Of a stretch of DNA of 42,312 nt, positions 1-42,312 are shown piece after piece. The DNA is taken from positions 1 through 42,312 of the IMG/VR virus record IMGVR_UViG_3300030616_000046; one strand, 5' to 3'. The position numbers were made by a program, and so were the translations under genes. The stretch's first letter is position 1; every line of letters begins with the position of its first letter. The stretch comes from a virus. The notes below the pieces were generated by a model. The model was not told the origin of the DNA. It did no database searches and saw only the letters and a program-made list of their open reading frames with translations.

Positions 1-403
1 CGTCCTCGTCATTGATTGTGGCCTTCATCGCGGTCGCGAAGTGCTTCTGAAGATCGACGTGCATAGAGTCTGCGTCATCGTCGGGCGGGGCGTAGTAGCG
101 TGCGTGCATCTCGAGCGCGTTCGCGGGCACACCGCCCTTCCTCGCGACGGTCAGGACCAACGTCGCGTCATCTTCCTCGAACGGGATGCCGCTGTCCTTG
201 TCGCACGCAAGGTAGATGGTGTCGGCCGTCAGCGTGTAGACATCGTTCTCTTCGTCGTAGTTCGGTGCGCCCGGTGACCACTTCGGCCCCGACAAGAGTT
301 CGGCGGGATCGTCCACCGTCAATACGGTCCCGTCCCGCTCGGCGTCACCGGCGTACGTCCAGTCGTCGTCGTTGAACCGCAGCACCCGCGTGTCAATCGC
401 CAC
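1..403 (-). CDS. Neck/tail protein, N-terminal part (runs off the left edge)
   Basis: The reading frame starts with GTG directly after the TAG stop of the gpG-like gene and is open to base 1. It encodes 134 complete codons, rich in Asp and Tyr, with no catalytic motif that I recognise. One base is left over at the edge. Joined to the two spare bases at the right edge, this restores the frame of the gene at 41291-42312 and gives one 474-residue protein. The residues across the join (INDED-G-VLDTWYTVTIRAAG) read like a continuous concanavalin/LamG-like strand pattern. By position, between the neck gene and the tail tube, a neck or tail-terminator role is inferred. The start has only a G-rich upstream stretch as ribosome site, so a later GTG at 385 is possible. 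Confidence 0.75.
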   Translation of the reverse strand, partial: MAIDTRVLRFNDDDWTYAGDAERDGTVLTVDDPAELLSGPKWSPGAPNYDEENDVYTLTADTIYLACDKDSGIPFEEDDATLVLTVARKGGVPANALEMHARYYAPPDDDADSMHVDLQKHFATAMKATINDED

Positions 404-925
404 CTACAGATGCCCCCCCATCCTGCGCCGCAACTGGCTTTTCAGCGCCCTGAACATCTCCTGCCGCATGTGGTAGTTGAACTTCTCCGGCAGCATCTTC
501 CGCGCTGCGATCGTGACATTGTGCGCCCGCCCTGCGCCGCGCACCCCGAAGAAGTGGTACACCGCCTTGATGTCGCTGAAGCCAACAGCGACAGCCGGGG
601 GGACCAGCGACTTCTCGCGGCCCCGCGACCGCCACAGGATACCCGTATCGCGCAGAATGCCCTTCCGCGTGTTCCTGCGTTTCTTGCCTTTGCGGCGCCC
701 GGACTTCGTTGACTCTGCGAGCTTCTTCCAAGGCTTCCCGCTCGGGTCGCGCTCGTTGATGAAACACCACTTGATCTCCCGTTCGACGATAGCAGCCGCG
801 ACGGTCAAGAACGGCTCAGGTCGCGCAGCGTTGATTCCCAACTGCCGCATGTAGAACCTGTATCGCGCGAACGACGCCTTGTCCACGTAGAATGACGCCA
901 GCTTGCCGCCCGTCGGTGCCGCCAC
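404..925 (-). CDS. gpG-like phage virion morphogenesis / tail completion protein
   Basis: This 173-residue protein carries the family pattern of Mu gpG-like virion morphogenesis proteins: an ERDPSGKPWKKL segment, a following Arg/Lys-rich linker, and ILRDTGILWRS. In the family this is a neck protein that completes the connector before tail joining. I chose GTG at 925 because AGGAG lies seven bases upstream, immediately after the TAG stop of the preceding gene. The longer frame to 964 would need TTG and would overlap that gene. The order connector, gpG-like, tail protein matches Mu-type head-to-tail gene order. Assignment rests on motif and position. Confidence 0.8.
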   Translation of the reverse strand: MAAPTGGKLASFYVDKASFARYRFYMRQLGINAARPEPFLTVAAAIVEREIKWCFINERDPSGKPWKKLAESTKSGRRKGKKRRNTRKGILRDTGILWRSRGREKSLVPPAVAVGFSDIKAVYHFFGVRGAGRAHNVTIAARKMLPEKFNYHMRQEMFRALKSQLRRRMGGHL

Positions 926-935
926 GGCTTCGCTC

Positions 936-1643
936 CTAGTCGTCGCCCGAGGTACGGTCGTCAATGATGTCGTTCTGCAGGCTGCTCGGGAACCGCCAGT
1001 TCTTCGGGTGGTCGACGTCCATCGGTATCGGCAGGCCGATGTGGCGCGACTTGCACGGATTCCGATACGACGCGCCCCACACGTTGCCCTTGCCGCTGCC
1101 CCACCGCTTCAGGTCCGCGATGGTCGCCTCCCACTCGTCTTGCATGTGCTCGGTCAGGTTGTACTTTATCACCTCTTCGAGCGTCAGGCACTTCGCGATG
1201 GTCAGCGCCGCCGCGTGGATCATCTGCGGCGGGCCGAACACCCGAATGGTGCGCCCTGCGGAGGTCTCGTGCTCGCTCACCACCGCGAGTTCATCATCCT
1301 CCGCGATGTCGCCGGGCGTTGCCAGCGTCACCGTCGCGCCAGATACCGCGCTGGCGGTTGTCACCCCCCCGACAGCGAGGACCGTCGATGTGTTGTCGTA
1401 CCAGACAACCGTATCGCCTGCGGAGATGTAGCCCACGTCCACCGCTGCAACCGTTACGTCGGAGCCGTCGACGGCGGTAACGCGCACCCACGGATTGAGC
1501 GGCGTCTTGATTGCGGGTTCCAACATCCCGTCCACCCGCGCCATCGCACGTTCGCGGATGTCAGCGAATGCCGCATAGTCGTTCTTGTCCTTGAGCTGCG
1601 GGTGCGCACGCAGGAGCATTCCGTGCGTACAGTACGCGGGCAT
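936..1643 (-). CDS. gp36-like head-tail connector with an inserted beta domain
   Basis: A 235-residue protein starting MPAYCTHGMLL, with GGGAG placed before the ATG. The first 55 or so residues and the last 95 are helical and Arg/Glu-rich, as in the Mu gp36 (DUF1320-like) or gp6-like connectors that dock on the portal. Between them, roughly residues 55-140, lies a Val/Thr/Gly/Ala-rich, low-charge, beta-strand stretch (for example SGATVTLATP) that is unusual for this small family and looks like an inserted immunoglobulin-like or beta-sandwich domain. The neighbours are a small post-capsid protein and the gpG-like protein, which supports a neck role. The family call is by architecture and position, not by a diagnostic motif. 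Confidence 0.6.
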   Translation of the reverse strand: MPAYCTHGMLLRAHPQLKDKNDYAAFADIRERAMARVDGMLEPAIKTPLNPWVRVTAVDGSDVTVAAVDVGYISAGDTVVWYDNTSTVLAVGGVTTASAVSGATVTLATPGDIAEDDELAVVSEHETSAGRTIRVFGPPQMIHAAALTIAKCLTLEEVIKYNLTEHMQDEWEATIADLKRWGSGKGNVWGASYRNPCKSRHIGLPIPMDVDHPKNWRFPSSLQNDIIDDRTSGDD

Positions 1644-1654
1644 GGCTAGTCTCC

Positions 1655-1999
1655 CTACAGGTCGCCGGGTCCCTTGATCGTGTTGACGATCGGCGTGCCG
1701 TCCGCGCCGTACCTGATCTCGGTACCGTCGGGCATGTCCTCCACGTCCTTGATCGCTGTGCTCGCTGGCTCGCCTTCCGGGTGCATCGCGTTCCACAGTC
1801 GCGGCCAGTGCACGCGGAACAGCCGTTCACCCACGAGTTCACCCGCCGCGAGCCACTTCCGTATCTGCTCCGGCGGTACCTCGTCGGGCACTTCGACGCC
1901 GCCGGGATACGCCACGGCGTTGTAGTACAGCGGGCCTCGGTCCGGGTTGACGAACACGCGTGGCCGTGGCCGGTCCTGCCGCTTCTTCCGCTTGGTCAC
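1655..1999 (-). CDS. Small protein downstream of the capsid gene, unknown role
   Basis: A 114-residue protein with a very basic N-terminus (MTKRKKRQDRPRPRVFV) followed by a Pro-rich, mixed-charge body. It starts with GTG behind a full AAGGAGG site. Short proteins with a basic tip often sit between the major capsid protein and the head-tail connector in siphoviruses and Mu-like phages, but I do not recognise a family. It ends twelve bases before the connector ATG, so the two are probably co-translated. A structural or assembly role is inferred from position only. Confidence 0.65.
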   Translation of the reverse strand: MTKRKKRQDRPRPRVFVNPDRGPLYYNAVAYPGGVEVPDEVPPEQIRKWLAAGELVGERLFRVHWPRLWNAMHPEGEPASTAIKDVEDMPDGTEIRYGADGTPIVNTIKGPGDL

Positions 2000-2022
2000 G
2001 TGCGATTCCTCCTTCGTGCGGA

Positions 2023-2090
2023 CACGGGCGGCGCTGTGGGGTCAGGCGGTTCGGCTGGAGGGGTCACGCCGGATGGAGACGCCGCCCGTG
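2023..2090 (-). other. Long-range hairpin after the capsid gene
   Basis: CACGGGCGGCG at 2023-2033 and its exact complement at 2080-2090 form an 11-bp stem with a 46-base loop. It fills the only gap (2000-2107) between the capsid gene and the next gene. No U-tract follows on the minus strand, so it is not a classical terminator. It may retard polymerase or protect the capsid mRNA end. Confidence 0.5.
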
Positions 2091-2107
2091 CCGGTTTCGT
2101 GTGATGC

Positions 2108-3046
2108 CTACACCACGTTCTGAATCCTGCCCACGGCGTAGGCGTGGACGACCTTGAGCACCTGATGGTACGCCGTCTGGACGTAGAACGATCCTTCGAT
2201 GCCGAGCTCCGGCGCTTCGAGGCGCCTCGTGAACTCGGGCACGAGCTGGAACCGATACATCGCAGACGGCTCATCGATCGCGGGCGTCGTCGCCACGTAC
2301 AGGAGGTAAACGTGGTCTCCCCACACAGTGCTCTTGCTGCTCACCGTGGCGGGAACGTGCGTGGTGACGGTCTGCTCCCCGAGCTTCATCTGCATCGGGG
2401 TCAGCACCCGCATACCGAGGATGTTGGGCGGCAGCGTATCGAAGTCCGCGACGTTCTCGCGGTTGTAGTAGATACGCTTCTGCACTTCCTCGCACGCGAT
2501 CATGGCTTCCGCGCACTGCATCGGAATGATCGCGAGGTTCGGGTTGACGCCGCAGGCGTTACGGACGTCCTGCTTCATCGCGAGCAGGTCTGCCAGCGGC
2601 GTGCCGCTCGCTGCTGTGGCCCACGCGTTGCTCTTGTCGCCGCTGTCCACGCTGGTCGTCCCGACCGTAGCATCGAGAAGAGCCGCGAACCTGACCTCGC
2701 GTGCGATTCTGAGCGCACGTGCGATCTTCTCGGTCTTGCGGACCTCCTGCTGCACCGCCGGGTCCTCGATGCGGACGTTCAGGTTACTGATGGGCGACTT
2801 CAGTCCATGTCCCTTGGACTCGTAGGTCGCCGTCGTCGCCCGCATCTTCAGGATGTTGGCCTCTTCCTCTTCCCCGAAGTCGTCGGCCCACGTGTACAGC
2901 TCTTCCTCGCCGAACACGTAGTACTTGCCCTCCTTCTTCGTGATGGGCACTGCGGGGATCGCGTCGTCCAGCACGCAGCCGTCGAACGTGTAGTTCTGGG
3001 TGATCGTGGTCAGGACGTCGCTCTGTGCGATTTCCTTTCCGCGCAT
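2108..3046 (-). CDS. Major capsid protein
   Basis: A 312-residue protein that forms the head shell, presumably of HK97 fold. The N-terminal part carries an acidic stretch (FGEEEEANILK) and the family-typical 'SPISNLNVRIEDP' loop region. A helix containing EKIARALRIAREVRFAALLDA corresponds to the long spine-type helix, and the C-terminal half shows alternating beta segments ending in VHAYAVGRIQNVV. Length, the position after protease/scaffold and decoration genes, and the AAGGGG site before the ATG all fit. It has its own hairpins upstream and downstream, which would suit a highly expressed transcript. Coat proteins of this Mu-like/environmental type diverge strongly, so the exact family is not certain. 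Confidence 0.88.
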   Translation of the reverse strand: MRGKEIAQSDVLTTITQNYTFDGCVLDDAIPAVPITKKEGKYYVFGEEELYTWADDFGEEEEANILKMRATTATYESKGHGLKSPISNLNVRIEDPAVQQEVRKTEKIARALRIAREVRFAALLDATVGTTSVDSGDKSNAWATAASGTPLADLLAMKQDVRNACGVNPNLAIIPMQCAEAMIACEEVQKRIYYNRENVADFDTLPPNILGMRVLTPMQMKLGEQTVTTHVPATVSSKSTVWGDHVYLLYVATTPAIDEPSAMYRFQLVPEFTRRLEAPELGIEGSFYVQTAYHQVLKVVHAYAVGRIQNVV

Positions 3047-3112
3047 GAGAGTACCCCTTTCGGTGTGTCTCGCGGTTGCACCGCACGTCAGCGCGGCGGG
3101 GCACCTCGGCGT

Positions 3113-3127
3113 CCGTGTGTCACACGG
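3113..3127 (-). other. Short hairpin upstream of the capsid gene
   Basis: CCGTGT and ACACGG are separated by three bases and form a 6-bp stem. It lies in the 132-base gap between the decoration and capsid genes. A gene-specific role is not shown by the sequence. Confidence 0.35.
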
Positions 3128-3141
3128 TAGAGCACGACTGC

Positions 3142-3178
3142 GCCGCGCTCCTGCCGGGCGTCAGCCCATGCGAGCGGC
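3142..3178 (-). terminator. GC-rich hairpin directly after the decoration gene
   Basis: On the minus strand, GCCGCTC right behind the TAG stop pairs with GAGCGCGGC (one bulged C), and GGGC-TGAC-GCCC forms an inner stem. No U-run follows. It could be a partial terminator, a pause site or an mRNA stabiliser in front of the capsid gene. Confidence 0.4.
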
Positions 3179-3640
3179 CTAGCTCGATGTGGTGAAGTAG
3201 GGCACGTTCAGGTTGAGCCAGATGTGCCCGTAGTTCCCGTCCGCGTCGGGATCGTCCATGATGATCCCGTGCGTCACGTACTTCTCATTCGCCGCAGCCG
3301 GGCAGACCTTGAGCCTGCCGTCGCTCCCTTCGAGCACCGCCCAATCGCCGTAGCCGCTTGAGCAGTCCGCGCCAGCGATGAACGGTGTGATGCCGTGCTG
3401 CTGAACTGCGACGGTGATGACGTGCCCGCTCACGCAGTCGTCGTGGTCCACGAAGTCCTGCGCGAACCCGAGCAGCCTCCCGGTGTCGGCGGTAGTGACG
3501 TTCGTGATCTCACCTGCCGTGCTGTGCGCCGTCACCGCCTGATAGAGCACGATGTCTGCGACCAGCGATTCCATCGGCCGCAGGTTCACGCACTCCGCGT
3601 ACTTGTGGCTCGGGATGTGGTCTGTGGTCGTCGTCGCCAT
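3179..3640 (-). CDS. Head decoration / capsid cement protein
   Basis: A 153-residue, Thr/Ala/Gly/Asp-rich, almost wholly beta protein. The pattern of an initial VADIVLYQAVT strand, a 'GFAQDFVDHDDCVSGHVITVAV' type middle and a C-terminal 'GHIWLNLNVPY' strand resembles DUF2190-like or gpD-like cement proteins that bind the outer capsid. It sits between the protease/scaffold gene and the major capsid gene, the standard place for a decoration protein. The ATG is preceded by GAGGGG. The assignment depends on gene order and composition. Confidence 0.65.
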   Translation of the reverse strand: MATTTTDHIPSHKYAECVNLRPMESLVADIVLYQAVTAHSTAGEITNVTTADTGRLLGFAQDFVDHDDCVSGHVITVAVQQHGITPFIAGADCSSGYGDWAVLEGSDGRLKVCPAAANEKYVTHGIIMDDPDADGNYGHIWLNLNVPYFTTSS

Positions 3641-3672
3641 GTGTCACCCCTCGTCTCGTGTTGTCGTGTTGC

Positions 3673-4296
3673 CTACTCGTCGCCCTCGTCGTCCACCTTC
3701 CCGGCGGCGATATCCATCACGGCATCGCGGTACGCCTTGCCGGGATCGAGCGGATGCCCGCCGGACGCCGCCAGCTCCATGCGCTTCCGCGCGAGCGCCT
3801 TCGCACGCTTGTGGAGGCCGCTGTCCGTCTCGTCGTCCTCCGGCGTACCGCCGAGCCCTTCGTCTTCGGACCCCGCACCGGACAGTCCGAGCTTGACGGG
3901 CGGCTTCAGGTTGAGCCCGCCGAGCAGTGCCGACAGCTCCGCGAGCACACCGCGCTTGATCTTCTTCGCGTCGTCGCCTTCGCCCTCGGTGAACTCGAAC
4001 GGTGGCGTGGCCGCGCCGACGCGGGACAGGCACTTCTTCCAGCGCGGGAGGTCCTTCGGCGGGATGAACTCTGCGAGCTGCGCGACGACGGCCTCGGTCT
4101 CGGTCTTGGCGGCCGCCTCCGTCGCCTCTGCGGCCGTCTGCGCCGCCGTCTCGGCCCGCTTCTCAGCGTCCTTCGCCTGAGCCTCGGCGTCCTCTGCCCG
4201 CCTCTCTGCCGCGTCAGCCGCCTCGGCCCTATCCAGACGCTCCTTCAGCTCGTCCTCGCTCTCGAGTCCGTACTTCTTCAGCTCAACCGTTCCCAT
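3673..4296 (-). CDS. Nested scaffold protein from an internal start
   Basis: Inside the protease gene, Met342 (ATG at 4296-4294) is preceded by AGGGAGG with a seven-base spacer, better than many true starts here. Translation from it gives a 207-residue protein containing only the coiled coil and C-terminal tail, beginning MGTVELKKYGLE. Mu genes I/Z and lambda C/Nu3 use the same arrangement, in which the scaffold is made in excess from an in-frame start within the protease gene. The ribosome site is seen; use of the start is inferred. Confidence 0.6.
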   Translation of the reverse strand: MGTVELKKYGLESEDELKERLDRAEAADAAERRAEDAEAQAKDAEKRAETAAQTAAEATEAAAKTETEAVVAQLAEFIPPKDLPRWKKCLSRVGAATPPFEFTEGEGDDAKKIKRGVLAELSALLGGLNLKPPVKLGLSGAGSEDEGLGGTPEDDETDSGLHKRAKALARKRMELAASGGHPLDPGKAYRDAVMDIAAGKVDDEGDE

Positions 4297-5319
4297 CGGT
4301 GTGCCTCCCTGCTCGTTGGGCGGCAGCGCCGCCTCGTACTGCGGACGCTCGAACAGCACCCGCGCCGTAACGCCTTGCACGTTCACAAGGTCATGGACAC
4401 TCACCGCCTCCGGCCGCTCCGGGGCGCTCTGGTAGTAGTACTGCAACGACTCCAGCTTGTCGAGCCCGCTGACCGCCGGTCGCCGGATGCCGAGAATCGC
4501 AACGTGATCGAGCACGAGCTGGAAGGTGCGGTCGTCCACCCGCACGTCGCCCCATAGGCCGCAGGACACGTCGTTGTAGTGCCCGAGCTGCATCATCTGG
4601 CCGAGGAACGCTGGCATCCGGTTGATGTCGCCATACACGTCCTTGCCGCCGTTCTCGGTGTGCGGTTGCCCCACGCGCCCCATCGACGGCAACGACATGC
4701 TCTTCAGGGTGTTCTCGTCGTCGTGGTCACCGAGCTTCACGCCGGGCAGGAACCCACGCGGCGCAAGCACCTCGTACGCGGGCGGGATGTCGGCCATCGC
4801 CTCGACGGTCGCAAGGAGCTTGTTCATGTGGCAGTCGATCCACACGCCCTCGCGGAGCAGGTGTACATCCTTCACGTCGACTACGCGCAGCGGCTCCGCG
4901 ACCTCGTGTATCGTGCCGACCAGTGTATCCCATGCGCCGTCGTCGTCGGGCTCTGCAAGCTCCCCGATCCCGAGACGCCGCGCGAGCCCCTTGAGCTTCG
5001 AGACGACCGCCGCTGGCGGCGCCGGTGACATCTGCGGGAGGCGTTGGAGCGCGGCACGCACGCCGTTGATGTTCAGCGAGCCGCGCCGCTCGTACATCCC
5101 CGTGTCCGCGTTGATCGCACCCCCGCCTTCGTACACCGGGAGGTGCCACGTACCCTTCTTGTCCTTGTCCTCGATCCACAGGAAGCACGCGGCGGGCAGC
5201 TTCGCCCGCTCGTCCATGACGCTTGACCATGCACGCGTGCTGGCCGCCGCGAGGCTCCACGCCTTCGGATCGTTGCCAGCCGCGCCCTGCCCTACTACCA
5301 GCACAACGTCACCCTTCAT
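3673..5319 (-). CDS. Capsid maturation protease fused to scaffold (Mu gpI-like)
   Basis: A 548-residue protein. The start at 5319 is chosen for GGAGG six bases upstream; the longer frame to 5412 has an implausible Arg-rich extension. Residues 1-130 hold an N-terminal part with 'WIEDKDKKGTWHLPVYE'. Residues 190-290 have the layout of phage capsid proteases: LGDHD (His199), a GRVGQ loop, 'DINRMPAF', DVSCGLW (Ser252) and 'VAILGIRRPAVSGL'. His199 and Ser252 are the likely catalytic pair. Residues 355-416 form an Ala/Glu/Arg heptad coiled coil, followed by a Lys/Asp tail, as expected for a scaffold. It should process itself and other head proteins during prohead maturation. A second start within the gene would yield scaffold alone. 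Confidence 0.75.
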   Translation of the reverse strand: MKGDVVLVVGQGAAGNDPKAWSLAAASTRAWSSVMDERAKLPAACFLWIEDKDKKGTWHLPVYEGGGAINADTGMYERRGSLNINGVRAALQRLPQMSPAPPAAVVSKLKGLARRLGIGELAEPDDDGAWDTLVGTIHEVAEPLRVVDVKDVHLLREGVWIDCHMNKLLATVEAMADIPPAYEVLAPRGFLPGVKLGDHDDENTLKSMSLPSMGRVGQPHTENGGKDVYGDINRMPAFLGQMMQLGHYNDVSCGLWGDVRVDDRTFQLVLDHVAILGIRRPAVSGLDKLESLQYYYQSAPERPEAVSVHDLVNVQGVTARVLFERPQYEAALPPNEQGGTPMGTVELKKYGLESEDELKERLDRAEAADAAERRAEDAEAQAKDAEKRAETAAQTAAEATEAAAKTETEAVVAQLAEFIPPKDLPRWKKCLSRVGAATPPFEFTEGEGDDAKKIKRGVLAELSALLGGLNLKPPVKLGLSGAGSEDEGLGGTPEDDETDSGLHKRAKALARKRMELAASGGHPLDPGKAYRDAVMDIAAGKVDDEGDE

Positions 5320-5953
5320 GCCCGGCCTCCGTCTCTGATTCTCGATGCGGTTGGGCGAGCAGCGCCGTCGTCGCCGACTCGTTATCGCGTTCACGTATTG
5401 CCCGCTGGCCACGGAGGTATCTGGATCGCGCCGTGGTCAAGTCGAAGCTGTGCGCGTGGGATGCTTCGGTGACTTCGGTGAGCCCGCCCAACCTGCGTAG
5501 CGCATTGATCACGTCGAGACGCGTGCACGTCGCGGGACAGAGCTGGCGGGTGATACAGGATGCGACGTCCGGCGGGTCGCTCGCGACGGACAGAGCCAGA
5601 TAGGCGAGCGTCGGGCGCCCTTGCCCCCTGTACTCGGCTGCATCAAGGAACGGTGCGAGTTGAGCCGGGTGCGTAACCGGCATGGTAGCCACCCTCTGCC
5701 TCAGGCAGCACAGACACCCGTGGAATCGCGGACTGACGACAACGCCGCTGTCCGCGTCGCGGACCGCCGGGAAGTACACCACCCGCTTGACGTAGCTCTC
5801 GCAGATGTCGCACCACCGCCACGGCCGCTCGGGTGCCGCATCGTGGGACGGCAGCCGTTGTGACAGGATGCGGCCGATCGCCCGGTCCCACGTGCGGATC
5901 AGTCGTTGCTTCTCTCTACCTTTACTCGGTTTATACGCACCCATGTCAAGCAC
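5309..5953 (-). CDS. Zinc-ribbon-like protein between portal and protease
   Basis: A 214-residue protein overlapping the protease start by eleven bases. Two cysteine pairs, WCDICESY and GCLCCLRQR, lie about 32 residues apart near residues 47-82, the spacing of a treble-clef or zinc-ribbon domain. The C-terminal half is helical and Arg-rich. No enzyme motif is visible. The start is either GTG at 5953 (GGAG a few bases upstream) or ATG at 5944. Inserted between portal and protease in a head operon, it could be an accessory head or DNA-binding protein, but its function is unknown. Confidence 0.6.
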   Translation of the reverse strand: MLDMGAYKPSKGREKQRLIRTWDRAIGRILSQRLPSHDAAPERPWRWCDICESYVKRVVYFPAVRDADSGVVVSPRFHGCLCCLRQRVATMPVTHPAQLAPFLDAAEYRGQGRPTLAYLALSVASDPPDVASCITRQLCPATCTRLDVINALRRLGGLTEVTEASHAHSFDLTTARSRYLRGQRAIRERDNESATTALLAQPHRESETEAGHEG

Positions 5954-5969
5954 ATTCTCCGTACCCGCG

Positions 5970-8651
5970 TCACATCAGCCGCCCCGAGAAGCCGGGGTCG
6001 CGTATGGCGTCCAGCTCGGCCAGCCGGTCCTCGTCGACGGGATTGTGGCCGATGCCGTGGAACACCGCGATCTCGATCGACCGGCACAGGTGATGCGCTG
6101 GCGGCGGGTCGATCCGGCCCCACGGGTACACCTCGCCGTCCATGCCCTCGCAGAAGTCTGTCACGCGGTCATCGAGGATCGAGCACCACTGCATGACATC
6201 AATCCAGTCGCGGGCACGTTCCAGCATCATGCGGTTGCCCGTGTTGAAGGCGAACCCGTGCGCGTTGCGCACGATTAGCTCGGCGTGCCATGCGCTGTAT
6301 CGCTGCCCGGCGGGTACCAGCTTGCCCTCGGCCACCCACTCGTCGAACAGCCCCGAGATCGCCGCCTGCGCCGCGCCCCACTTGTGCGTGTGCATCGCTT
6401 CACCGATGATCCGCTTCACGCTTGTGAGCAGCATTCCATGATCGTCGAGGTAGCACCCGGCGATCCAGAACGCCTTCCCCTCTACCGCCTTCTTCATCGC
6501 TGCCGACCCGATCTCGAGGTCGCCCCAATACCGCATCGCTTCCTCGAAGTCGATCAGCACGTCCTCGCCGAACAGCTCGTAGAGGGGCGTCGTACCGCCG
6601 CCCGCAGGCGTCATCAGCTTGATGTCGCGCGGTGCGCCGGTCTGGATCGCGTTCCGTGCATGGGTGATTCCATGGACCGTGGCGGTGGTAACGATGCGCC
6701 GCATCGCGTCGGCCATCATCTTCTTGGCCTTCGCGTCGATGCCCTTGAACTCGTACAGCGTGGCCTCGTCGGCCCTCCCGTTCAGCAGCCCGGCGGCGTG
6801 CAGGTCGCGGATCAGGTGGTGCTTCGCACGCTGCATCGCGGCGACCACTTCATCTACCGACGCCTCCTTGATCCGTTCGTGCGTCGCGTTGATCCGTGCG
6901 ATGTCGAGGTTCACCGCCTTCTCGGCAATCGTGAGCGCCCGTTTCGTCTGCTCGTTGTCTTTCAGGCCACGCTCGATGCGGGTAGGCGTCTCAAGCCCGT
7001 ACGCACCGGCGGCAAGTTCGCTCATGCCGCCCGGCCGCGTGTTGCCCGGCACCGCCGAGAGCCAGTCCACGTCGCCCTTGCGCGGGCCGTCCCACGCGCT
7101 GCCGTAGAACCGCGCTCTGCGCTTCTCGTCGTGGCCTACCGGCGACAGGACCACGGCGCCCTCGGGTAGTGCCGCTTCCTTCTTCACCGGCTCCGTCCCC
7201 GCCTCGCCGGGCTCGGACCCGCCGCCCGCTTTCCCGCCGCCGCCCTTCTCAGTCGGCTTCACCCGTGCCCGCGTGGTGGTGTCCTCGGCGGGTTCGCGTT
7301 CGACCTCCGGCAATCCTTCGACCACCGGCACGTCCTCGGCGATTCGCTCGTTCCACTCTTCGACGCTCATCTCAGGCCAGCCGGTGACGTTCCGTGCGTA
7401 GTTGACGTCTTCGAGCCTGATCGGGCCGAAGCCGCCGTACCGCGCCGCGTCAAGGAACAGCTTGACCGTCTCGATAGCACTCGCGACGTCGCGGGTCTTC
7501 CGCTCGAATCGCGGGTATTCCTGTGACATCAGGTTGAAGTTCGGCGCACAGAGCGGCGCGATGATCGACTCGTTCACGACCTCCGTGGCGTCCCTGTCCA
7601 TGTCGCCCGCGACCCACCCGAGCAGGTCTTGGTGGACCTTCGCCTTGCTCCACGCGCCGCCCTTGGTCTCCGCGCCGACGCCCAACTGGTCGGGGATCAG
7701 CACGCTCCGGGCGATGTTCCGCACGCAGAAATCGTCGAACCGCTGGAACTCGAGATGCGAGGACCCCGACTTCTCGAAGAACTCAAGCTGCACGGAATCA
7801 GGCACCGCAGCCGCCGCCCCGGACGTGAGGCTCTCGATGAGCTGTTGGAAGAACTCGTCGCGGTCGGGCGATTCGCCCTCGCGGTATTTAATGATCGGGA
7901 AGCCGGACGCGACCCGCGCTACGAAGTTTGCGTACAGCCGCAACGTGATTGGCCGAGCACACCAGTACGGGTACGCCGGGACGAAGTACGAGTACCCGTA
8001 GGGTGACCCGTACACGTGCTGCTTCTGGAAGCTGTAGACGACCCAATGGCCTTCGATGGGCCATGCGCTGCCCTTCTTCGGCCGGTCCGCTACGCGGCCG
8101 GGGTACCAGTGCGACGGCACGATCCCCTCCATGCGGCCAGCGTTGTCACGCTTGAACCCGTAGTGCAACGGGTCGCGCTGATGAATCGCCTTGAGCGCGT
8201 AGAGCCCGCGCCACGGCTCGTCCTCACAGCGGCCCCATTCGATCTCCTGCAGGCTGTAGCCGTCGTCACCCGCCTTGAGAATCGCACGCTCCACCGCCCG
8301 GAACGAACCCGTTAAGCGCCTGAAGTTCCACTCCACGTAGTCACGAGCTGCCGCCGCCTCACGCTTGTCGGAATCACCCTGCACGATCTGATAGCCCGGA
8401 TGCAGCACGGCCATCGCCCGCGTCTGCGACGCGGCGCTGCACATGGTATCTTCCATCATGTCGCGGAACACGCGGATGCCGCCCGCCGCACGGATGGTCT
8501 TGACCGGGTGCTGCTCCGGCCCGAGGAACTTGTTGAACTCCCCCTGCACCTGCCCGAGCAGCTTGCTGTTCCCGCGCATCTTCGCGAGGTCAAGGACGGT
8601 GATCCCCCGCAGGCCGATGTCGATGTAGCGTGTGGCAGTACGGATTCTCAC
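5970..8651 (-). CDS. Portal protein fused to a MuF-type minor head protein
   Basis: An 893-residue protein; the GTG start has a perfect AGGAGG six bases upstream. Residues 1-440 match DUF935 (Mu gp29-like) portals: 'MMEDTMCSAASQTR' early, then a stretch from 'GDDGYSLQEIEW' to 'HVYGSPYG', and the C-terminal 'DMDRDATEVVNESIIAPL' with 'YPRFERKTRD'. A Gly/Pro/Glu linker at about 480-540 leads to a helical region and a C-terminal MuF (Mu gp30-like) signature: Cys823, LDDR at 826-829, FCEGMDG, PPPAHHLCRS with Cys856. In Mu these are two genes; here one polypeptide carries both. It forms the dodecameric DNA entry pore and probably places a MuF domain inside the head. Confidence 0.88.
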   Translation of the reverse strand: MRIRTATRYIDIGLRGITVLDLAKMRGNSKLLGQVQGEFNKFLGPEQHPVKTIRAAGGIRVFRDMMEDTMCSAASQTRAMAVLHPGYQIVQGDSDKREAAAARDYVEWNFRRLTGSFRAVERAILKAGDDGYSLQEIEWGRCEDEPWRGLYALKAIHQRDPLHYGFKRDNAGRMEGIVPSHWYPGRVADRPKKGSAWPIEGHWVVYSFQKQHVYGSPYGYSYFVPAYPYWCARPITLRLYANFVARVASGFPIIKYREGESPDRDEFFQQLIESLTSGAAAAVPDSVQLEFFEKSGSSHLEFQRFDDFCVRNIARSVLIPDQLGVGAETKGGAWSKAKVHQDLLGWVAGDMDRDATEVVNESIIAPLCAPNFNLMSQEYPRFERKTRDVASAIETVKLFLDAARYGGFGPIRLEDVNYARNVTGWPEMSVEEWNERIAEDVPVVEGLPEVEREPAEDTTTRARVKPTEKGGGGKAGGGSEPGEAGTEPVKKEAALPEGAVVLSPVGHDEKRRARFYGSAWDGPRKGDVDWLSAVPGNTRPGGMSELAAGAYGLETPTRIERGLKDNEQTKRALTIAEKAVNLDIARINATHERIKEASVDEVVAAMQRAKHHLIRDLHAAGLLNGRADEATLYEFKGIDAKAKKMMADAMRRIVTTATVHGITHARNAIQTGAPRDIKLMTPAGGGTTPLYELFGEDVLIDFEEAMRYWGDLEIGSAAMKKAVEGKAFWIAGCYLDDHGMLLTSVKRIIGEAMHTHKWGAAQAAISGLFDEWVAEGKLVPAGQRYSAWHAELIVRNAHGFAFNTGNRMMLERARDWIDVMQWCSILDDRVTDFCEGMDGEVYPWGRIDPPPAHHLCRSIEIAVFHGIGHNPVDEDRLAELDAIRDPGFSGRLM

Positions 8652-8664
8652 GGTGCGCCTCCTG

Positions 8665-10245
8665 TCATCTCGCGTAGGGCGACCGGGCGGTATAGATTCG
8701 GCGCCCGCGTGCGGTGGACCCGCCACGCGCCCGCACGACCGCAAGCCACATCGCCATAACCATGTCGAAGGTCGCGGCCGGGTAGTACCTCAGTTCCCGG
8801 AGCCACGTACATTGACCGCAGTCGCAGTCCGGCAGGCTCGTGCCGTCGTGCCCGCCGCGTGTGCCGATGACCCATGTGCGTGCTTCGAACGACGGCTGGA
8901 CGGATGGTACGCCGTACTGAAGGTCGCGCTTGTTGCTCGTGGTGGTGAACCCCTCCACGGGCAGTGCCGTGTGCTTCTCCTGTAGGTACTGCACTAGCGC
9001 GTCCTGATAGGCGTTGTTTTCCACTGTGTGCATGATGGGCATCGGGTGGAGGTTCCGGTGAAGGTCCACTACATAGGCGGCCTGAGCGCGGAACGGAATC
9101 TTGTCGCGGTGGACGTGGACCGGCGCCCAGCGCCCGTCGCCGGAGATACCGAGAGCGAACGCGGCGAAGAAGCTCGCGCTGTCCAGCATTGACATCGCGA
9201 GGTCGTACCCGCAGTAGATACGCCGCACGTTGAACGGCGCTTCTCCGGGCGCTATCGTCGGATCGAAGCACGCCTCGATGTCCTTCCACCGGAAGTCGCC
9301 GCCGGAGTCCGACAGCGGCCAGTTGTTGAATGCGCGGTTGAATGCGACCTCGCCGATCTCGCCAAGCCGCTTCTCGAGTGCCGCGACCGACCACTTCGTC
9401 TCCCACACCGAGACGATGGGCGACATGGGCGTTTCCTGAACGCGGAACGTGATCCAGCGCCAGCCCGGCATGGTCTGGAGCACCGCGTTCGCGTCCAGCT
9501 CGTGCCACGCGGTTCCGATGTTGACGGTCCTGCACCACGGTTCCGCGATCTGCATGACGTCCTCGCGGAACGCAGTCAGCACCTTCTCCCGCTTGGCGGG
9601 CGAGAGCAGGCTGTTCTCCATGTCGCAGATGTCGTCGAGGCACAGCATGTCCGCGCGGCCGCTCGTGAGCGTGGAGAAGATACCGCGCCCTTCCAGCGAC
9701 GGGTCGCGCTCGTTGATCGGGATACCGCCCTCTTCTGGATAGTCGATGTATAGCGCGTGCTTGGTCCATTCGCCCTGTTGATGGTCCGGTTCCTTCAGGT
9801 CCGGGAACACCGCCTGCAGACGCTTGTTGAGCAGCATGTCCCGCCGTATCTGCTGCACCGTCCGGGACGCCATGAGGTCGACGTTCGCGAGAATCTTCAC
9901 GCGGAGCGGCCGCCGCCACGCGAGGTCCGGGATCGTTGAGCGCCCGAGCTCCCACGTCATGCGCCCACGTGCGATCCGAGTCGTCTTTCCGTGGTCGCGC
10001 GGCGCTTGTATGCCAGCCGAAAGCTCGTCGGCCCACGACGTGTCGATATGGTCGTCCCACTTCAGATGCATGGGGCATTCGTCGATCTCCCACCCGTACA
10101 CGAACTTCCCGAAGTGTCGATACGACCGTCTAGCCGCCTCAACGTCAATGGACCCTATCGGAATCCTGATCTCGTTCGCCTGCAGGCCCGGCCTCGGAGC
10201 CTTCGACTGCGATGATGACGTATTCTGCGTCGTCCGCTTCGGCAT
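8665..10245 (-). CDS. terL: Terminase large subunit
   Basis: A 526-residue packaging motor. The ATPase half has a deviant Walker A APRDHGKT (81-88), Walker B LCLDD (201-205) and coupling motif GTAW (244-247). The RNase H-like nuclease half has GYDLA (Asp348), HTVENN (Glu409) and ATFDMV (Asp494), the acidic triad. A four-Cys cluster CDCGQC at 474-479 is an unusual addition near the nuclease end. ATG at 10245 is chosen because GAGG precedes it and the gene then overlaps the small subunit by 101 bases, suggesting translational coupling. It cuts concatemers and drives DNA into the portal encoded next. Confidence 0.92.
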   Translation of the reverse strand: MPKRTTQNTSSSQSKAPRPGLQANEIRIPIGSIDVEAARRSYRHFGKFVYGWEIDECPMHLKWDDHIDTSWADELSAGIQAPRDHGKTTRIARGRMTWELGRSTIPDLAWRRPLRVKILANVDLMASRTVQQIRRDMLLNKRLQAVFPDLKEPDHQQGEWTKHALYIDYPEEGGIPINERDPSLEGRGIFSTLTSGRADMLCLDDICDMENSLLSPAKREKVLTAFREDVMQIAEPWCRTVNIGTAWHELDANAVLQTMPGWRWITFRVQETPMSPIVSVWETKWSVAALEKRLGEIGEVAFNRAFNNWPLSDSGGDFRWKDIEACFDPTIAPGEAPFNVRRIYCGYDLAMSMLDSASFFAAFALGISGDGRWAPVHVHRDKIPFRAQAAYVVDLHRNLHPMPIMHTVENNAYQDALVQYLQEKHTALPVEGFTTTSNKRDLQYGVPSVQPSFEARTWVIGTRGGHDGTSLPDCDCGQCTWLRELRYYPAATFDMVMAMWLAVVRARGGSTARGRRIYTARSPYAR

Positions 10246-10651
10246 GTGCCGCCTCATAGAGCTTGAGAACGTCGTCCTTCGGCATCTGCTCCAGTCCGGT
10301 CGCAACACGGTGTTCGATCGCTATGGGCTGGTACAGTCCACGGAGCTTGCACTTCTCGCGGAGTGCGCTGATCGCAGCGTTGATCCACCCCTTCCGCGCC
10401 GCGTCGAGGTACAGGGTCTCCAGACGCTGCAACGTCAACCGCCGCTCCTTCTCGGATTCCTCGGGCTCGTAAGTCTCGATCTCATCTTTCGCTCGACGGA
10501 TCAGCCCGTCAGCGGAGCGCGTGCTGAGCCCCCATTCCCTCGCAGCAAGTTGCAGGATAGCGGGACGGCCAGCACCCTTGAGCAGTAGCCGTTTCACCAC
10601 ATCCACGCGGCGAGCGTATTCGACTTTCGTGACTCGCCCGGCGTTAGACAT
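10145..10651 (-). CDS. terS: Terminase small subunit
   Basis: A 168-residue protein. The N-terminus is a helix-turn-helix segment (PAILQLAAREWGLSTRSADGLIRRAK), followed by a helical oligomerisation stretch and an acidic, Ala/Glu-rich C-terminus, the layout of TerS proteins that recognise the packaging site. It directly precedes and overlaps the large subunit. Its ATG overlaps the end of the TAGT-like glycosyltransferase gene by eight bases, so the modification cassette and packaging genes form one translational unit. Confidence 0.82.
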   Translation of the reverse strand: MSNAGRVTKVEYARRVDVVKRLLLKGAGRPAILQLAAREWGLSTRSADGLIRRAKDEIETYEPEESEKERRLTLQRLETLYLDAARKGWINAAISALREKCKLRGLYQPIAIEHRVATGLEQMPKDDVLKLYEAAHAEADDAEYVIIAVEGSEAGPAGERDQDSDRVH

Positions 10652-11480
10652 CCGCTGCCCCCACCCGCGCAGGCCAACCCGGAGGCTCAGGCTGGTCGGC
10701 CCACGTGCGCCTGATCACCGGGCCAGTCCGCTTGTCCTTCAGGAGTATCTCGGCGCGTTTCTTCCTTGCACGGTTACGGACGCAGAGCATCGGGAACTCA
10801 CGCAGGAGTTCGCGCACGGCCGTCTCGATACGCTCCTGAGTCCGGTCTTCCTGCATCCCGCCCGGCTCGGTATAGTACGCGGTCTTCACGGCGAGGTAGT
10901 TGAGCCGCACCACACCGCCGTCGCGGAGATAGTGACGCAGGGACCGCTCGTAGTCCTCCTTCTCGTCCCTCGACACATAGGTGCGGGGATCGTGTGTGTT
11001 GACGATGCCCCACAAGGCCCCGACGATGTAGCGGAGCTCGTGTGTCACGGTCGGCTTCATGAAGTACGGATTGACGGTCGGGTATATCCCCCATAGTTTG
11101 AGCCCGGCCGCCTCCGTCAACGCGAACCCCTCTTCGATGACGTGTCGCAAGCACGCGCCAGCCGACACGACCCGCTTGTTGTCGAGGCGATACAGCACGT
11201 CGCGCACGTCGTCGTCCATCGAGAATACGAGCGCCTTTTCCGGGTACCACTCCCGGATGAACCGCCGCGCCCCGCACAGCGTCGGCAGCCCGACGACCAC
11301 CCGGCCCGCCCACCTTGCCGCTAGCGACTCCCGGTAGCAGTCTGCTTCCTCGTGCGAGGCCACGAATATTGTCACGCGCTCCGGCGGGATGCTACTCCGC
11401 TCCAGAAGTGCCAGCGTGCGCCGCCGGATTGTCTTCGGCCGCTTGTAACTGGGAATCGCGATGTGCCACCCGAGACTCAC
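10644..11480 (-). CDS. TET-associated-type glycosyltransferase (TAGT-like)
   Basis: A 278-residue GT-A glycosyltransferase. GTG at 11480 has GGAGG seven bases upstream and follows the radical SAM stop by one base. Features seen: HIAIPSYKRPKT at 6-17, FVASHEEADCY at 39-49, a DDD metal-binding motif at 89-91 (FSMDDDVRD), EKEDYERSL at 173-181 where the catalytic acid/base is expected, and GGMQEDR plus a C-terminal basic segment. This order matches the TET-associated glycosyltransferase family of phages, which is thought to add sugars to oxidised pyrimidines in DNA. No TET/JBP oxygenase gene is present here, so the acceptor is open: a base modified by another route, or a protein. Confidence 0.7.
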   Translation of the reverse strand: MSLGWHIAIPSYKRPKTIRRRTLALLERSSIPPERVTIFVASHEEADCYRESLAARWAGRVVVGLPTLCGARRFIREWYPEKALVFSMDDDVRDVLYRLDNKRVVSAGACLRHVIEEGFALTEAAGLKLWGIYPTVNPYFMKPTVTHELRYIVGALWGIVNTHDPRTYVSRDEKEDYERSLRHYLRDGGVVRLNYLAVKTAYYTEPGGMQEDRTQERIETAVRELLREFPMLCVRNRARKKRAEILLKDKRTGPVIRRTWADQPEPPGWPARVGAADV

Positions 11481-11481
11481 G

Positions 11482-12411
11482 TCAGACCCTCCGGGGATGC
11501 TGTGGAGACCGTTGACAGACCCTCGCCAGATCCTGCTCAGACGCTGGGCCCATGTGCGGGAGCAAACCCGGTCTCGTCCCCGACCCCACATCGCAATAGC
11601 GGCACGGCGCGAAGGCTCGGTGCTTCCCGCGTAGCAGGCGCCGTGCCGCCACGAACGTCGGCCCGCGCCAGATCGCCGCCAAGTCCTGCTCTGCCGCGTT
11701 TCCGCAGTAGCACTCGAGCCGCCAATCATCGCAGCAGATACCTACCTTGCCGTCCCAGCGAATCGCAAGCTCCCGGAACGGCCGGGTGCAGACCGCCGCG
11801 AGCGGCTCGTCGACCGGCGGGATGCACCCGCTGTTGCCGCCCTGATTGGTCACCCGCCGCTGTGCCGCCTTGCGCGGCGGCGCCATGATGTCGTCGATCA
11901 AGATGACTGCCTTCGTCCCCGGAGAGTGCCGACGCCACGGGATTGCCCCGTCCGCATACAGGTCGAGCACCGCCCACCCCGCAGGGTTGGCCTCGATTTC
12001 CCGCCTCAACCCATCGCCGTACGGCTTGTAGAGGTCCACGGCCAGCACATTGATCCTTCCGCTCAGGTCTCGGGCCCACGCAGCCCACCTGTCGATCAGC
12101 TCGAGCCCGTTCGTAATCACTGTGAGCGATGTCTGCGGTAGCGCAGCCCTGAACTCCGTGAGGACCGGCAGTACCTTCGGGTGTAGGAGCGGTTCGCCGT
12201 GCATCGCGAACTCCACACGCGGGCGGCCGCCCCACTGCCGTGCGATCATCCGGGCGATTCGCCGCGCGAGAGCCGGCTCCATGTAGTTGTACTCGTCAGG
12301 AGCCAGACCCAACACGCCGATGCCGCACATTTGGCAGCGCCTTTGACACCCTTCGACGAGCTCGACCTGCACAGACCACGGCCTGTCAGGCTGCGTACCG
12401 ATAGACGACAT
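11482..12411 (-). CDS. Radical SAM enzyme with SPASM-like C-terminal domain
   Basis: A 309-residue enzyme. The 4Fe-4S motif is CQRRCQMCG (Cys22, 26, 29), with HGEPLLHP (71-78) and TVITNG (97-102) as further radical SAM core signatures. The C-terminal part has SPASM-type cysteines: Cys208 with PFRELAIRWDGKVGICC, Cys234/236 and PCRYC at 269-273, which could hold auxiliary clusters. SPASM enzymes usually modify peptides, but some act on other substrates. ATG at 12411 has GAGG six bases upstream. The gene overlaps the preceding radical SAM gene by 26 bases and abuts the glycosyltransferase, so the three are probably expressed together. Substrate unknown. Confidence 0.8.
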   Translation of the reverse strand: MSSIGTQPDRPWSVQVELVEGCQRRCQMCGIGVLGLAPDEYNYMEPALARRIARMIARQWGGRPRVEFAMHGEPLLHPKVLPVLTEFRAALPQTSLTVITNGLELIDRWAAWARDLSGRINVLAVDLYKPYGDGLRREIEANPAGWAVLDLYADGAIPWRRHSPGTKAVILIDDIMAPPRKAAQRRVTNQGGNSGCIPPVDEPLAAVCTRPFRELAIRWDGKVGICCDDWRLECYCGNAAEQDLAAIWRGPTFVAARRLLRGKHRAFAPCRYCDVGSGTRPGLLPHMGPASEQDLARVCQRSPQHPRRV

Positions 12412-13675
12412 GGCCATCCTCGTCGCGCCCGTTTGCGACCAGCCCGCCCCCGAAGTACGTGCCCGGAGACTTGCCGCGCTCGGGGTGATCCCACATGTAG
12501 AGAACGTAGTCTAGGTGGCTCCTCCCGTACCACAGCGCACGCGCCCGCTGCGACCCGCTCACGCCGCCGTTTGTTTCCGCCGGACTGCCCCCCGGTCCAC
12601 CGACTCTCGGAAGCCGTCCGTAGAACGCCTCCGCACCCGCCGCGATGTCGCGCCAGCGCACCGATCCCTGTCGACGTGCGAGGACGGCAGCCGCCGTGAA
12701 CTGCCCGTCCTGATACTTCCAATGTTCCGGGATTCCGCAGCAACATCCGTGATGTGAGCGCTCCTTGAAGTGCGCGTCGGAGACATAGAACCGCAGCCCG
12801 TGATCCGCGCACGCCTTTTCGGCTTCGTCTGTGTCGCGCCTCTTCGCTTCGCGGTTGAGCCGCAGATACCCGGCGCCCATCGAACACCGACGGTACACCT
12901 GCAGTAGCCGAGGCGACGCCATATGTAGCCGCTCGAACCGCACTCTATTCTTGCGCCCGGCTCGCTGGTCCACGCACAGGAACTCCATCGACACCGACTG
13001 CGCCCCAGCGTTCGCGGCGTCCCTGATCAACCCCGCGATCCCGTCGCCCTTCTCCGTCACGCCCGGAACGACTGGCCGTAGCCGCAGCGTCGTACTCACC
13101 CCTGCCGCCGCTACCGCTTCCATCGCCGCGAACCGTTCTTGCGGCGTCGGCACGCCGCGCTCGATGAGCCCGGCAGCGGTTACGTCGCTCGTGATGATGC
13201 TGAACTTCACATGCCACAGGTCGCGGTGCCTCCGGAACCGCTCCATGTACCGCTCGTCCTTCGTCCACCATGCGCCCTTGGTGCTAAACGAGCAGCGCTG
13301 CCCTCGCGCCGCGAAGGCGTCCATGAGGTCAAGGGTAATCGGATCGGCCTTCTCCAAGCTGTCGAACGGGTCGCCCAGCCCGCCGCATTGGACCGCCCGG
13401 CCAGACTCCGCGAACGCCTTGAACGCGGGGCTCTCTTCGTACGCACGCATCGCGCGGGCGACGTCCATCCGTTTGCCGACACGCACCCGCCCCGACTGCC
13501 GCATGTAGTGGGAGAAGCAATAGGCGCAATCGTATCCGCAGCTGTCTCGCGTATCGAAGACCACGGGCAACCCGCAGTCTAAGTACTCTCCGCTGATGCG
13601 CGGCTGAGCGTAGACCTCAGCGTGTGAGGCCGAGCTCGCTGACGAGCGCCGCCCCGTCGATGATCGCTGCTGCAT
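12386..13675 (-). CDS. Second radical SAM protein, spore-photoproduct-lyase-like
   Basis: A protein of about 429 residues with CGYDCAYCF (Cys46, 50, 53) and, downstream, CGGLGDPFDSLEK, which parallels the 'DP.D..E' motif of spore photoproduct lyase and Rv2578c-type radical SAM proteins. The barrel strands KFSIITSD and STTLRLRPVVPG follow in order. Its C-terminal half has a HHGCCCG cysteine cluster that may bind a second cluster or zinc. It differs from its neighbour in motif spacing and lacks SPASM. ATG at 13675, with GGGGACG upstream, overlaps the ParB-like gene by 59 bases; no better start exists before the cluster motif. Action on a nucleic acid is inferred from the SPL resemblance. Confidence 0.72.
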   Translation of the reverse strand: MQQRSSTGRRSSASSASHAEVYAQPRISGEYLDCGLPVVFDTRDSCGYDCAYCFSHYMRQSGRVRVGKRMDVARAMRAYEESPAFKAFAESGRAVQCGGLGDPFDSLEKADPITLDLMDAFAARGQRCSFSTKGAWWTKDERYMERFRRHRDLWHVKFSIITSDVTAAGLIERGVPTPQERFAAMEAVAAAGVSTTLRLRPVVPGVTEKGDGIAGLIRDAANAGAQSVSMEFLCVDQRAGRKNRVRFERLHMASPRLLQVYRRCSMGAGYLRLNREAKRRDTDEAEKACADHGLRFYVSDAHFKERSHHGCCCGIPEHWKYQDGQFTAAAVLARRQGSVRWRDIAAGAEAFYGRLPRVGGPGGSPAETNGGVSGSQRARALWYGRSHLDYVLYMWDHPERGKSPGTYFGGGLVANGRDEDGHVVYRYAA

Positions 13676-14219
13676 TCGCGTCCCCGTTGAAGTGCTCCAC
13701 CAGAAGGTCCCGCTGCCCCTCGTCCGCGCACTGCACGTACACGATGACCGCAGGCTGACTTTCGCCGCCCGCGCCACTCACCGGTTCCTCGTGGCCTTCG
13801 GCGCCTGTTGCGCCGCCCGTGATCGCGTCGAGCTCCCATTCCTCGAACCCGAGATGCTCTCGGTCCTCGAGTCGGTCGACCTCGTCGGCCAGCAACGCGT
13901 AGTCCCATTCGCCGACAACCGCGTTCAACACGATGCCCAGCCGCCGTTCCTGCTCGTCGTCGAGCCTGACCACGACGACCTCTACCTCGTGCGCACCGAG
14001 CGCCCGCAAGACCGTCAGGCGCTGATGCCCGCCGACGACCCTTCCGGTCTGCTCATTCCAGACGATGGGCTCGACGTACCCGTTGTCTTCGATGCTCTGC
14101 TTCAGATCGTCGTACGCCCGCATCCCGGGCGCGAGCTTCACGCGGGGATTCTCTTCGCGCTCCACTAGGCGGTCTATCTCGATGACACGTGTTTCGAGCT
14201 TCCACGTTTCGCTATTCAT
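13617..14219 (-). CDS. ParB-like N-terminal domain protein
   Basis: A 200-residue protein. Residues 10-110 carry the ParB/Srx fold signatures: 'IDRLVEREENPR', 'DDLKQSIEDNGYVEPIVWN' and VVGGHQRL (63-68). The GGHQR motif binds and hydrolyses nucleotide in ParB-type proteins. The rest is acidic and ends with a helical segment, without a DNA-binding HTH of the chromosomal ParB kind. Stand-alone ParB/Srx domains are frequent in phage DNA modification clusters and near terminases. It is the first gene of the cassette leading to the radical SAM enzymes. ATG at 14219 follows GGAGG at a slightly long spacing. Confidence 0.8.
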   Translation of the reverse strand: MNSETWKLETRVIEIDRLVEREENPRVKLAPGMRAYDDLKQSIEDNGYVEPIVWNEQTGRVVGGHQRLTVLRALGAHEVEVVVVRLDDEQERRLGIVLNAVVGEWDYALLADEVDRLEDREHLGFEEWELDAITGGATGAEGHEEPVSGAGGESQPAVIVYVQCADEGQRDLLVEHFNGDANAAAIIDGAALVSELGLTR

Positions 14220-14236
14220 CGCGCCCCGTTCCTCCT

Positions 14237-14749
14237 TCACTCCGGATCACCGATGGCGTGGAGCCAGTACCAGACGCCCGTGCTGTCGTTCGCAACCGCC
14301 TTCACCCACATCGTGTCGAACGCCGTCGGAATGTAGCCGGTGTCCGTGCCGCCGGTACCAGACGACTTCGCGAGGTTCTTCCACTGCGCGAACAGCTTGA
14401 TCGTCGGCAGCGTGTCGCCGTCTGCGGTCGCCGAACGGCGTATGAGCAGATAGGGCGCCTTGTGCCCGGTCGGGAGTACTACCGCCGAGTCATACGACCA
14501 GCACAGCCCGCGCCACGCGTGCATGTACTTGAGCCCCTCGGGGACGATCTTGTACCACGAGAGCGTGTCCGGGTCCGCGCCGGTGCACGTGTCCGGTACC
14601 TCCGCACAGGCCCACCATTCACCGTTCGCAACGGCGCTCGGCGACCGATACACCGCGTGCTCCGGCGGTGCCGCGAGCGCACCGACGAGACTCAACCCGG
14701 CCCAGAACAGCACCGCCACAACGACGGCGACCTTCTGCCTCGTACTCAT
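14237..14749 (-). CDS. Secreted or membrane-anchored protein, unknown
   Basis: A 170-residue protein whose ATG is preceded by GGGAGG. After MSTRQK comes a hydrophobic segment (VAVVVAVLFWAGLSLVGALA) ending in a possible signal peptidase site ALAAPP. The mature part is rich in Trp, Tyr, Gly and Thr, with three or more cysteines (ACAEVPDTC, LCWSY). No family is recognised. It follows the next listed beta-rich anchored protein, and the two look like a pair of envelope-directed or tail-fibre-like proteins located between the glycosyltransferase and ParB blocks. Confidence 0.6.
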   Translation of the reverse strand: MSTRQKVAVVVAVLFWAGLSLVGALAAPPEHAVYRSPSAVANGEWWACAEVPDTCTGADPDTLSWYKIVPEGLKYMHAWRGLCWSYDSAVVLPTGHKAPYLLIRRSATADGDTLPTIKLFAQWKNLAKSSGTGGTDTGYIPTAFDTMWVKAVANDSTGVWYWLHAIGDPE

Positions 14750-14763
14750 GCAGACCTCCCATG

Positions 14764-15474
14764 TCAAGGAGCGATCGGCTGCGAGTCCCAACCTGTCTTG
14801 CCTTTGTTCAGCGTCCAGATGATGTCGTTGATGACCACCTGCGTGTACGGTTTGACAAGGCTCGTATCGGGCAGCGTGCCGCCGGGCGCTTCCACCCATT
14901 CGATCTTCTGCACCTGCAAGATCGCCGGGATATACACCCGCGCCGCGCTGATGCCCTTCGTTGACCGCACGGAATCGCCCTGCACGAGCGCACGCCCCGT
15001 GAAGTTTCCGCTCACACCGAGCGTGCCCTGTACCGTGGCCCGTGCGAGGATCGCGGTACCGTCCACGTCCAGACTGCGGCCGACCATCGCCTTGTGCGCG
15101 ATCCTGCAGGAGTCACCGATGCTCACACCACCCGCGATGGTCACCGTGTTCGTCGTGTCCTCACCTGCGGCGAAGTTCCCGTCCACGTCAACGAGCGTCC
15201 CGTTGAAGTAGCAGTTCGCCGCCACGGTCAGCGTCGAGCGCAGGTCGGCCACGCCATGCACGAGCAGGTTGTCCAGCGTGTTCGACCCGGACAGGAGCAG
15301 TACGGACGTCACGCAGAACAGCGCCAGCCCCGCCCACGCGAGCGCACTCTTCACGCGCTCACGCGCCGGTCGCGGCGCTTCCGGATGCCGCACGCCCGTG
15401 CCACCGCCAACCGGATCACCGCCCGCGCCGGACCGATCACGCAGCGCCATCGGATCAATGCGCCGACGTTTCAT
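14764..15474 (-). CDS. Single-pass membrane protein with beta-helix-like domain
   Basis: A 236-residue protein. About 40 basic, Pro/Gly-rich residues precede one transmembrane helix (ALAWAGLALFCVTSVLLLSG). The rest is a run of short beta strands with regularly spaced Gly/Val (GVSIGDSCRIAHKAMVGRS, 'GTLGVSGNFTGRALVQGD'), similar to bactofilin-like or left-handed beta-helix folds. The C-terminus (WEAPGGTLP..., WTLNKGKTGWD) resembles tail-fibre ends. The ATG at 15474 has GGAGG five bases upstream and lies just beyond the strong hairpin at 15504-15562. A membrane-displayed or virion-associated role is possible; function unknown. Confidence 0.6.
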   Translation of the reverse strand: MKRRRIDPMALRDRSGAGGDPVGGGTGVRHPEAPRPARERVKSALAWAGLALFCVTSVLLLSGSNTLDNLLVHGVADLRSTLTVAANCYFNGTLVDVDGNFAAGEDTTNTVTIAGGVSIGDSCRIAHKAMVGRSLDVDGTAILARATVQGTLGVSGNFTGRALVQGDSVRSTKGISAARVYIPAILQVQKIEWVEAPGGTLPDTSLVKPYTQVVINDIIWTLNKGKTGWDSQPIAP

Positions 15475-15492
15475 CGCGCCCTCCTTCCTGCA

Positions 15493-15562
15493 CATAAAGA
15501 AACGGACCCGCCCCGCTCACGGCTACCCGTCGTGGGGTATGCCCATGAGCAAGGGCGGGTCC
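15493..15562 (-). terminator. Three-tier hairpin with U-rich tail
   Basis: GGACCCGCCC (15504-15513) pairs perfectly with GGGCGGGTCC (15553-15562). Inside lie GCTCA/TGAGC, GGC/GCC and TACCC/GGGTA around the loop CACGAC. On the minus strand the stem is followed by GTTTCTTTATG. This fits an intrinsic terminator after the glycosyltransferase operon. It stands only about 20 bases before the ribosome site of the next gene, so it also lies in that gene's leader. Confidence 0.7.
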
Positions 15563-15597
15563 TTAGCGGCCCCGACGCCGCTATCCGCTGATGATCG

Positions 15598-16752
15598 TTA
15601 CTTCGCTGTGAAGCCCGCCGCGAAAGCCCTCCGGTGGTTCTCGATCGCGCCCGCGTACGCGTCGACGTACCGTTCGCGCATCGCCGCGCTCGAGAACGGT
15701 TCGAGGTTCTTGTGGAGCTCAGACCAGCCCGGATTCTCATCGAAGGCTCTCTCGTAGGCGAAAGCCAGTTCCTTCGGGTTGCTCGGGTCCTTGACCGTGA
15801 CGCAGTTCCGACCGGGTACGAGCGGATTCGCGATCCCGCCTGCCGCTCTCTCGGCGCGTGCGAAATCCGCTCGTACAACCGGCATCACCCCGTGGTCCCA
15901 CGCTTCCAGAACCGTGTACTCGGTCCGGCCCGTATCACGTGGCCCGAACGTGGTCAGGTTCGACAGCACGCCTGCGGGTCCGAACACCTTCTCGACGTCT
16001 TCCGGCCATTCCCACGCGCCGCACGCGAGCCACGACGTAGGATCGGCCATCGTACTATAGGCGATGATGTCTGCGAGGTAGCCCGCCTTCTGGCCGGTCC
16101 AGAACAGCACCGGGCGATGTTCGCTCCGCAGGTGGTCGGCCGCCGCGATCGCCTGTCCGATGCCCTTGTGCGGCCGCCAGACCGACGTGCAGATCACCTT
16201 GTCCTGCACTCGGCCCGGCCCGAACGGTGCCTCCGTGTGGAGCGGCACGTACGGATGCCCGCCGAACACCGCCTTCCGTTCCCAATCTGTCAAGTAGCCG
16301 CAGGCGCCCACGTGCGCCATGAACCGCTCTCCGATGAACACCACACGATGCGCACGCTCACACAACGCGATCAGATACGGCGCGTGGCAGTCCATCTCGT
16401 GCGGGTCATGCACGGACAGTACCAGCGGCAGCGGAGGCGTGTCAAGGACAAACCGTTTATACGGGCCGGTAGGTAACGTGCCGAGGTGGACGATGTGCAG
16501 CACGTCGACCTCGCCCGTCATTTCCGCGTAGCTGAGGAAGTCCTTGCCGCGTTCCAGCATCCCATCTTGGCGCGTGCTGAGGTCCACGTCCTGCCTGATG
16601 AACAGGACCCCTTCTCCGTCCGGCGTACCCGCAGGGCGCCACACCGTGACCTCGTGCGCCGGGTCCTGCTCAAGCAACCGTTGCAGGTGCCGCAGATACG
16701 TCGTCGTGCCCTCCGCGTGTCCCACGCCCGGTCCGGCCAAGCCGATCCTCAC
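15598..16752 (-). CDS. GT4-like (GT-B fold) glycosyltransferase
   Basis: A 384-residue enzyme with the N-terminal GT-B opening VRIGLAGPGVGHAEG (Gly-rich, as in family 4), a 'LSVHDPHEMDC' mid segment and the family-4 C-terminal donor-binding pattern: CTSVWRPHKGIGQAI, LACGAWEW and EYTVLEAWDHGVMPVV, where Glu of the EAW segment corresponds to the E-x7-E region. GTG at 16752 overlaps the stop of the GT2 gene by four bases (GTGA), so the pair is co-translated. It would transfer a sugar from a nucleotide-sugar donor in the cytoplasm. The acceptor (host glycan, virion protein or DNA-linked sugar) is unknown. Confidence 0.82.
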   Translation of the reverse strand: MRIGLAGPGVGHAEGTTTYLRHLQRLLEQDPAHEVTVWRPAGTPDGEGVLFIRQDVDLSTRQDGMLERGKDFLSYAEMTGEVDVLHIVHLGTLPTGPYKRFVLDTPPLPLVLSVHDPHEMDCHAPYLIALCERAHRVVFIGERFMAHVGACGYLTDWERKAVFGGHPYVPLHTEAPFGPGRVQDKVICTSVWRPHKGIGQAIAAADHLRSEHRPVLFWTGQKAGYLADIIAYSTMADPTSWLACGAWEWPEDVEKVFGPAGVLSNLTTFGPRDTGRTEYTVLEAWDHGVMPVVRADFARAERAAGGIANPLVPGRNCVTVKDPSNPKELAFAYERAFDENPGWSELHKNLEPFSSAAMRERYVDAYAGAIENHRRAFAAGFTAK

Positions 16753-17636
16753 GTGACGCCCTCCTTCCGATGCCGAGCCCAAAACCGCGCCCGGTCCTGT
16801 TCTGATCCCAACACCCACCTGTTCGTCGGTTCGCTGCGGTCACCTGTCGTCCAGCCCTCGTAATGGTACGAGCACTCCCATTGAGCCACCAGACACGGGC
16901 GTTGCGTCTTCTCAACCGCCCGGCGGCACAGGTCGATGTCCTGCGCGTCCACGACGTACCCCTCATCGAACCCGCCCAACGCCGTGAACGTCGCGTCGGT
17001 GATCGCCAGCAAGGCGCCCGTCACCGCCCACACTTCGCGGAACCGCTCCGCTCTGTACGGCTCGGCCCACGCACGCGCACCGCGCCCCGTGTGCAACCCC
17101 ACCCCGAAACGCCACGGCTCCACGCCCACGTGTTGTATCCGATCAGCGTACTGCGGCCCCCTCTCCGGCGGGTAGACCAGCTTGGCACCGCACACGCAGC
17201 CCCCGACTTGTATCAACCCCTCGTGCAACTCGCCGAACTGTCCCGCAGCGACCTCCACGTCGTCATTCAGGAACACGAGCACCGTCTGACCGTCGGGCCT
17301 CAGACCGCCGTATTCCCGCGCGAGCGCGACGCCGTGATTGTTCATCACGCTGTAGTTCCACTCGAACCCGGCGCCCCGCGACGTCATCACGGCCACACCC
17401 GCTCTCCGCACGGGTGACACCGCGAGCGCCATGTCCCGTTTGTCTATCGGCTGACTCGATACCACGACCAACAGCCGGAAGAGCCCCGCCGACGCCGCAA
17501 GCGCCTCGCAGCACGACCGGAGCATCAACGGATCGTCGCTGAGTATGACGGGACAGAAGGTCCGTGAGCTGTCACGCACGGTCGCACCGTCCCGGCCGAA
17601 TGCGAGCCACGTTTTCGACCCCACATTAGTTGACAC
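16749..17636 (-). CDS. GT2-like (GT-A fold) glycosyltransferase
   Basis: A 295-residue enzyme. It shows WNYSVMNNHGVALA and VLVFLNDDVEV, the latter carrying the metal-binding acidic pair in the usual place for rhamnosyl/glucosyl-type family 2 enzymes, then VTGALLAITDATFTALGGFDEGYVVDAQDIDLCRRA, which is the typical acceptor/catalytic region of the O-antigen type GT2 group. It overlaps the following GT4 gene by four bases and the preceding small gene by eleven. Start GTG at 17636 has a G-rich ribosome site; a second GTG lies three codons later. The donor sugar is not predictable. Confidence 0.85.
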   Translation of the reverse strand: MSTNVGSKTWLAFGRDGATVRDSSRTFCPVILSDDPLMLRSCCEALAASAGLFRLLVVVSSQPIDKRDMALAVSPVRRAGVAVMTSRGAGFEWNYSVMNNHGVALAREYGGLRPDGQTVLVFLNDDVEVAAGQFGELHEGLIQVGGCVCGAKLVYPPERGPQYADRIQHVGVEPWRFGVGLHTGRGARAWAEPYRAERFREVWAVTGALLAITDATFTALGGFDEGYVVDAQDIDLCRRAVEKTQRPCLVAQWECSYHYEGWTTGDRSEPTNRWVLGSEQDRARFWARHRKEGVT

Positions 17637-18000
17637 TTCGACGCCCCCCGTTCTGTAGCGTCCGCTGCGGTGCGTCACCTTCTTCTTCGCGCACGATGCG
17701 CAGACTCGCGAGGACCGAGACGAACACGCCGAACAGCGTCCCGATGTCTGCGTCGGTCACAAGGCCCGCTTGGACGCGCTGTTGGAGTCGCCCGTACACC
17801 TTCGCCTTCTCGAGGTCACCTTCCGGGTACGGGCGCATGTCCACCGTCCCGTTCAGCATGTCTGCGATCAAGTGGGTCGCCAGCGTCACCGTCTCCATCA
17901 CGTCGGCCCCGAATACCTCTGCCACTACCGCACGGGACCGTACCGCCGCCTCCCGCTGCGCTTCCGTCTCTTGTGCTTCGTCCTTCTTCGAGCCGGTCAC
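17626..18000 (-). CDS. Small helical protein, unknown
   Basis: A 124-residue protein beginning with GTG that overlaps the preceding stop as GTGA. It is helical, with an Ala/Glu/Arg-rich N-terminal half and 'IGTLFGVFVSVLASLRIVREEEG' near the end, a moderately hydrophobic helix. No known motif. It lies between a winged-helix protein and the GT2 enzyme in an overlapping gene string, so it is probably real and co-expressed with them. Confidence 0.65.
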   Translation of the reverse strand: MTGSKKDEAQETEAQREAAVRSRAVVAEVFGADVMETVTLATHLIADMLNGTVDMRPYPEGDLEKAKVYGRLQQRVQAGLVTDADIGTLFGVFVSVLASLRIVREEEGDAPQRTLQNGGRRSVN

Positions 18001-18329
18001 GATTCCAACCCCTTTTCGTATGCCCTCGCCCGCGCCGCGAACGCCGTCATATCTTCCGGCGCCACCGCCGACAGCCCGAGATGACCGCGTGTCGCCGATG
18101 TGCCGCGAGTGCCAAGCCGGTATAACGCGGGGCGTCCGTGCGCTGCGATGTTGATCACGTCGTACCCGTGCTGCTTCAGGTTGTGTACCCTCGCGGCGAG
18201 ACGCCCGAATGCGAAGTCCCGCTCGCGTACCCCCCCAAGAAACGCCTCCCACAGGTGCGCCAACACGATTCCGCTCTGCGACCTCGGCCGTGGCCACCTG
18301 AGGGTCTTTTCGTCTACGTCCCATTTCAT
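17997..18329 (-). CDS. Winged-helix DNA-binding protein
   Basis: A 110-residue protein; ATG at 18329 has AGGAGG eight bases upstream. The segment SQSGIVLAHLWEAFLGGVRERDFAFGRLAARVHNLKQHGYDVINI followed by GRPALYRLG has the length and pattern of a winged-helix domain (helix, variable turn, recognition helix with 'ARVHNLKQHGYDV', then a beta wing). Similar short domains regulate phage gene blocks or pair with replication proteins. As the first gene of the glycosyltransferase string it could be the local late regulator. Confidence 0.65.
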   Translation of the reverse strand: MKWDVDEKTLRWPRPRSQSGIVLAHLWEAFLGGVRERDFAFGRLAARVHNLKQHGYDVINIAAHGRPALYRLGTRGTSATRGHLGLSAVAPEDMTAFAARARAYEKGLES

Positions 18330-18380
18330 CGTTTCGTCCTCCTGTCCTGTGCGTCGTCGGAGCCTTGATTGCGGTGATGC

Positions 18381-18456
18381 GGGGCGAGCAGCGTTGGACG
18401 TGGCGGGTGTCCTAGCAGACATACGCATCCGAAGACTGCGAAGCACCGCTCGCCCC
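18381..18456. repeat. Inverted repeat in the gap before the winged-helix gene
   Basis: GGGGCGAGC and its complement are 58 bases apart. A second small palindrome, GTGCG-GTC-CGCAC, is at 18479-18491. These could be operator-like sites for a late regulator, but no spacing to a promoter could be fixed. Confidence 0.3.
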
Positions 18457-18585
18457 ATGCACCACTTCGGCATCACTCGTGCGGTCCGCACCCGCTCCAT
18501 GTGGTCGAGTCGCGGCACGTGTCTTGTTTCCTGAGTGCAGATAGTCATGCCTCCACGTGCTGTGCAGACCCACGCCAGCCGTCAT
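18412..18585 (-). CDS. Possible 57-residue small protein
   Basis: A short frame starting MTAGVGLHSTWRHDYLHS with AAGGAGG about nine bases before its ATG, ending in TAG. It is Ala/Ser/His-rich with no recognisable motif. It occupies much of the 18330-18622 stretch, where nothing else convincing is found except an inverted repeat GGGGCGAGC (18381-18389 and 18448-18456). Low certainty; the region may instead be a leader with promoter. Confidence 0.35.
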   Translation of the reverse strand: MTAGVGLHSTWRHDYLHSGNKTRAATRPHGAGADRTSDAEVVHGASGASQSSDAYVC

Positions 18586-18622
18586 CGGTCCATTCCCCTC
18601 CTTGCGTTCAGGTCCGCGTCAG

Positions 18623-18964
18623 TCACAGTCCCGCCGGTGGCGGGATGCGTAGCGTGTCACACTTTGCCTTGATCTCAGCAGCGTCGTTGGAGTTGTAGAT
18701 CGGCTTGCAGCTCATCCATCCACCTTCGGGTACCTTGTAGTCAAGGCCGGTACCCCCGTCCGATGCGTACGGCACACCGTGAAGCCACACGCACGAATAG
18801 GTCACCGTTCCCGCGCTGTCGTACACACCGATCGCACGGTTGCTCTTGAGCAGGCACGGGGACAGGGCCTTCACCCTATCCAGCGTGCCTCCGCACCCTG
18901 CGACCATCAGCGTCAGCATGAGGGCGACCAGTACCAGCGCCGCTACCACGACACGTCTTCTCAT
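18623..18964 (-). CDS. Phage-encoded lipoprotein
   Basis: A 113-residue protein. MRRRVVVAALVLVALMLTLMVAGCGG is a clear type II signal peptide with lipobox VAGC. The mature part of about 90 residues has four further cysteines (SPCLL, SCVWL, SCKPI, KCDTL), enough for two disulphides, suggesting a folded extracytoplasmic domain. Start ATG at 18964 has AAGGAGG. Phage lipoproteins of this size often block superinfection at the receptor or DNA-entry step, or act as outer spanins. It is far from the lysis genes, which favours exclusion, but this is inference. Confidence 0.75.
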   Translation of the reverse strand: MRRRVVVAALVLVALMLTLMVAGCGGTLDRVKALSPCLLKSNRAIGVYDSAGTVTYSCVWLHGVPYASDGGTGLDYKVPEGGWMSCKPIYNSNDAAEIKAKCDTLRIPPPAGL

Positions 18965-19085
18965 CCTTCCCTCCTTTCCCGCCCTCATTCGTCTGAGGGC
19001 AACTCGACCCTCTTGCGCTCGCGTTCCAGCGCCGACTCTATATCGTATCAGTCATTCCAACCCCCCCCGCATCTCCATCGGCGCG

Positions 19086-19424
19086 TCACCACAGCCCCCA
19101 CCGCTGCCACACCGGAGCCACGCACCACGCCCACCGCACCGCGTCCTCCGGTGTCCGCATCATCGTCAGGCTTTCCACGCCGCTGTCAACGTCGTCGACC
19201 ATCAACCCGACGGTGATTGGACCCGGCACGAACGGCGCATCATCGAACTCGAAACAGAGTATCCCGTTCGTGTCGGCTGCCGCAATACACACTTCCACGG
19301 CGTTCGCGGTCACCCGGTACGTCTCGCCGGGCGTCACGCCGATGCAGACGTGCGACCGTACCGTGAGCGCCACCACGAGCGCCAGCACACCCGGACTCAC
19401 GACACACACACCCACCTGCTTCAT
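19086..19424 (-). CDS. Small exported/membrane protein
   Basis: A 112-residue protein starting MKQVGVCVVSPGVLALVVALTVRSHVC, a hydrophobic N-terminal helix, then a beta-rich Thr/Val/Asp domain with paired cysteines. Its ATG overlaps the preceding stop (ATGA). Together with its neighbours it makes a run of four envelope-directed small proteins. Function unknown. The stretch 18965-19085 downstream holds no convincing gene. Confidence 0.6.
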   Translation of the reverse strand: MKQVGVCVVSPGVLALVVALTVRSHVCIGVTPGETYRVTANAVEVCIAAADTNGILCFEFDDAPFVPGPITVGLMVDDVDSGVESLTMMRTPEDAVRWAWCVAPVWQRWGLW

Positions 19425-19648
19425 GGTCTGCCTTTCGGTGGGTCGTACCATCGTTCTCCGTCATCCGACCAGAGGGGCACGTCCCGTATCTCCCGACCTC
19501 TTGCGTCCAGCGGCCAACAGTCCTGTGCGCCCATGCTCGCCGAGTACGCTTGTGCCCGCGCTGCACTCGCCCGGTGCAGTATGATCGTGGGTGCGAGCAC
19601 CGCCGTTGCCAGCAACGCCAGAGCCACAATCAGCGCCTCCTTGTTCAT
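19421..19648 (-). CDS. Small single-pass membrane protein
   Basis: A 75-residue protein: MNKEALIVALALLATAVLAPTIIL is one transmembrane helix or signal anchor, followed by a short soluble tail ending WYDPPKGRP. AGGAGG precedes the ATG at a nine-base spacing, and its stop overlaps the next ATG. It shares most of its length, in another frame, with the C-terminal end of the zinc-ribbon-like frame at 19461-19865. Of the two overlapping frames this one looks more protein-like there. Confidence 0.55.
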   Translation of the reverse strand: MNKEALIVALALLATAVLAPTIILHRASAARAQAYSASMGAQDCWPLDARGREIRDVPLWSDDGERWYDPPKGRP

Positions 19649-19865
19649 CGTCGCTGCCCTCCTGCGTTCCGTTGACGGCACGGATGACCCGCTCATCGCA
19701 GATTGTGTACGCGCCGTCCTCGTCTTTTGTCAGCCCCGGATTGCGTGCGCCGCACCGCGTACACGTCGGCAGGACCAGCACACCTAGCGGCGTCTTCATG
19801 CAGAACTGATGTCGCATCACTCGCCCGCCTCCTTCAGCCCGTATTCCACGTCGCAGCTTGCTCAT
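19461..19865 (-). CDS. Zinc-ribbon-like small protein with long out-of-frame overlap
   Basis: Frame of 134 residues starting at 19865, where ATGA overlaps the stop of the upstream membrane peptide, or at 19817, which also has AAGGAGG. The portion 'MRHQFCMKTPLGVLVLPTCTRCGARNPG' through 'ICDERVIRAVNG' looks real, with a CxxC pair. After about residue 72 the frame overlaps the 75-residue membrane protein and becomes a Gly/Ser/Ala-rich sequence typical of a shadow, so the functional part may be only the N-terminal half. Confidence 0.45.
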   Translation of the reverse strand: MSKLRRGIRAEGGGRVMRHQFCMKTPLGVLVLPTCTRCGARNPGLTKDEDGAYTICDERVIRAVNGTQEGSDDEQGGADCGSGVAGNGGARTHDHTAPGECSAGTSVLGEHGRTGLLAAGRKRSGDTGRAPLVG

Positions 19866-19963
19866 CCTTCCCTCCTCCCGCTCTTGGCCCCGAGCGCCAC
19901 CAGCCCCACGCAAAGCACGACGAACGGCACGCACGCGAGCAGGCACAGCATCAGTCGTCGCAT
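19862..19963 (-). CDS. 33-residue hydrophobic membrane peptide
   Basis: MRRLMLCLLACVPFVVLCVG is one transmembrane helix followed by a short basic tail (KSGRREG). The first ATG (19963) lies in the end of the repeat-protein gene; a second ATG at 19951 overlaps that gene's stop as TGATG. Its own stop overlaps the next ATG as ATGA. Such back-to-back overlaps argue that this very short gene is translated. Function unknown. Confidence 0.5.
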   Translation of the reverse strand: MRRLMLCLLACVPFVVLCVGLVALGAKSGRREG

Positions 19964-20739
19964 GGAATCATCCTCCCCTGCGCCGTGTAGATCACCGGCG
20001 CGTTGCCCGAGCGGTCAATCCAGACGGCACGATCTTTGATGTTCGGTTTTGCATCGCTCGCGCGGTGGTTGACGGTGGCCGAGCCCCAAGCCCTCACGGT
20101 GGCCGAGTCCCCAGCCCTCACGGTGGCCGAGCCCCCAGCCTCCACGGTGGCCGAGCCCCCAGCCCTCACGGTGGCCGAGCCCCCAGCCCTCACGCTGGCC
20201 GAGTCCCAAGCCTCCACGGTGGCCGCGTCCCAAGCCCTCACGGTGGCCGAGCCCCAAGCCTCCACGGTGGCCGAGCCCCAAGCCTGCACGGTGGCCGCGT
20301 CCCAAGCCCTCACGGTGGCCGAGCCCCCAGCCCTCACGGTGGCCGAGTCCCAAGCCTCCACGGTCCCGCCGATGACGTACTTGATCTCGTCTCGGACGCT
20401 ATGCTCGCCCTCGTCGATCACGCGCTGTTCGTACCAGAGCGGGAGAGCCGCACGGGCACGTTCCTCAACCTTGCCTACGTCAAACTCGTCCGGCACCATG
20501 TCCTGATCGACGATGAACCGCCACTGGTCAAGCGGCTTCCGAATCTCCTCCACGGTCGGAACGCTGCGCGCCCTGGCGTCAATCGGCGTCAACTCCCAGC
20601 GGACGAGTTGGACGTTGCCGCCCGCGTCAACTTCCCGCAGTTCAAACTCGGCGATGGTCGCCTCGTGCGACTCCGTGCGCTTGGAGACGTAGAGTTGATC
20701 GTCCGGCCTGTACCAGACGCCGCTCAACAGTCTACACAT
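19951..20739 (-). CDS. Octapeptide-repeat protein with beta-solenoid-like centre
   Basis: A 262-residue protein. Residues 1-125 are a globular, charged N-terminal part (CRLLSGVWYRPDD, VEEIRKPLDQWRF, LPLWYEQRVIDEGE). Residues 127-225 consist of 12 repeats of eight residues with consensus SATVRAWG / AATVEAWD, where Trp alternates with Gly and charged residues alternate with Ala. This periodicity suits a narrow beta-helix or solenoid. A short C-terminal cap follows. ATG at 20739 has AAGGAGG inside the end of the preceding gene and overlaps its stop as TGATG. No enzymatic motif. Similar A-T-V repeat proteins occur in phages and actinobacteria, but their role is not known to me. Confidence 0.75.
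   Translation of the reverse strand: MCRLLSGVWYRPDDQLYVSKRTESHEATIAEFELREVDAGGNVQLVRWELTPIDARARSVPTVEEIRKPLDQWRFIVDQDMVPDEFDVGKVEERARAALPLWYEQRVIDEGEHSVRDEIKYVIGGTVEAWDSATVRAGGSATVRAWDAATVQAWGSATVEAWGSATVRAWDAATVEAWDSASVRAGGSATVRAGGSATVEAGGSATVRAGDSATVRAWGSATVNHRASDAKPNIKDRAVWIDRSGNAPVIYTAQGRMIPCDD
20073..20360. repeat. 12 tandem 24-bp repeats coding an octapeptide array
   Basis: Twelve consecutive units of exactly 24 bases begin with CGGTGGCC (one with CGCTGGCC) and differ only at a few positions, mostly in the W/G-, D/G- and E/R/Q-coding places. There are no spacers, so this is not CRISPR. The units keep the reading frame of the repeat protein. A partial thirteenth unit (CGGT) follows. Confidence 0.95.
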
Positions 20740-20762
20740 CACTCCCCCTCCTTCGGCCTGAG
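20737..20762. repeat. 26-bp coupling repeat, copy A
   Basis: A 26-base stretch identical to that at 21549-21574. On the minus strand it encodes the last residues RPKEGE, the AAGGAGG site, the stop and the next ATG. It looks like a duplicated gene-junction module. Confidence 0.8.
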
Positions 20763-21062
20763 AAACGCACACGCGTCATGGAACGCGGTGTAGAGTTGGG
20801 CCTTGACCGCCACCGAGGCGTCATCCCACCAACGCGCCGCTTCGCAGATCGCACACTTGCAGTCCTTGTCCTCATTCCCGAACGGACACGGGACCTCGAA
20901 CTTGCAGAACATCCATCGCTCCCACGCGGTGTAATCGGCGTAGTAGCTGATGTTCGGGTCTTTCTCCAACTCCCGCGCCTCTGCCGCCCACGGCGTATCA
21001 TCGCGCGGGATGTCGGTATCAACCGTTTCAACTGGCGATCGCTCGTCGCCCACTCGCCTCAT
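20739..21062 (-). CDS. Small zinc-binding protein
   Basis: A 107-residue protein with a cysteine-rich segment, FCKFEVPCPFG then DCKCAICEAARWW, giving five to six metal ligands, and ending RPKEGE. The ATG at 21062 overlaps the preceding stop (ATGA). The last codons also contain the ribosome site for the repeat-protein gene. Unknown function; a metal-binding fold is inferred from the cysteines. Confidence 0.65.
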   Translation of the reverse strand: MRRVGDERSPVETVDTDIPRDDTPWAAEARELEKDPNISYYADYTAWERWMFCKFEVPCPFGNEDKDCKCAICEAARWWDDASVAVKAQLYTAFHDACAFLRPKEGE

Positions 21063-21325
21063 TCGGCCCATACCTCAGCATCGTCCTCGTGGTCGGGCTC
21101 AATCCTGACCTCCCAATGCCACTCGCCGTTGTTGGCCGATTCCAGAACGTGCCCGCTCTGCGGCAGGAAGTCCATGAGGGCCATCCACGCCAACTCACGC
21201 ATCCGACCCTCCACGTTGCCCTCTCCATCATCGAACACGATGTCTTTCAACTCCGCTTCCGTGCCGTGCGGAGTCAGCCGGGCCGTGATCTTCGTCTCGA
21301 TGTAGATGTCAGGGATTCCGCTCAC
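21059..21325 (-). CDS. Small acidic protein, unknown
   Basis: An 88-residue protein starting with GTG behind AAGGAGG. It begins SGIPDIYIETKITARLTP, a beta-type opening, and has an acidic end (EPDHEDDAEVWAE). No motif is recognised. It overlaps both neighbours, as in the rest of this early small-gene block. Confidence 0.6.
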   Translation of the reverse strand: MSGIPDIYIETKITARLTPHGTEAELKDIVFDDGEGNVEGRMRELAWMALMDFLPQSGHVLESANNGEWHWEVRIEPDHEDDAEVWAE

Positions 21326-21551
21326 TGTATGCCTCCTTGAGTTGCTTTTCGCGCCGCTGCCACTCATCTTCGGTGAGAACACCGGCGACGTCGTACCACT
21401 CAGCAAGGGCGTGTCGCATGTGCTCTGTGAAGTCCGCTACATCTTCTTCTGCGGGACCATAGTCACACCAGATGTTTACCACGTCGTAGAATGCACTCAA
21501 ACCTGCGCTCGCGTCTCCGTGGAACTCGACACGAAACATGAATGTAGGCAT
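21309..21551 (-). CDS. Small protein, unknown
   Basis: An 80-residue protein MPTFMFRVEFHGD..., with a beta opening and a helical acidic end (EDEWQRREKQLKEAY). The ribosome site lies in the last codons of the preceding gene, which ends RPKEGE, and start and stop overlap as TGATG. No family recognised. Confidence 0.6.
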   Translation of the reverse strand: MPTFMFRVEFHGDASAGLSAFYDVVNIWCDYGPAEEDVADFTEHMRHALAEWYDVAGVLTEDEWQRREKQLKEAYSERNP

Positions 21552-21574
21552 CACTCCCCCTCCTTCGGCCTGAG
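21549..21574. repeat. 26-bp coupling repeat, copy B
   Basis: Identical to copy A at 20737-20762. A more divergent relative lies at 19815-19840. In each case the stretch ends one gene and supplies the ribosome site for the next. Confidence 0.8.
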
Positions 21575-22027
21575 CACGGCGATGCGGACACGCTGGCCGT
21601 CCTGATATTCTTCGGGATCGAGCGGCGCGGTCAGTTCGGCCTCCGTTTCGTTGTCGCCGTATGTGTGGGAGCACACCCATCCATCTACAACCCTCTCGGC
21701 CGCCTCGACGTTCAAGACGGCGAGGACGAGTCGTAGGCCCCGCCTGACTTTCTTGAAGGTGTCGCCCGTCAGCGTCGACCCGAACACGTCAAGCAAGAGT
21801 GATTCGGCCTGCTCCACCGCCTCCTTCGTCACCACGAGCGTCGGGCCGTCCTCGCGTTCGATCACAGGACTATCGAACCGGATCAGCTTCACAAGCTCGT
21901 TCTCGAACTCGGCGATGGCGTCGAGTGCCGTCGCGCAAAGCTCGTCATCGACCTCCGGGTATCGCGCTTCCATTTCCATCCTTGCTCGTGCGATGTATGC
22001 CCCGAGCGTTTTCGGTTGATCTTTCAT
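21551..22027 (-). CDS. Helical small protein, unknown
   Basis: A 158-residue protein, ATG at 22027 with GGGAGG. Helical N-terminal two thirds (GAYIARARMEMEARYPEVDDELCATALDAI, KEAVEQAESLLLDVFGSTL) and a short beta end terminating RPKEGE. No diagnostic motif. It leads the small-gene block that ends with the lipoprotein. Confidence 0.65.
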   Translation of the reverse strand: MKDQPKTLGAYIARARMEMEARYPEVDDELCATALDAIAEFENELVKLIRFDSPVIEREDGPTLVVTKEAVEQAESLLLDVFGSTLTGDTFKKVRRGLRLVLAVLNVEAAERVVDGWVCSHTYGDNETEAELTAPLDPEEYQDGQRVRIAVLRPKEGE

Positions 22028-22029
22028 CG

Positions 22030-22995
22030 TCAGTCCTCCCACGATTCATTCCATGTCGGCTCACCACCACCTAGCACCATAGCTTCGACCGGGTCATATC
22101 GTTGCCGGAGCGAAGGAGCCGCTTGCAACAGCACGATCCACACGACCGCCGCGCCCGTCGTCCACGCTGCGAGTGTCGGCCACGGCCACAAGAGCACGAG
22201 GAAGAGAAAGTACGCCCTGCGCTTGTGCAGCGCAGTGAACCGTCGCGCCCTCCCGTACTGCAACGCCCGGAACAGCCGCACCTGACGCCGCCACGGTTCA
22301 TAGCCGAAGCCAACCGCCCGCGCCCACGCGTTCAGCAGCGTCAACGTGCACGCTGCGAGCGACAGCACGATGCACGGCAACATCACCCGAGAGAGTAGTA
22401 GCGCGTCCGGCCGCAGGAACGCGAACCCCACGGCCGCAGGTAGGAAGTGAGGACGTACGGCGAGCGCGGCGCCGAACAGGACCCCGGCACAGCACAGTAT
22501 ACCGAGACCCGACCACTCCGTGAGCGCGGCGTTGCGATACAGCGCCCACGCCCCGACGACCAGCCCGAGTCCGACAGGCTGCAACGTGCCCAAGCGCATG
22601 TTCTCGTCATACGCCCACAGCATCACGGCGACCGCCGCAGGCACCCACCACCCCGCAAGGTCACGGGAGAGGTACGACAGCGCCCATATCGACGGCGCGG
22701 CGCAGACCGCCAGCCACAGACCGACCGCCAGTTCCTTCCGGCCCGAACGCCACAACCCCGCGAGCGGCCAGAACAGGAGCAGCACCGGACGCGGCCCCAC
22801 GTACGCCCATGCGGTGTGCGGCACCCCCATCTCCCCGACGAATCGAGGACAGTCCAACGCGCCACGGTGCACGACTGCCCGCAGGTGTATCGGCGCGTCC
22901 ATGTCGAACCCGATCATGCGGCAGACCCACGACCACCACCGGAGCAGACACCACGCCACAAGCAGCGACGCGACGGCATACGTCGTATCAGTCAT
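22030..22995 (-). CDS. Polytopic membrane protein, GT87/GT-C mannosyltransferase-like
   Basis: A 321-residue protein with about eight transmembrane helices. Between them lie features of GT-C enzymes using polyprenyl-phosphate sugars: a luminal-type segment with MDAPIHLRAVV near residues 32-42 (acidic residue after the first helix), YVGPRPVLLLFWPLAG (65-80), YDENMRLGTLQPVGLGLVVGAW and LAVRPHFLPA, which match the order 'N-x-GQ-x2-n-l ... lglaaalKP' of family 87. The C-terminal part is Arg-rich between two helices. GT-C enzymes are rare in phages; the match is by pattern only. It overlaps the previous gene by eight bases. The start could also be ATG at 23004. Confidence 0.5.
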   Translation of the reverse strand: MTDTTYAVASLLVAWCLLRWWSWVCRMIGFDMDAPIHLRAVVHRGALDCPRFVGEMGVPHTAWAYVGPRPVLLLFWPLAGLWRSGRKELAVGLWLAVCAAPSIWALSYLSRDLAGWWVPAAVAVMLWAYDENMRLGTLQPVGLGLVVGAWALYRNAALTEWSGLGILCCAGVLFGAALAVRPHFLPAAVGFAFLRPDALLLSRVMLPCIVLSLAACTLTLLNAWARAVGFGYEPWRRQVRLFRALQYGRARRFTALHKRRAYFLFLVLLWPWPTLAAWTTGAAVVWIVLLQAAPSLRQRYDPVEAMVLGGGEPTWNESWED

Positions 22996-23263
22996 CCTCC
23001 CCATCCAGTCTGTCGGCCGCCGAACGCAGAAGCGCCGCGTGAAGGGCATACCGAAGCCCAAACCTGCGTTCCAGATCGTCAGCCAGTGACCGAAGATCAT
23101 CGGGGCCTATCCTGTCGTCCGCCTCCGGCTTCGCGGGCTTGTCGTAGGGCGGGAGGCCGGGGCGGGCCTTGAGCGAGCCGTGGAATGTCGGACCCAAGAG
23201 CCCCCCCGCATACTTCTGCGTGCGCTCGTCGATCTCCCCCGCCAGCCACTCCACGAACGTCAT
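22988..23263 (-). CDS. Small acidic helical protein, unknown
   Basis: A 91-residue protein MTFVEWLAGEIDERTQKYAGGLL..., with a helix-rich acidic C-terminus (LRSLADDLERRFGLRYALHAALLRSAADRLDGEDD). GGAGG is ten bases upstream. No family recognised. Its end overlaps the start of the membrane protein. Confidence 0.6.
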   Translation of the reverse strand: MTFVEWLAGEIDERTQKYAGGLLGPTFHGSLKARPGLPPYDKPAKPEADDRIGPDDLRSLADDLERRFGLRYALHAALLRSAADRLDGEDD

Positions 23264-23270
23264 GGTGTCG

Positions 23271-23531
23271 TTACCTCCATCCACGCGTGACGATCCTGTG
23301 CGCTCTGTACCGGGCGAGCTTGTCATTGATCTTCGCTGCGCCGTTCGCACAGCGACTTCCGAGCCCCGCCATCACGTTGGCCACCGTCTTGAACGGTACC
23401 GCCAAGCACATAATCAAGAGCGCACACCCGACCAGCGGCAAGCCGATAAACAGCGCCGCGAGCAGCCACCACCCGCTCGGCACGTCATCACCGTCCGGCA
23501 CGACGAGGTCTCCGTTCATCCTTCTTCGCAT
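23271..23531 (-). CDS. Small membrane protein
   Basis: An 86-residue protein with a polar N-terminus, one long or two short hydrophobic segments (WWLLAALFIGLPLVGCALLIMCLAV) and a basic C-terminal tail (INDKLARYRAHRIVTRGWR). ATG at 23531 with AAAGGAGG lies inside the end of the resolvase gene (44-base overlap). Role unknown. Confidence 0.6.
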   Translation of the reverse strand: MRRRMNGDLVVPDGDDVPSGWWLLAALFIGLPLVGCALLIMCLAVPFKTVANVMAGLGSRCANGAAKINDKLARYRAHRIVTRGWR

Positions 23532-23910
23532 CTCGTACCTCCTTTGGCACCGGCGCGAGCGCCCACGGCAGCGCATCCATCGCCCCGAACGTGAGCAAGA
23601 TTCTCGTGCGGTCGTTCTTATCCCGCTCTGCGAACGCGGGGCAGATCAGTCCACGGTAGTGCTTCGTGACTTCTTCCAGCGCGTTCCATGCCGACGTGCG
23701 CCCCGCGCCGTCTGCACGCGCCTGAATGAGCAACACCTGTCGCCCGAACAGCCACGCGTCCTTCCGGCGTGAACGGCTATCCGGCACCGCCACGAGGTCA
23801 CACGGTCCGTGCGACCCCGCCGCCCGCACGACGAACGCGCCGCACCAGTACTCCAAGCGCCGTGCGAGTTCGCGTTCGAAGTCTGCTCCGCGCCGGTAGT
23901 TGGTCGTCAT
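23488..23910 (-). CDS. Hjc-like Holliday junction resolvase (PD-(D/E)XK)
   Basis: A 140-residue protein: YRRGADFERELARRLE (Glu12/Glu14), VVRAAGSHGPCDLVAV (Asp38) and LLIQAR (63-65), the arrangement of archaeal-type Hjc nucleases and their phage relatives. The usual E-x-K is Q-A-R here; Q-x-K variants exist in phages, while Arg for Lys is less usual and might lower activity. It would cleave branched DNA from recombination or replication before packaging. It lies directly beside the probable origin and near the ERF annealing gene. Confidence 0.8.
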   Translation of the reverse strand: MTTNYRRGADFERELARRLEYWCGAFVVRAAGSHGPCDLVAVPDSRSRRKDAWLFGRQVLLIQARADGAGRTSAWNALEEVTKHYRGLICPAFAERDKNDRTRILLTFGAMDALPWALAPVPKEVRDAKKDERRPRRAGR

Positions 23911-23930
23911 GCACCCCTCCTTCCGGGGCG

Positions 23931-24128
23931 GTGGACAACCTCAGTGGACAACCCGTTGACAACAGGTTGACAGCCGTTGGCACCCCTCAGTTCCCAACCG
24001 ACTATCCACCAGTTGTCCACCGTTGGTGCGGCCCGTAACGTGAGGCCCCATTTCACGTTCGCCAGCCTTATCCACTTATCCACCGCCCCTACTACTACGA
24101 ACTTACTTAAGAGAGTAGTAGAAGAACA
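23931..24128. other. Probable replication origin with DnaA-box-like sites
   Basis: A gene-free stretch between the resolvase and ERF genes holding GTGGACAACC twice (23931, 23944), GTTGACAACA (23955), GTTGACAGCC (23966), CTATCCACC (24002), GTTGTCCACC (24012) and two abutting TTATCCAC sites (24068, 24076). These resemble DnaA boxes (TTATCCACA and complement) and short iterons. A 7-bp hairpin AACGTGA/TCACGTT (24037-24059) and an A/T-rich segment with an 8-bp inverted repeat CTACTACT/AGTAGTAG (24089-24121) complete the layout. Confidence 0.65.
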
Positions 24129-25250
24129 CTAAGTGAGAGCCGGAGTTTCGTCGTCTTCGGGCGTGTGGGTCTCCACCCTCTTCGCCCACTCCCCCGAAGA
24201 AACCCAATCCACCGTCGTCTCGAACCTCGATCGCAGCACACCCGCCAGCCAGTGCAACTGCGCGTCCGTCATGTCTTCCGTACTTTCCCTCACTCCCGCG
24301 TCCGGGAAGGCTTTGTTCCACGCATCGGTCTGCGTCACACGTTCGAGGAATGCGAGCCTCGCCCCGACCCGCACACCCTCCTTCGTCGTCACGGCGGGGT
24401 CCCACGTCGCCTCGTCCACGACGCGAGTCCACACGTGCTGCCAGTCCTCGAGACCTGTCCGCTCCGCGATCGCGGCGCGGCGCTGAGCCGTCGCTGCGTG
24501 TCCGTAGTGCGCCGCAGCACCGTCGTCGTCTTTCGTCGCGAGCTGTAGCAGACACGCGATACCGTAGCGCCTGCCGTATGTGAGGCACGACCCGACCGTC
24601 TGCGCGTAGAGGTCCGGCGGGATCATGGGGACTGAGACCATCGCCCACTGTCCCGACGCGTGGAGTGCGACAGTCGTCACCCATATGACACCGCACACGT
24701 CCCGCTCGAAGCCGCCCCTTTCTGTGTCTCGCACCACGTTGTCGAGCACGTCGAGGCCCGGCCCCGACGTGAGCAGCACATCTTCCGCTGCGACGGCGCC
24801 GAGGCACGCGTCCAGCGTGTCTCCGAGCGATGCGTACGTGTACTCGTAGCTCCCGCCCTTGCGGGTAGGAACCCGCGCCGTCTCCCCCTTGACGACCGAT
24901 TCGATGTTCATGCGAGCGCGGATCAGCGCCCCGACGATCTTGTCACACGGTTCGCTGACGCGTACGGTAGGCACGGGGACGGCCGCCCACTTCTCACCGA
25001 GCGGCGGCATGACGACCTCCACAGGTGAGGACATCAAGGTTGAGATCGTCGCACCGACGTGTGGCTCATTATTCGTCGGCCCCACGTAGGGTGGCGGTGG
25101 TGTGGACGGCGGCTGCTTCCTGTCCTTCGGTTCCTCCGTTGCCTGATGCGGTTGCGTCGTCGGGGCCTTTCGGCTCTCGCTCTTCTTCGGCGCCTCGGTC
25201 TTCGGTGCGTCCAGCTCTCGCGCCTCCTGCTTTTCCTTCTTCGATTCCAT
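24129..25250 (-). CDS. ERF-family single-strand annealing recombinase
   Basis: A 373-residue protein. Residues 1-80 are Lys/Pro/Glu-rich and likely disordered. From about residue 105 the ERF core appears: IVGALIRARMNIESVVKG, YEYTYASLGDTLDACLGAVA, a beta region, then QTVGSCLTYGRRYGIACLLQLATKDDDGAA, which is the most diagnostic ERF segment. The C-terminal part is helical and acidic, possibly for partner binding. ERF proteins anneal ssDNA and help circularise or recombine the phage genome. ATG at 25250 has AAAGGA; an ATG at 25271 lacks a site. Confidence 0.85.
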   Translation of the reverse strand: MESKKEKQEARELDAPKTEAPKKSESRKAPTTQPHQATEEPKDRKQPPSTPPPPYVGPTNNEPHVGATISTLMSSPVEVVMPPLGEKWAAVPVPTVRVSEPCDKIVGALIRARMNIESVVKGETARVPTRKGGSYEYTYASLGDTLDACLGAVAAEDVLLTSGPGLDVLDNVVRDTERGGFERDVCGVIWVTTVALHASGQWAMVSVPMIPPDLYAQTVGSCLTYGRRYGIACLLQLATKDDDGAAAHYGHAATAQRRAAIAERTGLEDWQHVWTRVVDEATWDPAVTTKEGVRVGARLAFLERVTQTDAWNKAFPDAGVRESTEDMTDAQLHWLAGVLRSRFETTVDWVSSGEWAKRVETHTPEDDETPALT

Positions 25251-25369
25251 CGTATCGTCCTTTCCGTTCATCTGACGGCGGGCGGGCGGCCCGCGCACGT
25301 TGCGCCGCCATCAACCGCCCGTCCCCGCCCGTCGTGCCGCACGTGCGTTATCTCGCCACGCGCAGCGGC

Positions 25370-25786
25370 CTATCCTGCGTCGTACTTGTGCCACCACTCA
25401 GCGAACGCCGGATCATCAAGGTACTCATCGGCCGGTATCTCCATCGGCCCGCCGGGTCCCCATATCTCGATCCAGCGCCGGATGATGCGCCAGTCGTTGA
25501 GCACAGAGACCGCGAAGAACTGCAAGCGCAACACCTTGCTGTCGAGGATCGTCCGCGCTCCCGGCGCGACCGGCATGTCCACGTTGGGCGGCGGCGGCAC
25601 GACCAGCGGTGCAAGTCTGTCATAGCAGGACTCGCCCTCGCGCTTGATCACTGCGTCCACGCCCCACTGCGGATGCCGCAACAGGTACCCGCGCAGCTTC
25701 GGCGCGTGCGGCCTGTCGTGGTCCTCCGGTAGCGGTTCGACCATCGTCAGCAGGAACTCCACGAAATCCGACCACTCAGGAACCAT
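25370..25786 (-). CDS. Small protein in the recombination block, unknown
   Basis: A 138-residue protein starting MVPEWSDFVEFLLTMVEPLPEDHDRP, rich in Pro, Trp and Arg, ending FAEWWHKYDAG. No motif is recognised. It lies between ERF and two helical proteins in a co-directional block. The gap 25251-25369 below it is GC-rich with a small hairpin GCGCA-CGT-TGCGC (25293-25305) but no gene. Confidence 0.6.
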   Translation of the reverse strand: MVPEWSDFVEFLLTMVEPLPEDHDRPHAPKLRGYLLRHPQWGVDAVIKREGESCYDRLAPLVVPPPPNVDMPVAPGARTILDSKVLRLQFFAVSVLNDWRIIRRWIEIWGPGGPMEIPADEYLDDPAFAEWWHKYDAG

Positions 25787-26069
25787 TACGTTCCTCCGTC
25801 GCGCGGTCCGCTATCAACGCACGCCCGAGCGTGTACGACTCTGCCGCCTTGCGTACGCACGCGGCGACCTGTGTCTGCAACGATTCGCCGGCTCCCAACA
25901 CCCGCAAGACGTGTCTCACCTCCAACGCGTCCTGCTCGTTCAAAGCGCCCAGCGCAGCCTCAGCAGCGCGGACCATCGTATCTGCCTTCGCACGGAGCGT
26001 CCGCGCTTGCACAGCCACCGCCGCCAACGTCACGCGGAACTCGTGATGCGTCCACCCTGTCATGTCCAT
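25776..26069 (-). CDS. Small helical protein
   Basis: A 97-residue, almost wholly helical protein with Ala/Arg/Glu heptad-like periodicity (LAAVAVQARTLRAKADTMVRAAEAAL). It overlaps the next gene by eleven bases. AGGTG precedes the ATG. Coiled-coil partner of a recombination protein is possible; unknown. Confidence 0.6.
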   Translation of the reverse strand: MDMTGWTHHEFRVTLAAVAVQARTLRAKADTMVRAAEAALGALNEQDALEVRHVLRVLGAGESLQTQVAACVRKAAESYTLGRALIADRATEERNGS

Positions 26070-26072
26070 GTG

Positions 26073-26663
26073 TCACCTGTCCTTGAGCGTGATGCGGACC
26101 GTGGACGGGCCGCGCTCGATCATCGCGCCGGGCGGGAAGATGCCGTCAGCCTGCACCGCCGCCTTGATCTTCGCCTTGTCCGGCTCCCGCTTCACCCGCC
26201 AGTAAGCATCCGGCAGCGCGTCCTCGTCCTCGATGATTACCCGTTCCCGGCCACGCACGAGCGACACGGTCACAGGCTCCATCTCGATCCGCTTCACCGT
26301 GTTCTCCGTCATGTACTGCGCGAGCGCCTCCTTCCACGCGTCATGTACCGCCTTGACGTGAGCGTGCTCCTGCTTGGCCTTCTGCACTCGCGCGTCGGTC
26401 GCCTCAACTTCCTCCTTCGCGAGTCGTTCCACGAACACGGCCAGCACTAAGCGTTCCGAGAGGTCACCGCTCGCCATGATCCTGTGAAGCTCTGCCTTCG
26501 CGATCGCCGCCCGTTCCATCGGCGTTGCGTTGTACAGGGCCGTGTGGACGTCGTACGGCTGTTCACCGCGTGCGTACGGCGCTTCGTCTCCTGCGAAGAG
26601 GAACCGAATGTCGTCGGCGCTCAACTCAACCCGTAGTGCCTCTTGTCCGTCGAACTCTACCAT
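26073..26663 (-). CDS. Siphovirus Gp157-like protein
   Basis: A 196-residue protein. The C-terminal segment PDAYWRVKREPDKAKIKAAVQADGIFPPGAMIERGPSTVRITLK matches the conserved end of the Gp157 family (YWR-x-K-x-EPDK, then GA...). The centre, about residues 65-130, is a long coiled coil (VERLAKEEVEATDARVQKAKQEHAHVKAV). The family occurs in the recombination/replication cluster of siphoviruses beside ERF- or RecT-type proteins, as here. Its biochemical role is not established. Confidence 0.82.
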   Translation of the reverse strand: MVEFDGQEALRVELSADDIRFLFAGDEAPYARGEQPYDVHTALYNATPMERAAIAKAELHRIMASGDLSERLVLAVFVERLAKEEVEATDARVQKAKQEHAHVKAVHDAWKEALAQYMTENTVKRIEMEPVTVSLVRGRERVIIEDEDALPDAYWRVKREPDKAKIKAAVQADGIFPPGAMIERGPSTVRITLKDR

Positions 26664-26683
26664 CTGTATCCTCCGTGTTGCTG

Positions 26684-26911
26684 CTACGTCTCGTCGTGCC
26701 GCGCAAGGAACTCAACGACTGCCTGCCGCACCGCCGTGGTGCGGTAGTAGTCGAGGCCCTTCGCACGCTGCGAGTCAACGTAGCGGTCCAACGCCTGCGA
26801 CTGCGCCTCCGTGAACGTCGTGCCCACGTAGACGCCGTCATACAGCTTGGGTCGGCCGCGAGTCTCAACCCTCATTCCTCGCGGCCTGACCCGTCTCGCT
26901 CGTGCCGCCAT
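26684..26911 (-). CDS. Ribbon-helix-helix DNA-binding protein
   Basis: A 75-residue protein. After a basic arm and GRPKLYDG, the strand YVGTTFTEAQSQALDRYVDSQ and helix RTTAVRQAVVEFLARHD follow the ribbon-helix-helix pattern (beta strand, two helices). It is the first gene behind promoter P1 (26935-26963) and so may repress that promoter and its near-twin at 31469-31497. Autoregulation is inferred from position. Confidence 0.7.
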   Translation of the reverse strand: MAARARRVRPRGMRVETRGRPKLYDGVYVGTTFTEAQSQALDRYVDSQRAKGLDYYRTTAVRQAVVEFLARHDET

Positions 26912-26934
26912 GTGACACCCCCTTTCTGGCGGCT

Positions 26935-26963
26935 AGTTTATACCACCACCCGTAAAATGTCAA
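26935..26963 (-). promoter_or_regulatory. Promoter P1 for the recombination block
   Basis: Minus-strand TTGACA (26958-26963) is a perfect -35. With a 17-base spacer the -10 is TAAACT; with 15 bases it is TATAAA. It shares 25 of 31 bases with promoter P2, including TTGACATT and GGTGGTATA. The TGA in TTGACA is also the stop codon of the 41-residue gene upstream. Confidence 0.7.
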
Positions 26964-27085
26964 CCCCTTGTTTTCATGTGAGTCTCACGCCACCGCCGAA
27001 CGTATGCGGGCGGTGTTGGTTGCGCCTGCGCCCACTCGGGAAGCCAGAAGTACACGTGCTGCCCGATCTTCGGTCGGTCCTTCAT
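26960..27085 (-). CDS. 41-residue small protein
   Basis: MKDRPKIGQHVYFWLPEWAQ... ends HMKTRG. The ATG overlaps the stop of the XRE-regulator gene (ATGA) and its own stop lies in the -35 box of P1. Aromatic and Pro-rich; could be a small regulator or an inhibitor peptide. The coupling supports translation; function unknown. Confidence 0.5.
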   Translation of the reverse strand: MKDRPKIGQHVYFWLPEWAQAQPTPPAYVRRWRETHMKTRG

Positions 27086-27654
27086 CGCTTGTCTCCCTTC
27101 TCGAGACGTGACAGCAGCTCCCACACCAGCGGCGTGATCCGATCAAGCTCGTCCGTCATGGCGAGGTCCACGACGTCACGCTCCCGCCGGGACATCGCGA
27201 ACCGCTGTACCGACCAGCGCCGATACGAGGGTTCGTGGACGCGCTCCACCACTGACCACCAGTAGTTCGACCGCACGGACCCGGTTCGGACGACCCACGC
27301 CCGCAGCGAATACCCCGCCAGCACCCGCAACAGCCGGACGGTCTTGCCGTCAAGAATGCTCACGTCATTGGCCCGTCGTGCGGCATCCAGACGCGTCAGC
27401 CGTTCCAGCGCGTCCCGCGTGTACCGCCGGGCCGACAGCGCCCGCAACGCTCTCGCGTAGTCCTGCGGGGCGCCGAGGTACACGGCGCCCCGTTCCAGCG
27501 CGGATACCTGCTCCTTCCGTATGCCCGCCGCCTGCGCGACGTTCGACTGCGTGACATCGGCGCACAGACGGAGGGTGCGGAGTACCGCACCCTCCACGCG
27601 CTCTTCCGTCGGCGGTAGGAACTGCACCGCACGCCACGACCGCCGCGACATCAT
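27082..27654 (-). CDS. XRE-type helix-turn-helix regulator
   Basis: A 190-residue protein. Residues 27-66 have the Cro/CI fold pattern: LRLCADVTQSNVAQAAGIRKEQVSALERGAV, with the 'TQ..VA..AGI....VS.LERG' signature. A second weaker HTH-like segment (LRVLAGYSLRAWVVRTGSVRSNYWWSVVER) may follow at 105-140. It belongs to the early transcript from P2 rather than being divergently transcribed, so it may be a phage-stage switch and not a lysogenic repressor. No integrase accompanies it. Confidence 0.75.
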   Translation of the reverse strand: MMSRRSWRAVQFLPPTEERVEGAVLRTLRLCADVTQSNVAQAAGIRKEQVSALERGAVYLGAPQDYARALRALSARRYTRDALERLTRLDAARRANDVSILDGKTVRLLRVLAGYSLRAWVVRTGSVRSNYWWSVVERVHEPSYRRWSVQRFAMSRRERDVVDLAMTDELDRITPLVWELLSRLEKGDKR

Positions 27655-27950
27655 CGCCTCCCCTGCGCGACCGCGAGTTCATGGAGCATCCTGTCGGTCC
27701 ACGACCGCCGGTCCGTGGTGTCGGCTGGTCCCATCCAGACGCCGCCCACGAGGTAGTATCGCGACCTGTGCAACTCATAGACGCGCTCGATGACAACGCC
27801 GCTGTACAGCATGACCCTCTTGACCGATCCCGGCGAGTGGTGCCCGCCGCCCGTGATTGCACCCTTGCACTCGTACCGCGCCTCGATGCGCTCGACCTCG
27901 GCGCGTGTGAGGCGGTGCCGTGCGCCGTTCCGCTTCGTGTGCCCGTTCAT
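27651..27950 (-). CDS. Small basic protein, unknown
   Basis: A 99-residue protein MNGHTKRNGARHRLTRAEVERIEARYECKG..., basic N-terminus, then a beta part (VKRVMLYSGVVIERVYELHRSRYYLVGGVWMG). ATG at 27950 has AAGGAG. It overlaps both neighbours by four bases. No family recognised. Confidence 0.6.
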   Translation of the reverse strand: MNGHTKRNGARHRLTRAEVERIEARYECKGAITGGGHHSPGSVKRVMLYSGVVIERVYELHRSRYYLVGGVWMGPADTTDRRSWTDRMLHELAVAQGRR

Positions 27951-28480
27951 CGGTCTCTCCTTTCCGCTTCGCACTGTGCCGCTGTCGCTTTGATCGCGTC
28001 GCGCAGCAGGTCCCGTGTGTTTTCGAGCCCATTCGCGAGACCGTAGAAGTACGTCCCCACCTGTGCGGGCAGCGGCTCGGGGTCGTCTCTGTCGATCTTG
28101 AGAGCCCCGACGTTGGCGATCGCGCTCCATTCGCGGTCGCTCGTGATCTCCTTGCCGGACATCTGGTGCTCGATGAACTCATCCAGTCGCTCCGCTCGCT
28201 GGAGCGCACGTTCGACCGCCATCAGCGCCTCGCACACCTGCGTGTAGACGTCCTCGTACCAGTACTGCCGGACCTCGGGCCTGTCGTATGCGATCAGGTC
28301 ACCGCATCGGTGGCAGACCTCCGTGCAGGACGGCTCGATCTCGTACCAGCCGGGCGACGGATCCGGGTCGCTCCCGTCCGACTGTCCCATCCGGTCGCGC
28401 TCGTCCAAGCAGTCTTGACAGATCGTGATGTCCCGGTGTAGCTCCGGCCCGTCATAGATGTAGCCCACTCGCTTGCTCAT
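27947..28480 (-). CDS. Early zinc-binding protein, unknown
   Basis: A 177-residue protein with ICQDCLDER and VCHRCGDLI (two CxxC pairs about 32 residues apart), an acidic helical middle and a basic end. Metal binding is likely; the fold resembles short zinc ribbons of phage early regions. Overlaps the next gene by four bases. Confidence 0.65.
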   Translation of the reverse strand: MSKRVGYIYDGPELHRDITICQDCLDERDRMGQSDGSDPDPSPGWYEIEPSCTEVCHRCGDLIAYDRPEVRQYWYEDVYTQVCEALMAVERALQRAERLDEFIEHQMSGKEITSDREWSAIANVGALKIDRDDPEPLPAQVGTYFYGLANGLENTRDLLRDAIKATAAQCEAERRDR

Positions 28481-28773
28481 TCTGACCCCTCCATTTCATC
28501 GTGCCCGCAGAATAGGCACTCGTCGAAGCCTTGCAGGAACGCCATCGCCTCGCGGGCGCGTAGCGGCCCACCGATGAGCCTGTGAGCGCCGACGGCACGC
28601 ATGGGATGTAGGTGCGCGTTCGGGTCCGCGCTGGCATAGTATATGCGATAGACACGCGGCCTCGGGGCTCGCGACGGACCCTGATCAACGATGATACGGT
28701 CGCCGTCGTCGAGCTTCTCGCTGATCAACTGCGCCCACCGTCGCAACTGCTTGTCTGTCACTCGGATTCTCAT
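28477..28773 (-). CDS. Small protein with CxxC tail
   Basis: A 98-residue protein MRIRVTDKQLRRWAQLISEKLDDGDRI..., ending with ECLFCGHDEMEGSE. One CxxC pair. Overlaps both neighbours by four bases, so it belongs to the same transcript as the ArdC-like gene. Unknown role. Confidence 0.6.
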   Translation of the reverse strand: MRIRVTDKQLRRWAQLISEKLDDGDRIIVDQGPSRAPRPRVYRIYYASADPNAHLHPMRAVGAHRLIGGPLRAREAMAFLQGFDECLFCGHDEMEGSE

Positions 28774-29672
28774 TCGTCTGCTCCTTTCTCGACCCGTACC
28801 ATGTCACCGATCTTCAGCCTGTGCGGCTCGCCGCGTGCCTCGTCGATCACCGCCGACACGGCATCTGCGATTGTGACTGCGGCCTTGAGGATGCGAGCGC
28901 CTTCAGCCTTGATGTAATCCACGTCTGCGTGCCACGACCCGAGGTACTCACCGCCGCCCTCAACGGTCATGCCGAGCATACGGCAGGCCACCATCGCCGT
29001 CGCCTCTGCCTCGGTCTCGCGCTGACCCCGCGTCGTGGTCTCGTGCCGGTTGCTGTGGTCGAGTACGTTGTGAGCGCACTCGTGGACCAGCGCGTGAATC
29101 GCTACCGGTCGGTCCTGCGCGTTGTAGACCTTGCCGTTCTTGCCGTTCGTGTGGCCGCCTACCGTGTTCACGCGGTCGTCGGTGACGATGTCGTGGACCT
29201 CGGCGGCGTACTGCTCAGTCGCGGCCCACAGCACGTTCATGTCGGCGGCGTACGCCCGGAGCGGTATGTCCAGCTTGAACTCCGCGCCGTCCGTCTGGCT
29301 CACGTCGAAGGTCTTTCCGGTTGTGAACCCGCGTAGCCACTCGACCACCTTGTCCTCGCCGTCATCTTCAATGACGCGCCGTCCCTTGATCGGCACGAAC
29401 ACCATCAATCCGTGCTCGCCCTTCTTGACGTGTCGCCCGAGCGTCTTCCACGCCTTGTAGCTCGCGCAGAGCGTAGCGTCCGGGCGCTGTGCGAGGATCA
29501 AGAGGGTGTTGCACAGCGAGTAGTTGTGGAACCCGCTCTGCCACCGGGCCGCCCATTCGGTCAGGCGGCCGGGGTCCGTGACGATCTCACCGGCGACGTC
29601 TTCGAGGTATCGCGCCGCACGCTCTCGCCACGCCTTACGCTCTTCGAGTGTGTATTCGTTCTTCCGTGGCAT
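28770..29672 (-). CDS. ArdC-like antirestriction protein with zinc peptidase domain
   Basis: A 300-residue protein. Residues 35-100 show the ArdC N-terminal ssDNA-binding domain: 'ARWQSGFHNYSLCNTLLIL', 'ATLCASYKAWKTLGR', 'VKKGEHGLMVFVP'. Residues 190-232 hold a zincin domain, HECAH (197-201) with HNVLDHSNRH and the third ligand in TEAEATAMVA. ArdC-type proteins shield incoming DNA from restriction and occur on plasmids and phages. The early location suits protection right after injection. ATG at 29672 has AAGGAGG. Confidence 0.85.
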   Translation of the reverse strand: MPRKNEYTLEERKAWRERAARYLEDVAGEIVTDPGRLTEWAARWQSGFHNYSLCNTLLILAQRPDATLCASYKAWKTLGRHVKKGEHGLMVFVPIKGRRVIEDDGEDKVVEWLRGFTTGKTFDVSQTDGAEFKLDIPLRAYAADMNVLWAATEQYAAEVHDIVTDDRVNTVGGHTNGKNGKVYNAQDRPVAIHALVHECAHNVLDHSNRHETTTRGQRETEAEATAMVACRMLGMTVEGGGEYLGSWHADVDYIKAEGARILKAAVTIADAVSAVIDEARGEPHRLKIGDMVRVEKGADE

Positions 29673-29692
29673 CGGGGCCTCCTTCGATAGTG

Positions 29693-29926
29693 CTACACTC
29701 CGCGCTCCATGTTGAAATCGGCGATCCAGTCCTCCCAACACCGCTCACATAGGACAACCGCGCCAGAGGGACTGCCCGGAACGCCGACCACGTAGAACCG
29801 CTCTCCGTCGACGAACTCAGCGCCGCAGTCGTCGCACGACACATCATCGTCGGGGTGGTACCGTACGACCCGCACCGTGGAGCGCGGATCGTTCTCTTGG
29901 TCCAGTGCGACCTCGTAGCAGGACAT
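29693..29926 (-). CDS. Zinc ribbon protein, paralogue 1
   Basis: A 77-residue protein MSCYEVALDQENDP..., with SCDDCGAEF and LCERCWEDW (two CxxC pairs). It is about half identical to the next-door gene over its length, and the DNA around the start, including the ribosome site, differs by one base in some 33. The pair is a recent tandem duplication with diverging bodies. Function unknown. Confidence 0.7.
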   Translation of the reverse strand: MSCYEVALDQENDPRSTVRVVRYHPDDDVSCDDCGAEFVDGERFYVVGVPGSPSGAVVLCERCWEDWIADFNMERGV

Positions 29927-29946
29927 CGTATCCTCCTTGCTTCGGC

Positions 29947-30171
29947 CTACTCGTCGTCAGCAGCCCATAGCTGCATACACGACTGACAGAGCAGCACGTG
30001 TCCGCTCGGCGTACCCGATGCATCCAGCACCCACATCGTATCGCCGATGCGGAACACGCGCCCGCAGCCGTCACAGTCCAGTACCTCGTCTCCGCGATAG
30101 GTCACGCGGTGCGCTCCGGTCATCGTGATCGGGTCGGTCTCTTCCGCAAGTGCGACCTCGTAGCAGGACAT
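29947..30171 (-). CDS. Zinc ribbon protein, paralogue 2
   Basis: A 74-residue protein MSCYEVALAEETDP..., with DCDGCGRVF and LCQSCMQLW. AAGGAGG precedes ATG 30171 exactly as in paralogue 1. The frame is open to ATG 30228, which also has AGGGGG, giving a 93-residue form MRKLRFYDIQSP...; the duplicate lacks that extension, so 30171 is preferred. Confidence 0.7.
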   Translation of the reverse strand: MSCYEVALAEETDPITMTGAHRVTYRGDEVLDCDGCGRVFRIGDTMWVLDASGTPSGHVLLCQSCMQLWAADDE

Positions 30172-30237
30172 CGTGTCCTCCTTGTGTCCGTTCGGGCTCT
30201 GAATGTCGTAGAACCGTAGCTTCCTCATGTCGTCCCC

Positions 30238-30513
30238 CTAGAGCGTAACGTCCCTGTGCCTGCCAGCGTTCGCATGATTGAACATGAGGCCGATGTAGAT
30301 GCCGTTGAGCATCGTCCGGGTCTCGCGGGCGCTGAGATTAGTCGCCAGCACGTCCTCGGCGCGGCCGGGCTCACTGAATGCCGCCGTCACCTGATAGCGG
30401 CCGCCCGCCAGCGCGGTCACGATGACCCGGTACATACGCCTGTCGCACAGGTCCATGTTCAGCCCGTTCACCATCGCGAGCAGCGTCTTATACGTCGTGC
30501 GTCCTAGCATCAT
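30238..30513 (-). CDS. Small early protein, unknown
   Basis: A 91-residue protein MMLGRTTYKTLLAMVNGLNMDLCD..., alpha/beta, ending FNHANAGRHRDVTL. Overlaps the next gene's stop by four bases. No motif is recognised. Confidence 0.6.
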   Translation of the reverse strand: MMLGRTTYKTLLAMVNGLNMDLCDRRMYRVIVTALAGGRYQVTAAFSEPGRAEDVLATNLSARETRTMLNGIYIGLMFNHANAGRHRDVTL

Positions 30514-30818
30514 GCCCTCCCGCCTTGCTTGTTCTGCACCCTGCTGATCGCCTCGGCCGCCGAGAGACCCTCACGCGTCAAACCGACCATATCGAGCTTA
30601 CCCACACCCGGCCCGCCGTCGTCGTCCGGTTCCGAGTATGCGAGGCCCTTCTTGATCAACGAGGCGATGACGCCGCCGATGCTGGCGGGCTTCACTACCT
30701 CACACTGTTCCGTCACCGAGAACGAATACACCGGGCTGGTCGGCCACTCGCTGCAGAAGAAGTTGGAGCGAGTGACAGCAAGCAGCACGTCTCGCTCTTT
30801 CGGGGTCAGCTTCATCAT
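30510..30818 (-). CDS. Winged-helix-like small protein
   Basis: A 102-residue protein. LTPKERDVLLAVTRSN, then SIGGVIASLIKKGLAYSE, and LTREGLSAAEAI follow a winged-helix pattern of MarR/PadR-like type: first helix, recognition helix with IASLIKKGL, wing with acidic Gly-rich turn. DNA binding is likely. Between this gene and the next upstream one lies an 8-bp hairpin. Confidence 0.55.
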   Translation of the reverse strand: MMKLTPKERDVLLAVTRSNFFCSEWPTSPVYSFSVTEQCEVVKPASIGGVIASLIKKGLAYSEPDDDGGPGVGKLDMVGLTREGLSAAEAISRVQNKQGGRA

Positions 30819-30831
30819 GCCCTCCGTGTCA

Positions 30832-30857
30832 GGCGGGCGGTGTCACTCACGCCCGCC
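30832..30857 (-). other. Hairpin in an early intergenic gap
   Basis: GGCGGGCG (30832-30839) and its complement at 30850-30857 form an 8-bp stem with a ten-base loop in the 52-base gap upstream of the winged-helix-like gene. No U-tract; perhaps an attenuator or RNase site. Confidence 0.4.
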
Positions 30858-30870
30858 GCCTGTGCCGTCT

Positions 30871-31161
30871 CTACCGCAGGTCGAACTCGATCCCGAGCCG
30901 TTCGCGGTAGCTCTTCCAGATGTCCAGCGCCGCCTTCGCAGCACGCGCCGCCTTGTCCGGCGTGTCGTAGTAGCCGATGATGTTCTCGGCGCGGCACGCG
31001 CACGGCAGCGTTTCCTGCCGGTCGATCAGCATGTCAGTGCGCCAGACCAACAGCGCCTCATCTGTCTCTGCTGCCTTCGCGCCGAACTTGTACGGGTCGT
31101 GGCCCTGCGCTTCGATGTACGCGCCGGGCTCGAAAACGATCCAGCATGTCGGGGCTGCCAT
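30871..31161 (-). CDS. First gene of the early transcript, unknown
   Basis: A 96-residue protein MAAPTCWIVFEPGAYIEAQGHDPYKFG..., alpha/beta, with helical Ala/Lys-rich end. GGGAGG precedes ATG 31161. A 15-residue extension to ATG 31206 (MSEQDGHDNTHG) is open but lacks a ribosome site. No family recognised. Confidence 0.6.
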   Translation of the reverse strand: MAAPTCWIVFEPGAYIEAQGHDPYKFGAKAAETDEALLVWRTDMLIDRQETLPCACRAENIIGYYDTPDKAARAAKAALDIWKSYRERLGIEFDLR

Positions 31162-31206
31162 CGTGTTCCTCCCGTGTGTGTTGTCGTGACCGTCTTGCTC
31201 GCTCAT

Positions 31207-31468
31207 CTGAAACGAAAGTGGTGGGTCAGGTTGTTCGTCGCGGAGCGGACGCCTCAGCGGGTTGACCCTCAGGCTGCCCCTCGCCGACCGGACCGGGAAC
31301 CTCCCTTTCGGGCACCGCCGCTCGACTTCGCCTCGCTCCTGCTATTCCGGCCGTCCTCTGTTGGCCACCGCCGCCCGCGTCGCACTGGGTCGGGGTCGCG
31401 TCCCGTCGAGCCTTTGTTGTCAATGACCGGTTGGTGCTCCCCCGCCGCCCTCCCCTCACCACAACACT
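31207..31468 (-). other. Long structured leader without any ATG
   Basis: Between promoter P2 and the first early gene about 260 bases contain no ATG on the minus strand and no convincing gene. Hairpin-like elements include CCC-GAAA-GGG, GGG-TCAA-CCC flanked by GCCT/AGGC, and TGGTG/CACCA. It may be a regulatory leader or an antitermination site. Confidence 0.45.
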
Positions 31469-31497
31469 AATATATACCACCCCCCCGATAATGTCAA
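31469..31497 (-). promoter_or_regulatory. Promoter P2, main early promoter
   Basis: Minus-strand TTGACA (31492-31497), a 17-base spacer with a run of seven G, and TATATT (31469-31474): close to the sigma-70 consensus. It sits directly after the lysis terminator and shares 25 of 31 bases with P1. Confidence 0.8.
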
Positions 31498-31517
31498 TAA
31501 TAAAATGCAGGTCGGGC

Positions 31518-31567
31518 AAGAAAAGTCAGCGCCCCGAGAGGCCCCTAGAAGTAGGGGTGTTCCGGGG
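31518..31567 (-). terminator. Intrinsic terminator after the lysis genes
   Basis: Minus strand: CCCCG-GAACA-CCCCTA-CTTC-TAGGGG-CCTCT-CGGGG, a symmetric two-part stem, followed six bases later by TTTTCTT. It separates late tail/lysis transcription from the early promoter P2. Confidence 0.8.
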
Positions 31568-31602
31568 TCGCCGGGTGCTGTGGGCCGGGTGGTGATCGGG
31601 CG

Positions 31603-32403
31603 CTACGGCGTGATTCGGGTCGGGTTGTCCTCGGTGAGCTTCCTGTGGTGGCAGTCGAGCAGGCGGCGCTCGGGCCGCTCGCCGTACTCGTAGAGCAGGC
31701 GATACCGGCGCGGGCGGTAACGGTAGACGTCGTGTTCGATGTGCTGCGGTGTGAGCAGGTTCAATCGCGGCGGCTTGACCGGGCGCGGCGTGCGCTCATA
31801 GTGCTGGCGCAGGAGGCGACACCCGAGCTTCGCACGCAGCGAGAGGGGCGGCAGCGCGTGGAAGTACCAGCCCGTCCACCCGAACGTGTGCGCCGCCAGC
31901 CATGTGCAGTAGTTGTACCGCGCCTCGCGGTGCCACCAGCCGAACCGGAGCGCCCGCGCAAGATAGACGTCCGAGTGCGCGACCTTGCCGATCATGCCGT
32001 CGACGAACTGCGCGGCGATCGCGAGGAAGTCGTACCTCTTGTCCACATAACGGAACGACACGGAGCGCACGAGGTCCGCGAACCCGGGACTGTCCGCAGG
32101 TCCGGCGAGCGGTAGCGCGACCACGCCCCATGAGCCACCCTTGTTGTAGTGAGCCCGCCAGTCCGTCAGGATGCGCGTCCCTGCGAAGCAGGATTCCACC
32201 ACAAGGTCTGTCTGTGCGCCCTCGGGCGTTGAGAACTCAAGCCAGATACCCGTGTGCGTACTCAACGCCAACGGTTCGGAGCCGTCGCGCTGCGCCCACG
32301 CGATCGCCTTGCTGATCGGGTTGTCGTACGAGTAGTGGACGAGCACGCCCGCCCGCGTCGGCGTCCACCCATTGAAGTATGGTACTTCGCCCGGTCGCAT
32401 CAT
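31603..32403 (-). CDS. Permuted papain-fold (YiiX/NlpC-P60-like) enzyme
   Basis: A protein of about 265 residues; start ATGATG at 32403 overlaps the holin stop. STHTGIWLEF (His49 counted from the second Met), then LVVESCFAGTRI, a YDFLAIAAQFVDGM helix and YNYCTWLAAH (Cys165) follow the circularly permuted papain order, with His before Cys, seen in YiiX-type amidases. Arg-rich C-terminus. Located as the last gene of the lysis block, it may cleave peptide or lipid-linked amide bonds in the envelope. Assigned by motif order only. Confidence 0.6.
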   Translation of the reverse strand: MMRPGEVPYFNGWTPTRAGVLVHYSYDNPISKAIAWAQRDGSEPLALSTHTGIWLEFSTPEGAQTDLVVESCFAGTRILTDWRAHYNKGGSWGVVALPLAGPADSPGFADLVRSVSFRYVDKRYDFLAIAAQFVDGMIGKVAHSDVYLARALRFGWWHREARYNYCTWLAAHTFGWTGWYFHALPPLSLRAKLGCRLLRQHYERTPRPVKPPRLNLLTPQHIEHDVYRYRPRRYRLLYEYGERPERRLLDCHHRKLTEDNPTRITP

Positions 32404-32627
32404 TCCCCCCCGTTCTGCGATCCTCGCTGGCCGACGTGGACGCCCAACAGCGCACCGAATACCGTGATGACGGCGGTGAGGATCGGTAGCGGGTTCTCCG
32501 CACGCTCGGCGGCCCGTATCGCGACCAGCGCGACGGTACACGCCAGAATCGTGATCGCAACGCCGCGCCAGAGCCCACGCGTGGTCAGGAGCGACGTCAG
32601 CCATGTCAGCCTGCCCTTGTCGTTCAT
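32400..32627 (-). CDS. Holin
   Basis: A 75-residue protein with a basic N-terminus and two transmembrane helices (GVAITILACTVALVAIRA and PILTAVITVFGALLGVHV), ending polar QRGSQNGGE. It overlaps the endolysin and papain-fold genes by four bases each. The size, two helices and neighbours are those of class II-like holins, which open the inner membrane for the endolysin. Confidence 0.75.
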   Translation of the reverse strand: MNDKGRLTWLTSLLTTRGLWRGVAITILACTVALVAIRAAERAENPLPILTAVITVFGALLGVHVGQRGSQNGGE

Positions 32628-33340
32628 TCGTCGGCCTCCTGTGCATCCATGAACTCGTCACAGGCTGCGGCGGCACCGTACCCGACGGCGGTGAAGAACA
32701 TCGGGTCTTCGCGTATGTGCTCGCGGTCGGACGGCGACGTGAGACTGCACGTCTCGAGCAGCACCACGGGACAGCCAGCCCACGTGTCCTGATGGAACCT
32801 GCGGGGTCGGAACGGCGGCTCTACCCTGTGCGTCAGGTAGATGCTTGTCGTGCCCGTCAACGGGCGCGGATCGAGCCCGTTGTCGTTGGCGATACCTAGC
32901 CCGGTCTGTGCGTTGACGTGTTTCACCAGACACCGGGCAAGCGCCCGTTGGTCGTCACTCAGCTTTAGGTACACCACATTGACGCCCGTCGCATACCGGC
33001 TCTCGTCGGGTACCATCCCGCCCACGAACACGGACGCATCCACTCCCGCCCACCGCGTGCCCCGCTCGCCCTCCTTGCCGTTCGAGCCGTAGTGGCACTC
33101 GATCGCGAGGTCTGCCCGCGCTTCATCGAGCACGTGCGCCTTAAGGAACAGGCTGTCACGCTGCGCCGCTACGTTCGCCGCCAGCCGCACGTCCCACCCG
33201 CGCTCGCACAGGTGGTACGCCACGCTCGCGGCGGTGCGTGCCGCCAGCACATGCTCATCAAGGTCTCCGTATCGGTCACGCCACCACGCGCCGGTCCTGT
33301 ACCCGTGATGACCCACCAACACGACGGCACGGCGTCCCAC
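32624..33340 (-). CDS. Endolysin, N-acetylmuramoyl-L-alanine amidase (Amidase_3)
   Basis: A 238-residue zinc amidase. Ligand and catalytic residues in family order: VGHHGYR (His11/12), DLDEHV (Glu29), ECHYGS (His83) and VVLLETC (Glu196). The protein has no signal peptide and no binding domain, so it needs the holin. GTG at 33340 is preceded by GGAGGG. It cleaves the bond between MurNAc and L-Ala of peptidoglycan. Confidence 0.85.
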   Translation of the reverse strand: MGRRAVVLVGHHGYRTGAWWRDRYGDLDEHVLAARTAASVAYHLCERGWDVRLAANVAAQRDSLFLKAHVLDEARADLAIECHYGSNGKEGERGTRWAGVDASVFVGGMVPDESRYATGVNVVYLKLSDDQRALARCLVKHVNAQTGLGIANDNGLDPRPLTGTTSIYLTHRVEPPFRPRRFHQDTWAGCPVVLLETCSLTSPSDREHIREDPMFFTAVGYGAAAACDEFMDAQEADE

Positions 33341-33341
33341 G

Positions 33342-33698
33342 TCAATGCCCTCCGTCCATCGTAGCGACAAGCGTATCGACGGACCGTGTGAGCGCCCGGA
33401 CCTCGCTGCGGAGCGCGACAACCTGCTCTTTCACTTCGCCGCTCTGTATTTCGACGGTCGTCAGCCTGTCCTTGCACTCGGTGAGCGTGCCCTGCGTAGC
33501 GGCGTGCGTGACGCGTGCGGGGCAGTTATCCGACCGTGCCGTCATCTCTTCCTTGACGGCAGTCGCGGCGCTTTCGGCGCAGCGCGCCATAATGCCCGGC
33601 AGGTTGAGGCCGAACGTCAGGAGCCCAAGCCCGAGCGCCATGATCGCGATGAGGCTGTGCCAGCCGTTCGGGGTCTTGCGGGTTGAAGTCGTCGGCAC
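33342..33698 (-). CDS. Membrane-anchored coiled-coil protein of the lysis block
   Basis: A 118-residue protein: short polar start, one transmembrane helix (LIAIMALGLGLLTFGLNLPG), then a coiled coil (KDRLTTVEIQSGEVKEQVVALRSEVRALTRSVDTLVATM). This is the architecture of inner-membrane spanins (Rz) or XhlA-like proteins. It directly precedes the amidase. Either role is possible. Confidence 0.65.
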   Translation of the reverse strand: MPTTSTRKTPNGWHSLIAIMALGLGLLTFGLNLPGIMARCAESAATAVKEEMTARSDNCPARVTHAATQGTLTECKDRLTTVEIQSGEVKEQVVALRSEVRALTRSVDTLVATMDGGH

Positions 33699-33707
33699 GG
33701 TACCTCC

Positions 33708-36185
33708 CTATGGCTCGTCGGCTGACCGGAACGCTATCCCAAGCGCCACGACGCCGACCCGCTCTTGCAGCTTCGCAGCTACCATGATCCCCTTCGTTCC
33801 GTCGTCCCATTCGTCGTCGCCGCCGGGGCTGAGTAGTGCTTGGTCGGTGTCCGTATCCCACGTGCTGCCGTTCCTCGTGATCGCAACGTCGATCGACGCG
33901 CTGTTGGTGTACTCGACGTGCTTCAGGCCGAAGGGCTCATCGTCCACGCCGGTATTGCCGAACGAATGCCAGATGATCCCCGCCATCCGCTTGGTCTCGG
34001 GCAGGTGTACGCTCGTCGGGGCATCGACTAGACTCGCGCCGTGGACGTCCGAAGAATCCCACAGCTCTTCCTTCGTGCGCCCGTCGCGCACCTTGACGAT
34101 GAACCGCTTGTCCGAGCCCGTCGGTAGGTGCTCTGCGACGATCTCGAGGCGCGTGATACTGTCGTCTATATCGCCGAACGTCCCGAGGTCGATGGACCCA
34201 CACGACGTCCCGGCGGCAACGGCGCCCGTGGTCCACCAGTCCGAACGGAACGTGCCCGCGTCATACCACCCGAGCGCGACGTGGCACGTATCCGACGATG
34301 CTGAACGGTGAATCGCCAGAGCGTACGCCACCTGCGACGCGCCTGCGGCCGTTGAGCCGAACACCACGAACCCAACACGCGACGCCGACGCCATGCCGCC
34401 GTACGTGGTGACATCCGACGTATCGTTGCTGTGATTCGGGCGATGGACCATGACCTTCACCGGCAACTCGGGGCAGCCGGTTGTCAAACACGGATTCGTG
34501 ACGATTGCCGCTCGCCACGTCCCGCCGTCGGAACAAGCGATGAGGTACGGTGACAGCCCGCAGATGTCAGTCCAGAACCAGTTCACGTCATTGTCGGGCT
34601 CGTCCCACATCGTCATCGAGAACAGCTCCGGTTCCTCTTTCGTGAGGATACCCGGTCCTTGGTCCACATAGACCCGCGCTTTCGACACCGCGAACCCGAG
34701 ATCAATGCGCGGCGTCATCAACACGCCTTCCTCGTTCTGCGTCACCCCGACGACCAACGATCGTTCCGCGTTGTATTCCCACCCGTAGTCCGGCCAGCCC
34801 GACGGGACATCGACTCCGGCCTCCGCGAATGCGTCGTAGTCCATGAGGGCGTTCTTGTGATTCGTCATCGCGCCGTGCCAGAACGAGACCATCTTGTTAC
34901 TCGACTGCGACGCGGCGTGGCGCCGCCACGTACGGATGATCGGGTACTTGCTCGCATCGAGTTCCCGTGCTGTCCAGATGATAGACGACTGCGCTGCATG
35001 AATCTCGCGCTGCAACTCCGGGGCGATGCCCGTCAACGGGTCGCTCCGCGACTTCCCGAGGTCAAACGTGGTGTTGATCGCGCCGTTGCTATCGACGGTC
35101 ACGGTGTAGGCCGCAGGTACGATCTCGAGCGCCGTCGCGCCCTCGAACAGCGGAATCTTTATCGGCGCGTTGATGACGTTGTTCGCGTAGGGGCGCTCGC
35201 CGTAGTCGATCGCCTTGAACGTGACCTTCGCATCTTGGTCCGCTCGTGCGGCCACGTACTGCGTCAGGTACGCTAACCCGTCTGCGGGCTCGACGGCCTG
35301 TGGGATCGTGATGTCCTTGATACGCCACGGCTCGTAACTCCCGAGCCCGGACGGCGCGACGTATAGGATCAGATCGCCGCCAGCACACCGCGCTTGGCAG
35401 CGCCCAATGACACCGTTCACGATCTCTTTGCGTTCGTACCACGCTTCGAGGTTTTCGATCGAACGCGATGCGCCGGGCGCGAAGCCCAAGTCGAGCGCGA
35501 CGTCGCTGATCTCGCTGAAGTAGAGCGCCGCGCTGCGCCTGCTGACGTCCGGTGCGTCCGTTTCCCGCGCTGTGATGCCCCACGTGGCGTTCGGCTGCGC
35601 CGCGATGCACAAGTCGTCGCAGACGTCGGAGAACCGATCGAACAGCGCGTCGAACTTCGCAATCGTGATGTCAGGGTCGTGGGTGATGAGGTCCGTGTGC
35701 GTCGTCGACAGATACGGAGTGGCAGCCGATGGAATGGCGCCCAGCAACGCCAAGAACGCCGCCTTCACCTTGATGTCATCTTCCACGCACACAACCGGGA
35801 GGTCTTGGAGGTACTTCCTTGCGCCCACCGTATTCACCGTGATGAATCGCGGGTCGGTCTGCGTCGGGCGCGTGATCCGGTCAACGATGCCGTGGTATCG
35901 CGCCGTCTCGCCAGATTCGTTGCCCGCCTGTATCTGCACATAAACGACGACGCCGAGATCGAAGATGTGGCGCCACGTGCCGCTGCCATCCTCACGCCAG
36001 AGGTCCTCGTCCTTCACGAACAGCTCGAACTTCCCCGACGCCATGCCGCCCTCCCGCTCGACGGTGAACTCCATGTTGTCGAGCATCGGCACGACGAGTT
36101 GCATGGACGAATAGAGCGACGTCTTCTTGTACGGCGTCACCGTGGGGCAGTAGAACTGCACCTCATAGTCGATCAGGCTGCCCAT
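33708..36185 (-). CDS. Tail hub-like protein with lectin-like C-terminal region
   Basis: An 825-residue protein. Residues 1-160 show the beta opening of phage tail hubs (YEVQFYCPTV, FTVEREGGMASGKFELFVKDEDLW, VYVQIQAG, YHGIVDRITRP). Residues about 160-430 continue in the mixed fold seen in baseplate hub proteins. From about 430 on it becomes a long beta, Trp/Gly/Asp-rich region with concanavalin/LamG-like strands (HVALGWYDAGTFRSDWW, RFIVKVRDGRTKEELWDSS), probably a host-binding module. It follows the distal tail protein and precedes the lysis genes, so it may be the last tail-tip gene. Confidence 0.65.
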   Translation of the reverse strand: MGSLIDYEVQFYCPTVTPYKKTSLYSSMQLVVPMLDNMEFTVEREGGMASGKFELFVKDEDLWREDGSGTWRHIFDLGVVVYVQIQAGNESGETARYHGIVDRITRPTQTDPRFITVNTVGARKYLQDLPVVCVEDDIKVKAAFLALLGAIPSAATPYLSTTHTDLITHDPDITIAKFDALFDRFSDVCDDLCIAAQPNATWGITARETDAPDVSRRSAALYFSEISDVALDLGFAPGASRSIENLEAWYERKEIVNGVIGRCQARCAGGDLILYVAPSGLGSYEPWRIKDITIPQAVEPADGLAYLTQYVAARADQDAKVTFKAIDYGERPYANNVINAPIKIPLFEGATALEIVPAAYTVTVDSNGAINTTFDLGKSRSDPLTGIAPELQREIHAAQSSIIWTARELDASKYPIIRTWRRHAASQSSNKMVSFWHGAMTNHKNALMDYDAFAEAGVDVPSGWPDYGWEYNAERSLVVGVTQNEEGVLMTPRIDLGFAVSKARVYVDQGPGILTKEEPELFSMTMWDEPDNDVNWFWTDICGLSPYLIACSDGGTWRAAIVTNPCLTTGCPELPVKVMVHRPNHSNDTSDVTTYGGMASASRVGFVVFGSTAAGASQVAYALAIHRSASSDTCHVALGWYDAGTFRSDWWTTGAVAAGTSCGSIDLGTFGDIDDSITRLEIVAEHLPTGSDKRFIVKVRDGRTKEELWDSSDVHGASLVDAPTSVHLPETKRMAGIIWHSFGNTGVDDEPFGLKHVEYTNSASIDVAITRNGSTWDTDTDQALLSPGGDDEWDDGTKGIMVAAKLQERVGVVALGIAFRSADEP

Positions 36186-36188
36186 GCG

Positions 36189-36653
36189 TCACGTTCCGTC
36201 AGGGAAGTTGTCTGGTAGTGGATCGTCGTTGCAGTGCACCTTGATATAGAACCGGATCACGCGGTGCCGGGTGTACGACACCCAATCCACTTCCGGGTCC
36301 TGTACGCTGTCGTACTGCCACGTCGCTACGACCGTACCGCCGCCCGGTTCGTATCGTTCGTCCACGAGTCGAATGTAGCTGCCCGCGTTATCTTCCAACG
36401 TCTCGATGAGATCGTACACCGCGTCCCATGCGTCTTTCGCCGTCTCTCCGGTGAACTCGGCGACCAACGGCAGGATCGACGGTTTGTACCGACCGTCTGC
36501 GACGTCGATCCCACCGCTCACGCCGGGCGACATCTTGATTTCGGACTTCTTCGCAGCCGTCCAGCCCTCGATGTCCACATACGGCCCGAGGTCAACCCAC
36601 GAGCCGGTATCTCCGACTTCGATCTTGAAGGGTGGGAAGTTGTCATACGCCAT
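36189..36653 (-). CDS. Distal-tail-like protein
   Basis: A 154-residue beta protein (FKIEVGDTGSWVDLGPYVDI, then KPSILPLVAEFTGETAKDAWDAVYDLIETL, then HRVIRFYIKVHC). A two-sheet barrel with one helix is the size and pattern of the N-terminal Dit-type domain that joins tube to hub. Assigned mostly by the position between tape measure and hub. Confidence 0.6.
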   Translation of the reverse strand: MAYDNFPPFKIEVGDTGSWVDLGPYVDIEGWTAAKKSEIKMSPGVSGGIDVADGRYKPSILPLVAEFTGETAKDAWDAVYDLIETLEDNAGSYIRLVDERYEPGGGTVVATWQYDSVQDPEVDWVSYTRHRVIRFYIKVHCNDDPLPDNFPDGT

Positions 36654-36665
36654 CGGTCTGCCTCG

Positions 36666-39170
36666 CTAGCGACGGCCGGAGAGCCCGCGTATGCGGCGTT
36701 CGATCTCGTTGAAGATGCGGTCCACGTCTGCTGTCTCGCGGATCGTCACGCCGCCCATGTTGACGTTGTACTCTGCGCCACCGACTCCGCGTGCCATGTA
36801 CGACGCGCCGTACCCGCCTGCGGTCGCAACCTGCGGGTTGATGATCCGCTCGCCCTCGTGCGTGATGATGGGGACCTCGTGCGGCGGGACACCGCCCGTC
36901 GCGAACCCGAACTTCGCCCGGATCATCTTGATCAACGCGATGGTCGCCGCGCCCTTCGCGAGCGCGGGGCCGATCTTGAGCCAGTTCGCCGGGTTCATCA
37001 AGCCGCTGATCGACAGCATACCAATGGTCTCGGCCTCCTGTATCAACGTGTTCGTCACGGCCTTCTTCGCCATCGCCTCTACCATGTCACCGAACGCGGT
37101 CATCACGGCTTTCGCGACGGCTTTCGCGACCTTCTTCGTCTCCATCACGTTCGCAGCGATCTGGTCGCCGAGTGTGAGCATGAACCCCTCGAGATGATCC
37201 TTGATTTCCTCGATCTGGCGCTTGATCTCGTCCATCGCGCCCTGCGCGTTCGCGACGGACTCACGGATGTTCTCCGTCGTGGTCGTCCAGAACCCCTCGA
37301 CGCCGAACAAGAGGTTGCGCGAGGTCTCGTGGAAGTGTGCGGTGGTGACCGTCATGCTGTCCACGACGCCGGTGTAACTCGTGTTGAGATCGTTCAGCCG
37401 TTCCTCGACCCAATCGAGGTTCCGTGCGAGCCACGGCACGCGCTCTTCGAACCCCTGAAAGAGCTTGACCTTCGCCTGCGCTGCCGCGAACTCCAACGCC
37501 GCACGCGCCTGCCGCTTCGCCTGCTCGGCATAGTACTCGTCCATGTCCTTCTTCATCTGCTCGAAGTATCCATCGAACACCTTATGAGTGCGGTCGAACG
37601 AACGGCGCAACGCCTCTTCCGCTCGCGCGGCGCGGTCCGTTTCGCCGCTCATCAGGCCCCAAAACTCGTCCAAGAACGACCCGAACTTGTCCTTTATGGG
37701 TATCGTGTGATCCATCAAGGCGTCGAACGCCAACTCGACAGTCGCGAGGCCCTTGATTAGCGGTTCTTCGAGCAGGCCCCGCTTCCCCGGTGGCTCCGAC
37801 CAGAGCAGGACCATTGTCTGCCACAAGCTCAGGCTTTCCAGCACTTCAGTGTTGAACTCTTCCATGTCTGCCGTCAGCTCGTCGATGTACTTCCGTGCTG
37901 CGGCAGTAGAGAAGGACACCCCGGCCATCGCGAGGCCCAACAGCGCCAGCGGACCAGCGACCGCGCCGAGCATCGGCGCCGCTTTCGCTACCATCGCGAG
38001 GAACGCAGTGAGCTTGAGCGTCGTACCAGCGCAGTCGAGCGCGAACCGCTTCATGGCTGGCGACCATTCCCGGAAGCCCAACACGAAGTCACGCGCCTTG
38101 TCGATCCACTCCTTCACGACGGGCAAGAGCTCTGTCCCGAACTCGATCGCGACGACACCGATGCTGTTCTTCAACACCTTGAACTGATTAGAGGCGCCCT
38201 GCATCTGCCGTTGGGCCATCTCGTAAGCGTTGTTGGTATCGGTCACCTTGCCCAACAGCTCGTCGAAATACTCCTTGCCGAGCGAGGTCATTCCAAGAAT
38301 GGCGGTCGCGCCACGGATGCCGAACGCTGCGATCATGTCACCCGCGTCGACGAACGCCGTATTGAGGTTCTCCAACACATTCCCGAGCCCTACGATCTCG
38401 GGCCGAAAGTCCTTCATCTCGAGGTTCGTATAGCGCAGCGACGTGCGGAAGGCTTCGTTCGGTCGGAGTAGCGCGGTGACGATTCGCCGGAACGACGTCC
38501 CGGCCTGCGAGCCCTGCAAGCCGAGATCGTACATCATGCCGAGCGCGGCAGCGGTTTCTTCGATGCTGATGCCCGCCGCGTGTGCCATCGGCGCAGCGTA
38601 CTTCATGGACTCAGTGAGCTTCTCCATGTTCGCGAGCGAGCTGCCGATGACCGCCGCCATCACGTTGACAACGCGGTTCGTCTCACCGGCTTCCATGCGG
38701 AAGGCTTTGAGCGTGCTGACGACGGTCTCTGTGACGGAGGCGAGGTCCGCGTGTGTGGCGGTAGCAAGCGCGACGGTACCGGGCAGCGTCTGCATGATCT
38801 CGCCCGCACGCTGCCCGGCAGAGGCGAGCCAGTACTGCGCCTCCGCGAGCTTCGCAGCGCCGTACACCGACTCCGTGGCGAGGTCTAAGGCGAGGCCACG
38901 CAATCGCTCGAACTCCGTCGCCGTCGTCCGCGCAACGGAGTCCATGTTCAGCATCTGCTCTTCGAAGTCAGAGGCCGCCTTCACGCACAAGCCAAGCGCC
39001 ACCGCGATACCGCCCGCGACCGCAGCGAAGATCGGCCCCGCCTTCTGCATCGCGGCGGTGAATCCTTGCGTCTTCGCCTCAGCCGCAGACAGCGCCGTTA
39101 GGAACTGCTTATTCGAGAGCGTCAGGATTGTGCGGAGTTGGAGTGACCGCCCCACACCCATGATCGGCAT
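36666..39170 (-). CDS. Tape measure protein
   Basis: An 834-residue protein of the minor-tail/tape-measure type: N-terminal coiled coil (FLTALSAAEAKTQGFTAAMQKAG), hydrophobic Gly/Ala helix, then the conserved region around ATTATEFERLRGLALDLA, 'VTETVVSTLKAFRM', 'ISIEETAAALGMMYDLGLQGSQAGTSFRRIV', which is diagnostic. Several more hydrophobic stretches at about 380-430 and 700-760 could insert into the host membrane, and an Arg-rich end follows. Tail length scales with this protein. The ATG has GGAG. Confidence 0.92.
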   Translation of the reverse strand: MPIMGVGRSLQLRTILTLSNKQFLTALSAAEAKTQGFTAAMQKAGPIFAAVAGGIAVALGLCVKAASDFEEQMLNMDSVARTTATEFERLRGLALDLATESVYGAAKLAEAQYWLASAGQRAGEIMQTLPGTVALATATHADLASVTETVVSTLKAFRMEAGETNRVVNVMAAVIGSSLANMEKLTESMKYAAPMAHAAGISIEETAAALGMMYDLGLQGSQAGTSFRRIVTALLRPNEAFRTSLRYTNLEMKDFRPEIVGLGNVLENLNTAFVDAGDMIAAFGIRGATAILGMTSLGKEYFDELLGKVTDTNNAYEMAQRQMQGASNQFKVLKNSIGVVAIEFGTELLPVVKEWIDKARDFVLGFREWSPAMKRFALDCAGTTLKLTAFLAMVAKAAPMLGAVAGPLALLGLAMAGVSFSTAAARKYIDELTADMEEFNTEVLESLSLWQTMVLLWSEPPGKRGLLEEPLIKGLATVELAFDALMDHTIPIKDKFGSFLDEFWGLMSGETDRAARAEEALRRSFDRTHKVFDGYFEQMKKDMDEYYAEQAKRQARAALEFAAAQAKVKLFQGFEERVPWLARNLDWVEERLNDLNTSYTGVVDSMTVTTAHFHETSRNLLFGVEGFWTTTTENIRESVANAQGAMDEIKRQIEEIKDHLEGFMLTLGDQIAANVMETKKVAKAVAKAVMTAFGDMVEAMAKKAVTNTLIQEAETIGMLSISGLMNPANWLKIGPALAKGAATIALIKMIRAKFGFATGGVPPHEVPIITHEGERIINPQVATAGGYGASYMARGVGGAEYNVNMGGVTIRETADVDRIFNEIERRIRGLSGRR

Positions 39171-39186
39171 GTGTGGTGCTCCCGCG

Positions 39187-39474
39187 TCAGATTCCTAGCC
39201 GTGTGATGAGGCTGCGCATCTGTGCGCGTGCTTCACTGTGCCGCGCCTTCGCGGCCTGCCGTTCCATCGTCTCAAGGTGCCGCCGGAGCACGTCACGGTC
39301 GACGTCGACGAACGCTTCAAGTACCTCGGTCTTCTTCGCCGTCCCGAACTCTACCGCGACCGCCGTTTCAATGAACCGCCGGGCGTTGCGCTCCCGCGCC
39401 ATGAGGTAGTACCGCATCATGTCCCGTGCTGGCAACGCCATCACCTGATCCGGCGTCAGGTGTGTGAGGGCCAT
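39187..39474 (-). CDS. Tail assembly chaperone GT part
   Basis: A 95-residue helical, Arg/Glu-rich protein, MALTHLTPDQVMALPARDMM.... ATG at 39474 overlaps the stop of chaperone G as TGATG; there is no ribosome site of its own. The frame is open upstream as far as the G run in gene G, so it is probably made mainly as a -1 frameshift extension of G that binds the tape measure protein. Confidence 0.75.
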   Translation of the reverse strand: MALTHLTPDQVMALPARDMMRYYLMARERNARRFIETAVAVEFGTAKKTEVLEAFVDVDRDVLRRHLETMERQAAKARHSEARAQMRSLITRLGI

Positions 39475-40019
39475 CACTTCCGCTTCGAGTTCCCGTGTTT
39501 CGTAGCCGGGTGCGTAGCGTGCTTCTGCTTCTGCCCCTTGCGCTGCGCGGCGGCCTGCGCGTCTTGCGTCATGCCAAGCGCAAGGAGCCTCGCGGCCCCC
39601 CCCACGTACAGGTCCATTCCCGACAGCTCCATCGCACGCTCGGCGATCTTCTGCGCGTCACCTGCGATGAGGTTGTCCATGCACCACTCGAAGTTCTTGT
39701 CCTCTCCGTCGATCGCCAGCGCCGCGAGCTTGTAGGTCATCATCTGGTCGGCGAGCACAGTCGCCATGACCTCACGCGACTTCCGCTCATCCTCGACCCC
39801 CGCTGCGTCGTCGGCGGCGGCCTGCAACTCTTCGTTCGTCGCGGACGGCATCGCCGCCCTGCACTTCTGGAGCAGCTCGGTGCGCGAGATCGGAGCAGCG
39901 TCGCGCATCATCGTGGTGAATGCTGTGTAGTACGCCGTCGCGAAATGGCCACGCGGCTTGAGTACCAGTTCCACGCCGTCTGCAGTCGTGAACACGTCAG
40001 TCGAGCCGGACTTTCCCAT
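39474..40019 (-). CDS. Tail assembly chaperone G
   Basis: A 181-residue helical protein with an N-terminal beta opening (DVFTTADGVELVLKP) and an Ala-rich body, ending with a basic tail (KHATHPATKHGNSKRK). It is placed between tube and tape measure genes in the order typical of siphovirus chaperones. The eight-G run codes for GG in LYVGGAARLL. The family diverges greatly, so assignment is by gene order and frameshift structure. Confidence 0.7.
   Translation of the reverse strand: MGKSGSTDVFTTADGVELVLKPRGHFATAYYTAFTTMMRDAAPISRTELLQKCRAAMPSATNEELQAAADDAAGVEDERKSREVMATVLADQMMTYKLAALAIDGEDKNFEWCMDNLIAGDAQKIAERAMELSGMDLYVGGAARLLALGMTQDAQAAAQRKGQKQKHATHPATKHGNSKRK
39597..39603 (-). promoter_or_regulatory. 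Slippery poly-G site for -1 frameshift
   Basis: In frame G the codons GTG GGG GGG GCC contain the heptamer G-GGG-GGG, which satisfies the X-XXY-YYZ rule with full re-pairing after a -1 slip. Confidence 0.6.
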
Positions 40020-40521
40020 CTTCGATTCCTCCGCTGTCCTTGTGTACGATCATCCGTCGCCCGTCCTCTTGGACCTCGTAGCCGAGGTCCTTGAACTTCA
40101 GGACGACAGGCTTCTTCCCTTGTGCCTTACGCCAATCGCTGACCACGCCGATAACCGTGTCGCGGAGCAGCCGGTGTTGCGTGGCGAAGTCGCTGTTGAC
40201 GAGCAGTTGCCCCGTATGCCACAGCCGCTTCTTGTTGTGCGCGACCACGTGATTGCCCTGAAACGGCCGGAACCCGAACACGACGACAGGGACGCCAACC
40301 TTCTCGCCGGGCATCAGCGACTTGGCGCCCCTGTACACACTCATCGGTGTGCGGCCTTTCGGCTTCCCAACGACCTCGATCCGCACGAAGGAGACAGGTA
40401 CCGCCGGGTAGGGTTCCACGCTGACGCGTTCCCCGTCCACCACAACGTCTGCCGCCACACTGACGGCGGCCGCCACGTTGATGTCGCTGATCCACCACGC
40501 CTCGTTGTCTACATACTCCAT
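39997..40521 (-). CDS. Tail protein, unknown
   Basis: A 174-residue beta protein MEYVDNEAWWISDINVAAAVSV..., with an 'SFVRIEVVGKPKG' and 'KVGVPVVVFGFRPF' strand pair and a basic end. It lies between the tail tube and chaperone genes and overlaps the latter by 23 bases. Possibly a second tube-associated or tail-completion protein; not recognised. Confidence 0.65.
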   Translation of the reverse strand: MEYVDNEAWWISDINVAAAVSVAADVVVDGERVSVEPYPAVPVSFVRIEVVGKPKGRTPMSVYRGAKSLMPGEKVGVPVVVFGFRPFQGNHVVAHNKKRLWHTGQLLVNSDFATQHRLLRDTVIGVVSDWRKAQGKKPVVLKFKDLGYEVQEDGRRMIVHKDSGGIEDGKVRLD

Positions 40522-40564
40522 CGCGCATCCTCCCGAGCTGTATCATCCATGCCGCCGCGCTCGC

Positions 40565-41050
40565 CTACGAATCCGTGACGGAACCCACCGTATCGTCCTC
40601 CATATCGCCGAGCGCGAGCCACTTGCCCGCGAAGGAGTGTATATTGTCCCGGTCGATCGCCCATTCGCCCGGTTCGATCGCGACCACCGTGTCGAACTGC
40701 ACCGACCGCGACAGGTGCGTGGAGCCCGGCGCCGTGCCGTACACGATCAGCGTCGAGAGCTCTGCGGGCGTGTCGTCACCGCCGATGCTACCGGCCGATG
40801 TGAACGTGCCGTCGCCGCCGAGTACCATGTAGTCAAGGTTCTTGAGCGTCGGCTCCATGAACTCAGCCTCGACCAGCCACCGCTCGACCGACTTCAGCAC
40901 TTTGATGATGTTCATGTGCCGCTGCGGCCGTGCGAAGTGGTACTCGGGCTCATAGGTAATCTTGACGCCCGAGTTCATCGCGCCGAGGTCACCCGCGTCG
41001 ATGCTGACGTAACCCGGCCCCGAGACGATGTTGTCGCGTGTGATGCTCAT
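40565..41050 (-). CDS. Major tail tube protein
   Basis: A 161-residue beta-rich, acidic protein starting MSITRDNIVSGPGYVSIDAGDLGAM, a typical tube opening with 'ITYEPEYHFARPQRHMNIIKVL', and ending VGSVTDS. Length, fold pattern and position next to the chaperones fit the tube subunit that polymerises on the tape measure. Confidence 0.8.
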   Translation of the reverse strand: MSITRDNIVSGPGYVSIDAGDLGAMNSGVKITYEPEYHFARPQRHMNIIKVLKSVERWLVEAEFMEPTLKNLDYMVLGGDGTFTSAGSIGGDDTPAELSTLIVYGTAPGSTHLSRSVQFDTVVAIEPGEWAIDRDNIHSFAGKWLALGDMEDDTVGSVTDS

Positions 41051-41277
41051 GCTGCGTCACCCCCCTTCGTGGTCTTGGCGGCTTTCTTCACCCCGCCCTT
41101 CTCGGTAGCAGCCGCCGTGCTCTTGGTACCTGCGCCCGCCTTCGCGTTCGGCACCAGCCGCTCCATCGGGATGCGGCCCGCGAGCGGCCCGTGGCCTTCA
41201 CGCGCCCGCACCACGTCCATCGGCGACGGCGGGCGGGTGAGGCGACGCTTGGAATACTTCTTTTTCCGTGCAGTCAC
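41047..41277 (-). CDS. Small basic Lys/Ala-rich protein
   Basis: A 76-residue protein MTARKKKYSKRRLTRPP..., with a histone H1-like Lys/Ala/Thr tail (KKAAKTTKGGDAA). It overlaps the tail tube start by four bases. It may be a nucleic-acid-binding or assembly protein; unknown. Confidence 0.6.
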   Translation of the reverse strand: MTARKKKYSKRRLTRPPSPMDVVRAREGHGPLAGRIPMERLVPNAKAGAGTKSTAAATEKGGVKKAAKTTKGGDAA

Positions 41278-41290
41278 AGCACCCCCCTTC

Positions 41291-42312
41291 CTACGTCAAC
41301 TCGATCCCAATGAACATTTCGAGCACAAGCAGCGTGCCGTGGAACCCGTGGTCACGGTCGCCCTCGCCCGGCGGGATGTCGTAGGGGCCGCCGTTCGTCA
41401 GTTCGCGGCGCTGCGCGATCCCCCCGAGCGTATTGCACCTGATGAGGTTCTCCACCGCACGTTCGATGTCCGACAAGCCATCGGTCGCGGTCAGCCCGTC
41501 CTCGATCATGGTCGCGCTGTGCCACCGGCACGCGCACATGAGCCCGTACACGCGGCTGACACGCTGCGCTCCGTAGTCTTCGCTCCCGGTCCCCACACCG
41601 CGCCCGATGAGTTCGTTCATCATGCCTTGCGACAGGATGTACACAGACACCGTGCCCTCGAGCGGCGGGAAGAATGACTCACGGCAGATCACCGCGCCCT
41701 GCTCACTGTTCCAGCCGTCGATTGCTGTGAGAGTGCCGTCGGCATCCAACGCTTCCTTGAGCGCCAGCATGATCTCCCCGTCCGTCGGGGTCGCGCACGT
41801 GTAGCCCCACGTTGCAGTGACGATGAGCCCCGCGACACGCGGCCGCGCCGTGTGGTCTGCCGCGTTCGTCAGGGTGATACGGAAGTAGAGCAGGTCGCCG
41901 CTCGCCGCGCCGATGCCGCTGAGGTCGCCGCCGTCGGGGACTGCGGTCCATTCGCCGCCGTTGAGCTTGTATTCCAGCGAGACGCCGCCCTCCACCACAC
42001 CGTCGCTATCTTCCGACCTGTCGTAGAGCACGTGTACCGTGTCCAACGATCGCAGGAGCGCCGAGAGCGCAATCGCGGTCGTGCGGGTACACGTCCCGGT
42101 CCGCTTACGGTAGAGCGTCGGCAGGTCGTGGCCGCTCCCGCCGCCCGCGCCGAGCCACCAGTCCGATTCATCGCCCGTGTTCTGCAGCGCGAACGTACCC
42201 GTGTGGCTCCGTGCCATGTAGTCGCACGCGATCCGCTTACGCCCGTCTTGGTCGTAGCTCAACGTCGTCCCGGCCGCCCGAATGGTGACCGTGTACCACG
42301 TATCCAGCACCC
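41291..42312 (-). CDS. Neck/tail protein, C-terminal part (runs off the right edge)
   Basis: A frame open to the right edge; it has no good start inside the window (the first GTG, 42310, lacks a ribosome site). The first part reads as a LamG/concanavalin-like beta domain (DTWYTVTIRAAG, TGTFALQNTGDESDWWLG). The last 150 residues (EIMLALKEALDADGTLTAIDG, VSVYILSQGMMNELIGRG, IEDGLTATDGLSDIERAVENLIRC, GTLLVLEMFIGIELT) have the alpha/beta pattern of tail-terminator proteins. Joined in frame with 1-403 this gives 474 residues. A terminator fused to a beta domain is inferred. Confidence 0.75.
   Translation of the reverse strand, partial: VLDTWYTVTIRAAGTTLSYDQDGRKRIACDYMARSHTGTFALQNTGDESDWWLGAGGGSGHDLPTLYRKRTGTCTRTTAIALSALLRSLDTVHVLYDRSEDSDGVVEGGVSLEYKLNGGEWTAVPDGGDLSGIGAASGDLLYFRITLTNAADHTARPRVAGLIVTATWGYTCATPTDGEIMLALKEALDADGTLTAIDGWNSEQGAVICRESFFPPLEGTVSVYILSQGMMNELIGRGVGTGSEDYGAQRVSRVYGLMCACRWHSATMIEDGLTATDGLSDIERAVENLIRCNTLGGIAQRRELTNGGPYDIPPGEGDRDHGFHGTLLVLEMFIGIELT

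Follow-up and report, generated by a model that had tools for sequence, protein, structure and literature searches.

Phages M6, ViI and phi W-14 hypermodify thymidine by the 5-hmdU kinase route (PMC6449724). Their 5-hmdU comes from a thymidylate synthase (TS)-family enzyme at the nucleotide level, and the thymine-derived base is elaborated on DNA. In phage T6, a TAGT enzyme (beta-glucosyl-HMC-alpha-glucosyltransferase) adds to glucosylated 5-hmC (PMC13390438). TET/JBP-TAGT cassettes have a different layout and are found in Mycobacterium phage Acadian and in Arthrobacter phages Altadena and Klevey. The gene order is ParB-TET-TAGT-PIG-L in Altadena and ParB-TET-TAGT-PIG-L-TerS-TerL in Acadian (gp1 to gp6), where the cassette lies directly before both terminase genes. 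Sugar tailoring in these cassettes falls to PIG-L, a deacetylase, and bases are altered by a 2-oxoglutarate/Fe(II) oxygenase; TET/JBP chemistry requires oxygen. To our knowledge, there is no known route to post-replicative hydroxymethyl-type bases in phages that infect anaerobes, such as those of the gut and rumen. The annotation of Acadian gp2 as a queuine tRNA-ribosyltransferase, which would suggest deazaguanine chemistry, was rejected, as Pfam gives TET/JBP (E 1.4e-4, below the family cut-off).

Here we describe a cassette in an IMG/VR virus record of 42,312 bases (the window, meaning the whole stretch analysed). Its four genes, which abut terS and terL, encode a ParB-like protein, a radical SAM enzyme resembling spore photoproduct lyase (SPL), a second radical SAM enzyme of the BtrN-like SPASM type and a glycosyltransferase of the TAGT family. 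The order ParB, base enzyme, TAGT is that of Altadena and Acadian, but the window has SPL instead of the oxygenase and the SPASM enzyme instead of PIG-L.

Results

All cassette genes lie on the minus strand. The ParB-like gene (13617..14240, 207 aa) encodes a ParB_N domain plus a short C-terminal region and stops at 13617, close to the SPL ATG at 13675. SPL (12386..13675, up to 429 aa) stops at 12386, near the SPASM ATG at 12411 or 12417. The SPASM gene (11482..12417, 311 aa) stops at 11482 and meets the GTG start of TAGT at 11480 (10644..11480, 278 aa), whose stop at 10644 lies next to the TerS ATG at 10651. The small terminase subunit gene (10145..10651, minus strand), assigned by position and size since family matches were only weak, directly precedes the gene for TerL (8665..10308, minus strand; phrog_38, 5e-43). 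Thus, every junction of the four-gene series that had been predicted to run into the terminase genes was found. Codon position 3 carries a strong G+C bias, which backs coding, and all four genes are confirmed as real. The true start of SPL may lie downstream of 13675.

The original prediction held that the genome as a whole lacks the usual entry enzymes of hypermodification. When all 42,312 bases of the record were searched in six frames, there was no match to TET/JBP (PF12851), thymidylate synthase or the 5-hmdU kinase (HMUDK, PF18723), and neither an amino acid:DNA transferase (ADDT) nor a P-loop kinase was found in the window. For cytosine methyltransferase the statement stands for the approximately 30 larger ORFs scanned with Pfam, none of which encoded one, and the wording "whole genome" holds only in so far as this record, of unknown completeness, covers the genome. 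By gene content, the window therefore fits neither TET/JBP-initiated hypermodification nor the route through a 5-hmdUMP synthase and 5-hmdU kinase, as the defining genes were not found in the record.

TAGT belongs to PF20691 (5.3e-10; 40 bits against a cut-off of 27.5), with residues 6-208 aligned to profile positions 2-205 and a DDD motif at residues 89-91. It also matches phrog_25200 (6e-39) and phrog_842 (4e-11), the latter being beta-glucosyl-HMC-alpha-glucosyltransferase, and we propose that it is a putative DNA base glycosyltransferase. The T6 enzyme shares PF20691; its acceptor is glucosylated 5-hmC, whereas that of the window TAGT is probably a thymine derivative. A GT4-type glycosyltransferase gene (15598..16818, minus strand; PF13579, 0.0015) matched the GT4 profile of an L005-type SPL-GT4-SPASM-TAGT cassette at 1.6e-9. 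It is possibly an extra sugar transferase of the same pathway, its membership being uncertain since GT4 is a large superfamily.

The ParB-like protein scores 25.2 bits against PF02195 (1.7e-5), 1 bit under the cut-off of 26.3, and its matches to phrog_620 (4e-36) and phrog_498 (7e-35) include support for ParB_N membership from the former. ParB lies beside TET in 60 of 79 TET loci, and beside SPL in SPL loci of the terminase type. It probably binds DNA as a partner of the enzyme that modifies the base. One locus (L028) had raised the suspicion of a ParB-SPL fusion, but a search for such fusions found none.

SPL is a radical SAM protein by Pfam (PF04055, 5.5e-7; 30.3 bits, cut-off 29.5) and by its CxxxCxxC cluster motif, in which C46, C50 and C53 are conserved in 73-74 of 75 sequences. 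Altogether, six cysteines (C34, C46, C50, C53, C312 and C313) are invariant or nearly so in these 75 sequences. The original guess that this gene is SPL-like was borne out by its structure model (pLDDT 90), for which spore photoproduct lyase was the closest solved fold (Z 20.2; next fold 16.8). Spore photoproduct lyase is a radical SAM enzyme working on thymine in DNA. The modelled likeness is one of fold only: identity is 14-15%, no spore photoproduct lyase chain was found by sequence up to E 1 (profiles A1 and A4), and the part of SPL past residue 300, including the CC motif at 312-313, lies outside the matched region. The reaction of SPL is expected to differ. SPL also shows profile similarity to gp53 of phage M6 (hhalign E 1.5e-9), a homology too remote for orthology. 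M6 gp53, the one relative for which a role has been described, is reported to be an isomerase that acts once 5-hmdU exists; given this protein, resemblance to SPL in fold does not by itself tell which pathway step is catalysed.

The second radical SAM enzyme (PF13186, 5.7e-13, plus Radical_SAM) combines a radical SAM core with one auxiliary-cluster domain. Its C210, C228, C272 and C275 are invariant in 15 of 15 sequences and form the C-x17-C...C-x2-C pattern of a BtrN-like "twitch" enzyme. By sequence profile it matched BtrN at 8.6e-24, and its best fold match was also BtrN (3.9e-9), followed by SpeY. Both are twitch dehydrogenases of aminoglycoside-type substrates and have the same auxiliary-cluster cysteine spacing, although identity is only about 17-19% and the model is low-confidence in stretches (pLDDT 75). 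By analogy, this enzyme is probably a putative sugar/alcohol dehydrogenase oxidising the attached sugar. The earlier suggestion that both radical SAM enzymes could supply alternative base chemistry seems right for SPL, which appears to fill the TET slot, but not for the SPASM enzyme, which does not look like a second base modifier.

The cassette set recurs widely, including in distant viruses, so that the refuting outcome named beforehand, a neighbourhood confined to this record, did not occur. The arrangements include ParB..SPL-TAGT-SPASM (L001, L002 and L004), ParB-TAGT-SPASM-SPL with a related TerL (L036) and SPL-TAGT-TAGT-SPASM (L061), and in two operons (L022 and L032) an M6-like ADDT, a PALP-fold enzyme and a radical SAM gene stand beside SPL. 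The cassette is more than a chance assembly, since its relatives, with identities of about 35-40%, keep company in virus lineages that are independent of one another. As single-protein queries, the window TAGT had no relatives in viral contigs and the window SPL none in viral or genome contigs, but alignment-based searches did find SPL relatives. In the phages collection, neither SPL nor SPASM had a relative.

SPL and TET occupy a common slot, and each is combined with one or the other of two partner sets, which are the same for both. Viral contig L160 reads ParB-TET-SPASM-TAGT, the order of the window with TET in place of SPL; L118 reads ParB-TET-GT4-TAGT-SPASM; and between ParB1-TET and TAGT-SPASM a ParB2-SPL pair is absent in L003 and present in L001 and L004. 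Among 73 SPL loci, 28 carry TAGT, 24 the kinase/ADDT set (P-loop kinase plus ADDT), none both, and 21 no recognised partner. A TET-ascertained sample of 79 loci, serving as an independent control, gave TAGT alone in 39, kinase/ADDT alone in 32 and both in one; the loci of either kind are not phylogenetically independent. At least 12 partner switches were counted on the SPL tree, and sister SPLs 71-73% identical have swapped partners (L081 versus L092/L093; L084 versus L024). A further candidate pair (L082/L083) was dropped since the TAGT of L083 is only a fragment.

The hosts of SPL prophages include Bacteroides, Prevotella, Selenomonas, Methanobrevibacter, Clostridia and others, mostly anaerobes, a tally made without a formal null; one of these prophages, the kinase-type locus L099, is that of Selenomonas ruminantium S137. 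Named phages carrying this TET infect aerobes. Of the 73 SPL loci, 6 have a SAM synthetase gene at a distance of 6 kb or less, these few cases being partly related by descent, and of the 79 TET loci none does. We lean, by a modest margin, towards regarding these enzymes as a previously unrecognised family, mostly in phages and prophages of anaerobes, that would be the O2-independent counterpart of TET/JBP: a radical derived from SAM would open the thymine methyl in DNA, leaving a hydroxyl handle that would receive a sugar from TAGT or, in the kinase/ADDT type, a phosphate and then an amino acid. No description of SPL-like genes was found in full-text literature searches, the scope of which left out Iyer et al. 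2013 and Lee et al. 2022.

Discussion

Very probably, the genes described here attach sugars to the virus's own DNA bases. The reading that we prefer, with a probability of roughly 0.65, is a post-replicative hypermodification pathway in which SPL stands in for TET/JBP without needing oxygen. Using SAM and no O2, SPL would activate thymine in DNA at its 5-methyl group to give a hydroxyl handle, most simply 5-hydroxymethyluracil, with the ParB-like protein bringing SPL to the DNA or holding it there. TAGT would then add a sugar to the thymine-derived hydroxyl, and the SPASM enzyme would oxidise or otherwise tailor that sugar, taking the place of the PIG-L deacetylase of some aerobic-host cassettes. 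The modified DNA would likely serve as protection against host restriction and nucleases. All of these findings fit the original proposal that radical SAM chemistry may replace the usual entry enzymes and so open a new way of making a modified base, probably a glycosylated one.

DNA might be hypermodified without hydroxylation by SPL, which could instead attach a carbon group or a sulphur group at the methyl of thymine, or could, like M6 gp53, tailor a base that is already modified. We consider this unlikely, though less so than the other rival readings. The remote similarity to M6 gp53 is consistent with it, as are C34, C312 and C313, which could be ligands of an auxiliary cluster like those that serve in sulphur insertion or electron transfer. 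SPL also coexists with TET in L025 and in the lineage of L001, and given this coexistence the two may act on different bases or make different products. However, SPL and the M6-type radical SAM enzyme are separate genes, side by side in the same L022 and L032 operons, and therefore their roles differ; another entry enzyme is missing from most SPL loci; and the partners of SPL, kinases and glycosyltransferases that both require a hydroxyl acceptor, swap freely.

It is improbable that SPL performs an accessory step while entry depends on an enzyme of the host or on one encoded beyond the record. How complete the viral records are, that of the window and those of most relatives, is not established, which leaves room for such an enzyme, but modification genes are clustered wherever they have been seen. 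Moreover, among the 39 SPL-bearing virus records other than the window, HMUDK was found in none, TS in three (two of the matches with an in-frame stop) and TET in three.

Glycosylation of a protein, peptide or surface, or radical SAM peptide maturation, with ParB as a coincidental packaging gene, is very doubtful. SPASM proteins often act in peptide maturation, and the GT4 gene and a GT2-like ORF upstream adjoin tail-fibre-like genes. The SPASM family here is nevertheless BtrN-like and its neighbours are nucleotide-modification genes: where SPL is missing, relatives lie next to TET or, in 6 of 10 records, next to genes for a TS-family enzyme and the kinase of 5-hmdU DNA, and TAGT genes also adjoin members of the family. 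Because the SPASM family shares loci with these enzymes, nucleotide modification is strongly supported as the predicted role of the cassette. Reversal of thymine photoproducts by SPL is the least credible reading, for although spore photoproduct lyase is the closest fold, the low identity, prophage hosts that include the non-spore-forming Bacteroidota and Methanobrevibacter, and the coupling to TAGT or kinase/ADDT all speak against DNA repair.

If SPL is indeed an oxygen-free DNA-editing enzyme that hydroxylates a base by radical chemistry, it would represent an unrecognised way to open a base for modification, and radical SAM enzymes would start, not only finish, DNA base hypermodification. 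This would answer how bases are hydroxylated in phages of anaerobes, and would account for the resistance to restriction of those that infect Bacteroides, Prevotella and Selenomonas. The vague label "radical SAM protein near terminase" also gives way to a testable prediction, namely that SPL phages contain 5-hmU derivatives.

The cassette neighbours the terminase genes in the window as in the TET system of Acadian. It is this adjacency that prompts the speculative idea that modification may be tied to packaging. In clamp-type phages, a match too weak to count as evidence (hhalign E 3e-4, probability 39%) links a 137-aa gene upstream of SPL to the ParB C-terminus.

Gene content and class of the cassette

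The four cassette genes named in the original prediction are present on the minus strand as it described, in the order ParB-SPL-SPASM-TAGT-TerS-TerL, where SPL is a spore-photoproduct-lyase-like radical SAM enzyme, SPASM a BtrN-like radical SAM/SPASM enzyme and TAGT a glycosyltransferase. In Pfam and PHROGs, the ParB gene matched PF02195 (1.7e-5) and phrog_620 (4e-36), the SPL-like gene Radical_SAM (5.5e-7), the third gene SPASM (5.7e-13) plus Radical_SAM, and the TAGT gene PF20691 (5.3e-10) and phrog_842 (beta-glucosyl-HMC-alpha-glucosyltransferase, 4e-11). TerL belongs to phrog_38 (5e-43), and the portal is Mu-like. A six-frame search of the whole IMG/VR virus record returned no TET/JBP, thymidylate synthase (TS) or 5-hmdU DNA kinase (HMUDK), bearing out the predicted absence of TET/JBP and modified thymidylate synthase; nor did a P-loop kinase or M6 gp51-, gp52- or gp55-like genes give any profile match in the window. 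The claimed lack of a cytosine methyltransferase holds for the window ORFs scanned, and its scope is limited to those. As the defining genes of TET/JBP and TS/HMUDK systems are absent from the record, both assignments were rejected and the cassette belongs to neither. The set ranks among the phage DNA modification cassettes that carry TAGT, and DNA base modification of some kind is very probable; ParB may serve as a recruiter, and a tie to packaging is conceivable. Since no cytosine methyltransferase was found among the ORFs scanned, thymine is left as the methyl-bearing base, and judging from gene content it would be the target; kinases and ADDT (amino acid:DNA transferase), the partners of SPL relatives, are members of thymidine pathways.

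Elsewhere on the minus strand, an ArdC-like anti-restriction gene (28770-29741; PF08401, 4.5e-10; phrog_7245, 1e-14) is a probable second counter-defence gene, and an ORF at 16749-17678 resembles GT-A glycosyltransferases by an NDD motif seen by eye, with no Pfam or PHROG match.

Recurrence in other viruses

The window SPASM protein retrieved 18 viral loci, and the SPL alignment 60 more plus 25 in bacterial or archaeal genomes. The proposed neighbourhood search thus found relatives of the cassette in other viruses, such as L001, L002 and L004 (ParB-TET-ParB-SPL-TAGT-SPASM-cupin) and L036 and L037 (ParB-TAGT-SPASM-SPL followed by a window-like TerL, the ParB end being cut off in L037). Locus L003 has the L001 order minus the second ParB and SPL; L005-type viruses carry SPL-GT4-SPASM-TAGT, and L009 carries ParB-TAGT-SPASM-TET. 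The other SPASM loci (L008, L010, L012-L017) have a TS-family gene nearby, mostly also a YfbR-like nucleotidase, with HMUDK in six (PF18723, 9e-56 in L008) and TAGT in most.

Several further features were observed at these loci. A conserved gene of ~137 aa, which weakly resembles ParB proteins in their C-terminal region, immediately precedes SPL in L005 (5034-5489) and has relatives in ~30 loci; the phages concerned are larger ones that also carry PolA and a clamp-like gene. Close to SPL, four loci (L045, L056, L077 at 10378-11997, and L027) encode another large radical SAM protein, judged by eye to be a cobalamin-binding one. In L067 (7982-9007), the gene between ParB and SPL probably encodes a DNA methyltransferase of the N4/N6 type, to judge from an SPPY motif seen by eye. 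The L038 and L049 records have 4 and 7 in-frame TGA codons within TAGT reading frames, suggesting that these phages may decode TGA as an amino acid.

SPL as a probable stand-in for TET

We compared entry enzymes in 50 virus records. Ten had SPASM without SPL, with HMUDK in six and TS in seven; the SPL alignment search of these ten was empty, although the same alignment does detect SPL in other viral contigs. Apart from the window, the remaining 39 all had SPL; HMUDK was absent from every one of them, while TS was hit in three (twice with an in-frame stop) and TET in three. Phage Acadian carries ParB-TET-TAGT-PIG-L-TerS-TerL and phage Altadena ParB-TET-TAGT-PIG-L, their TET matches (1.4e-4 and 0.0027) being under the Pfam cut-off and the Altadena match agreeing with the depositors' label. 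Two further loci read ParB-TET-SPASM-TAGT (L160) and ParB-TET-GT4-TAGT-SPASM (L118). The window cassette would work like these TET cassettes with its entry enzyme exchanged, and we put the probability that SPL is a functional stand-in for TET at roughly 70%. Mycobacterium phage Acadian gp2 (L106, 813-1691), between ParB and TAGT, is annotated as queuine tRNA-ribosyltransferase (also phrog_6059), yet matches TET/JBP.

As a control, TET loci were gathered independently and 79 of >500 kept. ParB was nearby in 60; TAGT alone occurred in 39, kinase and/or ADDT alone in 32, and both in 1. SPL was near TET in only three, all of the L001 lineage, where the two enzymes may serve two target bases. In another locus (L025), ParB-SPL faces a convergent ParB-TET-x-ADDT-kinase operon. 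The 73 SPL loci comprised 28 with TAGT, 24 with kinase and/or ADDT, none with both and 21 with neither (naive hypergeometric 3e-7 for exclusivity); with one representative per group at 60% identity (n=38), 18 had TAGT, 7 kinase/ADDT and 0 both (Fisher 0.009). TET and SPL thus both occur with either partner set. ADDT was called by Pfam in L021, L022, L025 and L089, and the L088 kinase is P-loop nucleotide kinase 3 (above the Pfam cut-off). Partner state changed at least 12 times across the tree of 75 SPL proteins; clear swaps include ParB-ParB-kinase-SPL (L081) versus ParB-TAGT-SPL (L092/L093), with SPL 73% identical over 418 residues, and ParB-kinase-ADDT-SPL (L084) versus ParB-TAGT-SPL (L024), 71% over 407. 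Kinases and glycosyltransferases alike require a hydroxyl acceptor. As SPL swaps one partner type for the other, its product would rather likely bear a hydroxyl. The route described for M6, ViI and phi W-14 starts by phosphorylating the 5-hmdU of the DNA, which is elaborated afterwards (PMC6449724).

Oxygen and SAM supply

Going by titles (our own classification, with no null), 19 of the 23 SPL-bearing assemblies among genome contigs belong to gut/rumen metagenomes or to lineages of obligate anaerobes; the remainder are a hot-spring Bacteroidetes/Chlorobi, a Patescibacteria, a Guaymas gammaproteobacterium and an unspecified Firmicutes. Named phages with the same TET type infect Pelagibacter, Nonlabens, Synechococcus, Caulobacter, Stenotrophomonas and Methylophilales, and no SPL relative occurred among 50,697 phage records. 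TET enzymes require O2, whereas radical SAM enzymes do not. S-adenosylmethionine synthetase (PF00438) lay within 6 kb of SPL in 6/73 loci and of TET in 0/79 (Fisher 0.011, uncorrected for kinship). Phage-type synthetases immediately follow SPL in L024 (10334-11197), L092 (5049-5843), L093 (9339-10142) and L087 (2411-3208), as if supplying a SAM-hungry enzyme.

The two radical SAM enzymes

The nearest solved structures to the SPL model (pLDDT 90) are spore photoproduct lyases (Z ~20 versus 16.8 for the next fold; identity 14-15%), in keeping with the label first given to it. SPL as a spore photoproduct lyase proper was rejected, since this fold likeness is accompanied by no match at the sequence level. 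Phage M6 gp53, a radical SAM isomerase acting after 5-hmdU formation, is a remote relative, but L022 and L032 each encode SPL plus a gp53-type enzyme; these are thus two distinct enzymes, and SPL as the M6 isomerase was also rejected. Apart from those of the radical SAM motif, two cysteines (C312 and C313) are invariant across 75 SPL sequences and a third, C34, is present in 73 (2 gaps); the three are possibly second-cluster ligands or catalytic thiols.

M6-like operons adjoin SPL in L022 (3254-10296) and L032 (4077-9659), with a PALP-fold enzyme, a radical SAM isomerase-like gene, ADDT and a P-loop kinase. Unlike phage M6, they have no TS-like or HMUDK genes, making them, on gene content, candidates for aminoethyl-type thymidines formed without a hydroxymethylase.

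The SPASM enzyme resembles BtrN both in sequence (8.6e-24) and, in a middling predicted structure (pLDDT 75), in fold, where SpeY ranks next; both are radical SAM dehydrogenases. TAGT or GT4 is almost always near SPASM in the SPASM-collected loci, whereas many TAGT loci have no SPASM, the pattern expected for a sugar-tailoring enzyme; that it oxidises the sugar is about an even chance.
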